Assembly (NCBI GenBank): GCA_021779375.1
Contig: JAJYAT010000004.1
Coordinates: forward strand, 1 to 64,000
Direction: 5' to 3'
DNA length: 64,000 bases
Origin: a bacterium
GTDB taxonomy: Bacteria; Patescibacteriota; Gracilibacteria; JAHISY01
Shown: positions 1-64,000 of the stretch, piece after piece
How positions within the stretch are numbered: position 1 is the stretch's first letter
Layout of the letters: each line of letters starts with the position of its first letter
Made by a program: the position numbers and the translations under genes
The notes under the pieces: model-generated
Seen by the model: the letters and a program-made list of their open reading frames with translations, nothing else
Databases searched by the model: none
Told to the model about the DNA's origin: nothing

Positions 1-146
1 TACATCCGGGACCAAGATGAGAAAGATAAGCGTTCGGATGGTAATCAGCTTGATCTCGGCTGGTAGACGGTGAGCCCCTCAGGGGGCTTTCCTGACGCTA
101 CCGGCTTGAGCCGGTAGTTCGTCACGAGTATTAGGCTTAGGCTGTT
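1..146 (+). mobile_element. possible right end of an IS200/IS605 (tnpB) element, with structured 3' RNA
   Basis: Three hairpins lie in a row. CATCCG pairs with CGGATG (3-8 with 35-40). GCCCC-tcag-GGGGC lies near 75-88. CTACCGGC-ttga-GCCGGTAG lies near 97-116 and is nested inside TGACG...CGTCA. The last hairpin followed by TTCGTCAC resembles the terminal structure at the tnpB-side end of IS200/IS605 elements, where the omega RNA ends. Two reading frames entering from the left stop at 64-66 and 70-72, but neither carries a tnpB signature I recognise. Alternatively this is only a terminator or an unknown structured RNA. The element itself would lie outside the window. Confidence 0.35.
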
Positions 147-267
147 TTTAGCTTTCCCTATTACAGTTTAGACAATATTATGGTTTTTTCCACTTTTTTC
201 AAATTAGCGATAATAGTAAACCAAAGAACAAGCAAATTATTGTTCCAATCTTGGAGAAAAGTTGGCA

Positions 268-2740
<2,473 letters not shown>

Positions 2741-2747
2741 GACCGCG

Positions 2748-2753
2748 ATTTTA
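2748..2753 (-). promoter_or_regulatory. -10 box of the 5'-3' exonuclease gene
   Basis: On the minus strand TAAAAT is followed by 7 nt and the GTG start at 2740. With normal -10 to +1 spacing, transcription would begin at or next to the start codon. There is no room for a Shine-Dalgarno site. Confidence 0.6.
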
Positions 2754-2761
2754 CACGGAAA

Positions 2762-3256
2762 CTACTTGATGAGTTCGTCGATCGGCACTTCGGGATTCTG
2801 AGTACTCGGTGTGACTGTCGTGGTGGTTGTCGTGGTTGAGGTTGAGCCTGCGTTTGGGCCTACGCCCGTAGTCGTCGTGCCCGCTGGCGAGTCGGACTGG
2901 AATTGTGCGAACAGGACGTTGATTTTATTCGACAGGGTTGCGAAATCGAAAAAATTGAAATTCACACCGAAGAGTCGTCCGAGCATCGGGACGAAGACGA
3001 GCGAGAGCAAGGCGATGATGAGTCCGATAATGGCATAGCGGATGGTGTGAATGGCTTGCTTGACTTTGCCTTCGTCGCCGCCGGAGAGGATGAATGAGAA
3101 GCCGCCGAAGAAAATGAAAACGATGGAAAGCGCACCAGCGCCGAGGATGGCGAGTGCCGCGAAAAGATAAATCACGTCGAAGAGGTCGAGCTGAGTGAGG
3201 TCAGTGTAAGCCAGCGTGCCATTGGCAGCGAAAGCCGTAGGGATCAAATCAAGCAT
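2762..3256 (-). CDS. TrbC/VirB2-like pilin-family membrane protein
   Basis: A 164-aa small membrane protein. The N-terminus ends in AFAANG, a plausible signal cleavage region. Two hydrophobic segments follow, at about residues 29-56 and 68-92, with a short polar loop (SGGDEGKVKQA) between them. This is the two-helix layout of VirB2/TrbC pilin-like proteins, which CPR bacteria often encode beside type IV pilus or secretion components. The C-terminal tail is a Thr/Ser/Gly-rich low-complexity linker. A VirB4-like ATPase at 27 kb could be its partner. Family assignment rests on topology, not on catalytic motifs. Confidence 0.65.
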   Translation of the reverse strand: MLDLIPTAFAANGTLAYTDLTQLDLFDVIYLFAALAILGAGALSIVFIFFGGFSFILSGGDEGKVKQAIHTIRYAIIGLIIALLSLVFVPMLGRLFGVNFNFFDFATLSNKINVLFAQFQSDSPAGTTTTGVGPNAGSTSTTTTTTTVTPSTQNPEVPIDELIK

Positions 3257-3292
3257 TCCGAGTGGGTTAAATCTTCCTAGATTCTACGCGTT

Positions 3293-3727
3293 TCAGATGA
3301 TATCTTCAAAGGCACCGGCGGCATCGTGACCTTCTTGTGCAGAATTATCTTTCTCAGGTTCGACCGCTTCGATTTTCGGACGGGCGACTGGTCTGCGTAC
3401 GGTTTGCGGTCTTTCGGTGCGCGGTCGTTCTGTGTATTCGGTGCGGCGTTCTGTGCCGTCCGGTTCGAGAATTTTGAGATTCACGCGTTCGTCGAATTTC
3501 GAGCCGACGAGGCGCAGCAAGGTGCGGAGAGCTTTCGCCGTGCGACCTTCTTTGCCGACGATTTTGCTCATGTCAGCTTCATTCACGCGCAATTTCAAAA
3601 GTACGCCGAGGTCATCGACGCTGCGTTCGGCAATCACATCATCAGGGAAGGCGACAATCGCGCGCACCATCATTTCCAGAAAATCTTTGTCGGCGCCCAT
3701 CGTCGGATCCAGCTTCTGATCACTCAT
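3293..3727 (-). CDS. KH-domain RNA-binding protein (KhpA-like)
   Basis: A 144-aa protein with a single KH domain at about residues 15-85, including the RNA-contacting GxxG loop (IVGKEGRTAKALRTLL). The family (YlqC/KhpA) binds RNA and is commonly encoded next to rpsP, as here. The C-terminal 55 residues are an Arg/Pro/Glu-rich disordered tail that the usual ~75-aa KhpA lacks. It is cotranscribed with rpsP, 17 bp downstream of it. The rimM and trmD genes that often follow in other bacteria are absent. Confidence 0.85.
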   Translation of the reverse strand: MSDQKLDPTMGADKDFLEMMVRAIVAFPDDVIAERSVDDLGVLLKLRVNEADMSKIVGKEGRTAKALRTLLRLVGSKFDERVNLKILEPDGTERRTEYTERPRTERPQTVRRPVARPKIEAVEPEKDNSAQEGHDAAGAFEDII

Positions 3728-3744
3728 TTTTGGAAAAGATTAAA

Positions 3745-4110
3745 TTATGCTTTTGGCGCATCTTCAGCCTTTGGTGCCGCGGGAGCGGCAGCTAGTTTGG
3801 CTTCTTCTTTCGGAGCCTTCTTCGATTTTTGCTTGGTGTACTTCAGGACAAATTTTGCCACGAGTTCTTTCTTGAATCCATTTTTTAGCAAAAGACGTGC
3901 GACAGTATCACTTGGCGTTGCGCCATTTTTCAAGAAAGTTTCAATCTTCGCAGCATCGAAAACCAGCTTGTTTTCAGCATTCTCCGGATTGTAATGACCG
4001 ACGAGCGCGATCACTTTGCCAGACTTCGGCGAGCTGGTTTTTTCTTGCACGATGAGCCGAAATTTCTGTAAGTTTTCGTGACCGATTCGGGAAAGGCGAA
4101 TAACGAGCAT
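3745..4110 (-). CDS. rpsP: 30S ribosomal protein bS16
   Basis: A structural protein of the small ribosomal subunit. The first ~80 residues match bS16: MLVIRLSRIGHENLQKFRLIV, a VGHYNP turn and a GATPSDTVARLL helix. The protein is 121 aa against the usual 80-90, because of a Lys/Ala/Pro-rich C-terminal extension. First gene of an rpsP-KH operon. A TAAAAT -10 box lies about 20 bp upstream, followed by a GC-rich stretch. Confidence 0.95.
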   Translation of the reverse strand: MLVIRLSRIGHENLQKFRLIVQEKTSSPKSGKVIALVGHYNPENAENKLVFDAAKIETFLKNGATPSDTVARLLLKNGFKKELVAKFVLKYTKQKSKKAPKEEAKLAAAPAAPKAEDAPKA

Positions 4111-4120
4111 TCAAAAAAAT

Positions 4121-4137
4121 TAAGCCGGTGGATTTTA
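4121..4137 (-). promoter_or_regulatory. rpsP promoter: TAAAAT with GC-rich discriminator
   Basis: On the minus strand TAAAAT is followed by CCACCGGCTTA. Nearly the same string stands upstream of rplY (49593-49609) and of the H+-PPase gene (53522-53536). A GC-rich discriminator just after the -10 box is typical of growth-rate or stringently controlled promoters; that reading is inference. Confidence 0.55.
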
Positions 4138-4196
4138 AAGAAAGTTTTTTATTCGGTCAAATCAAAAACACATAACATGAAACCTAGAACAAATTT

Positions 4197-5105
4197 TCAT
4201 TTTCCCAGTTCGATCATTTTCTCCAAGCTTTGGCGCGCGGCATTTGTGATTTTTGGATCAACTTCAATCTCGAATTCTTCCGCCTCAAGTGAGTGCAAAA
4301 TTTTCGCGAGCGTGATTTTCTTCATGTTCACGCACTCACCAGCTAGCGCAAAAAATTTCTTACCCGGATTTTCACGGCTCAATTTTTCAAGCATACCGAT
4401 TTCCGTCGCGATCAAAAATTCCTCCGCATTCGAACCTTTCACGAATTTCAGCATGCCGCCAGTGCCAGTGACGAGATCGGCGAGTTCCCGAATTTTCCGC
4501 GGCGATTCGGGATGGACGAGTGTTTTGGCGTGCGGGTGCAATTTCTGCGCTGCTAGAACTTTTTCTTCCGAAATGCGCGCGTGGACATAGCAGTTGCCGC
4601 CCCACAAAATGATTTCCTTCTCGGGCAAATTTTCTGCGACCCACTCGCCGAGATTTTGATCCGGCACGAAGATAATCTGGCGTTGCGGCAGCTTCCGGCA
4701 GATTGTCACCGCATTCGCCGAAGTGCAGCAGGCATCGGCTTCGGCTTTGACCGCGGCAGTCGAATTCACATACGCGACGACTCCGGCTGCCGGAAATTCT
4801 TTTTTCTTGGCGCGCAGATTTTCCACGGTCGCGCAGTCGGCGAGGAAGCAGCCCGCTGCCGGATCCGGAATCAAAACTTTTTTCGTCGGGTTCAAAAGCT
4901 TCGCTGACTCTGCCATGAAATGCACGCCCGCGAAAACAATAATTTTCGCTTCAGTTTTTTGCGCTGCGACGGAGAGCTCGAAAGAATCTCCGACCAAATC
5001 GGCGACATCATAAATTTCCGCGAGCTGATAGCTGTGCGCGAGGATAATCGCGTTTTTCGTGCGTTTCAGTTCTCGGATTCGCGATTGCAGGGCTTCAATT
5101 TTCAC
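4197..5105 (-). CDS. nadA: quinolinate synthase
   Basis: Condenses iminoaspartate with dihydroxyacetone phosphate to quinolinate, the precursor of NAD; an oxygen-sensitive [4Fe-4S] enzyme. It is 302 aa, normal for the compact NadA class. Three candidate cluster cysteines sit in the expected contexts: PAAGCFLADC, GGNCYVH and AGECVNMKK. Other family signatures are AHSYQ near the N-terminus and VHPES. The start is GTG at 5105, with a TATTTT box 6 nt upstream. No nadB or nadC lies nearby. Confidence 0.93.
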   Translation of the reverse strand: MKIEALQSRIRELKRTKNAIILAHSYQLAEIYDVADLVGDSFELSVAAQKTEAKIIVFAGVHFMAESAKLLNPTKKVLIPDPAAGCFLADCATVENLRAKKKEFPAAGVVAYVNSTAAVKAEADACCTSANAVTICRKLPQRQIIFVPDQNLGEWVAENLPEKEIILWGGNCYVHARISEEKVLAAQKLHPHAKTLVHPESPRKIRELADLVTGTGGMLKFVKGSNAEEFLIATEIGMLEKLSRENPGKKFFALAGECVNMKKITLAKILHSLEAEEFEIEVDPKITNAARQSLEKMIELGK

Positions 5106-5170
5106 CTGGCAAAAATAACATTTTTCGCAAGCTTTTGCTAAAATTTCCTCACAAACTTAACTTCACCCAA

Positions 5171-6307
5171 ATGAAACCTACGCTTAGAGTTTTTCTCGCA
5201 TTCGTGCTTTTCGTCGCGCTGGCGCCGAGCGTCGCTTGCGCTGCCGTCCCCGAAGACAAACCGCAATCAGTTTCGCTCGAGTTTGGCAACGATTTCTACG
5301 GCGCGGGAGAGTCTATTGCGCTTTTGACCGATGCGCCGGATGATGCCTTTCTCGCGGGTGCAGTCGTGAATGTCACCAAGAAAGTGGCGCACGATCTTTT
5401 CACTGCGGGCAGTACGGTCATGATCCTAGCCGATGTCGGCGATGATTTGCGCGCTGGCGGAAGTGTGGTTTCACTCGCTGCCAAAATTGGCGGTGATGCG
5501 ATTGTCGCAGGTGGTGTTCTCAATTTCACAGAGAATGCGTCGGTCGGTGGAGATGCCGCGCTTTCAGGTGGGATGCTGAATTTCTCCGGCACGGTTGGTG
5601 GGGATTTGCAGATGGCAGGCGACCAAATTAATTTCAGCGGCAAGGTCGGTGGCGATGCGACGATTCGGGTTGGTAAGCAGATTAATTTTCTTGCTGGCGC
5701 GAAGATTGCCGGCAAACTTACTTATTATTCTAAGGAAGAACTCGTCATTCCAGCCGGCATCGCAGCCTCAGTCGAGCACAAGACCTATGGAGAATTCGCC
5801 GCACTCACGCAAAAAAGTTTCACGACTAGTGCTGTGGAGAGTCTTTTCACGCTAATTTTCGGCTTCCTGACGGGCGCGGTTTTGCTCGCGATTTGCGGTC
5901 GCTCGACCCAGGTTTTCGCGAATAAACTGCGCGAGAAGTTTTGGTGGAGCTTACTGGCGGGAGTTGGCGCTTTGGCTGTGATTATCGTCGTTTTGCTGCT
6001 GGCGCTGACCGTCATCGGCGTTTGGTTGGCTGGGGTTTTGCTGTTTCTGTGGATTGCTAGTTTGCTCTCCGCTGGTGCGCTCACCGGCTTCGCGATTGGT
6101 TCACTTTTTCTCCGTCAAGAAAAAGACACGCAGTATTTCCAAAAATTACTCGCGTTGGCACTGGGCTGGGTGATCATTCTCGCCATCGGATTTATCCCGG
6201 GCTTCGGTGGGCTTTTCCAAATCCTGATTTTCACGCTTACGCTGGGTGCGGGAGTTTTGACCAAAATTGAACTTTACAAAAAAATGAAAACGACTAAACT
6301 CCTGTAA
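5171..6307 (+). CDS. bactofilin-like polymer-forming membrane protein
   Basis: A 378-aa protein. A signal peptide (MKPTLRVFLAFVLFVALAPS...) is followed by about 150 residues of short Gly-rich beta repeats (GGDAxxxGGxLNF...), the pattern of bactofilin-type beta-helices. Four or so hydrophobic segments fill the last ~160 residues. The repeats should lie outside the membrane, anchored by the C-terminal helices. The track's earlier start at 5135 is less likely, because the ATG at 5171 begins the signal sequence. A TGCTAAAAT box lies 5147-5155. Function in envelope structure is inferred from the repeat class. Confidence 0.7.
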   Translation: MKPTLRVFLAFVLFVALAPSVACAAVPEDKPQSVSLEFGNDFYGAGESIALLTDAPDDAFLAGAVVNVTKKVAHDLFTAGSTVMILADVGDDLRAGGSVVSLAAKIGGDAIVAGGVLNFTENASVGGDAALSGGMLNFSGTVGGDLQMAGDQINFSGKVGGDATIRVGKQINFLAGAKIAGKLTYYSKEELVIPAGIAASVEHKTYGEFAALTQKSFTTSAVESLFTLIFGFLTGAVLLAICGRSTQVFANKLREKFWWSLLAGVGALAVIIVVLLLALTVIGVWLAGVLLFLWIASLLSAGALTGFAIGSLFLRQEKDTQYFQKLLALALGWVIILAIGFIPGFGGLFQILIFTLTLGAGVLTKIELYKKMKTTKLL

Positions 6308-6324
6308 CCTAAAAATTTTTTAAA

Positions 6325-6567
6325 ATGGCCAAACATCCTGTACCGAAACATCGCGCTACCGCCACACGAGGCGGACGTCGCTACTCGACGTGGAAGACCA
6401 AAGAATTGAAGCGCCTCACGAAAATTTCAACGACGGTTGCTTGCCCGAAATGCAAATCGCCGCGTCAGCCGCACACGGCTTGTCCGACTTGCGGCTATTA
6501 TCGCGGACGCGTCGTCATCGACCTCGCCAAGAAAGACACGAAAAAGATTTCGAAAGTTAAAGCCTAA
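6325..6567 (+). CDS. rpmF: 50S ribosomal protein bL32
   Basis: A small zinc-ribbon protein of the large ribosomal subunit, 80 aa. The N-terminus MAKHPVPKHRATATRGGRR is family-typical. Two CxxC pairs (CPKC and CPTC) form the zinc site, followed by GYYRGR. The Lys-rich tail is slightly longer than usual. It is followed after 6 bp by nusB, suggesting one operon of translation and RNA-processing genes (rpmF-nusB-rnc). Confidence 0.95.
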   Translation: MAKHPVPKHRATATRGGRRYSTWKTKELKRLTKISTTVACPKCKSPRQPHTACPTCGYYRGRVVIDLAKKDTKKISKVKA

Positions 6568-6573
6568 TTTTAA

Positions 6574-7002
6574 ATGTCGGCATCCAATCGGCGAACGGTG
6601 CGCGAGGCGGTCGCCCAGACCGTTTTCGAGTGCGAGTTTCGCGGAGTCAGCGAAGGCTGGCTCGCGATTTTCGAAAAGAATATGGCGGAGTTCGCTTGTG
6701 ATTTCGAAAAAGATTTTGCGCACGGACTACTCGAAGCGACTTTCAACAATCTGGAATTTTTGAAATCCTGGATTGAGCGACTCGCTCCGGAATGGCCTTT
6801 TTCCAAAATTGCGAAACTCGATGCCGCCGTCCTGCTAGTCGGGCTCGCCGAATTGAAATTCCTCACGCAATTCAAAATTCCGCCGAAAGCGACCCTGAAT
6901 GAGTTCGTCGAGATTGCCAAAAATTACGGCGATGACTCCGATCGCAAATTCGTGAACGGCGTTTTGTCGTCGGCGCAAAAAGAACTAGAAAGCAGGTTAT
7001 AG
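6574..7002 (+). CDS. nusB: transcription antitermination factor NusB
   Basis: An RNA-binding all-helical protein that acts with NusE (S10) on boxA RNA during rRNA transcription. It is 142 aa, the family length. Seen: an N-terminal NRRTVREAVAQTVFE helix, KLDAAVLLVGLAELKFL in the middle, and the C-terminal signature TLNEFVEIAKNYGDDSDRKFVNGVL. It lies 6 bp after rpmF with no clear Shine-Dalgarno site. Its stop codon lies within the left arm of a 7-bp word array. Confidence 0.93.
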   Translation: MSASNRRTVREAVAQTVFECEFRGVSEGWLAIFEKNMAEFACDFEKDFAHGLLEATFNNLEFLKSWIERLAPEWPFSKIAKLDAAVLLVGLAELKFLTQFKIPPKATLNEFVEIAKNYGDDSDRKFVNGVLSSAQKELESRL

Positions 7003-7122
7003 GTCTTAGGTGATAGGGTGTAGTGAATAACGTATTAGAAAAATCGTTTGAGTATTATTATGCTGGTTTGAAAACAAACCCCTAACCCCTAAAACCTAGG
7101 ACCTAGAACCTAATCCCTAATG
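6995..7122. repeat. inverted pair of heptamer word arrays (array A)
   Basis: The left arm (6995-7023) reads as TTATAGG TCTTAGG TGATAGG. The right arm (7079-7122) reads as CCTAACC CCTAAAA CCTAGGA and so on, the reverse-complement word at the same 7-bp period. The last right-arm word (CCTAATG) contains the rnc start codon. About 55 bp of ordinary sequence separates the arms. Confidence 0.75.
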
Positions 7123-7797
7123 ATGAAAGATTTACAAAAAAAGCTCGCACACGAATTTCAAAATCCGAAACTACTCGAGCTCGCTTTCGTCCATCGTAGC
7201 TTCGTCAATGAAAATCGCGATTGTCCCGAGTCCAATGAGCGCCTCGAATTTCTCGGCGACGCCGTGCTGGAATTAATCACGACCGAATATCTATTCGCCA
7301 AATTTCCGGGCAAACCAGAAGGCGAACTGACGGCGCTACGTTCTGCGCTCGTGCGCGGCGAGACGCTGGCGGAGATTTCGCGCGAACTCAATTTCGGGCA
7401 GCATTTGAAATTGTCGCGCGGTGAGGCGAAAAGTGGCGGTGCAGAGAAACCTTACTTACTCGCGAATGTTTTCGAGGCGGTGCTCGGTGCGACTTATCTC
7501 GACGGTGGTTTCGAAAAGGCGAAAGCGATCGTCCACAAATTTCTCCTCCCGAAACTGCCGGGCATCATCGCGTCAAATGCGCAGGTCGATGCGAAGTCGG
7601 AATTCCAAGAAGTCGCGCAAGAAAAATTAGCGATCACGCCGGAGTATAGAGTCTTGAGCGAAAGCGGTCCTGACCATTCCAAGATTTTCGAAATGGGCGC
7701 GTATGTCGGCAAAGATTTATTCGGGCGCGGCAAGGGTCCGAGCAAGCAGGAAGCTGAACAGGCTGCCGCCGCCGAGGCGCTGAAAAAATTAAAGTAG
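7120..7797 (+). CDS. rnc: ribonuclease III
   Basis: Double-strand-specific endoribonuclease that processes rRNA precursors. It is 225 aa. The catalytic domain (about 1-150) carries the signature NERLEFLGDAVLEL and the second acidic site (ANVFEAVLGATYLDGG). A C-terminal dsRNA-binding domain follows (about 158-225; AKSEFQEVAQEKL, KGPSKQEAEQAAAAEAL). Two ATGs in a row (7120, 7123) are possible starts. The upstream sequence is the heptamer array, with no Shine-Dalgarno site. Confidence 0.96.
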   Translation: MMKDLQKKLAHEFQNPKLLELAFVHRSFVNENRDCPESNERLEFLGDAVLELITTEYLFAKFPGKPEGELTALRSALVRGETLAEISRELNFGQHLKLSRGEAKSGGAEKPYLLANVFEAVLGATYLDGGFEKAKAIVHKFLLPKLPGIIASNAQVDAKSEFQEVAQEKLAITPEYRVLSESGPDHSKIFEMGAYVGKDLFGRGKGPSKQEAEQAAAAEALKKLK

Positions 7798-7803
7798 GGT
7801 CAT

Positions 7804-7890
7804 TGTCATTGCGAGGGAGAAGTGATTGACCGAAGCAATCTCTTTTAAACGGGGCTGCTTCACCCCGCCTTCGCGGGGTTCGCAGTGACA
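7804..7890. repeat. MITE-like dispersed repeat with TGTCA termini
   Basis: Imperfect terminal inverted repeats TGTCATTGCGA (7804-7814) and TCGCAGTGACA (7880-7890) enclose an internal hairpin, CCCCGC-cttc-GCGGGG. Repeats of the form 'GTCATTGCGAGG...GCAATCTC' are widespread non-coding units in many bacterial genomes. It ends 3 bp before the recX -10 box and may supply the rnc terminator. Confidence 0.6.
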
Positions 7891-7893
7891 GTT

Positions 7894-7899
7894 TAGAAT
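7894..7899 (+). promoter_or_regulatory. -10 box of recX
   Basis: TAGAAT is followed by 6 nt and then the ATG at 7906, the same leaderless geometry as the TAAAAT genes. There is no Shine-Dalgarno site. Confidence 0.5.
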
Positions 7900-7905
7900 T
7901 ACAGT

Positions 7906-8373
7906 ATGAACTTTCGCCGAGCACAAAAACCGAAAACGCCAGACGAGCGGCAGGTTTTCAGCTACGCTTGTTGGCTGCTGGCGCGCCGCAATTATTCGCG
8001 CGCCGAACTGCTCGAAAAGTTCTACGCGAAATACATTTCGGACGCAGCGATTTTCGCCAAAGTTTTCGCCAAGCTTACGAAGCTGCGTTTGCAATCGGAC
8101 GAAAGTTTCGCCGAAGGTTTCGTGCGCTCGCACGCCCACTGGGGCGCACATCGTATTTCGCTGGAGCTGAAAAAGCGGGGAATCACGGACGAGCTGATTG
8201 AGCTTTTCTTGCCGTCGGAACTTTCGGAAATCGAAAATGCGCGTGAGACGCTTGCCAAGAAGCTGCGTGGTGAAAATATTCCCGACGACTATTCTGCCAA
8301 ACAAAAACTCGCCGCCTTCCTCGCGCGGCGCGGTTTCTTGATTGACGTGATTCGGGAAGTTTTGGGAATGTGA
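7906..8373 (+). CDS. recX: RecX-family regulatory protein
   Basis: A 155-aa all-helical protein of the RecX family, whose members bind RecA filaments and limit recombination. Visible features are the repeated RecX three-helix modules: YACWLLARRNYSRAELLEKF, then FVRSHAHWGAHRISLELKKRGI, and a C-terminal AFLARRGFLIDVIREVL. No recA is in the window. The start at 7906 is set by the TAGAAT box 6 nt upstream. Assignment is by overall pattern and is fairly secure. Confidence 0.85.
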   Translation: MNFRRAQKPKTPDERQVFSYACWLLARRNYSRAELLEKFYAKYISDAAIFAKVFAKLTKLRLQSDESFAEGFVRSHAHWGAHRISLELKKRGITDELIELFLPSELSEIENARETLAKKLRGENIPDDYSAKQKLAAFLARRGFLIDVIREVLGM

Positions 8374-8460
8374 TTTTTAAGCTATAATTTCGGCTTCTAA
8401 AATTTAATCATCAGAGCTGAAAGTAAAAATCACGACCCAAAAATTTCTCGCCGCGAATTT

Positions 8461-9354
8461 ATGATGACTTCGGTTGCTGGTGTGGCAGCAATATCAGGCG
8501 GATCAAGCCTAGCCTGGTTGAGTGACTGGGCGAAGGAGGCTCGGCGCGATCCAGTCGCGAATCGGCAAAAATTCGAGAATCCAAAAATTCCAGTCGAGAT
8601 TGACGGCACGAAAGTATTTTTCATTTCCGATTTTCATCTTTGCCTTGGGAAAAATCTTTTGTGGGATTTGCGTCACGCGGAAGATTTTCAAAAAATGATT
8701 GAGGAAGTGCGCGCTGAGATTTCCGAAAAAGATATTCTGGTACTCGGCGGAGATTATGTCGCTTATCCACATTTCGAAGCGAGGCGTGATTTGCCCGAGG
8801 TTGAAAAATTGCTCGTGAATTTCAGTTCGTTCTCGCAAACGAAGTTCGCGCTCCTTGGTAATCATGATTGGGAATACGGCGAGAAGAATGTCGCGCAAAT
8901 TAGAAAATTTTTAGAAAGAGCCGATTTTGATGTGCTGGCTGACGAGTCGCGAATTTTGAAAGTTGGCGCAGCTGAGTTGCCGATTTATGGAACGAAAGAT
9001 TGGCGGCTGGGAGGAATGGAAATTTCCGAAGTGCAAAAATTTGCTGAAGAGTTTCGTAATCAATTCAAATTAATTCTCACGCATAATCCTGACTGGGTTC
9101 AGAAAAATTCTAGCGGGTTTGAAGACAGCCTGGTTCTGGCTGGGCACACGCATGGCGGACATTTCTCGAATTCTTGGATCAGGGCGGCTGCGCTTTATCA
9201 GGCGAAATATAAATCAGACTTAATTTTCGGGCGGCACAAATTGCGCGATTTAGTCGAATTAATTATCAGTAATGGCGTCGGTGCGGCTCTACCTTTTCGA
9301 CAAAACCGACCGCCAGATTATTTGGTGGTCGAGCTTTGTCGTTCGGGAAAATAA
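8461..9354 (+). CDS. YkuE-like metallophosphoesterase, probable Tat substrate
   Basis: A calcineurin-like phosphoesterase with all metal-binding blocks: DFHL, GGDYV, GNHDW, LTHNPD and GHTHGG. It is 297 aa from the first ATG. In-frame codons upstream of that ATG read ISRREF directly into MMTSVAGVAA, a twin-arginine signal (SRREF plus a hydrophobic stretch), as in the B. subtilis YkuE family. The true start is therefore likely upstream at a non-standard codon: ATT at 8443 or ATC at 8407/8410. The frame is open from a stop at 8398-8400, and TATAAT and TAAAAT boxes lie at 8383-8388 and 8398-8403. The substrate is unknown. Confidence 0.85.
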   Translation: MMTSVAGVAAISGGSSLAWLSDWAKEARRDPVANRQKFENPKIPVEIDGTKVFFISDFHLCLGKNLLWDLRHAEDFQKMIEEVRAEISEKDILVLGGDYVAYPHFEARRDLPEVEKLLVNFSSFSQTKFALLGNHDWEYGEKNVAQIRKFLERADFDVLADESRILKVGAAELPIYGTKDWRLGGMEISEVQKFAEEFRNQFKLILTHNPDWVQKNSSGFEDSLVLAGHTHGGHFSNSWIRAAALYQAKYKSDLIFGRHKLRDLVELIISNGVGAALPFRQNRPPDYLVVELCRSGK

Positions 9355-9385
9355 ATTTGGACTGTATATTTTTTATCAGGTGCAC

Positions 9386-9405
9386 GGAACGAAAATTTTC
9401 GTTCC
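9386..9405. repeat. perfect 20-bp palindrome
   Basis: GGAACGAAAATTTTCGTTCC is perfectly self-complementary. It lies between two convergent genes, so it could serve as a two-way terminator, but it has no T-run. Its length matches the 20-bp palindromes at 25372, 35317 and 53788. Confidence 0.6.
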
Positions 9406-9413
9406 CTACATTT

Positions 9414-9815
9414 CTAGCTGAGTCTAGAAATTAATCGCTCCACGACTTTTGTAAACAAATCTCGATCCATGAATGGAAATGAATCATGATTTTGGTTTAC
9501 AAAACTCTCGATACTAGTTTTCCCGACGTGTTTTGATGTCAAAAATTGAATAATTAGGTTTTCAATTTTTGATTGATCTTCCTGGGGTAGCCAAAAATTA
9601 GGATCTAAAACTTCCAATATATAGGCGCGACTAATACATGCCCTAAATACATTTAGCCTACCAGACTTTCTTAAAACATCTTTAGCTTCTTCTCCTTGAA
9701 TTTTTAAAGCTTGAGCGGCAGCTTCTGGGCTGTCGAAACAAATTCCATATTCGATTTGATGCAGTGTTAATAGCGCTCTTTCAAGTACCTGATTTGCTGG
9801 TTCATTTTCAGACAT
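9414..9815 (-). CDS. hypothetical protein
   Basis: A 133-aa soluble, largely helical protein with no motif I recognise. There is no signal peptide or membrane segment. The ORF uses more A/T-ending codons than its neighbours, suggesting it is an accessory gene. It stands alone between a convergent phosphoesterase gene and the RNase J gene on the same strand. Confidence 0.55.
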   Translation of the reverse strand: MSENEPANQVLERALLTLHQIEYGICFDSPEAAAQALKIQGEEAKDVLRKSGRLNVFRACISRAYILEVLDPNFWLPQEDQSKIENLIIQFLTSKHVGKTSIESFVNQNHDSFPFMDRDLFTKVVERLISRLS

Positions 9816-9873
9816 AATTCATAGATAAGAGTTAATCTTATTCATAAAAACGAATTCAATCAACTCTAATTTC

Positions 9874-11760
9874 TCAAATCTGAATCGTGTAAGGCAGAAT
9901 CAGCGGTTCGCGATCAATTCTTTGGCGGATGAATTTCGCGACGGCGCGGGAGACTTCTTTGCGCACTTCTTTGTAATCTTTGCCGGCGACTTCTTCGTAG
10001 GCTTTCATCGCGACTTTCTTCGTTTCCTCGACGATCGCACTTGACTCTTTCATATAGACGAATCCGCGCGAGATGATGTCGGGCGCGCCGACGAGTTTGC
10101 CGGATTGCGCGTAGGCCTTGAAGACGATGGCGACGATGCCATTTTCACTCATGATTTGGCGTTCACGCAGGACGGACGCGCCGATGTCACCGACACCGAG
10201 TCCGTCGATTAGGATATTATTGACGCGCACTTTCGATTTCGATTTGCGCACGATATTGTTCGGTGCGAGTTCGAGGATGTCGCCGTTGTCGAGTAGCAAG
10301 ATATTGCCTTCGTCCATGCCGACTTTCATCGCGATGTCGCGGTGGGCGTAGCGCATGTGCAGTTCGCCGTGGACGGGGACGAGGAATTTTGGTTTGAGGA
10401 GCGAGTGCATCAATTTCAAATCTTCGGCACTCGCGTGACCGGAAGTGTGGACGTCGAGATTTTTATTCGTGATTACGCGCGCACCGAGTCGCAGCAAATT
10501 ATTCGTCACGGCGACGACAGCGCGTTCATTGCCGATGATTGGCGTCGAACTGAAAATCACCGTGTCGCCTTCTTTCACTTGAATCGTCTGGTGCTCGCCG
10601 AGCGCGATACGTGTCAGCGCGGAGAGTTCTTCGCCCTGGCTGCCCGTGCAGAGAATCATGACTTTGTTCGGCGCGAGCTCGTTGATTTTTACGCCCTTTT
10701 TTAAGGGTCGAATAAGTCCCTGCGGTGCTTTGAGGTAGCCGAGACTTTCTGCCATTTCGAGATTCGCGATCATCGAGCGACCACTCACGAAGACTTTGCG
10801 ACCACTGCGATTCGCCGCATTCACGATGTGCTGGATGCGTCCGATGAGACTCGAAAAAGTTGCGAGAATCACGCGACCCTTCGCTTCCGTGATGGTCTTC
10901 GCGATATTTTCGTTCACGATTTTTTCAGAAATGGTGTAGCCGGGTTTCTCGGCATTCGTCGAATCGGCGAAAGCGAGCAAGACGCCGCGACGACCGATTT
11001 CTGCAATCTTTCCGAAGTCGCATTTCAGTCCGTCGGACGGCGTGAAGTCAAATTTGAAATCGCCCGTATGCACGATTGTGCCGACTGGCGTGTTGAGGCA
11101 GATGCCGACGCCGTCAGGGATGGAGTGATTCACGCGAAAAAATTCCGCTGAGAAATGTTTGCCGAGTTGGATTTTTTCAATCGCCGGATTTTTGATTTCG
11201 ATGAATTTTGTTTTCGCAGTGAGCCCGTATTCGTCCAATCTTTTTTTCACCAAACCGAGCGTGAGCGGCGTACCGATCAGCGGCGGGAAATTTAATTTCG
11301 GCAAAATGTGTTGCAGCGCGCCGATGTGGTCGAGATGACCATGTGTCAATAAGATTCCGCGAATGCGGTTAGTTTTGTCTTCTAGAAATTTCACATCGGG
11401 AATCACATAGTCCACGCCAAACATATCCATCTCCGGGAATTGCAGACCGCAGTCGATGATGACGATATCTTCTTTGTAAAAAATCGCTGACATGTTGCGT
11501 CCGACTTCTTCCTGTCCGCCGAGCGGGATGACGCGCACTTTTTCATCAAAAGTCTCTGCCTGAGGAGCAGGTGAATTTTTCGGCTGAATGTGTGCGTGCG
11601 GTTTCGGGTGTGGAGCCTGAGGATGAGCGGGAGTTTTTTTGTGAAACTTTTTTTGTGTTGGAAATTTTTTGTGAGTGTGAGGTGGTGGCGGGGAAGGTTG
11701 TGATGGTTGCGCCGCGTCACCGATGTTTTTGTTCAACCAGGTATCCAATTTGTCGTTCAT
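9874..11760 (-). CDS. rnj: ribonuclease J
   Basis: A metallo-beta-lactamase/beta-CASP RNase with endo- and 5'-3' exonuclease activity in mRNA decay and rRNA maturation. It is 628 aa. An N-terminal extension of about 70 residues, rich in Pro/His/Lys, precedes the catalytic core. The core has the zinc motif LTHGHLDHIGAL and the HTGDFKFD block. The beta-CASP region includes CTGSQGE and VHTSGHASAEDLKLM, with VHGELHMRYAH following. The start is the ATG at 11760; no Shine-Dalgarno site is evident. Confidence 0.93.
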   Translation of the reverse strand: MNDKLDTWLNKNIGDAAQPSQPSPPPPHTHKKFPTQKKFHKKTPAHPQAPHPKPHAHIQPKNSPAPQAETFDEKVRVIPLGGQEEVGRNMSAIFYKEDIVIIDCGLQFPEMDMFGVDYVIPDVKFLEDKTNRIRGILLTHGHLDHIGALQHILPKLNFPPLIGTPLTLGLVKKRLDEYGLTAKTKFIEIKNPAIEKIQLGKHFSAEFFRVNHSIPDGVGICLNTPVGTIVHTGDFKFDFTPSDGLKCDFGKIAEIGRRGVLLAFADSTNAEKPGYTISEKIVNENIAKTITEAKGRVILATFSSLIGRIQHIVNAANRSGRKVFVSGRSMIANLEMAESLGYLKAPQGLIRPLKKGVKINELAPNKVMILCTGSQGEELSALTRIALGEHQTIQVKEGDTVIFSSTPIIGNERAVVAVTNNLLRLGARVITNKNLDVHTSGHASAEDLKLMHSLLKPKFLVPVHGELHMRYAHRDIAMKVGMDEGNILLLDNGDILELAPNNIVRKSKSKVRVNNILIDGLGVGDIGASVLRERQIMSENGIVAIVFKAYAQSGKLVGAPDIISRGFVYMKESSAIVEETKKVAMKAYEEVAGKDYKEVRKEVSRAVAKFIRQRIDREPLILPYTIQI

Positions 11761-11960
11761 AAATTTTTGTTAATTATTAAGAGCTTTTAGTTTAAGCTTT
11801 TTATAATTTAAAAGCAAATCTATTTTTATGAAACTTTAATCTGGCTTACGTAAGCGAGATTATCAGATTGAAAATAACAGTTCATTTAATCAGAAATTAG
11901 AATAATTTGACTTTATTTAATTTTTAATTTAAAATCAAAACAACTTCTAGTCATTATTTT
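11761..11960. other. AT-rich divergent intergenic region with an inverted repeat
   Basis: 200 bp between divergently read genes. It holds a perfect GCTTACGTAAGC palindrome (11844-11855) flanked by AATCT (11838-11842) and AGATT (11857-11861), giving an extended operator-like inverted repeat at 11838-11861. A TATAAT string occurs on the plus strand near 11802. No RNA gene was recognised. Confidence 0.45.
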
Positions 11961-12248
11961 ATGTGTCCTACGGATCATGAAAAAGCGAAAGGGGAACAAA
12001 CAGCTAGACTTGCCGAGAAAATTAAGGAACGGGACTTGGCAAGGCGAGCGCAGTCACGCGATTTGGTGAACGCTGTTTGGGAAAATAAAAAGAAACAAAT
12101 AGCGCGGGAATTAATCAAGCTAAAAGAAAGGCTTGATTCGGGTGCTATTTCTGAAGGCCGCTACAATGATTTAAAATCATTCTATGAAAGATCACTGGGA
12201 AGGATGCAAACACTTGCCGAAAAGCGTTTGTCGGAAATTGACGGTTAG
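11961..12248 (+). CDS. hypothetical protein with SHOCT-like C-terminus
   Basis: A 95-aa, highly charged, helical protein. The C-terminal part (LKERLDSGAISEGRYNDLKSFY) resembles the short SHOCT-type helical motif found at the ends of many bacterial proteins, but the match is loose. There are no membrane segments. An operator-like inverted repeat lies about 100 bp upstream. Function unknown. Confidence 0.55.
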   Translation: MCPTDHEKAKGEQTARLAEKIKERDLARRAQSRDLVNAVWENKKKQIARELIKLKERLDSGAISEGRYNDLKSFYERSLGRMQTLAEKRLSEIDG

Positions 12249-12287
12249 TAGCACGGTGAGCAGTTTGGAATTATTTTAAGGCTCTCT

Positions 12288-13406
12288 TCACCGAATGTTT
12301 ACGCCAGCCTCAGTCGCTAATTTTTCAAACAGCTCTTTCTCTTTGCGCGATAATTTCTTCGGAATCTCGACCAAAATTTTCACGAGGTGGTCGCCGCGCT
12401 CGCTGGAATTTAATTTCGGTGCACCGTAATTTTTGATTTTGAAATTCGTGTGCGATTGCGTGCCAGCCGGGATTTTTAGCTTCACATTGCCGTGGACAGT
12501 CTTGACCGCGATTTCATTGCCGAGTGTCGCTTCGATGAAATTAATTTTTTGCGTCGAAAAAATATCTGCGCTGCGCCGCTCGAATTCACGCGACGGCTCG
12601 ACTGTGATTTGCAGGAAGAGGTCGCCGGCTTGACCGCCTTTCGCGCCAGCTTCGCCCTGACCGGCGAGTCGGATGACGGCACCATTCTCCACGCCTGCCG
12701 GGATTTTCACTTTCAATTTTTCCATTTTGCGCGCGCGACCGGTGCCGTGACAGACGCTACATTTTTTCTCAAAAGTTTTGCCTTCACCTTCGCAATCGGG
12801 GCAGACCGCGCGGTGCTGCATCGCGCCGAAGACCGTCTGTCGGACAGTCGTCACTTCACCGGTGCCGTGGCAGGTTTTGCATTCTGCGATTTTCGCACCT
12901 GGTTCGCCGCCGGTTCCGTCGCAGTGTTCGCACTGCGCGAGTCGGTCTGCCCGGAATTCTGCTGTTGTGCCGAAGATTGCTTCCTCGAATTTTATTTTCA
13001 AACGCAATTCCAAATTCGCGCCACGGGCAGGACCGCGGGATTTCGCCCCGCCGCCTCCACCGCCGAAAAATGTTTCGAAAATATCGCCGATGCCGCCGCC
13101 TTCGAAATTGAATCCGCCCCCGGAAAAATCAAAACCGCCCGCATTGAATCCGCCCGCGCCGCCTCCACCATTGCCTCCACCGAAATTCGCGCTGCTGCCG
13201 AAGCGATCGTAGTTGGCGCGTTTTTGCTTATCGCCGAGAGTTTCGTAAGCTTCTGAAATTTCTTTGAATTTTGCCTCCGCCTCTTTCTTGTCGCCGGTGG
13301 CTTGGTCCGGATGGTATTTGCGCGCGGCGCTGCGAAAAGCTTTCTTGATTTCCGCTTCGCTTGCGTTTTTTTCTACGCCGAGAATTTTGTAAAAATCTTT
13401 TGCCAT
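12288..13406 (-). CDS. dnaJ: chaperone DnaJ (Hsp40)
   Basis: Co-chaperone that delivers clients to DnaK and stimulates its ATPase. It is 372 aa. The J domain (1-70) has the HPD motif (KYHPDQ). A Gly/Phe-rich linker runs about 73-125. Four zinc-finger repeats follow: CEHCDGTG, CKTCHGTG, CPDCEGEG and CSVCHGTG. The C-terminal substrate domain is complete. A TGCTAAAAT box lies 15 nt upstream of the ATG. No dnaK or grpE is adjacent. Confidence 0.97.
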   Translation of the reverse strand: MAKDFYKILGVEKNASEAEIKKAFRSAARKYHPDQATGDKKEAEAKFKEISEAYETLGDKQKRANYDRFGSSANFGGGNGGGGAGGFNAGGFDFSGGGFNFEGGGIGDIFETFFGGGGGGAKSRGPARGANLELRLKIKFEEAIFGTTAEFRADRLAQCEHCDGTGGEPGAKIAECKTCHGTGEVTTVRQTVFGAMQHRAVCPDCEGEGKTFEKKCSVCHGTGRARKMEKLKVKIPAGVENGAVIRLAGQGEAGAKGGQAGDLFLQITVEPSREFERRSADIFSTQKINFIEATLGNEIAVKTVHGNVKLKIPAGTQSHTNFKIKNYGAPKLNSSERGDHLVKILVEIPKKLSRKEKELFEKLATEAGVNIR

Positions 13407-13450
13407 AATTTGAACTGAGAGATTTTAGCAAAAATTTACTGTTTTTTTTG

Positions 13451-13589
13451 TGTCACTATTTGTTGTTCCCGCGAAAACGGGAAACCAAAAGACTTATCCC
13501 GCCACGAAGTGACTCCTTCGGGGTGTAGGCGGGAAACCAAACAGCCTCGCGCTTTTTTATTTTGGTCCCCTGCCTGCGCAGGGGTGACA
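13451..13589. repeat. MITE-like dispersed repeat with TGTCAC/GTGACA ends
   Basis: The 394-bp gap 13407-13800 contains this element. TGTCAC (13451-13456) and GTGACA (13584-13589) form its ends. Internal hairpins are TTCCCG-cgaaaa-CGGGAA and CCCCTGC-ctgc-GCAGGGG. It resembles non-coding repeat units common in CPR genomes. The rest of the gap holds a promoter for the two small membrane genes. Confidence 0.5.
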
Positions 13590-13628
13590 AATCGCAGACC
13601 AGACTTTGACAAAAAACAAAAGCAGGTC

Positions 13629-13657
13629 TTGACAAAATAGAGAGAGAGAGTTAGAGT
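13629..13657 (+). promoter_or_regulatory. consensus sigma70-type promoter
   Basis: TTGACA (13629-13634), a 17-bp spacer with an (AG)n tract, then TAGAGT (13652-13657). A second TTGACA lies about 26 bp upstream. This is the clearest -35/-10 pair noticed in the window and precedes two small membrane-protein genes. Confidence 0.6.
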
Positions 13658-13800
13658 TATCTCCTTTCTTTATTTTTTGTCCTTTGAAATCGCGGTTTTG
13701 TTGAGGTCTTCCAGTGATTTGTGGGAATCGCTGTTTTTATAAACTGGCTAACTCCAATTGCTGGAGTCGCCTCAACAACCAAGGAAGGAGGAAGAAAATT

Positions 13801-14055
13801 ATGGAGCCGTTCACTAAGTTTATTTTATTGGTCGTTTCGGTCGCTTATTTTAGGACCGGAGTTTGGTGGTCGGGTATTACAGATCCGACCAAAATTTTTT
13901 TAGCACTAGGGATGGTTTTTGTGATCCCCGGACTCTTGTTTGCTGGTTTCTTCCTTCGCGAGAAGGATAAACCGGGGGACGGTCGGTTGATATTTTCCGG
14001 CTGTTTGTTTCTGATCAATTTTTTGATTGGGGCGGGAGTTGGCGGCTTTTTTTAG
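13801..14055 (+). CDS. small membrane protein, unknown
   Basis: An 84-aa protein with three hydrophobic segments (about 5-22, 30-50 and 62-84) and a short charged loop (REKDKPGDGR). The start is the ATG at 13801, set by a strong Shine-Dalgarno site (AAGGAGGAAG), which is unusual in this window. The ORF track's earlier start has no such site. It ends in GGFF. The next gene has a near-copy of its leader, so the two form a pair. I do not recognise the family. Confidence 0.6.
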   Translation: MEPFTKFILLVVSVAYFRTGVWWSGITDPTKIFLALGMVFVIPGLLFAGFFLREKDKPGDGRLIFSGCLFLINFLIGAGVGGFF

Positions 14056-14089
14056 TCGCCGCCTCAACAATCAACGAAAGGAGGAAATC

Positions 14090-14398
14090 GTGACCTATTT
14101 AAAGATTGGAGCAACGATTTTTATCGTTGCTGTCGCCATTGCGGCGACAATCGCTATCGCTATCGACCGGCGTTGGCGGCGGAAGGAGATCGTTTCTCCT
14201 TTCCTGTGTCTTTTTTTAACACAGGTTTATTTCGCAGCCGGAATTTACGCGTCGGGGTTATTAAGTCCCTCGTCCAGATTTGTGGCGGGGGTGATTGTCC
14301 CCATCTTGCTGTCGTCGTTTTTCGGCACTAAGCCGCGAGTGATTGCGGTGCTGTGTCTGGTCATTTTTTTAACTGGCTTGGGGTTGGGCGGCTTTTAG
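14090..14398 (+). CDS. small membrane protein, unknown (partner of the preceding gene)
   Basis: A 102-aa protein with about three hydrophobic segments and a basic loop (DRRWRRKE) after the first. The GTG start at 14090 is set by AAAGGAGG 6-7 nt upstream. The leader CGCCTCAACAATCAACGAAA closely resembles that of the preceding gene, and both proteins end in a Gly-Gly-Phe motif, suggesting an old duplication or a two-component membrane unit. Function unknown. Confidence 0.55.
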   Translation: MTYLKIGATIFIVAVAIAATIAIAIDRRWRRKEIVSPFLCLFLTQVYFAAGIYASGLLSPSSRFVAGVIVPILLSSFFGTKPRVIAVLCLVIFLTGLGLGGF

Positions 14399-14470
14399 TC
14401 GTCGCCGGGGGGAAGTCGCCATTCGCGCAGCTTTCTCTCGGCGGCTTTTCTTCATGTTTTGATTTTTTTG

Positions 14471-14477
14471 TTAAAAT
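14471..14477 (+). promoter_or_regulatory. -10 box of carA
   Basis: TGTTAAAAT (TAAAAT at 14472-14477) is followed by 7 nt and then the ATG at 14485. This extended -10 element predicts a leaderless carA mRNA. Confidence 0.6.
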
Positions 14478-14484
14478 TCCGCAG

Positions 14485-15555
14485 ATGGAAAAAATTCTCA
14501 CGCTCGTAGACGGCTCGACGATTTCGGGCGAAAGTTTTGGCGCAGACACGACTGCGGCGGGAGAGGTTGTTTTCGCGACAGGGATGGTCGGTTATCCTGA
14601 GAGCTTCACGGATCCGAGTTTCACCGGGCAGATTCTAGTTTTGACTTATCCGCTCGTCGGTAATTACGGTGTGCCGGAGCATGGAACATGGAGCATGAAA
14701 CATGGAACAAAAGTTTTGGAAAATTTCGAAAGCGAGAAAATCCAAATCGCCGGGCTGATTGTTTCCGAGTATTCCGAAAAATACTCACACCACGCCGCGA
14801 AAGAAAGCTTAGCTGCTTGGTTGCAGCGTGAGGGAATTCCTGCCATCACGGGCGTGGACACACGCGCGCTGACTCAAAAATTGCGCGATCATGGCACAAT
14901 CTTGGGTGAGCTGGCGAATGTGAAAAAAACGGACAAGAAATTTTACGATCCGAACAAAGAGCATTTAGTCGCGCGTGTCTCGCCGACCAAGCCGCAGTTT
15001 TTCCAAAACGGCAAAAAGACAGTCGCGATTCTCGACTGCGGGATGAAGCTCAATATTCTCCGCAACTTTCTCGACCGCGGCGTATCGGTTTGGCATTTAC
15101 CGCACGATGCTGATTTGTCCAAATACGAATTCGACGGACTCTTCATCTCGAATGGCCCAGGCGATCCGGTCTTCGCTCGTGAAGCGATCGAGTCGATTCG
15201 CCGGGAATTGAAAAACAACAAACCGATTTTCGGAATCTGTCTCGGTAACCAATTGCTCGCACTGGCAGCCGGGATGACGACCGAAAAATTGCCCTACGGT
15301 CATCGCTCGCAGAATCAGCCCGTGCGAGAGCTTGCGACTGGCAAATGTTTCGTCACTTCGCAAAATCACGGTTTTACCGTTTCGCGCCAGATGAAAGACG
15401 GCTTCGAAGTCGCTTTCGAAAATATCAACGACGGCTCGGTCGAAGGTCTACGGCACAAAACCAAACCATTTTTCTCCGTCCAATTTCACCCTGAGGCGAC
15501 GCCGGGACCGACCGACGCAGAATATCTTTTCGATGAATTCGTCGCGAAGCTGTAA
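14485..15555 (+). CDS. carA: carbamoyl-phosphate synthase small subunit
   Basis: Glutaminase subunit that supplies ammonia to CarB for carbamoyl phosphate (pyrimidine and arginine synthesis). It is 356 aa. The N-terminal CarA domain is followed by a class I glutamine amidotransferase with the nucleophile Cys in GICLGNQLLALAAG and the His/Glu pair in FHPEATPGP. carB is not in the window. Within the N-terminal domain, after GNYGVP, a stretch HGTWSMKHGTK is encoded by four tandem heptamers and looks inserted. The start at 14485 fits the TAAAAT box and the family N-terminus. Confidence 0.94.
   Translation: MEKILTLVDGSTISGESFGADTTAAGEVVFATGMVGYPESFTDPSFTGQILVLTYPLVGNYGVPEHGTWSMKHGTKVLENFESEKIQIAGLIVSEYSEKYSHHAAKESLAAWLQREGIPAITGVDTRALTQKLRDHGTILGELANVKKTDKKFYDPNKEHLVARVSPTKPQFFQNGKKTVAILDCGMKLNILRNFLDRGVSVWHLPHDADLSKYEFDGLFISNGPGDPVFAREAIESIRRELKNNKPIFGICLGNQLLALAAGMTTEKLPYGHRSQNQPVRELATGKCFVTSQNHGFTVSRQMKDGFEVAFENINDGSVEGLRHKTKPFFSVQFHPEATPGPTDAEYLFDEFVAKL
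14680..14708 (+). repeat. in-frame heptamer array inside carA (array H)
   Basis: Four consecutive 7-bp words, CATGGAA CATGGAG CATGAAA CATGGAA, encode part of HGTWSMKHGT in CarA. The same word family occurs between genes at 4170-4195, 33970-34003 and 47398-47447. Confidence 0.75.
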
Positions 15556-15564
15556 AATTCTGAA

Positions 15565-16440
15565 GTGCAAGATTTGACTAATCTCGTTGGCGACACGCCG
15601 CTTTTCGAAGTTGAGAAAAATATTTTTGCGAAGCTCGAATTTCGTAATCCGGCTGGCTCGGTGAAAGATCGTCCGGCGGCGGCGATGATTGCAGCTGCGG
15701 AAAAATCGGGTGAGCTGAAAGCGGGTGGACTAATCGTCGAGCCGACCAGTGGTAACACCGGTATCGCGCTCGCGGCGATCGGCGCAGCGAAAAATTATCG
15801 CGTGAAATTAGTCATGCCGGAAAGTATGTCGCTCGAACGGCGCAAAATTTTAATCGCGCTCGGCGCGGAATTGATTCTCACTCCGGCGGCGGGCGGGATG
15901 GTCGCGGCGATTACAGAGGCAGAAAAAATCGCTAAAAATGAAAACGGTTGGATGCCAAACCAATTCGAAAATCCTGCCAATCCGGCGAGTCATTTCGCGA
16001 CGACCGGTCCGGAAATTTTTCGTGAGTTGCCTGACATTCAAATTTTCGTCGCGGGAGTCGGGACGGGCGGTACTATTTCAGGTGTGGGTCGCTTTCTCAA
16101 ATCGCAAAATTCCGAAATTAAAATCGTCGCGGTCGAGCCGAGCGAGTCGGCGGTTTTGTCTGGCGGACAAAAAGGTCCGCACAAAATTCAGGGTATCGGT
16201 GCGGGGTTCATTCCCAAAAATTTCGACCAGAGTGTCGTGGATGAAATTCTTCCAATCGCCTCCGAGCTCGCTTTGACTGCGGCGCGTGAGCTCGCGGAAA
16301 AAGGTTTGTTTGTCGGGATTTCGTCGGGCGCCAATTTCGCGGCAGCGCGAATTTTGTCTCAAAAATATCCTGGACAAAAGATTGCGACCATTTTTCCCGA
16401 CGGCGGCGAGCGCTATCTCTCGACCGAACTTTTCCGCTAA
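15565..16440 (+). CDS. cysK: cysteine synthase family protein (O-acetylserine sulfhydrylase)
   Basis: A PLP enzyme of the beta family, making cysteine from O-acetylserine and sulfide. It is 291 aa. The PLP lysine lies in NPAGSVKDRPA. The substrate loop is EPTSGNTGIALA and the phosphate-binding loop is GVGTGGTISGVG. The C-terminal GISSGAN is typical. The start is GTG at 15565, with TAAAAT (15553-15558) ending 6 nt upstream; the TAA of that box is the carA stop codon. No cysE is nearby. It could be a cystathionine beta-synthase-type paralogue, but no CBS domains are present. Confidence 0.92.
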   Translation: MQDLTNLVGDTPLFEVEKNIFAKLEFRNPAGSVKDRPAAAMIAAAEKSGELKAGGLIVEPTSGNTGIALAAIGAAKNYRVKLVMPESMSLERRKILIALGAELILTPAAGGMVAAITEAEKIAKNENGWMPNQFENPANPASHFATTGPEIFRELPDIQIFVAGVGTGGTISGVGRFLKSQNSEIKIVAVEPSESAVLSGGQKGPHKIQGIGAGFIPKNFDQSVVDEILPIASELALTAARELAEKGLFVGISSGANFAAARILSQKYPGQKIATIFPDGGERYLSTELFR

Positions 16441-16449
16441 AATTCCGGC

Positions 16450-17673
16450 GTGAATAAAAAAGCTTATTTCGGCGAGTTTGGTGGCGCGTTTGTGCCGGAA
16501 GTTTTGCGCCCGGCTTTGACCGAGCTCACGCAAGTTTGGCAGGACGCCAAAAAAGACAAAAAGTTTTGGGCGGAATTTCATGAGCTCGCGACGACTTATT
16601 CCTGCCGTCCGACGCCGCTAACTTTCTGTGCCAACATTTCCCAAAAACTCGGCGGCGCAAAAATTTTTCTCAAGCGCGAAGATTTGAATCAAACCGGAGC
16701 GCACAAATTTAACAATGTCCTCGGTCAGGCTTTGCTCGCGAAAAGACTGGGCAAAAAAAGATTGATTGCCGAGACGGGTGCCGGACAGCACGGTGTCGCG
16801 ACGGCGACGATTGCCGCCAAGTTCGGTTTCGAGTGTACGATTTTCATGGGCGCGGTCGATGTCGCGCGGCAGCGCCCGAATGTTTTTTGGATGGAAAAAT
16901 TGGGCGCAAAAGTTATTCCGGTCGAGTCAGGAACGCGCCGACTGAAAGATGCGGTGGCTGAGGCTTACCGTGATTGGACGGGCAGTGTCGAGACGACGCA
17001 TTATCTGCTCGGGAGCGCGCTTGGTCCGGCACCATTTCCTGAGATTGTCCGCGATTTCCAATCAATCGTTGGCGCGGAAGTGCGCCAAGAATTTCTGCGC
17101 AAATTTAAAAAGCTGCCCGATTATTTAGTCGCCTGCGTCGGTGGCGGTTCAAATGCAATCGGACTTTTTCACCCATTTTTGAAAGACACGAAGGTCAAAT
17201 TGATTGGCGTCGAAGCGGGCGGGCGTTCCAAAAAACTTGGCGAAAACGCTGTTCGTTTGGGCATGCAACCGCACGCGCCAATCGGAGTTTTCGAGGGTTT
17301 CCGTGGAGAATTTTTACAAGACGCTTACGGCAATCTCGCGCCGACACATTCAATCTCCGCCGGGCTCGATCATCCGGGCGTCGGTCCCGAGCATTCTTTC
17401 CTCGCGCAAACCGGTCGGGCGGAATATGTCGCGGCGCATGATGCGGAGGTGCTCGCCGCAGCGCAATTTCTCATGCAAAACGAAGGCATCATTCCCGCGC
17501 TCGAGAGTTCGCACGCGCTGGCGCACGCTTTCAAAATTGCGCCGAAACTCAAAAATAAATCAATCGTCGTCAATCTGTCCGGCCGCGGCGACAAAGATAT
17601 TTTCATTTACGCGCGCGCTTTGCGCGACCAAAATTGGAAAGAATTTTTGCGGGCGGAATTTAACTCACTTTGA
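16450..17673 (+). CDS. trpB: tryptophan synthase beta subunit
   Basis: Joins indole and serine to make tryptophan, using PLP. It is 407 aa. The N-terminus AYFGEFGGAFVPEVL, the PLP lysine in NQTGAHKFNN, ETGAGQHGVA and the glycine loop GGGSNAIG are all present. trpA is absent nearby, so it may use free indole or a distant TrpA. The start is GTG at 16450; TAAAAT (16438-16443) overlaps the cysK stop and ends 6 nt upstream. Confidence 0.96.
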   Translation: MNKKAYFGEFGGAFVPEVLRPALTELTQVWQDAKKDKKFWAEFHELATTYSCRPTPLTFCANISQKLGGAKIFLKREDLNQTGAHKFNNVLGQALLAKRLGKKRLIAETGAGQHGVATATIAAKFGFECTIFMGAVDVARQRPNVFWMEKLGAKVIPVESGTRRLKDAVAEAYRDWTGSVETTHYLLGSALGPAPFPEIVRDFQSIVGAEVRQEFLRKFKKLPDYLVACVGGGSNAIGLFHPFLKDTKVKLIGVEAGGRSKKLGENAVRLGMQPHAPIGVFEGFRGEFLQDAYGNLAPTHSISAGLDHPGVGPEHSFLAQTGRAEYVAAHDAEVLAAAQFLMQNEGIIPALESSHALAHAFKIAPKLKNKSIVVNLSGRGDKDIFIYARALRDQNWKEFLRAEFNSL

Positions 17674-17674
17674 A

Positions 17675-19069
17675 ATGGATTTTCCGCTCCACGTTTTTCG
17701 CGCCTATGATGTCCGTGGCATTGCGCTCGGTGATTCACTAGAAATCACACCCGAATTCGCGCGCCGGATCGGTCACGCTTTTGTGCGCGAATTAAAAATT
17801 TCCAATCCCAAATTGGCAGTCGGTCGCGACAATCGGCTGACAGGTGATGAATTAAATTCTGCGCTCGTCGCCGGACTCGTCGAGGCTGGTGCGGAAGTGC
17901 TCGACATCGGGCACGCGACTTCGCCGTATCTTTACTTCGTCGTCTGTGATCAGCAGCTCGACGGCGGAATCGTCCTGACGGCGAGCCACAATCCGAAAGA
18001 ATACAACGGCTTCAAATTAATCGCGCGCGAGGCGATGCCGCTGACTTCTGACGAGATTCAGAAGATTGGCGCGCGCGTTTGTTCAGCCGAAGACTTCGCT
18101 ATTCGTACTGATGGAAAAGTCGAAAAAGCGGATTACCAACAAGCTTATTTCGCTAAATTGAAATCGCTTGCGCCGCTCTCGCGTAAATTGAAAGTCGTGC
18201 TCGATTGTGGCAACGGCACGGCGGGCTACTTCGCACCAGAATTTTTTCGCGCGCTGGGTTGTGAAGTTGTCGAGCTGTTTTGTGAGCCGGACGGGAATTT
18301 TCCGCACCACATGCCGAATCCTGAGGACACAGAAAGTTTGAAAGACTTGCAGAAAAAAGTCGTCGAAACTTCGGCCGATCTCGGACTGGCTTTCGATGGC
18401 GACGGCGACCGACTTGGTGTCGTCGACGAGCGTGGCACGATTATTCCGGCGGATCGAATTTTGATCTTGCTCGCGCGGGATTTGCTCGCGCGTAATTCCG
18501 GAGCAGAAATTATTTTCGATGTGAAATGCACTTACGTACTTGAGCAGGAAATTAAAAAACTGGGCGGCGTCGCGCTGCGCTGGAAAACCGGGCATTCCTT
18601 CATCAAGCGCAAAATGCGCGACGATGGTGCGCTCCTCGCGGGCGAAGTTTCCGGTCATATTTTTTTCGCTGAAAATTATTTCGGCGTGGACGACGGACTG
18701 CTCGCCGCGGCAAAAGTCACGAGCATCGTCGCCAATTCAGGACACACAATTTCCGCCTTACTCTCCGATGTTCCGCAGACGCACGCGACTCCGGAAATCA
18801 AATTGCCGATTGCTGATTCGGAAAAATTCGTGACGATGCAAAAAATTGTCGCTGACTTCTCCGCTGAATTTGAAAATGCCGATACGCTGGATGGCGTGCG
18901 CGTGAGCTTCGCCGATGGCGCCTGGGGACTGGTGCGCGCGTCAAATACCTCGCCGGTTTTGACTTCGCGCTTCGAGGCAGACTCCGCGGTACGACTCACC
19001 GAAGTCAAAAATATTTTCCGCGAACGACTTGAGAAATATTCCGCGCTCGATGCGACACCGCTGAATTAG
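17675..19069 (+). CDS. phosphomannomutase/phosphoglucomutase
   Basis: Alpha-D-phosphohexomutase that interconverts hexose 1- and 6-phosphates for envelope sugar nucleotides. It is 464 aa. The motifs appear in order: FRAYDVRG at the N-terminus, the phosphoserine loop TASHNPKEYNG, the Mg2+ loop DGDGDRLG, the sugar loop GEVSGH and the phosphate-binding RASNTSP. The longer ORF in the track (from 17204) overlaps trpB and is a shadow; the ATG at 17675 lies 1 nt after the trpB stop. PMM versus PGM preference cannot be settled from sequence. Confidence 0.93.
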   Translation: MDFPLHVFRAYDVRGIALGDSLEITPEFARRIGHAFVRELKISNPKLAVGRDNRLTGDELNSALVAGLVEAGAEVLDIGHATSPYLYFVVCDQQLDGGIVLTASHNPKEYNGFKLIAREAMPLTSDEIQKIGARVCSAEDFAIRTDGKVEKADYQQAYFAKLKSLAPLSRKLKVVLDCGNGTAGYFAPEFFRALGCEVVELFCEPDGNFPHHMPNPEDTESLKDLQKKVVETSADLGLAFDGDGDRLGVVDERGTIIPADRILILLARDLLARNSGAEIIFDVKCTYVLEQEIKKLGGVALRWKTGHSFIKRKMRDDGALLAGEVSGHIFFAENYFGVDDGLLAAAKVTSIVANSGHTISALLSDVPQTHATPEIKLPIADSEKFVTMQKIVADFSAEFENADTLDGVRVSFADGAWGLVRASNTSPVLTSRFEADSAVRLTEVKNIFRERLEKYSALDATPLN

Positions 19070-19154
19070 ACCACGAAATTCCTTTTCAGCAAGTTAAGCT
19101 GATTGAAAAAAGGCTGTTTTTGCAGTAGAATGATTGGATTTAAAAAATAAAAAA

Positions 19155-20885
19155 ATGCCAAAACTAAAACAAAAAATTATTGCGGGATTGCTGACTTTTT
19201 CTTTGCTCGCGACTTTCGTGCCGACAGTTTTTGCCGCTGACGATTTCGAGCCTTACGATGCGACTTTCGTGATTTCGGCTTATTACTCACCGTTGCCAAA
19301 TCAGCGCGTTTATTTCCGTGGGACTTACGAGGCGGATGTGCGCCTGAATGGCAATGGTACAAACGGTGCGGACGGCACACAGGTTTATCCGGGCATGCTC
19401 GCGGCGCCGGTGACCTATCCTTTCGGTATGAAAATTGAAATTCCGGGACTCGGTGTCGGGGCGATTCATGATCGCGGCGGGGCGATAGTTCTCGCTGGCG
19501 GGACGGCGATTGCGACACACGATCGGCTCGATGTCTGGATGGGGCGTGGTGAAGAGGGTTTGGCGCGTGCTTTGCAGTGGGGCGTGCGGACAGTGCATGC
19601 GAAAGTTTATCCGGCGAGTGCGACGATTGCCGAGAGCTTCACGCTACCGTCGATGTCTCCGGTTTTTGTCGCGGATTTACAAATCGGCAGCTCAGGTGAC
19701 GCGGTGACACGTCTGCAAAATGAACTTAAAACTTACGGTTATTTCCAGGATGAAGTCGACGGCATTTACGACGGGGGGACGGCGCAAGCCGTGCTCGGTT
19801 ATCAATTGGCTCGCAAGATTGTCGCGTCGGCTGATTCTGCGGGAGCCGGAATCCTTGACTCAAATACGCGGGCGAGCTTGAATTCAGAGCTTTTTCAACG
19901 CAGCTGGACGCCACCAAATTCACTGCTGATTGCGACGGCGAATGCGGCGAGCGGAGTTTCAGTCGCCCAAAATTCAAGCAAGCTAGCGACCAATTCCGCA
20001 CCTCAGCCGGCACCCGTAGCGGCGCGCTTCCCGACGACGCTCACGCTCGGCGATCGCGGCGATCTGGTGCGCGAGATGCAAATCGCGCTCACTGAGGCTG
20101 GTTCCTACGAGTGCGAAGTGAATGGAGTTTTCGATGAAAAGATGGAGGATTGTATTTTCAAATTTCAATCCGAGAACCAAATTCTCACGAGTCGCACTGA
20201 TTTCGGTGCCGGATTTTTCGGCGAAAAAACGCGTGAAAAATTGGCAAGCCTGCTTGATGCGCGTGATGCTGAAGTCGCAAAACTAATTGCCGATAAAGCT
20301 CCGACCTCGACGATTGATATTGGCGCGAGTGGTGAGGCAGTGACGAAATTACAGACCGCGCTCCACGATCTCGGTTTTTTTGACGGCGAGATTTCCGGTG
20401 AATATGATGCCGCGACTGAGGCAGTGGTGCTCGCTTTCCAAACTTCCAAAGGAATTGTTGCTTCGGCGACAAGTTCGGGTGCGGGAGTTTTTGGTCCGAA
20501 AACACGCGCTGCTTTGACTGCTGATTTGCAATCGCAATCGCTTGCGATGGCAGACCTACCGAAGAATCCAGAATGGACGCGTCAGACTTTGGTTGCCTAC
20601 ACACCGACTTTCTCGGCGAGCTTGAGCTTGGGTGACAGCGGTGAGGCCGTGACCGAGCTGCAAAAAGTTTTACAAAAGCTCGGTTATTCCGAGCTAGCAA
20701 TTTCGGGCGAATTTGATGAGGCGACTGAGTTGGCAGTGCTCGATTTTCAAATCAAATCGGAAGTGCTCGCTACGAGCACTGAATCGGGCGCTGGGAGTTT
20801 CGGCCCGAAGACGCGCGCGGCGATAAATTCCATTATCGATACGCAGCAAATCGCGCTCGAAAAAAGTGAGGCAGCCGCGGCTTAG
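19155..20885 (+). CDS. secreted 3D-domain protein with four peptidoglycan-binding repeats
   Basis: A 576-aa secreted protein. A signal peptide ending near VFAADD is followed by a 3D-type double-psi beta-barrel (about 45-160; ISAYYSPL, IHDRGGAI, RLDVWMG) with the Asp residues expected of the lytic-transglycosylase-like fold. Four PG_binding_1-like repeats of ~75 residues follow, each starting LxxGxxGxxVxxLQ and ending FGxKTRxxL. It probably acts on or anchors to the cell wall. The start is the ATG at 19155, which begins the signal sequence. A TAGAAT box lies upstream near 19127. Confidence 0.85.
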   Translation: MPKLKQKIIAGLLTFSLLATFVPTVFAADDFEPYDATFVISAYYSPLPNQRVYFRGTYEADVRLNGNGTNGADGTQVYPGMLAAPVTYPFGMKIEIPGLGVGAIHDRGGAIVLAGGTAIATHDRLDVWMGRGEEGLARALQWGVRTVHAKVYPASATIAESFTLPSMSPVFVADLQIGSSGDAVTRLQNELKTYGYFQDEVDGIYDGGTAQAVLGYQLARKIVASADSAGAGILDSNTRASLNSELFQRSWTPPNSLLIATANAASGVSVAQNSSKLATNSAPQPAPVAARFPTTLTLGDRGDLVREMQIALTEAGSYECEVNGVFDEKMEDCIFKFQSENQILTSRTDFGAGFFGEKTREKLASLLDARDAEVAKLIADKAPTSTIDIGASGEAVTKLQTALHDLGFFDGEISGEYDAATEAVVLAFQTSKGIVASATSSGAGVFGPKTRAALTADLQSQSLAMADLPKNPEWTRQTLVAYTPTFSASLSLGDSGEAVTELQKVLQKLGYSELAISGEFDEATELAVLDFQIKSEVLATSTESGAGSFGPKTRAAINSIIDTQQIALEKSEAAAA

Positions 20886-20972
20886 GAGGAATTTTTCAAG
20901 ACTACCGAGATTCGCTTTAGCCAGCATCAGTTTTACCAAAAAATGTAAGTTAAAATAGCGAGGAATTTCTTG

Positions 20973-21740
20973 ATGCAAAAAATTGTTTTAGTCGGCGGCG
21001 GTTCGGGTATCTCGCCACTCTTGGCAGAATTCGCGCGCCACGAAATTTCTGTCGCGGCGGTCGTGACCGTTTTCGACAATGGCGGCTCGACCGGAATTTT
21101 GCGCCGCGAGTTCGACATTCCCGCCGTCGGCGACCTGCGCAAAAACGTCTCGGCGACAGCGGGCGCGCTTGGTCAGTTCTTCGAAAAACGCGACGGTCAG
21201 CACGCACTCGGTAATCTCGTCTTGGCTGATTTGATTCGTGAAAATGGCTTTAAAAAAGCCACCAAAATTTTTTCGGCATTTGGTGCAATCGAAGTTGTGC
21301 CGGTTTCATTTTCGAATTCTCAAATCGTCGGCACTTTCGAAAATGGCAATAAGATTGTCGGTGAAGAAAAATTCGACCACGCGTCGAAAGAACTCGCCAA
21401 TCACAAGATTCAAAAAATTGCGCTCGAGCCGCGGGCAAAATTAAATCCAGCAGTTCCCAAACTTTTCGCTGCAGCAGACAAAATCGTCGTCGGACCAGGG
21501 AGCCTATTTGGCAGCTTGCTCGTAAATTTCGCCGTCGCAGGTTTCAAGCAAGCATTCACAAAATCCCGCGCCCAAAAAATTTTCGTCATGCACGCGAGCG
21601 AGCAATTCGGCTGTCGCAACGAAAGCGTCGAGGAGATTGTGAAAAGATTTGGCGTGGAGTTTGATGAAGTTTTACTACCACCCAAAAAACCAAAACAAGA
21701 GAATGCTCAATTACTTACTGAGATGATTTGCGTCGCCTAA
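20973..21740 (+). CDS. YvcK/CofD-like (GlmR) family protein
   Basis: A 255-aa protein of the YvcK/CofD-like superfamily, whose YvcK members bind UDP-sugars and control carbon flow into peptidoglycan precursors. Seen: the nucleotide-binding start VLVGGGSGISPLLAEF, VTVFDNGGSTGILRREF, AVGDLRKNV and VVGPGSLFGSLLV. It is shorter than typical YvcK (~310 aa). The ATG at 20973 has a good Shine-Dalgarno site (GAGGAA); TAAAAT lies at 20951-20956. The track's TTG at 20970 is the adjacent codon. Confidence 0.82.
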   Translation: MQKIVLVGGGSGISPLLAEFARHEISVAAVVTVFDNGGSTGILRREFDIPAVGDLRKNVSATAGALGQFFEKRDGQHALGNLVLADLIRENGFKKATKIFSAFGAIEVVPVSFSNSQIVGTFENGNKIVGEEKFDHASKELANHKIQKIALEPRAKLNPAVPKLFAAADKIVVGPGSLFGSLLVNFAVAGFKQAFTKSRAQKIFVMHASEQFGCRNESVEEIVKRFGVEFDEVLLPPKKPKQENAQLLTEMICVA

Positions 21741-21807
21741 TGTTTGGGAATATCCGAAGTTTGCTGGAACATAATGGAGGCAAATTTGGATGAGCGAGCT
21801 AATAAAA

Positions 21808-22260
21808 TTATTTTTTCTTTTCATTCATTTCTGTAAGTACAGCATCCAGATCATAAAATATAATTCCCGTAACAATTTTTGAGGAATTAATAGTATAATC
21901 CCTATCTTGTAGCGCATTTTCCATTACTGCCCACGATAAATTATCACCAAATTTTCCAGAAGAAAATTCTTCGGGTCTATTTTCTGGCACAATTGATTTA
22001 AGCAATTGGTTCAACATGTCCGAACCAATAGTGCCTACGATTCTATTTATTTCCTCTGCGTCATTGTTTTTGTGTGCCAGTAAAATATCTATCATTTTTT
22101 TGGTCAATTCTTCTGGCAATCGGGACAGTAATACGATTGCACTAGCGCGCCGATTCTCCTTGCGACCCAGAAATGCCGCAGAAATTATTCCTGCTAAAAA
22201 TATTAGAACAAAAATTGAGACAATGATTATTACGATTACCAAGATTATTTCCATATTCAT
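21808..22260 (-). CDS. hypothetical single-pass membrane protein
   Basis: A 150-aa protein. One strong N-terminal hydrophobic helix (IILVIVIIIVSIFVLIFLAG) is followed by a soluble helical domain with acidic and basic patches. Codon use is more A/T-rich than in neighbouring genes. No recognised family. It stands alone, convergent with the YvcK-like gene and divergent from ruvC. Confidence 0.55.
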   Translation of the reverse strand: MNMEIILVIVIIIVSIFVLIFLAGIISAAFLGRKENRRASAIVLLSRLPEELTKKMIDILLAHKNNDAEEINRIVGTIGSDMLNQLLKSIVPENRPEEFSSGKFGDNLSWAVMENALQDRDYTINSSKIVTGIIFYDLDAVLTEMNEKKK

Positions 22261-22432
22261 TTTATAAAAAATAATTTTATTAGTTCACGAATCGGATATT
22301 TCTTGTTATATGATGTAGCGAATACTTGGGCTATTTCATCTAACTCGATAATATGCGCTTATTATTTGGCAGTCAAAACTTATTTGTCTTCCTCCTGGAG
22401 TGTGGGTAGGATTCAGAGCATTAAACATTTTA

Positions 22433-22891
22433 ATGAAAATCCTCGGCATTGATCCCGGCACGGCGACGATGGGTTTCGCTGTGATTGAGAAAATTACTGG
22501 CAAGGTCGAGGCGCTCGACTTCGGCGTGATCACGACGCGACCTCGGGCTTCCGCAGCCGAGCGCTTGCTCGAAATTTCCGACAACATCGCCGAGCTGCTT
22601 ACGGTGCATCGACCAGATTTGGTTGCGGTCGAATCACTTTTTTTCTTCAAAAATCAGACGACGGCTTTCGCAGTGGCGCAGGCGCGGGGCGTCGTGCTTG
22701 CGAGCGTGGCGCGCTGCGGTGTGTCTATCACAGAGCTCACGCCGCTGCAGGTCAAGATGGCAGTGACGGGCTATGGGCGCGCTGACAAAAAGCAAATTCA
22801 AAAAATGGTGCAGCAAATTTTCGCACTCGAGAGTATTCCACGACCGGATGATGCCGCCGATGCACTCGCGATTGCTTTCGCCGCCAGCTAG
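22433..22891 (+). CDS. ruvC: Holliday junction resolvase RuvC
   Basis: Endonuclease that resolves four-way DNA junctions with RuvAB. It is 152 aa. The fold start ILGIDPGTATMGFAV provides the first catalytic Asp. AVESLFFFKNQTTAFAVAQARG carries the Glu, and the C-terminal PDDAADALAIA carries the final acidic pair. The start is the ATG at 22433, which gives the standard N-terminus; the track's GTG at 22400 adds residues foreign to the family. ruvA and ruvB are not in the window. Confidence 0.95.
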   Translation: MKILGIDPGTATMGFAVIEKITGKVEALDFGVITTRPRASAAERLLEISDNIAELLTVHRPDLVAVESLFFFKNQTTAFAVAQARGVVLASVARCGVSITELTPLQVKMAVTGYGRADKKQIQKMVQQIFALESIPRPDDAADALAIAFAAS

Positions 22892-22898
22892 AAATGAT

Positions 22899-23050
22899 GT
22901 TCTAAATGTTCTATTGTTCGCTGCGCTCCCGTGTTCGAATTGTTCTAGTGGTGATTGCGCGTACCGCCGCATTTCAAAATTGAAAGAAACGCCACATTTA
23001 AACATCTCTAACAATTAGAACAATTAGAACAACTCCAACACTTCGAACAG
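22899..23050. repeat. inverted pair of ~9-bp word arrays (array B)
   Basis: The right arm (23006-23050) has the 9-bp period ACAATTAGA ACAATTAGA ACAACTCCA. The left arm (22899-22920, and 22932-22948) carries the reverse-complement words GTTCTAAAT and GTTCGAATT. It occupies the gap between convergent ruvC and greA, so it could fold as a long hairpin in either transcript. Confidence 0.7.
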
Positions 23051-23052
23051 CC

Positions 23053-23661
23053 TTAGCTCACTTTGACGATTTTGTACTTCAGCTCGCCTGCGGGTGCAGC
23101 GACCGTGACTTCCGCGCCTTGTTCTTGGTCGATGATTGCGAGTCCGATGGGTGATTCGTTCGAAATTTTCGCGGCGGTCGGATCAGCCTCCGTCGAGCCG
23201 ACGATCGTGTAAGTCTCAGCCGGATCTTTGTCGGTCAGATTTTGAATCGTCACAGTCGAACCAATTTTCACGATTTTGCCGCTCGATTTTTTCTCAGTGA
23301 TGAGCTTCGCAGTTTTGATCATGCGCTTCAGCTCGGAGATACGACCCTCGACGAGTGCCTGCTCATTTTTCGCATCTTCATATTCGCTATTTTCAGAAAG
23401 ATCGCCGAAAGAAATCGCTTCTTTCAAGCGCGCTGCGACCTCGCGGCGTCTCACATTTTCGAGCTCTTCGAGCTCGTCTTTCAGCTTCTTCAAACCTTCG
23501 CGCGTGACAAGCGTTTCCTGCTCGTCGCCGCTCACGACTGCTCGTGCGGCGCCATTGTCATCATCATCGTCGGTCACATCGTCGTCGCCCAGACCGCTGC
23601 CAGCGATGGCGAGATCTTCTTCAGTCAGATCTTCTTCTTTTTTTGAGTCGTCGTCGTTCAT
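23053..23661 (-). CDS. greA: transcription elongation factor GreA
   Basis: Rescues backtracked RNA polymerase by stimulating transcript cleavage. It is 202 aa against ~158 in most GreA proteins, because of an acidic N-terminal extension of about 45 residues (DDDVTDDDDD). The coiled coil has the tip acidic residues in GDLSENSEYEDAKNEQA. The C-terminal FKBP-like domain includes SPIGLAII. The extension might mimic nucleic acid, but that is speculation. Confidence 0.94.
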   Translation of the reverse strand: MNDDDSKKEEDLTEEDLAIAGSGLGDDDVTDDDDDNGAARAVVSGDEQETLVTREGLKKLKDELEELENVRRREVAARLKEAISFGDLSENSEYEDAKNEQALVEGRISELKRMIKTAKLITEKKSSGKIVKIGSTVTIQNLTDKDPAETYTIVGSTEADPTAAKISNESPIGLAIIDQEQGAEVTVAAPAGELKYKIVKVS

Positions 23662-23688
23662 TTTTAAAGATTAAAAGTGAATCAGAGT

Positions 23689-24618
23689 TTAACCGAGCGC
23701 GGCGAGTTTGCAAACTTCTGTGAAGCGTTCATCGACCTCGGTTTGCAGCCGATTTTTGATCTCTGCATTTTCGGGTGCCAAGAGATGCTTGAAGCGTTTT
23801 TGGTTACGCAAAAATTCTTCAATCGGTTTGCGCTCTTTTGGCTGGTAGTTCAATTTCCATTTGCTGTTTTCGATTTCGACGAGCGACCAAAAATTCGTCT
23901 CGACGGCGGCTTTGCAAATTTCCATGCCGGCGGCAGTCGGTGATTTCCAATTCGTCGGGCAGGGTGAAAAAACATTCAAAAAAGCCGGGCCAGGCGTCTC
24001 AATCGCTTTCTTCGCCTTCGCTAATAAATCGAGATGGTGCGCCGGAGTCGACTGTGCGGCGTAAGGGATGCGGTGGGCGGCGACGATTCCCAAAATGTCT
24101 TTGCGATTCGTCTGTTTGCCTGCCAAAACATTCCCAGCCGGAGAAGTCGAAGTGGCTGCGCCGAGTGGCGAGGCGGATGATCGCTGGTAGCCCGTGTTCA
24201 TGTAGCCTTCGTTGTCGAGACAGACGAAAGTAAAATCCGTGCCGCGTTCGAGCGCGCCGGACAGGGCTTGCAGACCGATGTCGTAAGTGCCGCCGTCTCC
24301 GGCGAACGCCACGATTTTTAAATGCTTAGCTTTGCCTGTGAGTTTATTTTTCCGCGCGAAAGCTTTGTGCGCGGCATTGAGTCCGCTCGCGACTGCGGCG
24401 GTATTTTCAAAAAGCGAATGAATCCACGGCACAGTCCAGCTCGTTTGCGGAAAAGCCGAAGTGCAAATTTCGAGACAGCCCGTCGCATTCACGACGACGA
24501 TGGGTGCGTCGGTCGAGCTCAAAACTTGTTTCACGATGGAGCCCAAGCCGCAGCCGGGGCAGAGACGGTGACCGCCGACGAGCCTCGACTCGCGCGATGC
24601 TGCAGTTTTCAGATTCAT
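23689..24618 (-). CDS. porB: 2-oxoacid:ferredoxin oxidoreductase, beta subunit
   Basis: Thiamine-diphosphate-binding subunit of pyruvate (or 2-oxoacid):ferredoxin oxidoreductase. It is 309 aa. Seen: CPGCGLGSIVKQVL near the N-terminus, FAGDGGTYDIGLQALSGALERG (the TPP/Mg2+ motif) and DNEGYMNTGYQRSSAS. Last gene of a minus-strand operon, porGD-porA-EamA-porB. Its start overlaps the EamA gene by 4 bp (ATGA), implying translational coupling. Confidence 0.93.
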   Translation of the reverse strand: MNLKTAASRESRLVGGHRLCPGCGLGSIVKQVLSSTDAPIVVVNATGCLEICTSAFPQTSWTVPWIHSLFENTAAVASGLNAAHKAFARKNKLTGKAKHLKIVAFAGDGGTYDIGLQALSGALERGTDFTFVCLDNEGYMNTGYQRSSASPLGAATSTSPAGNVLAGKQTNRKDILGIVAAHRIPYAAQSTPAHHLDLLAKAKKAIETPGPAFLNVFSPCPTNWKSPTAAGMEICKAAVETNFWSLVEIENSKWKLNYQPKERKPIEEFLRNQKRFKHLLAPENAEIKNRLQTEVDERFTEVCKLAALG

Positions 24619-24947
24619 TTTTGTAAAATTGGAAATGGGAAAAGCAAAAGTGCGAGCGCGATGAAGCCCAGCGCGACGCCGAGATATTGGACTGTCGAGA
24701 GACGTTCACCAAAATAAAAATAGCCGAAGATTAAACCGGTGAGTGCGATTGCGAGCGGCGCAGTCGCGACGGCGAGCGACAGCGAGGATTTTCTCACCGC
24801 GAGAGTGAAGAGTAGACTGCCCAAAAAATAAATTGCGAGTGCTGCCGTGAGCCAGGTGCTGCTATTTTTGAGTGACCACATTTTCGCCAAAAAATCGCCG
24901 CTGGCGTAAAAAATTACCGCGCCGAAGATGTAGAAATAAAAATTCAT
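24615..24947 (-). CDS. 4-TM EamA/SMR-like transporter within the por operon
   Basis: A 110-aa protein with four hydrophobic segments, the size of a single EamA or small-multidrug-resistance unit. FYFGERLSTVQYLGVALGFIAL matches the last two helices of that superfamily, which pairs as dimers. It overlaps porA by 4 bp upstream and porB by 4 bp downstream, so its synthesis is tied to the oxidoreductase subunits. Substrate unknown. A second single-unit EamA protein lies at 45688. Confidence 0.75.
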   Translation of the reverse strand: MNFYFYIFGAVIFYASGDFLAKMWSLKNSSTWLTAALAIYFLGSLLFTLAVRKSSLSLAVATAPLAIALTGLIFGYFYFGERLSTVQYLGVALGFIALALLLFPFPILQK

Positions 24948-26119
24948 CCGCGCAGATTTACAAAATTAATTTTGGGAAATTTTGCTTGCGCGAGCGTCGC
25001 AAAAATTTCTGTCGCGTGTTCCGGATTAAATTGTCTTTGACCGATTCCGTAAATAAAATTCGCGGTTTCGGTCTTCGCTTTCGCCGCGAAGAAGGCGGAG
25101 TTTATTTCATTAAACAAAACGCCACCGCTGGAACCGAGCGGCACCATGCGATCTAAAATCCCTATTTTCTTAGATTTTCCGCAGGCTGCCAAAATTTCCT
25201 CGGTCGGGAATGGTCGAAAAGTGCGGACGCGAATTACACCAACTTTTTTCCCAGCCTTCCGCAAATTGCGTGCCGCGACTTGCGCCGCACCGGCTGCCGA
25301 GCCGAGGACGATTAAAATTATTTCGGCGTCTTTTGTTTCAAAAGTCTCAATCGGGGAAATATAGGATGCTCCCCCCGAGAAATCTCGGGGGTTAATTCCT
25401 TCAAATTTCGCGCCGACTTCGGTGACAACTTTCCGTGCAGATTCGAAAGCTTCGAACTGACCGCGTTTCGCTTCGAAAAAATATTCGGGCGAAGTGTAGC
25501 CGCCGAGCGTGAGGGGTTTTTCGAGATCAAACAGATTCGGAAATTTCGGTGGCTGACCGACGAATTTCCGCGCTGTGGCATCGCTCAAAATTTCAACATT
25601 GGTCGCGAGGTGGGAAGTCTCGAAACCGTCGAAACAAATCATGACCGGCAGGCGCACTTTTTCCGCAATCGGAAAAGCCTGCAGAATAAGGTCGTAAGCT
25701 TCTTGCGGTGAACCGGCGAAAATCTGAATCCAGCCGGAATCGCGCTCGAGCATCACATCGGAATGATCACCGTGAATCGAGAGTGGTGCGGAGAGCGCGC
25801 GATTGGCATTCGCCAAAACAATCGGGAGACGCATGCCGCCCGCATTCACCAAAACTTCGTGCATCAGTGCGAGACCCTGACTGGCGGTCGCAGTCATCGC
25901 GCGCGCGCCTGCTGCGGCTGCACCGATACAGGCGGACATCGCGGAATGTTCGGATTCGACGGCGACGAATTCCGTTCGCACTTCACCATTCGCGACGAAT
26001 TCCGAAAACTTTTCCGGAATCTTCGTACTCGGCGTAATCGGGTAAGCGGCGACGACGTCGGGCTCGATTTGGCGCATCGCTTCCGCTATGGCTTCGTTGC
26101 CAGTTAGAATTTTTTGCAT
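24944..26119 (-). CDS. porA: 2-oxoacid:ferredoxin oxidoreductase, alpha subunit
   Basis: Catalytic-core subunit, 391 aa. YPITPSTKIPEKF, SEHSAMSACIGAAAAGARAMTATASQGL and NANRALSAPLSIHGDHSD are family-typical. The start overlaps the end of porGD by 1 bp. Between KFEG and YISPIE lies NPRDFSGGAS, encoded by a 20-bp palindrome (25372-25391) that looks inserted in frame near the junction of the two main domains. The likely substrate is pyruvate, but other 2-oxoacids cannot be excluded. Confidence 0.93.
   Translation of the reverse strand: MQKILTGNEAIAEAMRQIEPDVVAAYPITPSTKIPEKFSEFVANGEVRTEFVAVESEHSAMSACIGAAAAGARAMTATASQGLALMHEVLVNAGGMRLPIVLANANRALSAPLSIHGDHSDVMLERDSGWIQIFAGSPQEAYDLILQAFPIAEKVRLPVMICFDGFETSHLATNVEILSDATARKFVGQPPKFPNLFDLEKPLTLGGYTSPEYFFEAKRGQFEAFESARKVVTEVGAKFEGINPRDFSGGASYISPIETFETKDAEIILIVLGSAAGAAQVAARNLRKAGKKVGVIRVRTFRPFPTEEILAACGKSKKIGILDRMVPLGSSGGVLFNEINSAFFAAKAKTETANFIYGIGQRQFNPEHATEIFATLAQAKFPKINFVNLRG
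25372..25391. repeat. 20-bp palindrome inside porA
   Basis: CCCCCGAGAAATCTCGGGGG has 9-bp perfect arms around AA. It is read in frame as part of NPRDFSGG in PorA. A related CCCCGA...TCGGGG structure occurs in the intergenic repeat near 47655-47682. Confidence 0.65.
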
Positions 26120-27021
26120 CAGATTTCAGATGATTGTTTGGAAATAATTTTTAAACTTTTTGGGCGAGTCGGACAGGCGACGACACATAGTCCGCAGGCG
26201 GTGCATTTCGTCGTATCGACGCCGAGCATTTTTCCGTCTTTCACGATGATCGCATCGTGCGGGCAGACTGGCCAGCAAAGTTGGCAATTGATGCAGGTTG
26301 ACTTCGTCCACTCGCAGGTTTGGTGCGACCAATTGCCAGTCGCGTAGTGGCGCGAGCTACCGGGATTTTGAATCGCTGCGCCAAGCGGCATGTCGCGCCA
26401 GCCCGGGAGTTTCGCACAGACGATTTTTTTGTGACCCGGTTTGCCGGTGATGGTCGTGACTTCAGCAAAACCGCGTTCAAAGGCGCGCAGATTTCCTGCG
26501 ACGATTTCGGCAGGGAGGTGTGCGCCGAGCGATTGCGCCAAATCCCGTTTGAATTTTTCCATTGGCGCGAGCTCTAAAATCCGGACGAGTGCGCCCAAAA
26601 TCGGCACATTCGGAATGTCTTTGCCGATTTCCGCGACGGCGATTGCGCTGGCGGCAAGAGCGAAAACTTGCGCAGTGCCGACCTCCATTTTTAATTTTTT
26701 TTGCGGAGAATTAATCAGCAGTAAGCCGTTTTCCTTCAATCCAGCGAGCAGTTCGTGAGTGTTCACTTCGCAGCTCGCGAGTAGGCTCGGATCGAGCAGG
26801 ACCGCTGCGTCAATCACCGCCGGGTGCGAAACATCGTCGATTCTTTCGTTTCCGATGCGATTGAAAACGACAACCGGCGCACCGCGTTTTTCTGCGCCAA
26901 AATCAGGAAAAGACTGCACAAATTTGCCGTGTCTGCCCAAAATCTCGGCGAGTGCCGTCGACGCGGTAATCGCGCCTTGACCTGCGCGGGAGTGCCAGCG
27001 GATTGAAATTGTTTCGGTCAT
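26119..27021 (-). CDS. 2-oxoacid:ferredoxin oxidoreductase, fused gamma-delta subunit
   Basis: A 300-aa fusion. The gamma domain (about 1-190) begins SIRWHSRAGQGAITA. A delta domain with two [4Fe-4S] sites follows: CINCQLCWPVCP and CTACGLCVVACP. It carries electrons from the TPP site to ferredoxin. The start is the ATG at 27021, which fits the family N-terminus; the track's earlier start would add 65 unrelated residues. TAAAAT lies 13 nt upstream. First gene of the por operon, 101 bp from the divergent VirB4-like gene. Confidence 0.92.
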   Translation of the reverse strand: MTETISIRWHSRAGQGAITASTALAEILGRHGKFVQSFPDFGAEKRGAPVVVFNRIGNERIDDVSHPAVIDAAVLLDPSLLASCEVNTHELLAGLKENGLLLINSPQKKLKMEVGTAQVFALAASAIAVAEIGKDIPNVPILGALVRILELAPMEKFKRDLAQSLGAHLPAEIVAGNLRAFERGFAEVTTITGKPGHKKIVCAKLPGWRDMPLGAAIQNPGSSRHYATGNWSHQTCEWTKSTCINCQLCWPVCPHDAIIVKDGKMLGVDTTKCTACGLCVVACPTRPKSLKIISKQSSEI

Positions 27022-27122
27022 AAATCTGGCTGAAATTTTAACATTTTCGGGTCTTGGACGCTTGCCTTTTTGGCTGATTTTTGCTAAAATTCTCAGATAA
27101 ATTGTAAAACAAAAGTCTTCTA

Positions 27123-29537
27123 ATGGCGGAAAACCAAACCCAAACCAGTTCGCCCCAAACCACCCAACCGGTCGCAGCGCAGCCGATTGTTTCGCCGAAT
27201 GCTGTCGAATCGCCAAAAGTTTTCACGCCACTGCCGGTCGAGCCAGTTGCGACGCAAAAACCGGCGCAGGTAGTCGCGTCAGCGGAAGCTCCCAAAGTCG
27301 CGCCGCCGCCTGAAAATTCAGCGAAAATCGCCGTAGCCGCCGGACTCACCGCGGCGCAAATCGAAAAGCAATCGGCGCAAAAAACTTTTCCGGTCGGCGT
27401 ACCGGTCGCACCGCAATTTTCGCCGCCACCAAAAAACGTGCCGTCGCCGCAAAAATCGGCGACAGCGCTGCCAGACTTTTTCACGAAACTTTTCGCGAAA
27501 TTCGCCAGTAAACCAGCGGGCGCCCCAATTTCTAAAGCGCAGAAAGCACCCCAGAATTCGGCGACTAGTCAGTCCGATCCGCTTACCAAAATTTTCGCTA
27601 AGTTCGCAGCCAAACCAGCTGCGCCCAAAGCTCCGCCGCCGCCCGCTCCGAACGAGCAAAAAGTGATTGAGGACAAAACTACCACTCAGCAATTCATCAA
27701 CCACAATCAAATCGGCACAGCTGAGATGGTCAATAAACTTTTCGGCAAAGATAAAAAAGCTCCCGACGACGCGGCAAAACAATTTGCCGATGCGGAAAAA
27801 ATTTACCGTGAGGGACTGGCGAGTGTGCGTGATCTCATTTCTCCGAGTTCCTTCGAAGTGCATTACGATCACCTCAATCTTTCGGGCGTGCTGGTCCGCA
27901 GTTTTTTCGTTTACGCGTATCCGCGTTTTCTCGACACGAATTGGATGAGCTCGCTCGTCAATTTCGACGCGACTGTCGACATCGCCCAATTCATTTATCC
28001 GATTGCAAGCGACGAGATTATGCGCACGCTCAAAAAGAAGGTCGCGCAAATTCAGTCGTCGATCACGATGTCAGTCGAAAAAGGTAATGTCCGTGATCCG
28101 GTGCTCGAGACGGCGCTCGAAGATGCCGAAAGTTTACGCACGGATTTGCAGCGCGGTCAGGAAAAATTTTTCCAGTTCGGCATGTACTTCACGGTCTATG
28201 CCGAAGATCTCAAGAAGCTGGAAGCAACGACCAAAATTATCGAGAGCCAACTCGGCGGCAGACTTATTCTCACGAAGCGTGCTGACATCCAGGGTGAACA
28301 CGCCTTCAACTCGACGCTGCCACTCGGACTCGATGAATTGGAAGTCCAGCGTAACATGAATACTTCGCCGCTCTCGACGACTTTTCCCTTCATCTCATCT
28401 TCACTCGCGACCGACGAGGGTATTCTCTACGGACTCAATCGCCACAATAATTCGCTCATCATTTTCGACCGCTTCAAATTGCCGAATGCGAATTCGACTG
28501 TTTTCGCCACTTCGGGTGCGGGCAAATCCTACGCGGTCAAATTGGAAATTCTCCGCCAAGTGATGCTCGGTGCAGACGTGATTGTGGTCGATCCGGAAAA
28601 TGAATACAAAGCACTGACGGAGACAGTCGGTGGGACATATTTGAATGTCAGCCTCAATTCCGATCAGCGCATCAATCCTTTCGATTTGCCCGCACCTTTC
28701 GAAGGCGATGACGTGAAGCCGGGCGACCTACTGCGCGAAAATATTATTACGCTCACTGGCCTGCTCAAAATCATGCTGGGTGCGATGACTCCTTCGGAAG
28801 CGGCGCTGATCGATAAAGCTTTGATTGATACTTACGCGATTCGCGGAATCACGATGGCGGTCGAGGATCCTTCCAAAATGCCGATGCCGACGATGGACGA
28901 TTTGCACGCAGTCTTGCAATCGACCGAGGGTGCGAAGTCGCTCGCGCAGCGTTTGCAAAAATTTACGACGGGAACATTCGGCGGAATTTTTAACCGCGAA
29001 ACCAATGTCAATCTCGGGACGGGTTTAATCGTCTTCTGTATCCGCGATTTGGAAGACGAGCTGCGTCCGATTGCGATGTTCATCTTGCTTAATTTTATTT
29101 GGAGCCGCGTGCGTTCGGAATTAAAAAAACGCATCCTCGTCGTCGACGAAGCGTGGACGCTGATGCAACACGAAGACGCGGCGCGTTTTCTTTACGGACT
29201 GGTGAAGCGTGCGCGCAAATATTACCTCGGCGTCATCACAATCACGCAGGATGTCGAAGATTTTCTCGAGAGTAAATATGGTCGTCCAATTGTCACGAAT
29301 GCCTCGATGCAAATTTTGCTCAAGCAGTCACCGAGCGCCATCGATGCGCTCAAGAAAACTTTCAATCTGACTGACGGCGAAAAATACATGCTCCTGAATT
29401 CCGGTGTCGGGCAAGGACTGTTCTTCGCTGACGACAAGCACGTCGCGATTCAAGTCATCGCAAGTTATTCCGAAAATAAAATCGTCACAACCAATCCCGA
29501 AGAGCTGCTCAGTCAGCGCGAGGAAGGTTTCGAATAA
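27123..29537 (+). CDS. VirB4/TraC-like conjugation or pilus ATPase
   Basis: An 804-aa protein. The N-terminal ~190 residues are Pro/Ala-rich and disordered, with two similar motifs (DFFTKLFAKFASKP and DPLTKIFAKFAAKP). The CagE/VirB4-like region follows, then the ATPase with Walker A ATSGAGKSYA, VIVVDPENEY and ILVVDEAWTLMQHED. It probably powers assembly of a type IV secretion or pilus-like system, with the TrbC-like protein at 2.8 kb a possible subunit. TGCTAAAAT lies near 27081-27089, giving a leader of about 30 nt. The tail motif suggests an unknown protein-protein contact. Confidence 0.88.
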   Translation: MAENQTQTSSPQTTQPVAAQPIVSPNAVESPKVFTPLPVEPVATQKPAQVVASAEAPKVAPPPENSAKIAVAAGLTAAQIEKQSAQKTFPVGVPVAPQFSPPPKNVPSPQKSATALPDFFTKLFAKFASKPAGAPISKAQKAPQNSATSQSDPLTKIFAKFAAKPAAPKAPPPPAPNEQKVIEDKTTTQQFINHNQIGTAEMVNKLFGKDKKAPDDAAKQFADAEKIYREGLASVRDLISPSSFEVHYDHLNLSGVLVRSFFVYAYPRFLDTNWMSSLVNFDATVDIAQFIYPIASDEIMRTLKKKVAQIQSSITMSVEKGNVRDPVLETALEDAESLRTDLQRGQEKFFQFGMYFTVYAEDLKKLEATTKIIESQLGGRLILTKRADIQGEHAFNSTLPLGLDELEVQRNMNTSPLSTTFPFISSSLATDEGILYGLNRHNNSLIIFDRFKLPNANSTVFATSGAGKSYAVKLEILRQVMLGADVIVVDPENEYKALTETVGGTYLNVSLNSDQRINPFDLPAPFEGDDVKPGDLLRENIITLTGLLKIMLGAMTPSEAALIDKALIDTYAIRGITMAVEDPSKMPMPTMDDLHAVLQSTEGAKSLAQRLQKFTTGTFGGIFNRETNVNLGTGLIVFCIRDLEDELRPIAMFILLNFIWSRVRSELKKRILVVDEAWTLMQHEDAARFLYGLVKRARKYYLGVITITQDVEDFLESKYGRPIVTNASMQILLKQSPSAIDALKKTFNLTDGEKYMLLNSGVGQGLFFADDKHVAIQVIASYSENKIVTTNPEELLSQREEGFE

Positions 29538-29538
29538 A

Positions 29539-29673
29539 ATGCCCCACCAGATTTCCATCTCGCAAAAATTACAAAAAGTGATTGCCGAGCACGAAAAAGA
29601 ATTGCGCACGAATTACAAAAAAATGTTGGCACGTTTCAATCGCCTCAGGCGAAAGCTGGTAGTTGGTAGATAG
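29539..29673 (+). CDS. small basic protein downstream of virB4
   Basis: A 44-aa helical, basic peptide (ISISQKLQKVIAEHEKELRT, then KMLARFNRLRRKL) starting 1 nt after the VirB4 stop, consistent with translational coupling. Its last codons run into array C. Not recognised; it may be a real small partner or a fortuitous ORF. Confidence 0.4.
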   Translation: MPHQISISQKLQKVIAEHEKELRTNYKKMLARFNRLRRKLVVGR

Positions 29674-29793
29674 TAGTTGGTAGTTGCGAAGCGACCACTT
29701 TGGTATTCGTAGTTTTTTAGATAAAAAGATAATGCTAAAAACCAATAATATTTTTGAAAAACTATTAACTATCCTCTATCAACTATCAACTAA
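29656..29793. repeat. inverted pair of heptamer word arrays (array C)
   Basis: The left arm (29656-29687) reads TGGTAGT TGGTAGA TAGTAGT TGGTAGT. The right arm (29760-29793) reads AACTATT AACTATC CTCTATC AACTATC AACTA, the complementary word. It fills the gap between convergent genes (virB4 operon and mraY). The two arms can pair with G-U tolerance. Confidence 0.75.
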
Positions 29794-30878
29794 TTTCCCA
29801 TGCCGACGATGCCGAGAATCAGTCCGAGTCCGGCGAGTACCGCGCCGATGAGCCAGAAGCGCATCACGATTTGATGCTCCGGCCAGCCGATTTTTTCGAA
29901 GTGGTGGTGGAGCGGGGCAATCAGGAAAACTTTGCGTCCGAAAAATTTTTTCGAAAAAAGCTGAATGATGACTGAAATAGTTTCGCCGATGAAAACTGCG
30001 GCGATGAAAAACAGCGGCACGACGGAATTCGTCAGCATCGCAATCACGCCGAGTGTCGCACCGAGTGAATAGCTGCCGGTGTCGCCCATGAAGAATTTCG
30101 CAGGCGGGACATTCCACCACAAAAAGGCGACGATAGCACCGACGATTACCGCGCAGAGTGTCGCGAGCAAAAGCATGCCATGGAAAAAAGCGAGCACGCC
30201 GAAACTACCGAAGGCGATTGCGAGCAAGCCGCCAGCGAGTCCATCCAATCCATCCGTGATATTCACGGCATTCGCACTCGAGAGGATTACCAAGATAAAA
30301 AGCGGGACATACCAAATGCCGATATTGAAATCACCAAGGCGCGGAACATGAATGAGGCATTCGTTTACCGCTCCGTCGAGACAGCCGAGTTTCGCAAAAA
30401 ACCACCAGGCGCCGACTGCGGCGAAGATTGTCAGCCAAATTAATTTCGGACGGACGCGCAGACCTTTTTGTTTGCCGACGCCGCGGATATTCCACCAGTC
30501 GTCGAGCATGCCGAGTAGTCCTGCGGTGACGAGCGTGAAAAGTGGAATGTAAGTTTCGCTGCGACTCCAGAGACTATTCGTCGTGATGCCGAGCATTTGC
30601 GGGATGAAAGATAACAGCACCATCGCGACGACTGTGCCCCAAATCACGACGCCACCCATCGTCGGCGTGCCGGATTTTTTCAAATGCAATTCACGAAAAA
30701 TCGTCGAGACCTTGCCGTCGACGGAGCTGTCGCGAATTTGCTGACCGAGTCGATTGCGCTCGAGGAAGCGAATGAAAATCGGCGCGAAAATCATCGCGAC
30801 GACGAAGCTCAGTCCGCCGAAGCCGAGGATAAAAGTGAGGTTGTGCAGGTTCGCGGTGCTCGAAAGTAGCTCGTTCAT
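29790..30878 (-). CDS. mraY: phospho-N-acetylmuramoyl-pentapeptide transferase
   Basis: Membrane enzyme that makes lipid I from UDP-MurNAc-pentapeptide and undecaprenyl phosphate. It is 362 aa with about ten membrane segments. Signatures are KKSGTPTMGG, LGMLDDWWNI, NAVNITDGLDGLAGG, FFMGDTGSYSLG and the catalytic-loop PLHHHFEKIGW. The ATG at 30878 lies 7 nt after TGGTAAAAT, so a leaderless transcript is likely. Confidence 0.96.
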   Translation of the reverse strand: MNELLSSTANLHNLTFILGFGGLSFVVAMIFAPIFIRFLERNRLGQQIRDSSVDGKVSTIFRELHLKKSGTPTMGGVVIWGTVVAMVLLSFIPQMLGITTNSLWSRSETYIPLFTLVTAGLLGMLDDWWNIRGVGKQKGLRVRPKLIWLTIFAAVGAWWFFAKLGCLDGAVNECLIHVPRLGDFNIGIWYVPLFILVILSSANAVNITDGLDGLAGGLLAIAFGSFGVLAFFHGMLLLATLCAVIVGAIVAFLWWNVPPAKFFMGDTGSYSLGATLGVIAMLTNSVVPLFFIAAVFIGETISVIIQLFSKKFFGRKVFLIAPLHHHFEKIGWPEHQIVMRFWLIGAVLAGLGLILGIVGMGN

Positions 30879-30888
30879 TTCATGAATT

Positions 30889-31728
30889 TTACCATCGAAA
30901 ATTTTCCTCAGCCCAGGTGATCAAACTTTTCGCTTCCTGGAAGCGGCTCGGTGAATGCAAAACAATCGCGAGAATTTCTCGGCCATTCCCGATTTCTGCA
31001 ATTGTCGCGACGCACTCGCCCGCGGCGTCAGTGAGTCCGGTCTTGAGTCCGCGAATTTGCAGGTAGCTGCCGAAAAGATTGTTCGTCGAATAAAGTTCGT
31101 GGTGCAAGCCGTCGGCAGAATCGATCCCGGTCTTGCTCGTCGCGACCGTTTGGCGCAAAAAATCGTCGCGCAAAAAATACTGTGCGAGTGTCGCGAGGTC
31201 GCGCGTCGTCGAGAAATTCGCTGCGTCGTCATAGCCGACCGGATTGGCGAAGTGCGAATTCACGAGTCCGAGCGCGACGGCTTTGGCGTTCATTTTTCCC
31301 ACAAAAACTTCTGTGCCAATTTTCTCACCGAGCGCGACAGCGGCATCATTCGCTGAATCAATCAGCAGAGCTTTCAATAAACTTGCGACTGAAATTTTTT
31401 CGCCCGCGCGCAGACCGACTTTTGCCGGGGGCTGATCTGCGGCGGCTGCGCTCACGGTGACGACATCATTTTGTTTGAGATTTTCCCGCGTGACGACGGC
31501 AGTCATCAATTTCGTGAGACTGGCGATGGGCAGTTTTTCATCGGGATTTTTCGACCACAAAATTTTCCCGCTCGTGAGATCGACGACAATTGCTGCCTGA
31601 GCACCGACGACGGGCTCGCTAAATTTCACGAGTGTCGGTGCAGCGTGAATTTCCAAAGCGGTGATTGGCGGAATTGTGGTCGCTGGTTCACCGGTCAGAC
31701 CGAGCAGTGTGAAAAAACTTTCAAACAT
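30889..31728 (-). CDS. D-alanyl-D-alanine carboxypeptidase (S11 family)
   Basis: A penicillin-binding protein that trims the terminal D-Ala from peptidoglycan peptides. It is 279 aa. The three active-site motifs are present: SLTK (in PIASLTKLMTAV), SAN (LIDSANDAAVAL) and KTG (GLKTGLTDAAGE). The C-terminal anchoring domain of longer DacA proteins is missing. No clear signal peptide is visible, though the N-terminus is mildly hydrophobic. It overlaps rluB by 8 bp and lies upstream of mraY on the same strand. Confidence 0.9.
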   Translation of the reverse strand: MFESFFTLLGLTGEPATTIPPITALEIHAAPTLVKFSEPVVGAQAAIVVDLTSGKILWSKNPDEKLPIASLTKLMTAVVTRENLKQNDVVTVSAAAADQPPAKVGLRAGEKISVASLLKALLIDSANDAAVALGEKIGTEVFVGKMNAKAVALGLVNSHFANPVGYDDAANFSTTRDLATLAQYFLRDDFLRQTVATSKTGIDSADGLHHELYSTNNLFGSYLQIRGLKTGLTDAAGECVATIAEIGNGREILAIVLHSPSRFQEAKSLITWAEENFRW

Positions 31729-32422
31729 CGCGCAGCATTTTAACTTCTTCTGGCGTCAGCGCGCGATATTTACCGAGTGCGAGTTCGCCGAGCATGAGAT
31801 TTTTGACGCGCACCCTTTTCAGTTTCAGGACCTCGCAGCCGACTTTCCCAAAAATTTTGCGCACCTGACGGTTACGACCTTCGCGCAAGATTACACGCGC
31901 TTTTCTTTTCTCCAACATTTTGACTTCGGCGGGTTTAGTCTTGCGACCTTCGAGTGGCACGCCAGCTTCGATTTTGCGGATACGTTCGTCAGTCAGGTCG
32001 TCGGCGACTTCGACTTCGTATTCTTTTTCACTTTCGAATTTCGGATGGGTGAGTGTGAAGCTCAGATTGCCGTCGTTCGTCAAAATCAAAAGTCCGGTGG
32101 TGTCTTTGTCGAGGCGCCCGACGGGGAAAATTTTCCATTCGGCTGGAAAAAGATCCAGCACGATTTTTGGCTCAGTCTTCGTTTTGGCATTCGAACAGAC
32201 GAAACCCGCGGGCTTATTGAGCATGAAATAAACCAGCTTCGGCTTGTCCGCCAAAGTTTTTTCATCGACTTCGACGTGGTCTTTGTCCGGATCGACTTTC
32301 GTCCCGAGTTCGCGCGTGACTTTTCCGTTCACGCGGATTTTTCCGGCGGAAATTAATTCGTCGGATTTGCGGCGTGAGGCCACACCTTTTTCGGCGAGAA
32401 ATTTATTTAGGCGGATTTCCAC
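31721..32422 (-). CDS. rluB: 23S rRNA pseudouridine synthase (RluB/RsuA family)
   Basis: A 233-aa protein. An S4 RNA-binding domain (IRLNKFLAEKGVASRRKSDELI) is followed by the RsuA/RluB catalytic domain with the active-site Asp in GRLDKDTTGLLILTNDG and the C-terminal REGRNRQVRK. It modifies U to pseudouridine in rRNA. Which RsuA-family site it targets is uncertain. The start is GTG at 32422, 7 nt after TAAAAT on the minus strand. Confidence 0.9.
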   Translation of the reverse strand: MEIRLNKFLAEKGVASRRKSDELISAGKIRVNGKVTRELGTKVDPDKDHVEVDEKTLADKPKLVYFMLNKPAGFVCSNAKTKTEPKIVLDLFPAEWKIFPVGRLDKDTTGLLILTNDGNLSFTLTHPKFESEKEYEVEVADDLTDERIRKIEAGVPLEGRKTKPAEVKMLEKRKARVILREGRNRQVRKIFGKVGCEVLKLKRVRVKNLMLGELALGKYRALTPEEVKMLRDV

Positions 32423-32429
32423 TTTTCCA

Positions 32430-32445
32430 ATTTTACTCGTAAAAT
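32430..32445. promoter_or_regulatory. symmetrical back-to-back promoter (rluB / dnaX)
   Basis: ATTTTActcgTAAAAT contains mirrored -10 hexamers only 4 bp apart. The left one (read on the minus strand) lies 7 nt before the rluB GTG. The right one lies 15 nt before the dnaX ATG. A single site could therefore fire in either direction. Confidence 0.65.
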
Positions 32446-32460
32446 CGGACTCCGTTTCCT

Positions 32461-33966
32461 ATGAGTTTTTATCGCAAATATCGTCCCCAAAAATTAGCCG
32501 AAATCGTCGGTCAGGCGCACGTGCGTCAGACTTTCGCGAATGCACTTTCACGGGGCGGACTTTCGCACGCTTATCTTTTCACCGGCTCACGCGGTACCGG
32601 CAAGACCTCGACGGCACGCATCATCGCGCGGGCGCTGAATTGTCTCAATCCGGGCGCGGATGGCGAGCCCTGCAACGAGTGCGAAGTTTGTCGCGATGCG
32701 CTGCTTGGACGCTTGGTTGATTTGATCGAGATTGATGCGGCGTCGAATCGCGGCATTGATGAGATTCGGGATTTGAAAGAAAAAATTCAATTCACGCCGA
32801 GCCGCGCCAAATTCAAAATTTACGTGATTGACGAGGTGCACATGCTGACGAAGGACGCTTTCAATGCTTTGCTCAAAACTTTGGAAGAACCGCCAGCACA
32901 CGCTTACTTCATCCTCGCGACGACCGAACCGCACAAAATTCCCGAAACAATTATTTCCCGCACGCAGCGTTTTGATTTCCACCGTTTGACCGAAGCCGAG
33001 ATTACCGAGCATCTTGCGACCATCGCACAAAAAGAAGGCATCGCGTTTGAGTCTGCTGCGCTCGGTCTGATCGCGCGGCAGTCGGCGGGCGGGATGCGCG
33101 ACGCGCTCGGCATGCTCGAGCAGCTCGGCGCTGGTGGCGCGGTTTCCGTCGAATCCGTTTCGCAGAATCTCGGACTCAGCCGACCGCAGGCAGTCGAGGA
33201 TTTCGTCTTCGCATTACTTTTCTCGAAATTGGCTGAGGCGCTTACGACGATTGACGGCTTGGTCGCGGAAGGTGCGAATTTGATTCAATTCAATAAAACC
33301 GTGCTCGCGAAATTGCGCGAGGTGATGCTCCAAAAAGTCGCCGAGAATAAATTACCTGAAGCCAAAAAAACGCTCGCAATTATCGATGAATTTACGCGCG
33401 CTGGCGAAGAACTCAAAAACGCCGTGATTCCGCAGCTGCCGCTCGAAGTGGCAGCGATTTCGGTTTGCGCTGCGCATGTCGCTATTCCAGCCGCGCCAAA
33501 AATTGAACCCAAGACTGAAGTGGCACCCAAAGTGGAAATTAAAAAAGCGCCCGATCAGACGGAAAAGAAATTTGCGGCGGTCGTGACCGAAGTGACTGCG
33601 CAAAAAATTAACGCCGGCACGGCGATTTCCATTCCGCTAGTCGAAGCGGCGCTCCCGCAAGTTCTCAGCAAGATTCAAAATCCGACCGTCAAGATGGTTT
33701 TGAAGGGCGCGAAAATTTTAGCGGCGAATGATTCCATGATTGAGCTCGGCGTCGGGAGCGACTTTCTCGTCGGCAAGCTCGATGCCGCCGCGCGCAACCT
33801 ACTCGCCGAAAAATTCGCCGAGGTGCTAGGACGCAATTTGCAGATTAAAATTGTGCGCGCAGAAATTCAAATCGCTTCGGCGGCGCCGGAAATTTCCGAA
33901 AAACCTCAAACGAAACCGCGAACAATCGCCGATGCCGCTGAGAATTTATTCGAAGAAGGCTGGTAG
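32461..33966 (+). CDS. dnaX: DNA polymerase III subunit gamma/tau
   Basis: Clamp-loader ATPase of the replicative polymerase. It is 501 aa. The N-terminal MSFYRKYRPQKLAEIVGQ, Walker A GSRGTGKTS, a four-Cys zinc site (CLNPGADGEPCNECEVC), IDEVHMLTKDAFNALLKTLEEPP and the SRC-like arginine region are all present. The C-terminal ~150 residues are a shortened tau-like region. The ATG at 32461 has an ~8-nt leader after TAAAAT. Confidence 0.95.
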   Translation: MSFYRKYRPQKLAEIVGQAHVRQTFANALSRGGLSHAYLFTGSRGTGKTSTARIIARALNCLNPGADGEPCNECEVCRDALLGRLVDLIEIDAASNRGIDEIRDLKEKIQFTPSRAKFKIYVIDEVHMLTKDAFNALLKTLEEPPAHAYFILATTEPHKIPETIISRTQRFDFHRLTEAEITEHLATIAQKEGIAFESAALGLIARQSAGGMRDALGMLEQLGAGGAVSVESVSQNLGLSRPQAVEDFVFALLFSKLAEALTTIDGLVAEGANLIQFNKTVLAKLREVMLQKVAENKLPEAKKTLAIIDEFTRAGEELKNAVIPQLPLEVAAISVCAAHVAIPAAPKIEPKTEVAPKVEIKKAPDQTEKKFAAVVTEVTAQKINAGTAISIPLVEAALPQVLSKIQNPTVKMVLKGAKILAANDSMIELGVGSDFLVGKLDAAARNLLAEKFAEVLGRNLQIKIVRAEIQIASAAPEISEKPQTKPRTIADAAENLFEEGW

Positions 33967-33969
33967 AGG

Positions 33970-34003
33970 CATAGAACATGAAGCTTGGAACTTGGAACAT
34001 AAA
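33970..34003 (+). repeat. heptamer word array (array G)
   Basis: AGAACAT GAAGCTT GGAACTT GGAACAT AAAATAC is a 7-bp-period run in the dnaX-ctpA gap, of the same word family as the array inside carA. No inverted partner is visible. Confidence 0.6.
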
Positions 34004-34030
34004 ATACAGAGCTAATTTAATTCTTAAAAA

Positions 34031-35287
34031 ATGATTTCGACCTCCAAAAAATTTGTCATAATACTAGGGGTTTTCACCACTGGGTTTATTGCGGGACATT
34101 TTCTCACGCCAGGTTTTGTCGAAAACGCACCAGCCGAAATCGCCGCGGCGCCTGCGTCGGAAAGTGCGCTCACGAATTCCGCCACAGTCGGCGACCTCAA
34201 TGTCCCAATCTTCGACCAAGTCTGGCAAACGACGATGGCGAAATTTGTCGATGTCGAAAAGCTCAATCCCCAAAAAATGTTTTACGGCGCGATGAAAGGC
34301 GTGGTCGCGTCGCTCGGCGATCCGCACTCGGAATTCCTCGATCCGCAGGAGAGTGCGGAATTTCGCGATTCGCTCGCGGGAGAGCTGACTGGTATCGGCG
34401 CCGAGATCGGGATGCGCGACCAGGTACTTACGATTATTTCGCCGCTGCGTGGTTCGCCGGCGGAACGTGCCGGACTTTTGCCGGGTGACCGCATTTACAA
34501 AATCGACGACAAGCTCGCGGGTGAGCTCACCGTCTTCGAAGCGGTCAGCAAAATTCGCGGTGAGATCGGGACGACCGTCAAGCTCACGATTTTTCGCGGC
34601 GAGGAGCTTTCTCCTCGTGAAATTACGATTACGCGCGAATTGGTCGAAATCGCCAGCGTCACTTCCGCAGTCCGTGATGATGGTATCGCGGTCGTGACGG
34701 TCAATACTTTCGCTGACAATACCGCGGAAGAATTTGCTCGGGCGCTTTCCGAGCTCGCGCTCAAAAATCCAAAAGGCATCGTGCTGGATTTGCGCTACAA
34801 CGGCGGGGGATTTCTCGATGCTGCTATCGCGATGGCTTCCAATCTGCTGGCAAACGGAAACGTCGTCCAGATTCACGAGCGCGGTAAACCGGACGAGACG
34901 ATTCCAGTTTCTGGCGCGCCGCTTTTGCCCACGACACCGCTGGTCGTTTTGATTAATGAAGGTTCAGCTTCGGCTTCTGAAATTCTCGCGGGGGCGCTGC
35001 AAGACGCTGGACGCGCGAAGCTGCTCGGTGAAAAGAGTTTCGGCAAAGGCACGGTCCAGGAATTAATTTCTGATTTCGCCGATGGCAGCACGCTGCGAAT
35101 TACGGTGGCGAAATGGTTCACGCCGAAAGGTCGTGCCATCGACGGCGTCGGTCTCGATCCGGACATCGTCGTCAAAATGCCGCTCGAAGATTATTTCAGT
35201 GATCGCGATCCGCAGCTCGATGCCGCGGTCACCTTCCTCAAGACTGGTGAGACTCCGAAAGTTGAAAAATCTACCGAAGGAAATTAA
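34031..35287 (+). CDS. ctpA: S41-family C-terminal processing peptidase
   Basis: A 418-aa secreted serine protease. An N-terminal membrane anchor (FVIILGVFTTGFIAGHFL) is followed by a PDZ domain (about 120-200; LTIISPLRGSPAERAGLLPGD) and the S41 core with the Ser in NEGSASASEILAGAL and the Lys in GEKSFGKGTVQE, which form the catalytic pair. It degrades or trims envelope proteins by their C-termini. It is the last protein gene before the tRNA-Leu locus. Confidence 0.94.
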   Translation: MISTSKKFVIILGVFTTGFIAGHFLTPGFVENAPAEIAAAPASESALTNSATVGDLNVPIFDQVWQTTMAKFVDVEKLNPQKMFYGAMKGVVASLGDPHSEFLDPQESAEFRDSLAGELTGIGAEIGMRDQVLTIISPLRGSPAERAGLLPGDRIYKIDDKLAGELTVFEAVSKIRGEIGTTVKLTIFRGEELSPREITITRELVEIASVTSAVRDDGIAVVTVNTFADNTAEEFARALSELALKNPKGIVLDLRYNGGGFLDAAIAMASNLLANGNVVQIHERGKPDETIPVSGAPLLPTTPLVVLINEGSASASEILAGALQDAGRAKLLGEKSFGKGTVQELISDFADGSTLRITVAKWFTPKGRAIDGVGLDPDIVVKMPLEDYFSDRDPQLDAAVTFLKTGETPKVEKSTEGN

Positions 35288-35299
35288 AATCTCGCAACT

Positions 35300-35346
35300 G
35301 CTCGGGTGGTGAAATTCCTGCCTGCCGGCAGGCAGGGGTATACACG
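35300..35346 (+). pseudogene. truncated tRNA-Leu 5' copy split by a 20-bp palindrome
   Basis: GCTCGGGTGGTGAAATT (35300-35316) and GGTATACACG (35337-35346) together reproduce the first 27 nt of the intact tRNA-Leu at 35615. Between them lies the perfect palindrome CCTGCCTGCCGGCAGGCAGG (35317-35336), inserted in what would be the D-loop. After ACACG the copy diverges, so no functional tRNA can form. Confidence 0.8.
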
Positions 35347-35362
35347 AGATGCTCTAGTTAAA

Positions 35363-35602
35363 ATGTTTTACACATATGTGATAAAAAGTCGAGAAAGAAA
35401 CTATATTTATGTCGGTTTAACAGGTGATCTCTTGAAAAGGGTGGGCGAACACAATCGTGGGATATCTCGAACTACAAGAAGTTATAAGCCGTTTGATTTA
35501 GTCCACTTCGAAAAATTTTCAACAAGAAACGAGGCTCGCGAAAGAGAAAAATATTTAAAGTCGGGCTGTGGTAAGGACTGGATTAAGAGTAAACTAGCTT
35601 GA
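35363..35602 (+). CDS. small GIY-YIG nuclease-domain protein
   Basis: A 79-aa single-domain GIY-YIG protein of the YhbQ/UPF0213 type. It begins FYTYVIKSRERNYIYVGLTGDL (the GIY and YIG positions appear as TYV and IYV), followed by RVGEHNRG and the conserved REREKYLKSG. Such proteins are predicted DNA endonucleases, often of unknown target. The track's longer version includes LPAGRQG, encoded by the palindrome, but the ATG at 35363 after GTTAAAAT gives the domain start. The gene lies exactly between a tRNA-Leu fragment and the intact tRNA. Confidence 0.85.
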   Translation: MFYTYVIKSRERNYIYVGLTGDLLKRVGEHNRGISRTTRSYKPFDLVHFEKFSTRNEAREREKYLKSGCGKDWIKSKLA

Positions 35603-35614
35603 AATCTAGAATGT

Positions 35615-35699
35615 GCTCGGGTGGTGAAATTGGTATACACGTACGCTTGAGGTGCGTATGCCGCAAGGCGTGGAGGTTCAAGTCCTCTCCCGAGCACCA
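35615..35699 (+). tRNA. tRNA-Leu (GAG)
   Basis: Acceptor GCTCGGG pairs with CCCGAGC, followed by ACCA (CCA encoded). The anticodon stem-loop is TACGC-TTGAGGT-GCGTA with anticodon GAG, decoding CUC/CUU. The long variable arm TGCC-GCAA-GGCG is class II, as expected for leucine. The T arm is GGAGG-TTCAAGT-CCTCT. A TAGAAT lies just upstream. Confidence 0.95.
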
Positions 35700-35708
35700 A
35701 AAAATCTT

Positions 35709-35736
35709 CTCAATCAAAAGATTGAGGTTGTTTTTT
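35709..35736 (+). terminator. rho-independent terminator after tRNA-Leu
   Basis: CTCAATC-aaaa-GATTGAG, then GTTG and six T. It lies 9 bp after the tRNA CCA end, so it likely ends the tRNA transcript. Confidence 0.75.
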
Positions 35737-35869
35737 GGCGAGCAGAATTGGCGTGGATTTCACACAGGTTCGAATTTGCAGTATTTACAGAGAGAACGAC
35801 TGCATTAAAAACCACCAACGAATCAATTTCTAAGCTGTTGAAAAAGCGGTTCAAGCTTGAATAAAGCTT

Positions 35870-36223
35870 TTAATTCTCTCGAATGTCATCAACAATCCAG
35901 GTTCCGGCGTAAACTCCATCCACAGTCACTCTTACTTTGTGTCCTAAGTTTTCAGGAGTTGGTGTCGCTTCTCGCGATTCAATTTGCCGTTGAATACGAA
36001 GATAATTGTCGTAAGCTTTATCGACCGATTTTCTTAAGTCGGAATCGTCTGGATTTGCTTCTTTTGCCCTGAGTAATTCCTCATGCTCTCTGAGAGCCCT
36101 TCTCTGTTCATATTTTAAATCCTCCAGGGTTGGCTCAGGAATAGTTAAGTCGTTCATGTCCACAATATCAGTTTCAGGATCCATTAATCCGACATCTTTT
36201 TTATCAGTAGTCTCAGTAGTCAT
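35870..36223 (-). CDS. hypothetical acidic protein
   Basis: A 117-aa soluble, acidic protein. It has a helical middle (LEDLKYEQRRALREHEELLRA) and a C-terminal beta-like tail (HKVRVTVDGVYAGTWIVDDI). No family recognised. It stands alone after the tRNA-Leu locus. Confidence 0.55.
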   Translation of the reverse strand: MTTETTDKKDVGLMDPETDIVDMNDLTIPEPTLEDLKYEQRRALREHEELLRAKEANPDDSDLRKSVDKAYDNYLRIQRQIESREATPTPENLGHKVRVTVDGVYAGTWIVDDIREN

Positions 36224-36428
36224 TTAATAAAATTAAAGGCGTTAATTTTTACATTAAAATAAAATCTTGTCAACTAGATTATTTGGGCTTATTTTCTCGT
36301 CCAATCTGGCTTCGCGGATTGCGGTCTGTTTTTGTCTAGGATGAAATTGAACCAACTTTAAACCCAAAGATTCGCTCAGGCTCCAAGCTTTAATCCGCAG
36401 AGATTCGGAAAGGCGGCAAGAAATAAGC
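36224..36428. other. intergenic region, nothing recognised
   Basis: 205 bp between the hypothetical gene and the end of the O-antigen-ligase-like gene. It has no convincing ORF, RNA, hairpin or word array. Confidence 0.5.
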
Positions 36429-37751
36429 TCAGTCGCGTTTCGTGAGCAGTCCTGCGCTGACGAAAAAAATTAGCGCCAGTGGTGCGAAGAAAAGCGAATT
36501 CACGAAAATTGAATGGACGAGCAATCCGGCGCAGGCGGCGAGGAAACCCCAGTTTTTCGCGCGGAAATGTGCGGCGGCGAGATTCCACAAAAAAATTCCA
36601 AAAATCGCGAGTCCGCTGATGCCTGTCGTCGCGGCGACATTGAGCAGTGAAGCATCCGAGCCAGTCGCGGCATGCGAATCAGCGGCGGAGAAATTTTGGT
36701 GAAATTTATACGCGCCGAAGCCGACTCCGAGTAAGGGTTTTTCGGCAAAAATCCGCCAGCCCTCGTTCCAGCTGTTGACGCGCAGTTGCGCTGTCGGATC
36801 GAGGACTTGCTGTGAGGCGGTACCGAGAGATTCGACCGATTGGCTGAATTCGCCGACGCGTTCCGCTAGTCGCGGCGAACCAGCGACGCCCAGCATCGCG
36901 ACCAAAATTCCGGCGAGCAAAATCCGCCGATTGCCAAAAATTCCCAAAACCAAACCGGAGACGCCGAGCGCGAGCAGTCCGCTGCGCGAAAAAGTCAGCA
37001 AGAGTGCGGCGCCGAAAATTCCGGCGCTGGTCAAAATCAAGACTTGGCGTCCGGAATTTTTTTCACGCAAGAAGCGTCCGCCGAGAAGTGCGAGTAAAAA
37101 GGCGAAGGCACCGGCGGCGAAATTCGGATCGAGAAAAGTCGAGGTCAGACGTCCGACGTGCGGATCCCAACCGAGCTCAGTCAAGCCCGCTTTCGTGAAG
37201 TCGGGCAAGATTTGGAAAAGCACGAAGCCAGCGACTGCGAACAAAATTCCGCCGAGGATTAAAGTCAGGAAGACTTGCTCGGTTTCTTTTTTCGTCAAAT
37301 CACGCGCGACGAAAATCAAACCGGAAATTCCGACGAAGCGTAAAAAATACAAAAGTGCGAATTTGAAATCTGCGCTCGCGAGTCCTGCCGAGCCGAGCAG
37401 CAAACTTAAAATTCCGACTGCCCAAAAAATCAGCAGACTGCCCGTGACAGCATCGAGTTCGATTTTTTCTTTCGCCAAAAATTTCCGAGTAAGCCAAAGC
37501 ATCAGTACGGCTGGTGCGATGAGATCGAGGAGCAAAAAAGAAATTCCGCCCAATTCGACTCGCCCGAATTCGCCGGCGAAAGCGGCGATGATTGTCGCAG
37601 CGAGACCGAAGGTCGGGAAGCGCAGTGCGAACAGTACAAAAATTCCCGCTCCTGCCACTGCGAAAATCAGCTGCGGAGCGAAGACGGCACTCGTCGCGAG
37701 TGCGAGAATTGCCAGACTTAAAGCGATTTTGTTTTGGGCGAGCGGATGCAC
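36429..37751 (-). CDS. O-antigen ligase/polymerase-like membrane protein
   Basis: A 440-aa protein with about ten or more hydrophobic segments. A large polar loop near the C-terminal third contains LRVNSWNEGWRIFAEKPLLGVGFGAYKFH, the pattern of the Wzy_C/WaaL family, which transfers or polymerises surface polysaccharide. The start is placed at the GTG at 37751, because TAAAAT ends exactly 7 nt upstream. The track's ATG at 37874 would overlap the divergent aspartokinase gene by ~65 bp. Substrate unknown. Confidence 0.82.
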   Translation of the reverse strand: MHPLAQNKIALSLAILALATSAVFAPQLIFAVAGAGIFVLFALRFPTFGLAATIIAAFAGEFGRVELGGISFLLLDLIAPAVLMLWLTRKFLAKEKIELDAVTGSLLIFWAVGILSLLLGSAGLASADFKFALLYFLRFVGISGLIFVARDLTKKETEQVFLTLILGGILFAVAGFVLFQILPDFTKAGLTELGWDPHVGRLTSTFLDPNFAAGAFAFLLALLGGRFLREKNSGRQVLILTSAGIFGAALLLTFSRSGLLALGVSGLVLGIFGNRRILLAGILVAMLGVAGSPRLAERVGEFSQSVESLGTASQQVLDPTAQLRVNSWNEGWRIFAEKPLLGVGFGAYKFHQNFSAADSHAATGSDASLLNVAATTGISGLAIFGIFLWNLAAAHFRAKNWGFLAACAGLLVHSIFVNSLFFAPLALIFFVSAGLLTKRD

Positions 37752-37809
37752 GCGCTTGATTTTAGCGTGTCGAGAAGGTAATTTGGAATGGAATTTTAAT
37801 TTTCCCAAA

Positions 37810-39168
37810 ATGCTCGTTCGTAAATTTGGCGGCACCTCGATGGGTTCGACCGAGTCTATTTCGACGGTCGTCAAGATTGTCCAATCTCACCGCGGCGAAC
37901 AGGTCGTGGCGGTCTCGGCGATGTCGGGCGTGACTGATTCGCTGCTCGCGGCGACGAAGGCGGCGCTCGCGGGTCGACGTACGCTAGTCAAAAAAGTCAT
38001 TGCCGAAATGCTCGCGCGTCACATCGAGACAGCGGGCAAGAACATTCAAAATGAAAAAGTTTTGGCGGAGACGAACCAGTATTTTGAAAAAGTTTTGTGT
38101 GATTTGTCGAATTTCCTGAAAGCGATTCAGGAGCTCGGCGAACTTTCGATTCGTTCGAAAAATACAATTATGGCAGTCGGGGAGCGGCTCTCCGCCAAAA
38201 TGCTCGCGGGTATTTTGACTTCCGCCGGATCGCCGGCTGAGCAGCTCGACCTCGAAAAAGCCATTCCACAAAAATTCAAAAAGGCTGATCACGATTTCTA
38301 TATCGCGACGGAAAAAATCTTTGCGCAAAAAGTTCGCAAGATTCTTGCCAAAAAGAAAATTCCCATCGCGACGGGCTACTTCGGCTGGGTGCCGGGCGGT
38401 ATGCTTGACGCGGTCGGGCGCGGTTATTCCGACTACTGTGCGGCGCTCATCGCGGCTGGTGTAGCGGCGAAGAGTCTTGAAATTTGGACAGACGTGTCAG
38501 GTATCCTGACCGCTGATCCGCGCAAAATTCCGCAAGCCAAAATTATCGACGATATCTCGAGCGAGGCGGCAGCGGAGCTGGCGCACTTCGGTGCCAAGGT
38601 CATTCACCCACAGTCGATTCATCCGGCGATTCGCGCGCGGGTGCCGGTCTGGATCAAAAACACTTTTCGCCCGGGCGATCGCGGCACGGCAATTCTCCCC
38701 GAGATCAAAAACCCGCCGCAGATTATGACTTCGGTGACCTGCAAAAAAGGCGTGACCATCGTGAATATCGCGAGCTTCCGCATGCTGCTGCAGTACGGTT
38801 TTCTCGCCAAGATTTTCAATGTCTTCGCGAAATACGAAATTCCGATTGATGTGGTTTCGACTTCTGAAGTTTCCGTTTCGGTCACGATCGAAGACGAATC
38901 GAAATTGCCAGAAATTATCAAAGAGCTCACGCCGGTTTCCAAAATTTCCGTCCATCCGAAGAAGGCAATTATTTGCTTAGTCGGCATGGGCATCTACAAA
39001 CGGCGCGGCGTCGCCGGTGAAGTTTTCGCGACGCTCGGCGCGGCTGACATTTCCATTGATCAGATTTCACAGGGCGCGAGTGAGATCAATATCACTTTCG
39101 TCGTTGACGAAAAAGACGCTGACAAGGCGGTCGCGATTTTGCACAAAAAGTTTTTTGAAAATGCTTGA
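37810..39168 (+). CDS. lysC: aspartate kinase
   Basis: First step of the aspartate pathway (lysine/DAP, threonine, methionine): aspartate to aspartyl phosphate. It is 452 aa. VRKFGGTSMGS starts the kinase domain, with GYFGWVPGG, GRGYSDYCAALIAAG and TDVSGILTADPR. Two ACT domains follow in the last ~150 residues and are likely feedback sensors. The start is the ATG at 37810; the longer track ORF from 36775 is a shadow of the divergent gene. It overlaps chrA by 8 bp and forms an operon with chrA and probably asd. Confidence 0.94.
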   Translation: MLVRKFGGTSMGSTESISTVVKIVQSHRGEQVVAVSAMSGVTDSLLAATKAALAGRRTLVKKVIAEMLARHIETAGKNIQNEKVLAETNQYFEKVLCDLSNFLKAIQELGELSIRSKNTIMAVGERLSAKMLAGILTSAGSPAEQLDLEKAIPQKFKKADHDFYIATEKIFAQKVRKILAKKKIPIATGYFGWVPGGMLDAVGRGYSDYCAALIAAGVAAKSLEIWTDVSGILTADPRKIPQAKIIDDISSEAAAELAHFGAKVIHPQSIHPAIRARVPVWIKNTFRPGDRGTAILPEIKNPPQIMTSVTCKKGVTIVNIASFRMLLQYGFLAKIFNVFAKYEIPIDVVSTSEVSVSVTIEDESKLPEIIKELTPVSKISVHPKKAIICLVGMGIYKRRGVAGEVFATLGAADISIDQISQGASEINITFVVDEKDADKAVAILHKKFFENA

Positions 39169-40387
39169 AGCCAAAATTTCGCGCCGCCCGACGCTTTTCG
39201 AACTTTGCAAAACTTCCCTCTATATCGGCGCGATTAGCTACGGCGGTCCGGCGATTTTGGCGCAGGTCAAAAAATTAGTTGTCCACCAAAAGAATTGGCT
39301 TACCGAAAAAGATTTTTTGGACGGGCTCAGTCTGGCGCAGATTTTGCCGGGGGCGACGGGGATCAATATCATGGGCTACATTGGTTATCGCATCCACAAA
39401 ATTTGGGGCGGAATTTTCGCGCCGCTTTGCTTCGTCTTGCCGGCTTTCGTCTCGATGTTGCTCTTGGCAGCGGCGTACTTTATTTACGGCAATCTGCCGG
39501 TGATTCAGTCGGCGATGCTCTCGCTCGGTGCGCTCGTGGTCGCGCTGCTTGTGAATGCGACGCTGCAATTGGGTCAGACCGTTTTTAAAAAAATTAACGC
39601 GAAAACACTCAAAGGTTTTTTTATCGCGCTGCTGACTTTTGCCGGCGCATTTTTTTTGCACCTTAACGTGCTGTGGCTTATCCTCTTGGCGGGAGTGCTC
39701 GGAGTTGGGTTTTATTATTTCACAGCAGAATTCGAAGACGAACATTTAGCACCGCATCCTAAAAGTTCGCATCAGGCGAAGCTGCATGCTGACCGACTTA
39801 AATTTTTCGACTATCTGCCTGTGTTTGGCGTATTGCTCGTGATTGGCAGTATTTTGCTCTGGCCGAATTTGCGTGCAATTTTCACAACTTTCTTTGGCAT
39901 TGGGGCTTTTTCTTTCGGCGGAGGCTTCATCGCGATTCCGCTCATCCAGCATCAGATTGTCGACCAATTGCACTGGCTGAGTTTGGTCGAATTCCGTGAC
40001 GGTATCGCGCTCGGGCAAGTGACACCCGGACCGGTCTTCATCACCGCGACTTTTATCGGCTACAAAGTTTTTGGTATCGTGGGTGCCTCGGTCGCGACCT
40101 TGGCAGTTTTCACACCTGCGCTCACCGCGATGATGCTGCTCGCTGGCGTTCACGCGAAGGTGAAAGAATTGAGGTTGGTCAAAGTCGTTATCAAAGGTTT
40201 CCTCGCCGGTTTTATCGGTCTGCTCGCCGCCGTGACGCTCCAGTTCGCTTTTAGCTCGCTCACGGATTGGTCGACGTGGCTGATTTTTTTGGTGTCGCTC
40301 TTCGTGCTGCTCTATCTGAAAAAAGATGTGTTATGGGTAATTATCGGCACGGTTTTGTTTTCGCTATTTTTGACCGTGCTGGCGTAA
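39161..40387 (+). CDS. chrA: chromate-transporter (ChrA) family protein
   Basis: A 408-aa membrane protein with two homologous ChrA halves. The first has SYGGPAILAQ...LAQILPGATGINIMGYIGY; the second has SFGGGFIAIPLIQ...LGQVTPGPVFITATFIGY. About ten membrane segments. The family exports chromate, but many members have other or unknown substrates. It overlaps the aspartokinase gene (8 bp) and precedes asd, which suggests a role linked to that pathway rather than chromate resistance. Confidence 0.88.
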   Translation: MLEAKISRRPTLFELCKTSLYIGAISYGGPAILAQVKKLVVHQKNWLTEKDFLDGLSLAQILPGATGINIMGYIGYRIHKIWGGIFAPLCFVLPAFVSMLLLAAAYFIYGNLPVIQSAMLSLGALVVALLVNATLQLGQTVFKKINAKTLKGFFIALLTFAGAFFLHLNVLWLILLAGVLGVGFYYFTAEFEDEHLAPHPKSSHQAKLHADRLKFFDYLPVFGVLLVIGSILLWPNLRAIFTTFFGIGAFSFGGGFIAIPLIQHQIVDQLHWLSLVEFRDGIALGQVTPGPVFITATFIGYKVFGIVGASVATLAVFTPALTAMMLLAGVHAKVKELRLVKVVIKGFLAGFIGLLAAVTLQFAFSSLTDWSTWLIFLVSLFVLLYLKKDVLWVIIGTVLFSLFLTVLA

Positions 40388-40543
40388 ATTTTTCACCCCA
40401 ATTCTTTTAGCGCAGCGGAATTTGGCTGCTATTTTTGCGCCAAAATTTGGGCTAATTTTAAAAATGATTTTTTCCGCTAAAATGCTGCCTAGTCTTTAGC
40501 TCGATTTGGAAGTTTTGGTCTCTGTATTTTTAACCCCTCTCAC

Positions 40544-41542
40544 ATGGCTCAATATAAAGTTGGCGTGATTGGCGCGACGGGTGCGGTCGGAATGGAAATG
40601 GTGCGTGTTTTGCATGACCGCAAATTTCCAGTCGGCGAGCTGCATCTTTTCGCGAGTGAACGCTCGTCGGGCAAAAAGATTGCCACGCCGTTTGGTGAAA
40701 TCGAGGTCGAATTATTTTCAGTCGCAGCAGCCCGCGAGATGGACTTCGTTTTTCTCGCCGTGTCGGGTGACTTCGCGACTGAGTTCGCGCCGCAGATTGC
40801 GGCGGAGGGCGGAGCGATCGTGATCGACAATTCCTCGGCCTTTCGTTACGACGAAAAATATCCGCTCGTGATTCCGGAAATCAATCCACAGGAAGCCAAA
40901 AAAAGCCGCCTCATCGCGAATCCGAATTGCACGACTGCGATTCTCGCCGTGGCGCTTTATCCGCTACACAAAAATTTCGGTGTGAAGCGCGCGATTGTCT
41001 CGACCTACCAGGCGACTTCGGGAGCAGGCGCGGAGGGAATGGCGGAGCTGGAAAATGAAACGAAAAAATATTTAGCAGGCGAGCCAGTCAAGAACGAAAT
41101 TTTCGCGCATCCGATTCCCTTCAACCTGATTCCACACATCGATAAATTCCAAGATAACGGCTATACGAAAGAAGAAATGAAGGTGACTTGGGAGACGCGC
41201 AAAATTTTCGGTGAGCCAGAATTCAAGCTTTCTTGCACAGCGGTACGCATTCCGACTTTCCGTGCGCATTCTGAGAGCTGTACGATCGAGACTGAGAAGC
41301 CAATCACACCGGAGGCGGCCCGCGAAATTCTTCGCAAAGCTCCCGGCGTGAAAGTCGTCGATGACACCGCGAAATTAGAATATCCGATGCCGCTCAACGC
41401 GACCAAAAAATACGACGTCGAAGTTGGACGTATTCGCGCATCGCTCGTCTTCGAGCATGGTCTCGACTTCTTCGTCTGCGGCGATCAGCTGCTCAAAGGT
41501 GCAGCGCTAAATGCGGTGCAGATTGCGGAGTTATTGGTCTGA
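40544..41542 (+). CDS. asd: aspartate-semialdehyde dehydrogenase
   Basis: Reduces aspartyl phosphate to aspartate semialdehyde with NADPH, the second aspartate-pathway step after lysC. It is 332 aa. The Rossmann start is [18 protein letters not shown]. The active-site Cys is in [13 protein letters not shown], with TYQATSGAG after it. GCTAAAAT lies about 70 bp upstream, giving a leader of ~55 nt. Its last 12 bp overlap the convergent giant gene. Confidence 0.95.
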
Positions 41543-44500
41543 GCTCTCCAGGTTTTCTTTCTTCGCCTTGGTAGTGTTAGCCAAGGTTTTTTGTTCGAGT
41601 AATTTTTCTTGACCAGCCTGGATGAAATTTTGATCTTGGAATTTTTTCGCATCGTATTGTCCGATGCTTTGTAAAAATTTCTTTTGGTTTTCCACTTTCG
41701 CTTCAGCTTGTTTGTGGGCTGCGCCCGTGCTGATTTTCATCTGACTTTCTAAGTCAGCTAATTTCGCTGCCTCCATTTTTTGCCAATCAGCATTAATCAG
41801 TAGAGTTTGTAGAAAGTTTTTTTCAGGCAAAGATTTGGCTGCTTGGACTTTCTTCTGGATGCGTTCGTTCCAAGTCATGACATCGTTGTAGCGGAAGCGC
41901 GAAATGATTTCTCCGTTGTGAGCAATTGCTGGCATGTCTCGTTCCAAAAACTCTTTGGCGTCTTCGCCAGTGTGAAATGCGTTTCCTATAAATCCTGCCA
42001 ATCCCACACCAGAAGCGGCCTCAAGCCCGAGCAGCACATCATCAGTCAAGCTCCCTTCCGAAAGATCTAGATTAATTCTCTTCAAAATTTGTGAGGAAAA
42101 TTCCTCAATACCTTGTTCGCCAACAAAGAAAGAAAGCATGGCGATTGAGACTGCTCCTACCGCTTTGGCGATAAATGGACCAGGAACCGCTTCGAAAGTC
42201 ATTGTGCCAAATTTAATGGCGATGTAAAAAGCGGCGAGCGAGGCGGCATTTTCAGCGATGGCTTCATTCCGTTTTTCAGCTGGGGCAGATTCGATATTGT
42301 GAATTGTGAGAAATACCATCAACGGTGTCGCGCCGAGCTGCAGTGCTTTCGCACCGAAATTCGCTAGTCTTGCGGTCAATACTCCTTTAGGAATTGCCCT
42401 CACACCGTTTTGCTCGCACCAATCGAGATAATATTTAGTTTTCAAACTTTCAACTTTTGGTTTCGGACTTTTTACGGCTTCAGCCTGCAGAGCGCTTGTT
42501 GTTTGTGGTTCAGGTTCGATTTTTATTTGCTGAGTCGTACGAAGTTCATCCTGAGTTGTTGGATTGGCGCCGGTAGCTTTTGCTGCTCTCTTTTTTTCTA
42601 AACTGACAACCTCGGCATCGCCAGGTTTTGGTGTTATTGCAGTCTCTGTCGGAGGAGGTGTCCTGGCCGGACCATCTATGATTTGTCTTATTTTTTGTTT
42701 TTTGTTTTCTATAAACTCTTCAGTTTTCTTAATTGCTGCCTCTATGTTTCGGTGATCTTTTCCGAATTCTGGAAGACTAATACTTTTACCACCAAGAACA
42801 GGGTCACGCAATCGAAGCGGCTCTAAAGTTTTCCAAACTTCATCCAATAATTCTCGTCTCTTGCCACTAAACGATCCATTAGCTTCTGCGAGTAGTTTTT
42901 TGGCTCGCTCAAGTCCACTAATTTCTTCATGGAGTGTAGCAATATCATTGCCAGCTGACGGGCTTAATTTCCTCATCCAACTAATTTTTGATTGCAGTCT
43001 GTGATATGTCTCCTTAAAGGTTGAGGTAAATTCGATTGCGGGATTAGTGAGAATGGCTTTTGGATTAAAATCTCGCGGGCAAAGTGGTCGGGCGATATAG
43101 CTAAAGACTTTTTTTGCGCCGGCGTAAGGATAATCCCAAGTTCGCATGACAATATTACCTGGTAAAAATGCCTTCCAGCCCTCGCTCGCTATTGCTCCGG
43201 CCATTCCGAAAACTGCGACCGGCAAAAGTCCTTCGGCGTAATCTACCGCCATTTCTACACAGGAAAAGTTTTTGCCGCCAGGAACTAGGCTTACAAGATC
43301 GCTTAGTATTTCAATCGGACCCAGAATAAATTTTCTGGCTCCGCCCTTAGCGATTAACCAAAGTGTGCCACCAACAGCCATAAGTGTCCCGCCATCCCTT
43401 AGTGCTGGTAGAGCGAGTTGAATTTGTTCTGATGGAACTTCGATTAGTTTTCCAGCAGCATCAAGCCAATTATCACTTTCGACGAAAAATCCTTTGGCAA
43501 CCTTAAACTGCTCCTTGTCTGGGAGAGCAGGATCGATGCAAATCGACTGAATATGCGCGACTCCATTTTCGTCGAGCGTGACTGATTTCAGTCGCCCGTC
43601 TTCCGCGCGAATTTTGAAGCCAAGCGGCTCGACGGATTTTTTGACGGTCTCGACATCACTCGCCGTAATTTTTTCACCTTTTTCTGTTTTTTGTCGCAAG
43701 ACTTCAATCGCTGCGAGCGCCGCGGATTTTTCAGGCTTACCGGATTCTTCGATTTTTCTTGCGAATGAGCGGATGCCGGTGAGATTTTTTTCTTGGATCA
43801 AACCTTTTTCATCGAGCGATATTTTTTCAAGACCAGTTTCAGCGAGACCAGCGAGCATTTTTTCTGCTGGCTCGATAAATTCCGTGACGCTTCTTTCTCC
43901 CGTCAAAATTTCAGCGATGATCATCAGGTCTACACCGGGGATTGGTGGCATATTAAGTTCAGCCAATTTTTCTGCATGGTCTTTCATCTCGGCCTTCAAA
44001 AACTTGAGCATGTTTTTTGCATCTTTTGGCACACGAAATTTGCCAGCTTTATTTTCGATTGTTTCGAGATTTAGCAGAAAAGCAGTTGTGGCAAAAAGAC
44101 TTGTAAGTGGGAAATTTTTTACGGCTTTAAGCGGTAAGTTTACAAGCGCGAGCGCACCTTCGGCCGTCAGCTTGATTCCGCCAGAGGTTAAATGGCGCAC
44201 GGTTTCTGAGCTGGCGAAGCCAGAGGCAGCAAGCACCACGAGAGCTTTCCGATTTCGGTCAGCGAAGTCAGCGATTGGTCGCAAGCCTGTCTGGGCATCT
44301 TTCCAATAATTTCCAATTGCTGTTTCAAGCGGCACCATTTCACCGTATTTTTCGATGTCTTCTGGAGTTTGCGTATTTTCTTTTTCATCTTTTTCGCCGA
44401 AAAACTTTCTGGCCATTGCCCAGTTTTTTTCACCTAGGATTTTGCGACCAAGAAGGTCGACAACTTCGCCCCCAAAATTTTCTTTGAAAAGTGAAATGCC

Positions 44501-45136
44501 GAGATAGGTTGCTAGTCCGCCAGAGAGTACGCCGCTGACTTTGTCTCCAGTGTCACTGTTTTTTTTAAAAAATTTGTAAATTGCAATTCCGCCTGTAAGT
44601 AAGAATGCGCCGAAGAGAAGCGGATTTTTTTTAGCTGTATCCAAAATTTCAGTTCCAATATTGCCAGCCTTATTGAGGTAATCTTTGGGATTTTTCCAAT
44701 CGAAATCTTTTTTCTCGAAGATTGCGGCGACAGCCAAACCTTTTTTTGCGTCTTCCAAAATATTTTTCCAAACCTCTGGTTTTTGTAGTTCGCTATTGGT
44801 TGTGTATTCCGCTGGATTTAGCTCAGCTAGATTTTTTCCTGGATTAGCTTTTAGGAAGCGAGCGACCTTTTCGCTTACGTTAAAACGCTCAAAGAATTTT
44901 TTGATTTCAAATTCTTCAATAATCGCCTCAAGCTCAGTGTAAATTTCATGTCTTACTTGACTGTTTTTTCCTCGGGAGTCCATCAAAATATCGATTTTTT
45001 CACCTAATTTTTCCAGCCGTTGTTTAATAATCGGTTGTTTCTCTAGAGGAACATCGTTTTCGAGCGCCTTGAGCTGCTTCTTCAGGTGTTCAGCTTCTTC
45101 CTCCGGCGTGACTTCGATTTTGGAAGGTTGAGTCAT
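41531..45136 (-). CDS. giant membrane protein, unknown (1201 aa)
   Basis: A 1201-residue protein, the largest gene here. The first ~100 residues are charged and predicted coiled-coil. Scattered hydrophobic segments follow (for example [36 protein letters not shown] and the [15 protein letters not shown] region near the C-terminus), with long soluble helical stretches between. No catalytic motif or known domain recognised. The start is the ATG at 45136 ([14 protein letters not shown]), 1 nt after a 76-aa gene. Large orphan membrane proteins are common in CPR genomes. Confidence 0.75.
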
Positions 45137-45137
45137 G

Positions 45138-45368
45138 TTAGTCGTTTTTATTAGTTTTTTGTGGGACGGCGTCCATTTTCCTACGGAGTTCGTTGGCAAT
45201 CCGCAGATTCACGAGTTGGGCTTTGGCGGCGCGTTCGGGTAAGAAATTTTTGGGTTTTTTGACTTCCAGTTTTTTACGCAAAGTTTGTAGCTTCAACGCA
45301 GTCTTTTCTCGGCGCAAATTCTTTTTGGCGAGATCATCGAGGGCGTTGGCGGCGTTGGGATTTTGCAT
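45138..45368 (-). CDS. small coiled-coil protein, operon partner of the giant gene
   Basis: A 76-aa, strongly basic and helical protein (KKNLRREKTALKLQTLRKKL). No family recognised. It begins at the ATG at 45368, preceded by AGGAAA and, 14 nt upstream, TGGTAAAAT. It ends 1 nt before the giant gene, so the two are probably translated together. Confidence 0.55.
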   Translation of the reverse strand: MQNPNAANALDDLAKKNLRREKTALKLQTLRKKLEVKKPKNFLPERAAKAQLVNLRIANELRRKMDAVPQKTNKND

Positions 45369-45467
45369 TTTGGTTTCCTGTTATTTTACCACAAAATTTC
45401 TCTTAGAGCAAAGGCTTCCCAGCAACCGAGCTTTCCGCTAAAATCCGCTTCCGTTAACTTCAAACAT

Positions 45468-45674
45468 ATGTCTCGTGGAGGCACCAAAGCGCAGGCTTCG
45501 CAGTGGATTTGCTCGGTATGTGGCAAACAGGTTGATTCGGCAACGATCATCAACAAAGCCACGACTCCGAAAATCGAAGGTCGCAATCGTTACTGCAAAC
45601 ACTGCCGCAAGCATACACCGCAAAACACGAAAGCCGAGAAATCTGGTTCGCTCGGTCTCGCGCGCAACAAGTAA
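45468..45674 (+). CDS. rpmG: 50S ribosomal protein bL33
   Basis: A 68-aa zinc-ribbon protein. CSVCG and the C-terminal RNRYCKHCRKHTPQNT match bL33, whose signature is YCxHCRKHT. The ~12-residue N-terminal addition and the Lys/Ser tail are longer than the ~50-aa norm. The ATG at 45468 follows GCTAAAAT with a leader of ~18 nt. Confidence 0.8.
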   Translation: MSRGGTKAQASQWICSVCGKQVDSATIINKATTPKIEGRNRYCKHCRKHTPQNTKAEKSGSLGLARNK

Positions 45675-45687
45675 TCCGCCCAGTTTA

Positions 45688-46137
45688 ATGCCAACCTGGA
45701 TTCTTTTCGGAATCGGAGCGGCACTGTTGCTCGGTGCTGCGAATATTCCTCAGAAGCTCGCGCTTGGTGGGATTTCAGCGCACATGCTTTCGCCTTTTGC
45801 GTACGGCGTGCTTTCGGGCGTGGTGATTATCGTGATTAATCTGGCGCTGTTTCTGTACTACCGCGATGATGCGCAATTCTTCGCCAAAAAAGAGTGGGGC
45901 TTCGCGCTGCTCGCCGCAGTCATGTTTTCGCTCGGCTCAGTCTGCATCGCACTCGGTTATCGTCGCGGTGCGCCGACCTCGAGCTTCGTCGCACTTTTCA
46001 ATACCAACACGCTCGTCGCGACTGTGCTTGGGTTAATTCTCCTCAAAGAATTTACCAGTCTGACTGCGCTCGGCATCGTCAAAATCATTATCGGTGCGGT
46101 GCTTGTGATTGCCGGTGGGATTCTGGTCTCGGTTTGA
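45688..46137 (+). CDS. EamA/DMT-type membrane protein, single unit
   Basis: A 149-aa protein with five hydrophobic segments. SFVALFNTNTLVATVLGLILLKEFTSLTALGIVKIIIGAVLVIAG is the typical end of an EamA unit. Half-size DMT proteins act as dimers. Substrate unknown. It starts 13 bp after rpmG and ends 1 nt before the convergent AI-2E gene. Confidence 0.8.
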   Translation: MPTWILFGIGAALLLGAANIPQKLALGGISAHMLSPFAYGVLSGVVIIVINLALFLYYRDDAQFFAKKEWGFALLAAVMFSLGSVCIALGYRRGAPTSSFVALFNTNTLVATVLGLILLKEFTSLTALGIVKIIIGAVLVIAGGILVSV

Positions 46138-47343
46138 TTATTTCTCGCGCGTCGAATAGTCGTTGACGAAGACGGAAATCGCCGTCGCGATTGGTAGGGA
46201 AATAATAATTCCAATGACGGGATTGATTGTCTCGGGAAAGCTTGCGCCGACGAGCATCGCGAACATCACGATGACGGGCGAAAGCCCGATGGCTTTGCGC
46301 ATCACGAGCGGGACGACAACGTTATTTTCGAGCTGCTGGATACCGATGTAAATCACGACGATGACGAACGCGAAAAGCGGTCCACCCTGACTTAGTGCCA
46401 AAATAACGGCTGGGACTAGTGCCAAAAGTGGACCAATATAAGGCAGTATTTCTGTGAATCCGGCGAAAGTTGCGAGCGTCGCTGCGTAGTTCACGCCGGC
46501 AATCTTGAGCGCGATGTAGGTAAGTATGCCGATAACAATCATCAAAACGACTTGTCCGCGCACCCAGAGACCCAGCTTGTCTTTGACGAGCCCGCCTTTT
46601 TCTAAAATGTAGTGGTGAAAGCGATGTGGAAAAAGTCGAATCAGAAAACCTTTAATGCCGTTTTCGTCGATGGTTATAAAGAAGGCAATCACAAAAACGA
46701 AAATAAAATTCATCACGCCGCCGGCGACGGATTTCACTACGGCGAAAGCGTTTTGGCTGATGGCGCCTAGAAAACTGAGACCCGCCGCGATGTTTTCACG
46801 GCTGAGGTTTTGTTGGAGATTGTTGAGGTAATTTTGTAAATTCGTGATTTCGGTTTGAATCGCGGTAGTGTCGATGCCAAATTTGCCGACCCAATCCAGA
46901 ACCGCTGTCGCGAGTTTTGGAATTTCATTCGTGAGAATCGGGACGAAGGAGGCGATTACTAAGCCGACTACGGCGACGAAAAGAATGTAAATTAGCAAGA
47001 TCCCAAGTGCTCGTGGAATTCGCCATTTCTGCATTTTGTCGACAGCTGGATCAAGTGCAAGTGCGAGAAAGGCTGCGACGAAAAACATGACGAGGATATC
47101 TTTGATCGCAAGCAAAAACCAGCCGAGCGCGATGATTCCAAGAATCGCGAGGGTTGCGCGCGCGACAGAGCTCGTCGAAATACTGACCTGTACAGGACCG
47201 CGATTTTTGTCTGACGTTGTTGTCAGCTTTTTTTCGAGAGCCAGTAGGCGTCGATTTTCCTCGCGAGTGCGAGCGGCCTCCTCACGTAGCGACAGCAAAA
47301 CTTTTTTGGCTTTGCCAATGAGGTGGGAAAAATTATTAATCAT
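46138..47343 (-). CDS. AI-2E family transporter
   Basis: A 401-aa membrane protein of the UPF0118/AI-2E family, with about eight helices. Seen: LALALDPAVDKMQKWRIPRALGILLIYI and the C-terminal PYIGPLLALVPAVILALSQGG...IQQLENNVVVPLVMRKAIGLSPV, which are family-typical. Members export autoinducer-2 or act in ion exchange. The start is placed at the ATG at 47343, 8 nt after TAAAAT; the track's start at 47466 lies in the heptamer array. Confidence 0.88.
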   Translation of the reverse strand: MINNFSHLIGKAKKVLLSLREEAARTREENRRLLALEKKLTTTSDKNRGPVQVSISTSSVARATLAILGIIALGWFLLAIKDILVMFFVAAFLALALDPAVDKMQKWRIPRALGILLIYILFVAVVGLVIASFVPILTNEIPKLATAVLDWVGKFGIDTTAIQTEITNLQNYLNNLQQNLSRENIAAGLSFLGAISQNAFAVVKSVAGGVMNFIFVFVIAFFITIDENGIKGFLIRLFPHRFHHYILEKGGLVKDKLGLWVRGQVVLMIVIGILTYIALKIAGVNYAATLATFAGFTEILPYIGPLLALVPAVILALSQGGPLFAFVIVVIYIGIQQLENNVVVPLVMRKAIGLSPVIVMFAMLVGASFPETINPVIGIIISLPIATAISVFVNDYSTREK

Positions 47344-47397
47344 CGGCGCAAATTTTAACCTGCGCTCACTCGGTCGGCAAACTTCGATACGTTTGGA

Positions 47398-47447
47398 ACA
47401 CGTAGCGCACAACATGGAACACATAGCATGGAACATGAAACAGGGAG
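47398..47447 (+). repeat. heptamer word array (array F)
   Basis: CAACATG GAACACA TAGCATG GAACATG AAACAGG and preceding units keep a 7-bp period. The words match those inside carA and in array G. Confidence 0.65.
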
Positions 47448-47590
47448 GTTGGTTGGTAATTTTCAAATTTACGGAATTTACAAATTTTCAAATAAATTCC
47501 AAATTTCAAAAATCAAAGAATTAAAACCACATATTTGAGCTAACAGAAAAATGAACGGTTCATTTATAAACTTGAACTTGCGGGAGATCT

Positions 47591-47690
47591 TGTCATTCCC
47601 GGCTTGACCGGGAATCCAGAATTTTGCACGAGCTTTTTTTCTGGATCCCCGTTCCCCGATTTCTCGAGGACAAGTTTCGGGGGAAGGACA
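47591..47690. repeat. dispersed hairpin repeat (TGTCATTCCCGG type)
   Basis: ATTCCCGG-cttga-CCGGGAAT, then AATCCAGA...TCTGGATCC, then CCCCGA...TCGGGG. Units of this form recur in many CPR and other genomes. It sits downstream of the rplY-DUF3048 operon and could terminate it. Confidence 0.6.
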
Positions 47691-47774
47691 AAAACACGTC
47701 GGAACAACGAAAGCCAAGCTGGGATTAACAATCAAGAACTTAAACTTAAATTGCGAGACTTGAAAATTTGAGAT

Positions 47775-48866
47775 TCAAATAGTCTTCGGGATTTTGACCC
47801 GAGCGCTGGCATCCAAAACTTCGATGAAAGTTTGACCGGGATTGAGGCTGACAGGTCGACCGAAATTGTCGAAAAATTTAGTGCGTCCGTCGATTTTGCG
47901 CCAGACTCCGCGCCAAAATTTTCCCTCCGAAAAATACCACGCCGTATTTTCACCAGCCGTCTTGAGCTGAAGTCGTCCCGCCTCGTCGATCGGAAAATAT
48001 TCCGTGAACTGGACAATCACGTTGCTCGGTCGGATTGGATTGCCGCCCGCTTTATGAGTTATTCCGCCAAGTTTGCGATCATATTTGCCGTCAGTCGCAT
48101 TGTAATTATATTCGACCAGATAGCTCGGCAAACTGAAATCGAGCGAAAATTGGCGCACGTCAGTCGCCCCTGCCGGAATTTTTCCGGAGAAATCGAACTG
48201 GCTTTCCAGTGAATCATTTTCGGGCAAATTCGCGCGGATATCCGCCAGGTTTACGAAAAGATTGTGCGGCGCCAAAAATTGAAAGTCGCGGTAGACCATC
48301 TCGCCGTCTTCGTCGAAGTTCGCCAAGTTGCTGGCTGCCAATTTCGTAAGCGCCTCAGCGCTGCCGCCGGCATGCACCAGCGCGCCGCCGAGCTCCGCTG
48401 CCCACTCGACGAAATACGGTCGAGTGGAACGCACCGGTCCGACTTTTTTGGCTTCGCTTGTGTCGAAGATTGCGAGGAAGCGCGTGATGCCGCCTTCCGC
48501 CAGCGCCTCGATCACGATGCCGGCTTCATCCAGACCGCGCATTTGCGGACGGCTGGCAGGCAAGTTTTCAATCATCACTCCGACCAGCTTGACTGCTACT
48601 TTACCTTTAATCGTTAGACCGGTGAGCGGTGAAACTCCCGACTGTGTTTTCGCCAAAACTTCATTTTCGATTGTGGGTGGCACGATCAAATCACTAATCG
48701 AGCGGGTGAGTACATTATCTCGGTTCGCGTTTGATGAACCTGAGGCAAGGTATTGGAAAAAAAGTCGACCAAGGATCAGCGCGACTAAAAAAATTATTAC
48801 GCCGACGAGAATGAGCAGCAGCTTCTTCCGCCCGCGCAAATCGCGCAAAAAAGTGAAATCCACCAT
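47775..48866 (-). CDS. DUF3048 lipoprotein-like/envelope protein
   Basis: A 363-aa protein. An N-terminal membrane anchor (LLLILVGVIIFLVALILGRLF) is followed by the DUF3048 domain (SPLTGL, VMIENLPASRPQMRGLDEAGIVIEALAEGGITRFLAIF, VGPVRSTRPYFVEWA) and the C-terminal DUF3048_C part (NVIVQFTEY, GRTKFFDNFGRPVSLNPGQTFIEVL). Function unknown in the family; the anchor suggests action outside the membrane. It follows rplY after 9 bp. Confidence 0.87.
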   Translation of the reverse strand: MVDFTFLRDLRGRKKLLLILVGVIIFLVALILGRLFFQYLASGSSNANRDNVLTRSISDLIVPPTIENEVLAKTQSGVSPLTGLTIKGKVAVKLVGVMIENLPASRPQMRGLDEAGIVIEALAEGGITRFLAIFDTSEAKKVGPVRSTRPYFVEWAAELGGALVHAGGSAEALTKLAASNLANFDEDGEMVYRDFQFLAPHNLFVNLADIRANLPENDSLESQFDFSGKIPAGATDVRQFSLDFSLPSYLVEYNYNATDGKYDRKLGGITHKAGGNPIRPSNVIVQFTEYFPIDEAGRLQLKTAGENTAWYFSEGKFWRGVWRKIDGRTKFFDNFGRPVSLNPGQTFIEVLDASARVKIPKTI

Positions 48867-48875
48867 CCCAGAAGA

Positions 48876-49583
48876 TTATTTTTTCTCGCCGCCTTTCTTT
48901 TCCGTATCGCTTTCTTTGCTCGCCTGCGCCGCCGCTTTTTCTTTCTCGGCTTCTTTCTTCACGTCTTCGCTGACAGCCTCACCGACATCCTTGGCGAGCT
49001 CGTCCTCGATTTGTTCGGCAGTCTTCGGCGCGATGATTGTCACCAGCATCGCTTCGGCCTCTTCCAGAACCTCGTGTTTTTTAGGATCAATTTTCAAATC
49101 CTTCACACGCACGCTGGCACCGATTTGCTCGAGCGAGGCGATGTCGATGACGATTTCTTTGAGAAGGTCGCGTGGCAAGCACTTAATCTCGATCTCACTC
49201 TTACCGTGGGTGAGAATACCGCCCAAGCTTTTGACCGCCGGGCTTTCGCCAGTGAGGTGAATCGGAACTTTGGTCGTGATTTTTTTGCCGCGTTCAATCT
49301 GCATCAAATCGACATGCAAAAATTCATCCGTAATCGGATCGTAATCGACATTGTGCACCAGAATCTCGCGCGGCTCTTGCTCACCTTCGACGGCGAGATT
49401 GATAATCGAGCTCGAACCAGCGGAGCGGAAAAGCTTGCGGAAAGTCTGGTAATCCAGCGTGAGGTGGAGATTCTCTTTACCTTTGCCGTAGTATTCCGCG
49501 GGGATTTGGCGCAGCGCGCGCAGTTTGCGCGTTTTTGCCGCGAGATCGCGGGGCAAGGCGGGGAGAGTCAGGATTTCATTCAT
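48876..49583 (-). CDS. rplY: 50S ribosomal protein bL25 (CTC-type)
   Basis: A 5S-rRNA-binding large-subunit protein, 235 aa. The L25 domain (LRQIPAEYYGKGKENLHL...) is followed by the TL5/CTC C-terminal domain (PIHLTGESPAVKSLGGILTH) and a Lys/Glu-rich tail. The promoter is TAAAAT followed by CTGCCGGCTAA (49593-49609). Confidence 0.92.
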   Translation of the reverse strand: MNEILTLPALPRDLAAKTRKLRALRQIPAEYYGKGKENLHLTLDYQTFRKLFRSAGSSSIINLAVEGEQEPREILVHNVDYDPITDEFLHVDLMQIERGKKITTKVPIHLTGESPAVKSLGGILTHGKSEIEIKCLPRDLLKEIVIDIASLEQIGASVRVKDLKIDPKKHEVLEEAEAMLVTIIAPKTAEQIEDELAKDVGEAVSEDVKKEAEKEKAAAQASKESDTEKKGGEKK

Positions 49584-49592
49584 CGGAAAAAA

Positions 49593-49609
49593 TTAGCCGG
49601 CAGATTTTA
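49593..49609 (-). promoter_or_regulatory. rplY promoter: TAAAAT with GC-rich discriminator
   Basis: On the minus strand TAAAAT is followed by CTGCCGGCTAA, closely matching the rpsP and H+-PPase promoters. Confidence 0.5.
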
Positions 49610-49750
49610 AATAAAAGTTTGGAAGAAAGCAATTAAAATAGAAAAGGTTTATGTGTCGGTGTTCGCCTTTTGAAAAACCAAATTTCTTTTTACGTTTTGG
49701 TAAAGAGCAGAGGGGAATTAAAGGGGTGAACGCCCCGAAGCCAAGACTCC

Positions 49751-51274
49751 TTATTTTCTTTCTAATTGCCACTTGTAAACTCTTTTAAGCTCATAAATAG
49801 CTATTTCTTCATTTTCTTCACATTCTTTTCCTAATTGTAATCGGATGTTATTCTTTGTTTTCCATGGCTCTGTAGAATTTTTCAAGTGATCTTTTACTTT
49901 TGATTTATAAATATGCGTTATTTGAACATAATTTTCGTCCGTTTCTTGGTCACCAATTAATATAACATCCTTGGGCTTCAAAAAGGAGTATTTATCGCTA
50001 ATTTCGTAAAGTGTATCAAATTGATATTCTTTAAATTTTTTTTTACTTTCATCATTCAAAATTATTTTTTTATCTGTGTAGATTTTAGAAAATTTATCTT
50101 TTTTGAATGTTTTTGGAAAAATATTAACTCTCTTATACTCATCTGTTAAATCTAACTCTTTACCATTTATTTTAAGTATGTTTCTGCAACCTGCAAAAGG
50201 TCCCATATTTCCTAGAAAATCCACATAGATATGAGGGAAGTTGTAATAAACATCCCCTTTATCGTCGACTAATGCGATATCGGAATATTTTATCAGGCAA
50301 TCTATTATGAAATTTCCTTTGTTATTTCTTGGTAAAAAATCCCAAAAATCAGCAACCAGTTCTCTTTTTTCAGAAGATTTTTTGCTTTCATTCTCATCGC
50401 GTTTTCGTTGAAGACAAACCATATCTACTTCTTTTGTAAAATCCCATTCTTTTTTTTCGGTATCTACATATGCAAAATACTCGTGGTTATGACACCACAA
50501 GCCACGTGGATGATGACTGAATGCAATATATTCTTTCCATCGAGGTTTATTATTAAAATCTTTGTATTCGCTTTTGTATGGATAATTTACATCTTTTAAA
50601 TCCCTTACTAAAACTGACTGATGAAATTGATGACCTTCCCCAACGGTTCTGAATAATTTATTTTTTATGCTTACTGCTGATCTTATTTCTGTTGTTTTGG
50701 ATTTTCTTTTACTCACCAGTGAAATACCAAAAAATGTGAAAAGTATCCTGTCGTTTTTTGGTAAATGTAGCATGTCTTCCAGCTCTGCCTTTCCCCATAG
50801 ATAAAATTCCATCACTCCTTTTTCTCTAAGTTCTTTGCGAAATATATCATATGATTCTTTAGAAAAATTAGCAGACGCGGCTAAAATATACCCATATGGC
50901 GGATTTTTTGAATCGACATCAGAGAGAATAGATTTTATTTTTTTGGGACCTATTTCTTTTTCTCTTTTTCCTTGGATCATCCATAAGTTTCCCTCCATAG
51001 GATGAATTTGATTCTCCTCAATATTATTTTCATCTTCGGATGTCGTAATTATTTCAGCTTTTTCATATGCACGAATATCAAATCCACTATCGCTTCCGCT
51101 TCTTCCGGTAGCTTCAATATTTTGCCAATCTTTAAAATCATATATCAACTCTCGGATTAAATCCTCAAAGCGGTGTGGATCTAAATCCTCAAAATGTATT
51201 GGATTATATGTTCTTGTGATTTTTGGCTTAGACATGCAATTTTCAATAAAATCCAGATAATGAATCATTTTCAT
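49751..51274 (-). CDS. Mrr-like restriction endonuclease-fold protein
   Basis: A 507-aa protein. The N-terminal ~150 residues look like a PD-(D/E)xK nuclease of the Mrr type: FEDLIRELIYDF, GSDSGFDIRAY and, further on, WMIQGKRE (the QxK variant). The remaining ~350 residues are unrecognised. The gene is much more A/T-rich than its surroundings, which suggests transfer. No methyltransferase is adjacent, so it may cut modified DNA. The start could be the second Met (51235), which begins SKPKITRTYNP. Confidence 0.65.
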   Translation of the reverse strand: MKMIHYLDFIENCMSKPKITRTYNPIHFEDLDPHRFEDLIRELIYDFKDWQNIEATGRSGSDSGFDIRAYEKAEIITTSEDENNIEENQIHPMEGNLWMIQGKREKEIGPKKIKSILSDVDSKNPPYGYILAASANFSKESYDIFRKELREKGVMEFYLWGKAELEDMLHLPKNDRILFTFFGISLVSKRKSKTTEIRSAVSIKNKLFRTVGEGHQFHQSVLVRDLKDVNYPYKSEYKDFNNKPRWKEYIAFSHHPRGLWCHNHEYFAYVDTEKKEWDFTKEVDMVCLQRKRDENESKKSSEKRELVADFWDFLPRNNKGNFIIDCLIKYSDIALVDDKGDVYYNFPHIYVDFLGNMGPFAGCRNILKINGKELDLTDEYKRVNIFPKTFKKDKFSKIYTDKKIILNDESKKKFKEYQFDTLYEISDKYSFLKPKDVILIGDQETDENYVQITHIYKSKVKDHLKNSTEPWKTKNNIRLQLGKECEENEEIAIYELKRVYKWQLERK

Positions 51275-51427
51275 GAGCGAAGCGGAGAAAACACCATTAC
51301 TCTCACGCTAAAAAATTAAAAATAAAATTTGTTAATTTAGATAGCTTTTATGCGAACTTATCATCTAAATAGTACGCCGAAACTGTGCATTATGCGAAAC
51401 ACCACCCTGATTTAGAACCACTGCAAT

Positions 51428-53491
51428 TTACATGTGAATCAATCCACTCCAATTTGCCAAGACTGCAGCGAGGATCAGAGCAATCGTGTTGATGACTTTG
51501 ATTAAGGCATTGATTGCTGGTCCGGCAGTGTCTTTGTACGGATCGCCGACAGTGTCGCCGACTACCGCGGCTTTGTGTGCGTCGCTGCCTTTGCCGCCGA
51601 ATTTGCCGTCTTCAATGTACTTCTTCGCATTGTCCCAGGCGCCGCCGCCATTCGCCATCATGAGCGCGACGAGCAAGCCGGAGGCGATTACGCCGATTAA
51701 AAGTCCCGCCAAAGCGATTGGTCCGAAGAGATAGCCGACGAGAATCGGGGCTGTGACGGCGATGAGCGCCGGCACAATCATTTGTTTCAGGGCGGCTTTC
51801 GTCACGATGTCGACGCAGCGGGCGTAGTCCGGCTTGGCTTTGTCTTCCATGATGCCTTTGATTTCACGGAATTGGCGACGCACTTCCTCGACGACCGAGA
51901 AACCGGCGCGACCGACAGCTTGCATGCAGTAGGCCGAGAAAATGAAAGGTAAGAGCGCGCCCAAAAGTAAGCCGACCAAAACAGGCGGATTATTGAGTGA
52001 GAAATCGAAATTGCCGCTCGGATTATTCGCGAGCAGCGTGTCGCCGTAAGCCTGGAAAAGCACCAAGGCGCCGAGCGCGGCTGAGCCGATGGCATAACCT
52101 TTCGTCACGGCTTTGGTCGTGTTGCCGACGGCGTCGAGCGCGTCCGTAATTTTGCGCACCTTCTCCGGTTGCTTGCTCATCTCGGCGATGCCACCGGCGT
52201 TGTCCGTGATCGGACCGTAGCTGTCCATCGCGATGACCATTCCAGTCGTCGAGAGCATCGCGACTGCAGCGATCGCAATTCCATAGAGTCCGGCGAAGTG
52301 GTAAGCGACCACGATGCCGCCGACGATGGTGAGCGTTGGCCAAAAAGTTGATTTGAGACCAATCGCGAGACCTTCGATGATGTTCGTGCCAGCGCCGGTC
52401 GTCGAAGCTTTCGCGATTGAACGCACGGGAGCGTAGCGTGTCGAAGTGTAATACTCTGTGATGGCGACGAGCAGAATCGTGATGACATAGCCGACTAAGC
52501 CAGCGTAAAAAATATTCGTGTCGCCGGTCAATTGGTCATTGATATAGTAAAAAGCGATTGCCGCCAAAAGCGCCGTCACGAAAGTACCCTGATACAGAGC
52601 GCGCATGATGTTATTTTTCTTGCCGAGTCGGACGAAGAAAGTTCCGAAGAAAGTCGCGACGATGGAAGCGGCTCCGACCGCGAGTGGCAGGAGGACGTGA
52701 TTTTCCGTCAACGCATTTTCTCCACCGAGAGAGATTGCTGCCAAAACCATCGCGGCAATCATCGTCACGGCATAGGTCTCGAAAAGATCCGCACCCATGC
52801 CAGCGCAGTCACCGACATTGTCACCGACGTTGTCGGCGATGGTCGCCGGATTGCGCGGGTCGTCTTCTGGAATACCAGCTTCGACTTTGCCGACCAAATC
52901 CGCTCCGACGTCAGCTGCCTTGGTGAAGATGCCGCCGCCGACGCGGGCGAAGAGCGAGATGAGTGAAGCGCCGAATCCGAAGCCGACCAGGGCTTCCGTC
53001 GCTGGGTAAATCGCCAAGCCGACAACTTTCGTCAGATAGAGATACAGTGTCGCGACTCCGCCCAGGGCCAAGCCGACGACGAAGAAGCCGGTCACGGATC
53101 CGCCCTTGAAAGCGACATCGAGTGCCGCGCTCAAACTTTTTTTGGCGGCTTCAGTCGTGCGGACATTGGCACGCACAGAGACGCTCATGCCGATGTAGCC
53201 AGCCGCGCCGGAGAGAATCGCACCACCCGCGAAACCAATCGCGAGATTCCAGCCCATCCCAGGAGCGAACGCCAAGAGGAGAAAAATCGCGACGGCGAAA
53301 GCTCCGATGACCAAATACTGGCGGTACAAATAGGCGTTCGCGCCCTCTTGGATGAAAGAAGCAATTTCGCGCATGCGGCTGTCGCCAGCGGGTTTTTTCA
53401 GCACGCGGATGATTGTGATGATTGCCCAAGCGATGGCGAAGAGTGCGGCGCCGATGGCGAGTAGGGTGATGTTTGGCAGGGTGGTGGGCAT
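51428..53491 (-). CDS. hppA: membrane H+-translocating pyrophosphatase (K+-independent type)
   Basis: Pumps protons using PPi. It is 687 aa with about 16 membrane helices. Catalytic motifs are [47 protein letters not shown] and [15 protein letters not shown]. The site that separates the two classes reads [10 protein letters not shown]; Lys here is the mark of K+-independent enzymes. The start is the ATG at 53491 (the track's extra 9 residues are weak). The promoter TAAAAT-CCACCGGCTTA lies ~35 bp upstream. Confidence 0.95.
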
Positions 53492-53521
53492 GGAAATTAA
53501 ATTAAATTTTTTAAACAAATA

Positions 53522-53536
53522 AGCCGGTGGATTTTA
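53522..53536 (-). promoter_or_regulatory. hppA promoter: TAAAAT with GC-rich discriminator
   Basis: On the minus strand TAAAAT is followed by CCACCGGCT, identical over this stretch to the rpsP promoter. The predicted leader is about 33 nt. Confidence 0.55.
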
Positions 53537-53566
53537 AATTAGAAAACTTTTTCGAACAACCTCCGG

Positions 53567-53732
53567 TTAAGTCGTTGAGTTATTAAGTCATTGAGTCATT
53601 GGTTACTTGGTTCGGAGGGTGATTGGTTATTGGGTTCGGGGTCAACAAGTCTTTGAGTTTTTAAGTCGTTGAGTCATTGAGTCATTGGTCATTGGTTCGG
53701 AAGGTGATTGGTCAGTTGGCTAATTGATGATG
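53567..53732 (+). repeat. octamer word array (array D)
   Basis: About 20 consecutive degenerate 8-bp words: TTAAGTCG TTGAGTTA TTAAGTCA TTGAGTCA TTGGTTAC and so on, with the phrase TTATTGGGTTCGG. The same words occur in inverse orientation at 60214-60295. It fills most of the 417-bp gap between hppA and dnaA. Confidence 0.75.
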
Positions 53733-53768
53733 CTGATTTCGAAATTACAGCCAAGCAGCCGTAAATTC

Positions 53769-53807
53769 CCTCCTTTCGCAAAGGAGGCCTGCCTGCCGGT
53801 AGGCAGG
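53769..53807. repeat. hairpin CCTCCTTT/AAAGGAGG plus a 20-bp near-palindrome
   Basis: CCTCCTTT-cgc-AAAGGAGG (53769-53787) is followed directly by CCTGCCTGCCGGTAGGCAGG (53788-53807), one base-pair mismatch from a perfect palindrome and nearly identical to the one at 35317. It lies 100 bp downstream of dnaA. Confidence 0.6.
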
Positions 53808-53908
53808 GTTAGGGAGGATTTTAGAAAACTAAAAATTCTTTTTCCTCAAACCAAAAATTAATTTCCAGCTTAGGTTAAGAATTCTTTCTTTGTAGTTGAG
53901 AGCTTGAT

Positions 53909-55327
53909 TTACAGTCCCATTTCTTTTTTGACTGCGTTCACGTGGCGGATGAGCGCTTCGTTTTTTTGGAGTTCGCGTGAGATTTTGCGGACGGAATGCA
54001 GCACGGTCGAATGGTCGCGCTGGAAATTTTGCGCAATCTCCGCGAGGCCGCAGCCGAGAATTTCACGAGCGAGATACATCGCGATTTGGCGGGCAGTCAA
54101 AAATTCTTTTTTGCGAGATTCGCCGCGGATCGCTTCGGTCGAGAGATTGAAATGTTTGGCGACGAGCTCAATCATCTCAGCGGGCGTGTTGATTGAGAGC
54201 TCCGGTGTCTTTTCGGGCAAGCCGAGCATGCGCTCTTTTTTATTGACCTTGCCGAGCATCTTGCCGAGCTCGCGGACGGTCGGCTGAGTCTTTAGCAAAT
54301 CGGTCTGCGCGATGGACCAAGCCAGTGCGGACTCGAGGCTGCGCACAGAATCCGAGACATTTAGCGCGATGAATTCGAGCAGCTCGGGATCGAGGATGGC
54401 GCGGCGTTCACGCGTTTTGGATTTGAGAATTTCGAGGCGCGACTGGAAGCTCGGCTGTTCGATCTCGGCGATCAAGCCCCAGGTCAGGCGACTGCGCAAG
54501 CGGTCGACAATCGCGGTGAGCTCGGACGGCGGGCGATCGCTCGTGAAGACGATTTGTTTGCCGGCACCGTGCAGCTCATTGAAAATATTGAAAAGCTCGG
54601 TCTGAGTCTTGTCGCGATTCTCGAGGAATTGGACATCGTCGAAAAGCAAGACATCGACGTCGCGGTATTTTTTCTTGAATTCGTCCGCCTGGAATTTTTT
54701 GGAAGCTTCGACGAATTCGCGTGTGAAAATTTCAGCGTTGGTGAAAGCGACGACTTTGTTGGGATTGTTGGTCAGGACTTCGTGACCAATCGCGGAGAGT
54801 AGGTGCGTCTTGCCGAGACCGACTCCGCCGTAAATCACGAGTGGGTTGTAAGTCATGCCGGGAGCGCGCGCGACAGAAAGTGCCGCGGCGTGCGCGAGGC
54901 GGTTCTCCGCACCGGGTACGAAATTCGCGAGCGTGAAGCGCGGATTAAGTTTGGCGGAGAGAATGCCCGAACGGGTCAAGATGACTTCTTCGCGTCCGCG
55001 GGCTTTGTAAATTTTCTTGTCGTTCGGTTTGGCGAAAACCGCGCGCAGGTCAATTGTGCGCGGATCGATGCCATCACTCAGGGCTGCGTCGACATCGAAG
55101 GTGACTTCTTTGATCGCGGAGTTTTCTTCCTCGGCGGCCTGTAAAATTTTGATGGCGTATTTCTGAGCAATCCAGTCACGCGCAAAATTCGTCGGCGTGC
55201 CGACGACGAGCGTGTCATTTTCGAGCGAGAGTGCGGCGGTATTTTGGAACCAAGTCAAAAACTGCGAACGGGAGATAGTCGGCTCAAGGCGGCGCAAAAT
55301 CGAAAGCCAAAAATTTTTGTAATCCAT
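53909..55327 (-). CDS. dnaA: chromosomal replication initiator DnaA
   Basis: Binds the replication origin and opens it. It is 472 aa. Domain I is N-terminal. The AAA+ domain has Walker A GGVGLGKTH and Walker B LLFDDVQFLENR. The C-terminal helix-turn-helix carries the signature RDHSTVLHSV. The start is the ATG at 55327, giving the family's MDYKNFW N-terminus. dnaN is not adjacent. No DnaA boxes (TTATCCACA type) were seen by eye in the flanking gaps. Confidence 0.96.
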   Translation of the reverse strand: MDYKNFWLSILRRLEPTISRSQFLTWFQNTAALSLENDTLVVGTPTNFARDWIAQKYAIKILQAAEEENSAIKEVTFDVDAALSDGIDPRTIDLRAVFAKPNDKKIYKARGREEVILTRSGILSAKLNPRFTLANFVPGAENRLAHAAALSVARAPGMTYNPLVIYGGVGLGKTHLLSAIGHEVLTNNPNKVVAFTNAEIFTREFVEASKKFQADEFKKKYRDVDVLLFDDVQFLENRDKTQTELFNIFNELHGAGKQIVFTSDRPPSELTAIVDRLRSRLTWGLIAEIEQPSFQSRLEILKSKTRERRAILDPELLEFIALNVSDSVRSLESALAWSIAQTDLLKTQPTVRELGKMLGKVNKKERMLGLPEKTPELSINTPAEMIELVAKHFNLSTEAIRGESRKKEFLTARQIAMYLAREILGCGLAEIAQNFQRDHSTVLHSVRKISRELQKNEALIRHVNAVKKEMGL

Positions 55328-55461
55328 CGGAAGGAGGGAGACCCAATTTACAAAATTTTTTCTCCGAAAGCGATTGACCCACCTCACCGGAAGTCGCAGA
55401 ATAACCAAAAGCGACTCGCCAAATTCTCCAAAAAAACCCTTAATCATTTAACAAAACTTTT

Positions 55462-57546
55462 ATGCGAGGAATCGAATTCGTGGCTTTGGATTGCGAAACA
55501 ACCGGTATCGATTCGCGGCGAGATAACATCATCGAGTTGGGTGCGGTCAAGTTTTCACTTGCCCAAAATCTCGCTAGCTTCGATTCGCTTTTTTATTCTC
55601 CGACACGAATTCCTCAATTTGTCGAGCAGCTGACCGGCATCCAAAATTCCGATCTCGCGGATGCGCCTAAATTTCCTGACAAAAAAAATGAGATTGAAAA
55701 CTTCCTGACGGACTCTATTCTCGTCGGGCACAATCTGCCGTTTGATCTCGATTTCCTGACGACGGCGGGACTCGATTTTTCTGGTCGCACCACGCTCGAT
55801 ACTTTCCTGCTTGCCGGTTTGATTTTGCCGCGCGGCGAATCACTCGGTCTCGAGAGCTTGGCGCAGAAATTTCAAATTTTTCACGAAGATGCGCACCGTG
55901 CGCTCGCTGACGCCGAGGCGACCCGCGAGCTTTTGCGTGTGCTCACGGCGCTCGCTCGGAATTTTTCCGCTGAAAAATGGGAACGCATTCGAAATCTCAA
56001 TTCCGCAAAAGGCTGGCCGCAAATTTTTGCCGAATTAGTTTTGAGTTCGGCAATTCCGCCGCGTGAATTCGAAAACGCTCCCGTCGCGGACTCCGCGGTG
56101 CGCGATTCGGTTGTCGAAAAATTATTTACCGAACTTTCCGGTGATGCGAAGCTGATCGAAGTCTCCGCTCAGCCCAACGAAATTCTGGCTGCTGCGGAAA
56201 AATTAAATCAGCCGAGCGTGATTTTTTTCGCCTCAAATTTCACCGCGCGGGAATTGCCGGCTGCGCAATTTTTCGCGCCGCAAAATTACGTCGATGCGCA
56301 GAAGTTGGAAAAATTTCTGAGTAAAAAATTAACACCAACCGAGCTCACGCTCGCTGCCAAATTGATTCTCCATTCGGACAAAAATCGGCACGAGCTCAAT
56401 CTCACGCGCGCCGAAAACTTACTCTTCGATTTTGTCGCCGCGGAAGAAATTTCGGCGAGTTCGAATTCGAAGGTTCTCGTCAGTGACCATGCGGCGTTTG
56501 AATTTGCCGCTGCCGCGCGTCGCCGCATCATTGCGGACGCGGCTACTTTTTCAGAGAGCCGCGCACAGGCAGTTTCACTCGATTTGGATTTGTCGAATCT
56601 GGAATTGCTCGCTCCGGCGGCGTTCGACAAAATTCAAATTTGGTGGGGTTTGCTCGGTTTACTTTTTCGCGAGGCGGCACCGCAATTCGGGCGGCTCGAT
56701 TTCACCGCGGCGAGCGGTTTGGCGAATTTTTCCAAAGTGGTCGAAGCCGGTCAGAATTTGCTCGCAGAAATTTCCGGGGAGCTGCCGCCGTCGGTTGTGC
56801 GCGCCCTGCAAAATTTTCTCGACCCGAATTCCAATTGCGCGAAATCGTTGCGTTCAAACGTGCTTGGTGAGATTACGATTTCCATCGAGCCGCGCGCTTT
56901 TCTGCCGCTCGATTTTTCCAAAGATTTCCTAATCGACAGTGCAATGGACGCGGCGGATGATTTCACTTTTGCGCGTAGGCAGTTTGCACTGCCAGCTGAT
57001 TTTCCGGCGACCAAGACTCCGACTGAGAATGCGCCGCGTTTTTTTGTCGCGGAGAATGCGCCTGATCCAGCCGCGCCGCAATTTTTTCCGGTGGTCACGA
57101 AATTTTTGCTCACGCAGTTGCCGGATTTTTCCGGTCTGACGGCGCTCGTTTTTCCGAATCGCGCTGAGGCGGGTAAATTCGCTGAGCGCGCGACAGCGGA
57201 ACTCACACTGCCGATTTTTTTCCGCAAGATTCCGTCAGCGGAAAATTTGCGCGCGCTTGGTCGGGCGGTCGTCATCCTGACGCCGGGCAGCCGACTGTCG
57301 GCTGCCGATTTCGCAAACTACTTCGTGATTAAGCTGCCGTTTTTTGTTTGTGCTGGCGACGATTGGCTGACTCAGACTTTGCCCGCGACGGTTTTGCGTT
57401 TCAAAAAAATGTGGGCGGATTTCGCGCGTCTCGACTCAGCGGTTAATTTTTTCGCGCTGGATTCACGACTGCTGGGCAAAAATTACGGTCAGAATTTTCT
57501 CGACGCAATTCCACAAAAATTTGAGGGTGTTAAAATTTCAGCGTGA
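55462..57546 (+). CDS. DnaQ-type exonuclease fused to a degenerate DinG-like helicase
   Basis: A 694-aa fusion. Residues 1-165 are a DEDDh exonuclease (FVALDCETTG, LVGHNLPFDLDFL, HRALADAEATRELL). The rest resembles the C-terminal part of DinG: SKVLVSDHAAFEF then IIADAATFSES in place of a DEAH box, and near the end NFFALDSRLLGKNYGQNFLDAIP, like the last DinG motif. No Walker A loop (GxGKT/S) is visible. The helicase half therefore looks catalytically dead and may serve as a DNA-binding scaffold. Divergent from dnaA. Confidence 0.8.
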   Translation: MRGIEFVALDCETTGIDSRRDNIIELGAVKFSLAQNLASFDSLFYSPTRIPQFVEQLTGIQNSDLADAPKFPDKKNEIENFLTDSILVGHNLPFDLDFLTTAGLDFSGRTTLDTFLLAGLILPRGESLGLESLAQKFQIFHEDAHRALADAEATRELLRVLTALARNFSAEKWERIRNLNSAKGWPQIFAELVLSSAIPPREFENAPVADSAVRDSVVEKLFTELSGDAKLIEVSAQPNEILAAAEKLNQPSVIFFASNFTARELPAAQFFAPQNYVDAQKLEKFLSKKLTPTELTLAAKLILHSDKNRHELNLTRAENLLFDFVAAEEISASSNSKVLVSDHAAFEFAAAARRRIIADAATFSESRAQAVSLDLDLSNLELLAPAAFDKIQIWWGLLGLLFREAAPQFGRLDFTAASGLANFSKVVEAGQNLLAEISGELPPSVVRALQNFLDPNSNCAKSLRSNVLGEITISIEPRAFLPLDFSKDFLIDSAMDAADDFTFARRQFALPADFPATKTPTENAPRFFVAENAPDPAAPQFFPVVTKFLLTQLPDFSGLTALVFPNRAEAGKFAERATAELTLPIFFRKIPSAENLRALGRAVVILTPGSRLSAADFANYFVIKLPFFVCAGDDWLTQTLPATVLRFKKMWADFARLDSAVNFFALDSRLLGKNYGQNFLDAIPQKFEGVKISA

Positions 57547-58388
57547 CGCGTATCTCTTTTCGGCAGCGTAAATTAAACCGATTTTTCGGTCGGATTTTTT
57601 GTCGGCGACGCAAGGAGCATTTGGCGGCGCGTGTTTTTCAATCCGAAAAAAGAGTGAGTAGGTTGCTCACCGTGCGCCAAAAAGTTTACCTCGTGCTGGC
57701 GGTGGCAGCTTTCGGCGCGCTGATTGGTTTCACGCAATTCTCGGGATTTTTCAATATCGAAAAAATCTCCATTGCGCGCAGCAGTCTTGATTTGCCGCTC
57801 GAGCAGATCGAGCTTTCTATTCGCGATCTCGCTTTCGGTAAAAATATTTTTTCACTCAATCAAAATACACTGGCGGCGGCAGTGCGCGCGGTCCAGCCTG
57901 ATATCTCGCGTGTCGTGATCCACAAAAAATATCCGCGCGAGATTTCCGTCGAGGTTTTCAAATTTCCGATAGTCGCCGAGCTGAAGACGAATGCGGAATC
58001 AATTTTTTTGAATGAGAACGGTTTTCGCGTGGTCGGGGAGTCGCCTGATCGCGATACGCTTTTGCTGCTCGTGGGAGAGAAGGTCGATTTCAGCGATCCG
58101 ACGGTGCGGGTGATTGATCCGGCGCAGCTGACTTTTATTCGCGAGGCGGTTTTTTATTTTGAATCAGTCACAGATCTGAAGGTTCTGAGTACGCAGTATT
58201 TTCCGATTTCGCGCGAAGCACATCTCAAGACCGAAAGTAATTTCGATGTGTGGCTCGATTTCGCAAGCGATTACAAGACTCAGATTGATAAGCTGGTCGC
58301 GGCAGCGGACGTGCTGAAGCTCGGCAAACAGAAATTTGTGTACATTGATTTGCGTGTGCGCGGAAAAATTTTTTATAAGCTAAAATAA
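57543..58388 (+). CDS. ftsQ: cell-division protein FtsQ/DivIB-like
   Basis: A 281-aa protein. A basic cytoplasmic head (RRRKEHLAARVF) is followed by one membrane helix (VYLVLAVAAFGALIGFTQF), then a POTRA domain (FNIEKISI...) and the FtsQ domain (VVIHKKYPREISVEVFKFPIVAEL). It connects divisome components outside the membrane. The start is GTG at 57543, 6 nt after TAAAAT (57531-57536), overlapping the end of the upstream gene by 4 bp. Confidence 0.85.
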   Translation: MTRISFRQRKLNRFFGRIFCRRRKEHLAARVFQSEKRVSRLLTVRQKVYLVLAVAAFGALIGFTQFSGFFNIEKISIARSSLDLPLEQIELSIRDLAFGKNIFSLNQNTLAAAVRAVQPDISRVVIHKKYPREISVEVFKFPIVAELKTNAESIFLNENGFRVVGESPDRDTLLLLVGEKVDFSDPTVRVIDPAQLTFIREAVFYFESVTDLKVLSTQYFPISREAHLKTESNFDVWLDFASDYKTQIDKLVAAADVLKLGKQKFVYIDLRVRGKIFYKLK

Positions 58389-58406
58389 GTTTTTAATCTT
58401 TTTAAA

Positions 58407-58724
58407 ATGTCTGAAGTTAACCTCACCGCCTCGAATTTCGAGAGCGAAATCAGCACGGGGGTTGTCCTGGTGGATTTTTGGGCACCGTGGTGCGGGCCCT
58501 GCCAAATGATGCTGCCGGTTGTCGCCGAGATTGCGCAGGAGTTTGCCGGTCGAGTAAAAGTTGGCAAAATTAATATCGACGAGGAGGGTGAACTCGCGCA
58601 AAAATTTGGTGTGATGTCGATTCCGACTTTCAAGATTTTCAAAAACGGCGCGGTCGTTGCGACGGTCGTCGGCGGAATGCCGAAAGAAAATTTGATTGCG
58701 GAATTGCAAAAATTTTTAAGCTAA
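58407..58724 (+). CDS. trxA: thioredoxin
   Basis: A 105-aa cytoplasmic redox protein with the active site DFWAPWCGPCQM and the cis-proline region FGVMSIPTFKIFKNG. Full length for the family. It follows ftsQ by 18 bp and precedes an SPFH gene by 4 bp, probably one operon. Confidence 0.96.
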   Translation: MSEVNLTASNFESEISTGVVLVDFWAPWCGPCQMMLPVVAEIAQEFAGRVKVGKINIDEEGELAQKFGVMSIPTFKIFKNGAVVATVVGGMPKENLIAELQKFLS

Positions 58725-58728
58725 ATCT

Positions 58729-59670
58729 TTGTCTGAGCCGCGCAAGCCCGAAATCGACGTGAACGAGATTCTGCAAAATCTGAAGAATCAGAATCCCGAC
58801 GTGACCCAAAAGACGAAAAGTTTCGTGCGTGGGATTATTCTTTTCATCGTGCTCGTGAACGCGCTGCCTTGGTTGCTTCAAAATTCCAATAACTCTTTTA
58901 ATATGCAAGACTTTTCCCCACTTTTCTCCGGTTTTGGCTTGATCGCTCTTGCGATCATCCTGCTCGTTATCTTCATTCGGCAGATCAATCAATACGAGCG
59001 CGGCGTTCTTTTCACTCTCGGCAAGTATTCCAAGACCGTCGAGCCGGGCTGGCGTATCGTCATTCCGATTTTCCAATCGCTGACCAAAGTTGATATTCGC
59101 GTGAAGGCGGTCGACGTGCCGGATCAGGAGGCGATGACGAAGGACAATGTTTCCGTGCGCATCAACGCGGTCATTTACTACAAGGTGAAAGACGCGGCGC
59201 GGGCAATCATCGAAGTTGAGAATTTCCGCAATGCCACGGCGCAGCTCGCGCAGACGACGATGCGCAATGTCGTCGGTCAGGTGCCGCTCGACGATTTGCT
59301 AGGTCAGCGCAATGCGGTTTCCATCAAAATAAAAACAATCGTGGACGAGGCGACTGACATGTGGGGGATTGACGTGAGTAATGTCGAGCTGAAAGACATC
59401 GGACTGAATGACGAGATGAAACGCGTGATGGGCAAGCAGGCGGAGGCTGAGCGTGAGAAGCGTGCGGTCATCATCAAAGCCGAGGGTGAAGTCGCGTCAG
59501 CCGAGAACATGGCGAAAGCTGCGAAAATGCTTTCGAGTACTGATGGGGCACTACATTTGCGCACGCTCCAGTCCATCAACGATATTTCCTCGGATCAATC
59601 GAATACGACAGTTTGGATGGTGCCGATCGAGGCGCTGCGCGCGCTCGAAAGACTTGGTCTAAAAAAATAA
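58729..59670 (+). CDS. slipin/stomatin-like SPFH protein
   Basis: A 313-aa membrane-scaffold protein. Two N-terminal hydrophobic stretches (about 30-50 and 68-85) are followed by the SPFH domain (YERGVLFTLGKYSKTVEPGWRIVIP, DVPDQEAMTKDNVSVRINAV) and a helical C-terminus (KQAEAEREKRAVIIKAEGE). The family organises membrane microdomains. The start is TTG at 58729. No NfeD partner is visible nearby. Confidence 0.88.
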   Translation: MSEPRKPEIDVNEILQNLKNQNPDVTQKTKSFVRGIILFIVLVNALPWLLQNSNNSFNMQDFSPLFSGFGLIALAIILLVIFIRQINQYERGVLFTLGKYSKTVEPGWRIVIPIFQSLTKVDIRVKAVDVPDQEAMTKDNVSVRINAVIYYKVKDAARAIIEVENFRNATAQLAQTTMRNVVGQVPLDDLLGQRNAVSIKIKTIVDEATDMWGIDVSNVELKDIGLNDEMKRVMGKQAEAEREKRAVIIKAEGEVASAENMAKAAKMLSSTDGALHLRTLQSINDISSDQSNTTVWMVPIEALRALERLGLKK

Positions 59671-59674
59671 AAAT

Positions 59675-60079
59675 ATGTTTCGTCGTTTCAAAATGCATTT
59701 AGCCGAAGAAGCTGATGCGCCGAAAGTCGCGCGGCTTTTTCGGGAGCTTGATCGTGATTTGAGCTTGGGTGAGATCGATGACTTGATTCGTGACAAGCGC
59801 GTCGTGCTTTTGCGCAAGAAGAAAAAAACTTTGGGCGCCTTTTCTTTCGCGCGTATTGGTCTCGGAATTTTCGCGCTGCTTTATATCCGCAAGCTTGTCA
59901 TCGACAAAAAATTTCGCGGGCAAGGTTTGGGTGGTCGCGCACTTGCCAAGTTGCGCGTTTTTACGCGCCGCAAAAAAGCGCAGGGATTTTTTCTCTGGTC
60001 GCGCCAATCCGCCAAAAATTTTTACCTCAAAAACAAACTTAAAAATTGGTGGCGTTTTTTTTGGCACCGAGCCGATTAA
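59675..60079 (+). CDS. GNAT-family N-acetyltransferase
   Basis: A 134-aa protein. The acetyl-CoA-binding region is LYIRKLVIDKKFRGQGLGGRALAKL (RGQGLGG is the P-loop). It is short and very basic, especially at the C-terminus. Substrate unknown. It follows the SPFH gene after 4 bp. Confidence 0.8.
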   Translation: MFRRFKMHLAEEADAPKVARLFRELDRDLSLGEIDDLIRDKRVVLLRKKKKTLGAFSFARIGLGIFALLYIRKLVIDKKFRGQGLGGRALAKLRVFTRRKKAQGFFLWSRQSAKNFYLKNKLKNWWRFFWHRAD

Positions 60080-60316
60080 CGCGAATCCTGAAACTAATTC
60101 GAGGCTTGAGCCGTGCAGAATTTTCGAATATCTTCAATGCTCTAGGGGTAATTTTTAATTCTTAATTTTGTAATTTTTAAATAAATTTCAATTTCTAATT
60201 TTTAAAAATGATTGACTCAACAACCATCCGAACCAATGACTAATGACTCTCCGAACCCAATAACTCAAAGACTTAACAACTTAACGACCAATTTCTAGAT
60301 TTCGAGCTTCGCGTAA
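60080..60316. other. intergenic region with octamer array (array E)
   Basis: Between convergent genes. Positions 60150-60205 are AT-rich, with repeated TAATTTTTAA strings. The octamer array E occupies 60214-60295. No tRNA or other RNA gene recognised. Confidence 0.55.
60214..60295 (-). repeat. octamer word array (array E), inverse of array D
   Basis: On the minus strand it reads TTAAGTTG TTAAGTCT TTGAGTTA TTGGGTTC, then GTCATTGGTTCGGA. It shares AAGTCTTTGAGTT and TTATTGGGTTCGG with array D at 53567-53732 but in the opposite orientation. Confidence 0.7.
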
Positions 60317-61402
60317 TTAGCTCAAGCTTTTGAGGAGCTGTTCTTTTTTGAAGTTCTTGATGGAGAGCGCTTTGTCGGTGAATTCGCCAATCTTGCGCGA
60401 GTAGTTCAGCCCGACTGCCGGTACACCGGTGAGCTGTGCGGCGATGAGCGAGTGCAGGCGCATGCCGATGACGAGGTCAAATTTTTTCACTGCGCGCAAA
60501 ATTTCTTCCGCCGACTCCGGCAATGCGAGAGTTTTCCAGGTCGCGGAATTTTTCGTGCGGCGGCGGACTTTTTGCCAGACGGTGCGGTCGCCAGCTCCGA
60601 ATTCCGCGAAGAAAATTCGTGCGTGTTTTTTCTCCGTCAGCAGGTCGAGCGCGCGTGCCAGCTCATGCCAAAATCGTGGCTCAATTTTCGGAAAGTCGCG
60701 CACCGAGACCAAAACCTTCAGCACGCCGCGTTTTTTCACTTCGCGCATTTTTGGCAGGCGCGCTATCAGCCAGAGTGCCGTGTCGCGACCACTGCGTATT
60801 TTGCGCGCCGGGATTCCGCTGCGGGTGAGCTCCGCCTCGCTTGCAGCATCGCGCACGCCGATCCACTCGGTTTTCGCCAGACAAAAGCGCGTGAATTTGC
60901 GCGTCCATTTTTTTTCAAATGGTCCGACGGACTGACCGAGCAAATAAACCGGTTTCCAAAAATACCGCGCGACCAAAATATGCAGACCCCACAAAAAAAC
61001 CGCCTGCCAACTTTCCTCGTCGGAAAAGAGTCCGCCGCCGGGGAAGATGATCGCGTCGGCTGTGCGAATTTTCTGCAGGCTGCGCCACCAATTCATTTTC
61101 CAAAAACTGCGCAGTCCCGTCGGAAGCATCGGCAGTGCGTCCACGCCGTGAAAGCGACGCACCAATTTCGGATTGCCGGCGAGCACGACGACTTTGGCTT
61201 TTGGTAATTCTTTGCGAATTTTTTGCAAAAAGCCTGCCAAGATTAATTCATCGCCGACATTGCCAGCGCCGAAACTACCAATCAAAACTAATTTGGGAGT
61301 GGGGCTGTGCGCGCGAATTTTAGAGAAAGGCAATGTGCGTGTGAGCTTAACAATCTCCCAAATTTTCAGTTTTCCAATTTTTGAGTAAGCACCAGATTTC
61401 AA
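60317..61402 (-). CDS. CsaB-like polysaccharide pyruvyl transferase
   Basis: A 361-aa protein. GSFGAGNVGDELILAGFLQ, the FPGGGLFSDEESW region and VIGMRLHSLIAAQLTGVPAVGLNYSRKI are hallmarks of the CsaB/polysaccharide pyruvyl transferase family, which adds pyruvate ketals to wall polymers, often to anchor S-layer (SLH) proteins. The start (61402) may be a few codons downstream. It suggests an S-layer-type envelope. Confidence 0.85.
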   Translation of the reverse strand: MKSGAYSKIGKLKIWEIVKLTRTLPFSKIRAHSPTPKLVLIGSFGAGNVGDELILAGFLQKIRKELPKAKVVVLAGNPKLVRRFHGVDALPMLPTGLRSFWKMNWWRSLQKIRTADAIIFPGGGLFSDEESWQAVFLWGLHILVARYFWKPVYLLGQSVGPFEKKWTRKFTRFCLAKTEWIGVRDAASEAELTRSGIPARKIRSGRDTALWLIARLPKMREVKKRGVLKVLVSVRDFPKIEPRFWHELARALDLLTEKKHARIFFAEFGAGDRTVWQKVRRRTKNSATWKTLALPESAEEILRAVKKFDLVIGMRLHSLIAAQLTGVPAVGLNYSRKIGEFTDKALSIKNFKKEQLLKSLS

Positions 61403-61420
61403 AACCTGAGCAAGCTTGTT

Positions 61421-63148
61421 TTAATTTCCATTGGAAATTTCGGTTACAAATTTCTCGACACTGACGGTTTTCTGTTCTTGCTTGCCGCGCTCGCGCACCG
61501 TGATTTTATTCTCCTGAGCTTCTTTCTCACCGACGATGAGGAGAAAAGGAATTTTCAGCAGCTCACCGTTGCGTACTTTCTTCGAGAGTGAATCATTCGA
61601 GCGGTCGATGCCGACGCGCACATTTTTCGCTTGCAATTCCGCTGTAAATTTTTCCGCCGCTCCCAAAAATTCTGCAGCGACTGGAATGACGCGCGCGACT
61701 TCCGGTTGCAATTCGAGCGGGAGATTGCCAGCGGTGTGCTCGAGCAGGACGGCGAAAAATCTTTCAAATGAGCCGATGATGGCGCGGTGAATCATGACCG
61801 GACGGTGTTTCTCGCCGTCGGCGGCGACGTAATTCAAATCAAATCTCTCCGGCAGATTGAAATCAATCTGGCAGGTGCCGAGTTGCCAATTGCGCCCGAG
61901 TGCGTCTTTCACATTGAACTCAATTTTCGGACCGTAGAACGCCCCTTCGCCTTCTTTCACGCCCCACTTCAAATTTAACTTCCGCATCGCGCCTTCAAGT
62001 GCGACGGTGGATTTTTCCCAAACTTCATCCGAGCCGATGGCTTTCTTCGGCGGGCGCGTCGCGAGGAAGAGTTCGTAATTTTCAAAACCAAAATGTTTGT
62101 AAACATCCGTGGTGTATTCAATAATTTTCACAATCTCTGCTTCTAGTTGTTCTGGCGAGCAAAAAACATGTGCATCGTCCTGACGAAATTCGCGCACACG
62201 CAGGAGACCGTGCAGAACGCCGGAGAGCTCGAGACGGTGGACGACGCCGAACTCGGCATTCCGGATCGGCAGTTCGCGGTAGCTCGGAATTTTTTCCGCG
62301 AAGAGTAGGCAGCCGCCCGGACAATTCATCGGCTTCACGGCGAACTCGCGTTCTTCGAATTCCGTGAAGTACATATTTTCCTTGAAATTCTCGTAGTGGC
62401 CGGACTGTTTCCAGAGGTCGCTCGAGAGGACAATCGGTGTCGCAATTTCTTGGTAGCCGCGTTTTTCATTTTCGCGCTTCATGAAATTCATCAAGCCGTC
62501 GTAAATAAATTTTCCGCGCGGATGCCAAAAGGCGGCGCCCGGTGCGGCAGCGTGGAAAGAAAATAAATCCAATTTTTTCCCCAGCTCGCGGTGATCGCGT
62601 TTCGCGGCTTCGCGCATTTGCTCCTCCCATTTTTGTAATTCTTCTTTACTCGCGAAAGCGACACCATAGATTCGTTGCAGCTGGACACGGTCGGAATCAC
62701 CGCGCCAGTAGCTACCAGAGATGTGCGTGAGTTTCACCGCTTTCAGTTCATTTGTCCCGACGACGTGCGGACCGCGGCAAAGATCGACGAAGTTGCCGGT
62801 TTTGTAAAAGCTGACTTTTGTTTCGCCCGCTTGTTTCAGATCGGCGACGAGTTCGAGCTTCAAAACCTGCTCGGTTTTTTTCAAAAAATTTTCCGCTTCA
62901 GCAATCGGCTCTTCGTATTTCTCAAATTTCAAATTCTGTTTGATGAGGTGCTGCATTTTTTTCTCGATCAGTCCGAGGTCCTCAGGAATCAGCGTGCGTG
63001 GCAGTAAAAAGTCGTAATAAAAACCGCCCTCAATGGCGGGACCGATACCGAGCTTCGCCTCAGGAAACATTTCGAGCACGGCGGCGGCGAGGACATGGCT
63101 CGCGGAATGGCGCAGTGTCGCGAGGTCGGGGGGAGTTTTGGAATTCAT
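61421..63148 (-). CDS. thrS: threonyl-tRNA synthetase (no TGS domain)
   Basis: A 575-aa synthetase. It begins directly with the editing domain (LRHSASHVLAAAVLEMFP), lacking the ~60-residue N-terminal TGS domain of most bacterial ThrRS. Class II motifs follow: GYQEIATPIVLSSDLWKQSGH, MNCPGGCLLF, VREFRQDDAHVFC and HRAIIGSFERFFAVLLEH. The anticodon-binding domain is complete. The ATG at 63148 lies 7 nt after TAAAAT, predicting a leaderless mRNA. Confidence 0.95.
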   Translation of the reverse strand: MNSKTPPDLATLRHSASHVLAAAVLEMFPEAKLGIGPAIEGGFYYDFLLPRTLIPEDLGLIEKKMQHLIKQNLKFEKYEEPIAEAENFLKKTEQVLKLELVADLKQAGETKVSFYKTGNFVDLCRGPHVVGTNELKAVKLTHISGSYWRGDSDRVQLQRIYGVAFASKEELQKWEEQMREAAKRDHRELGKKLDLFSFHAAAPGAAFWHPRGKFIYDGLMNFMKRENEKRGYQEIATPIVLSSDLWKQSGHYENFKENMYFTEFEEREFAVKPMNCPGGCLLFAEKIPSYRELPIRNAEFGVVHRLELSGVLHGLLRVREFRQDDAHVFCSPEQLEAEIVKIIEYTTDVYKHFGFENYELFLATRPPKKAIGSDEVWEKSTVALEGAMRKLNLKWGVKEGEGAFYGPKIEFNVKDALGRNWQLGTCQIDFNLPERFDLNYVAADGEKHRPVMIHRAIIGSFERFFAVLLEHTAGNLPLELQPEVARVIPVAAEFLGAAEKFTAELQAKNVRVGIDRSNDSLSKKVRNGELLKIPFLLIVGEKEAQENKITVRERGKQEQKTVSVEKFVTEISNGN

Positions 63149-63158
63149 ACTCCCGATT

Positions 63159-64000
63159 TTAGCCTCGTTGGCTCGCTTTTTCGAGCGCCGTGATTACGCC
63201 GCGGACTTTTTTCTCGACTTCGCCAAATTCGTGGCGCGGCACGGAGTCGGCGACGATGCCCGCCGAGGCTTGAACAGTCGCTTTTTTCCCGGCCGCGAAG
63301 AGACTTCGCAGATTCGCCGCGAAGACGCAATCACCAGTCAGACTGAAAAATCCGACTGCACCCGCGTAGGGTCCGCGCGGATCTTTTTCGAGGCGCTCGA
63401 TAATTTTCATCGTCTCAATCTTCGGCGCGCCGCTGACTGTGCCGACAGGCGTATTGGTCGCGAGCGCGTCGAAAGCCGTCAAACCTTTTCTCAATTTTCC
63501 GACGATTTCGCTGCCGATGTGTTGCACATGCGAAAATTTTTTAAGCTGCATAAATTTCGGCACCTTGACGCTACCAAATTCACTGACGCGTCCGACATCG
63601 TTTCTCCCGAGGTCGACGAGCATGAGGTGTTCGGCGCGCTCCTTGGCATCATTCAAGAGTTCGCGTCCGAGTGCGTCGTCGATTTTTTTGTCGCCCGTGA
63701 TTTTTCGCGTGCCGGCGAGCGGATAATTTTCCACCTTACCGTTTTCGACGCGGACGATGAGCTCCGGTGAGCTGCCGATCAATTCTCGGACTTCGCTCTT
63801 CGAGCTTCGACCGACAGGTTTTTCGCTGAACTTCAAATAAAACATGTGCGGACTCGGATTCACTTCGCGCAGCGTGGCGTAAAACTCCATGCGGTCACCG
63901 CTCAAGTCGAAATAACTTTTGCGCCCGAATTGAAATTGAAAAGTATTACCGGCGAGAATTTCCTTCTGACCGAGCGCGACCTTCGCCTCGAAATCTTTTT
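63159..64000 (-). CDS. anthranilate/aminodeoxychorismate synthase component I (partial)
   Basis: Chorismate-binding enzyme, cut by the window's right edge: codons continue in frame to 64000 (KEILAGNTFQFQFG upstream of the track's TTG). Seen: REVNPSPHMFYLKF, YPLAGTRKITGDKK, VDLGRNDVGRVSEFGSVKV, GTVSGAPKIETMKIIERLE and the C-terminal ASAGIVADSVP. TrpE and PabB share these; trpB at 16 kb favours TrpE, but this is not decisive. The 3' end lies 10 bp upstream of thrS. Confidence 0.85.
   Translation of the reverse strand, partial: KDFEAKVALGQKEILAGNTFQFQFGRKSYFDLSGDRMEFYATLREVNPSPHMFYLKFSEKPVGRSSKSEVRELIGSSPELIVRVENGKVENYPLAGTRKITGDKKIDDALGRELLNDAKERAEHLMLVDLGRNDVGRVSEFGSVKVPKFMQLKKFSHVQHIGSEIVGKLRKGLTAFDALATNTPVGTVSGAPKIETMKIIERLEKDPRGPYAGAVGFFSLTGDCVFAANLRSLFAAGKKATVQASAGIVADSVPRHEFGEVEKKVRGVITALEKASQRG

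Follow-up and report, generated by a model that had tools for sequence, protein, structure and literature searches.

The nearest described system to the units analysed here is the phage nuclease SegB, for which PMC13096335 cites Brok-Volchanskaya 2008; by analogy, the bacterial units are proposed to work similarly. Among described palindromes, the Rickettsia palindromic elements (RPEs), which are about 100-150 bp long and known from Rickettsiales, are found outside genes as well as within essential ones, where they keep the reading frame. SegB of phages T4 and T6 is a free-standing GIY-YIG homing endonuclease of tRNA regions that cuts inside tRNA genes, and its cutting drives the formation of tandem copies of tRNA and nuclease, as the tRNA 5' region recombines with the end of the nuclease gene (PMC13096335). 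REP elements with RAYT transposases are dispersed palindromes of 20-40 bp that are tagged and extragenic (PMC3733652). Repetitive hairpin-forming or double-hairpin elements and mitochondrial GC clusters are, in the parts of the sources that we cite, described as mobile, scattered between lineages and sometimes located in genes without a frameshift, and no mechanism for their mover is given there (PMC2800124, PMC4478555).

The window (the whole stretch of DNA that was analysed, 64,000 nucleotides) carries a locus in which a ctpA-like gene is followed by a dead tRNA piece with a palindrome, a nuclease gene and an intact tRNA-Leu, in this order. The features of the window are:

35300..35316, + strand: dead 5' copy of tRNA-Leu(GAG), nt 1-17, identical to the first 17 nt of the intact tRNA-Leu that begins at 35615; letters GCTCGGGTGGTGAAATT
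35317..35336, no strand: perfect 20-bp palindrome CCTGCCTGCCGGCAGGCAGG, interrupting the dead copy in its D-loop; adds a net 20 nt with no tRNA base missing
35337..35346, + strand: dead tRNA-Leu copy continued, nt 18-27; letters GGTATACACG
35363..35602, + strand: gene of a 79-aa GIY-YIG nuclease; ATG start at 35363; Pfam PF01541
35615..35699, + strand: intact tRNA-Leu, anticodon GAG; ARAGORN; Rfam RF00005, 52 bits
53788..53807, no strand: second member of the palindrome family, CCTGCCTGCCGGTAGGCAGG, one mismatch, intergenic

The palindrome at 35317-35336 splits the tRNA-Leu between nt 17 and 18, and its placement is unambiguous, with no sliding possible. Its excision fuses GCTCGGGTGGTGAAATT and GGTATACACG into a sequence identical to the intact tRNA-Leu(GAG) at 35615-35699, and at this insertion neither a target-site duplication nor a loss of tRNA bases was found. 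In 100 shuffles of the window, no chance match to the palindrome with up to 3 mismatches occurred. The initial annotation had described a perfect 20-bp palindrome, inserted without target duplication, whose removal restores the tRNA and which offers a before/after comparison at one locus; this holds exactly, with the intact tRNA-Leu representing the empty site in cis, and the near-identical palindrome that it placed at 53788 is real. It had further proposed a search for a responsible transposase or nuclease, and a GIY-YIG gene indeed starts 27 bp downstream of the palindrome, with a putative action on the palindrome or the tRNA. Its reading of a clean insertion with precise empty sites was supported, but it had missed that the host of the palindrome is the dead half of a nuclease/tRNA unit. 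A GTG at 35306, in the frame of the nuclease, reads through the palindrome as ...LPAGRQG.... The copy at 53788-53807 directly follows the hairpin CCTCCTTTCGCAAAGGAGG (53769-53787) in an intergenic, repeat-like stretch.

Empty and filled versions of the site were found in relatives, as the initial annotation had advised to look for. The dead tRNA-Leu copy begins about 13 bp past the stop codon of the ctpA-like gene, which is the site of the intact tRNA-Leu in G003, another species of the same genus. There, the ctpA-like gene is directly followed by the intact tRNA-Leu(GAG), so that the site is empty in G003 and filled in G000. G004 breaks at the identical point, directly after GGAATT; its hairpin is another one, and it lacks the nuclease. 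In genus g98, the site is empty in G187, and G265 and G126 carry a palindrome between GGTAGA and CGCGC; in G265 the upstream flank is duplicated. Precise empty sites were also found outside tRNAs, as alignments of argC and ispG revealed precise 21-bp in-frame insertions of the palindrome, each absent from 4 relatives. In-frame palindromes in protein genes that are absent from the orthologues are a property of RPEs. The palindrome copy in the Mur ligase gene is common to G003.

The window nuclease matched PF01541 with an E-value of 2.1e-17, and its closest solved structure was 1ywl, the UPF0213 protein EF2693. Among 62 tRNA-flanked homologues, Y5, Y16, G18, R26, H30, E62 and K66 were invariant, and since these include the catalytic residues, the GIY-YIG nucleases of these loci are, as judged from sequence, probably active. 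Two properties expected of a SegB-like homing endonuclease, a GIY-YIG domain with conserved catalytic residues and presence or absence at the same locus beside the presumed target, were both found. In some genomes of the class, in-frame TGA codons occur in the nuclease genes (L210, L211, L215, L217 and L218), consistent with recoded TGA (code 25) in these lineages.

Nucleases were sampled regardless of palindromes from 288 genomes of the class, 113 of which had a match. In total 117 nuclease loci, chosen by similarity to the window protein and including 8 from the palindrome or own-genome sets, were analysed. At 63 of these loci, a partial copy of the neighbouring tRNA was present across the nuclease, either as a 5' piece upstream or as a 3' piece downstream. 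A near-perfect palindrome lay exactly at the break of tRNA homology in 51 of the 63 (81%), compared to 5.1% (sd 2.7) in shuffled segments, and several of the 12 misses show imperfect hairpins by eye (e.g. L217, L239, L261, L309). Two anatomies were observed: a dead tRNA piece followed by palindrome, nuclease and intact tRNA, and the mirror arrangement of tRNA, nuclease, palindrome and 3' tRNA piece. Breaks fell mainly in the D arm, then in the anticodon and T arms, arm assignment being approximate. The sequences at the breaks varied (CCTGCCT..AGGCAGG, TCCGCC..GGCGGA, TCCCGCC..GGCGGGA, GTCGCC..GGCGAC, TCCCGA..TCGGGA and others). The 20-bp CCTGCCT palindrome added a net 20 nt with no tRNA bases lost in all 14 breaks tested, for which both flanks were aligned. 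The other palindrome families usually replaced 3-22 nt of a tRNA arm, often by a hairpin of similar length, with a net length change of about -3 to +10.

When the window nuclease was compared to the palindrome loci by tblastn, 6 loci were matched besides that of the window. Five of them, from WWE3, two Bacteroidetes, an unclassified MAG and a viral contig, have the same anatomy as the window: in all six, a 5' tRNA fragment carries the palindrome at 22-64 bp ahead of the nuclease start, and a copy of the tRNA in question comes after the nuclease. Other phyla also carry the unit, at L046 (WWE3) as well as L039 and L083 (Bacteroidetes). In the own genome of the window, a partial copy within 400 bp accompanies 12 of the 46 tRNAs, compared to 1 of 30 and 1 of 21, both short and chance-like, in two genomes without a candidate nuclease (Fisher p 0.003). 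Three further arrangements were observed. At L332, a tRNA-Gly locus of the own genome, the intact tRNA-Gly is followed by a tandem array of three units, about 46 bp each, in which a hairpin (TCCCGC..GCGGGA) precedes the tRNA 3' end. On the viral contig L162 (about 229-420), a GIY-YIG gene is followed by a tRNA-Leu-like sequence that three palindromes interrupt, including a tandem pair. In the isolate Agriterribacter humi (L085), the palindrome splits the D-loop of an otherwise recognisable tRNA-Arg-like sequence near a contig end.

A tree of 116 nuclease sequences, built from few columns and with many open forks, was used to compare state changes to 200 label shuffles. The tRNA isotype changed 21 times (shuffle mean 42.6, min 38), the side 9 times (20.7, min 16) and the palindrome family 16 times (27.8, min 23). 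Nuclease clades thus track tRNA isotype, orientation and palindrome family. The position of the break is also near-constant per clade (Leu 23-24, Phe 55-57, Ile 9/17, Gln 25-27/41-48); exceptions for Leu are the window and L202, with breaks at 16-17.

Listing of all copies in the own genome (1.07 Mb, 14 contigs), also proposed in the initial annotation, yielded 13 palindromes with up to 2 mismatches, whereas a reversed control pattern gave 0 copies in the whole genome at the same threshold. Six of the 13 lie inside partial tRNA copies, each neighbouring its intact gene (Phe, Leu-GAG, Tyr, Leu-TAA, Pro, Arg). Another three occupy coding genes without shifting the frame (L004, L009 and L013, around 1501-1520), which were named argC, Mur ligase and ispG from their translated sequence, and encode LPAGRQV or LPTDRQG. 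The matches listed for this 20-mer come from Patescibacteria, Bacteroidetes, Omnitrophota, Nitrospirae, Elusimicrobia, WOR-3 and others, and it was also found in 42 stretches of viral contigs. The hairpin in the element is of the type that is scattered through the rest of its genome. Genomes with a CCTGCC hairpin in the element (n=13) hold 2-28 further copies (median 7) and other genomes (n=43) a median of 0, a difference with a p-value of 3e-6; as these genomes are related, the p-values given here overstate independence. In genus g48, two genomes with a CCTGCC hairpin hold 29 and 19 copies and one with another hairpin holds 0. G001 holds 9 copies without a close nuclease match.

In the window, a general excess of palindromes was not found for arms of 7-8 bp; palindromes with arms of at least 9 bp numbered 6, compared to about 1.8 expected. 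In the flanks of 142 palindrome copies, a stem of at least 6 bp around the insertion point was present in 12.7%, compared to 3.8% for random points and 7.5% for points close by. Targeting of hairpin loops as a general rule was rejected, as this enrichment is only modest. Around the 142 copies, T is rare before and A rare after the palindrome (9/142 each), a possible target preference, and A at -3 and T at +3 are favoured.

As a tentative best explanation, held at slightly less than even probability, we propose a GIY-YIG element that, like SegB, targets tRNA genes, with a hairpin from the genome's mobile palindrome pool marking the sacrificed tRNA copy. Observed are the recurrent anatomy in the class and in other phyla, the link of nuclease clades with isotype and side, presence or absence at orthologous tRNA loci, the invariant catalytic residues and the match of the hairpin with the palindrome pool; the target of the nuclease, the order of events and the mechanism of palindrome mobility are inferred. 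The nuclease would cut the tRNA gene at or near the position of the palindrome, and repair or tandem duplication would bring in the nuclease along with a complete tRNA. Since a complete tRNA would be delivered along with the nuclease, the host could survive. The other tRNA copy would keep the broken site, at which a palindrome from the genome pool may be captured or inserted, and the hairpin would keep this copy dead and probably uncuttable. The simple logic that an insertion destroys the homing site fails to explain the survival of the intact tRNA, which is uninterrupted. It counts against the SegB-like explanation that most palindrome copies are far from tRNAs and that some genomes, such as G001, hold many palindromes but no close match to the nuclease; as other families replace parts of a tRNA arm instead of inserting cleanly, more than one process may act.

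That the palindrome is a free mobile element, RPE-like, which lands anywhere harmless, with dead tRNA copies as neutral sites and the nuclease irrelevant, would agree with the intergenic occurrence of the same 20-mer in many phyla, its in-frame copies in argC, ispG and the Mur ligase gene, and the palindrome load of a genome predicting the hairpin type in the element. However, a palindrome at the break in 81% of nuclease-linked dead copies is a density far above that of the rest of the genome, and its position is nearly fixed within nuclease clades, which leaves this alternative unlikely, though a serious one. Since structure-specific nucleases such as SLX1 belong to the GIY-YIG superfamily, the hairpin might instead be a working part carried with the nuclease, either insulating the dead copy from recombination or re-cutting or being the structure that the nuclease recognises. 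The palindrome family following the nuclease clade (16 compared to 27.8 changes), hairpins of one clade that differ and yet stay palindromic (e.g. Gln: TCCCGCC..GGCGGGA and CCCCGCC..GGCGGGG), several dead copies with an arm exchanged for a hairpin of similar length, and the different hairpins of G000 and G004 at the same break all speak for it. Yet most palindromes of a genome lie far from any nuclease, and the dead copies of the Ile clade retain homology over about 60 nt without interruption, so that recombination is not blocked there. Mismatches on the tRNA strand are mostly A-C and not G-U, which gives no sign of selection as an RNA hairpin, an idea that was therefore rejected. We regard a working hairpin as rather improbable.

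Transposition of the REP/RAYT type by a Y1 (HUH) transposase would account for short dispersed palindromes, and Y1_Tnp genes are present in the genome. But G003 and G031 hold 8-9 copies with no Y1 match, many Y1-positive genomes hold none, and 0 copies lie within 1.5 kb of the own Y1 genes, near which only a single match to a CCTGCCT-type half or other hairpin was detected, at the edge of L193. With no GTAG-type tag and with insertions inside genes as well, this route is very unlikely; the RAYT/Y1 transposase was rejected as the mover, since Y1_Tnp does not follow palindrome load and the palindromes do not flank Y1 genes. A partial and an intact tRNA flanking foreign DNA is also the classic picture after integration of an island (PMC9897764), and an attachment-site scar left in a tRNA gene by an element with a tyrosine integrase was considered, as was an artefact of assembly. 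The unit, however, spans about 0.3 kb and holds no gene but that of the GIY-YIG nuclease; it recurs at more than 60 loci in assemblies made independently, single-contig genomes among them, and an integrase does not produce direct repeats with a palindrome interrupting them. Between the partial and the intact tRNA of the window no integrase was found, the GIY-YIG gene being alone there, and we give scar or artefact hardly any weight.

A bolder version, which we consider doubtful, joins nucleases and palindromes into one two-part mobile system. Here, minimal GIY-YIG nucleases specific for tRNAs would open the hairpin arms of tRNA genes, and now and then other sites, and the opened sites would receive short palindromic DNA without target duplication. 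If so, the 20-bp palindromes would be non-autonomous elements moved or captured via a homing nuclease and not a transposase, a mode of transposition of which we know no description. A search of the open-access literature (subscription papers being outside its scope) returned no prior description of the palindrome sequence, of LPAGRQ or of an association of GIY-YIG and tRNA in Patescibacteria; this does not prove novelty.

If the SegB-like explanation is right, many of the small GIY-YIG genes that are unexplained in ultra-small bacteria would be elements that invade tRNA genes, provide a functional tRNA and mark the copy they kill with a hairpin. It would also provide a concrete handle on the spread of tiny palindromes without a known mover in Rickettsia, mitochondria and these bacteria, as every dead tRNA copy offers a comparison of before and after against its own intact control, and the gene of the presumed enzyme lies within a few dozen bases of it.

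Compared to known systems, the palindrome shares with REP elements that it is short and dispersed, but it is untagged and also intragenic, and no co-occurring Y1 (RAYT) transposase flanked by palindromes was found. Like the mitochondrial hairpin elements it is mobile, scattered between lineages and sometimes located in genes without a frameshift; those reside in organelles, and the parts of the sources cited describe no systematic nuclease-tRNA unit (PMC2800124, PMC4478555). The palindromes resemble RPEs in that they are short and lie both in frame in genes and outside genes, and differ from the general description of RPEs by a perfect palindrome of 20 bp, the same sequence in many phyla and the link to dead tRNAs. 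As for SegB, a GIY-YIG nuclease adjoins tRNA genes, with tRNA cleavage predicted here. Unlike SegB, these units reside in bacterial chromosomes, encode a minimal nuclease of 75-100 aa whose clades are tied to the tRNA isotype, and contain a dead partial tRNA copy with a palindrome in that copy.
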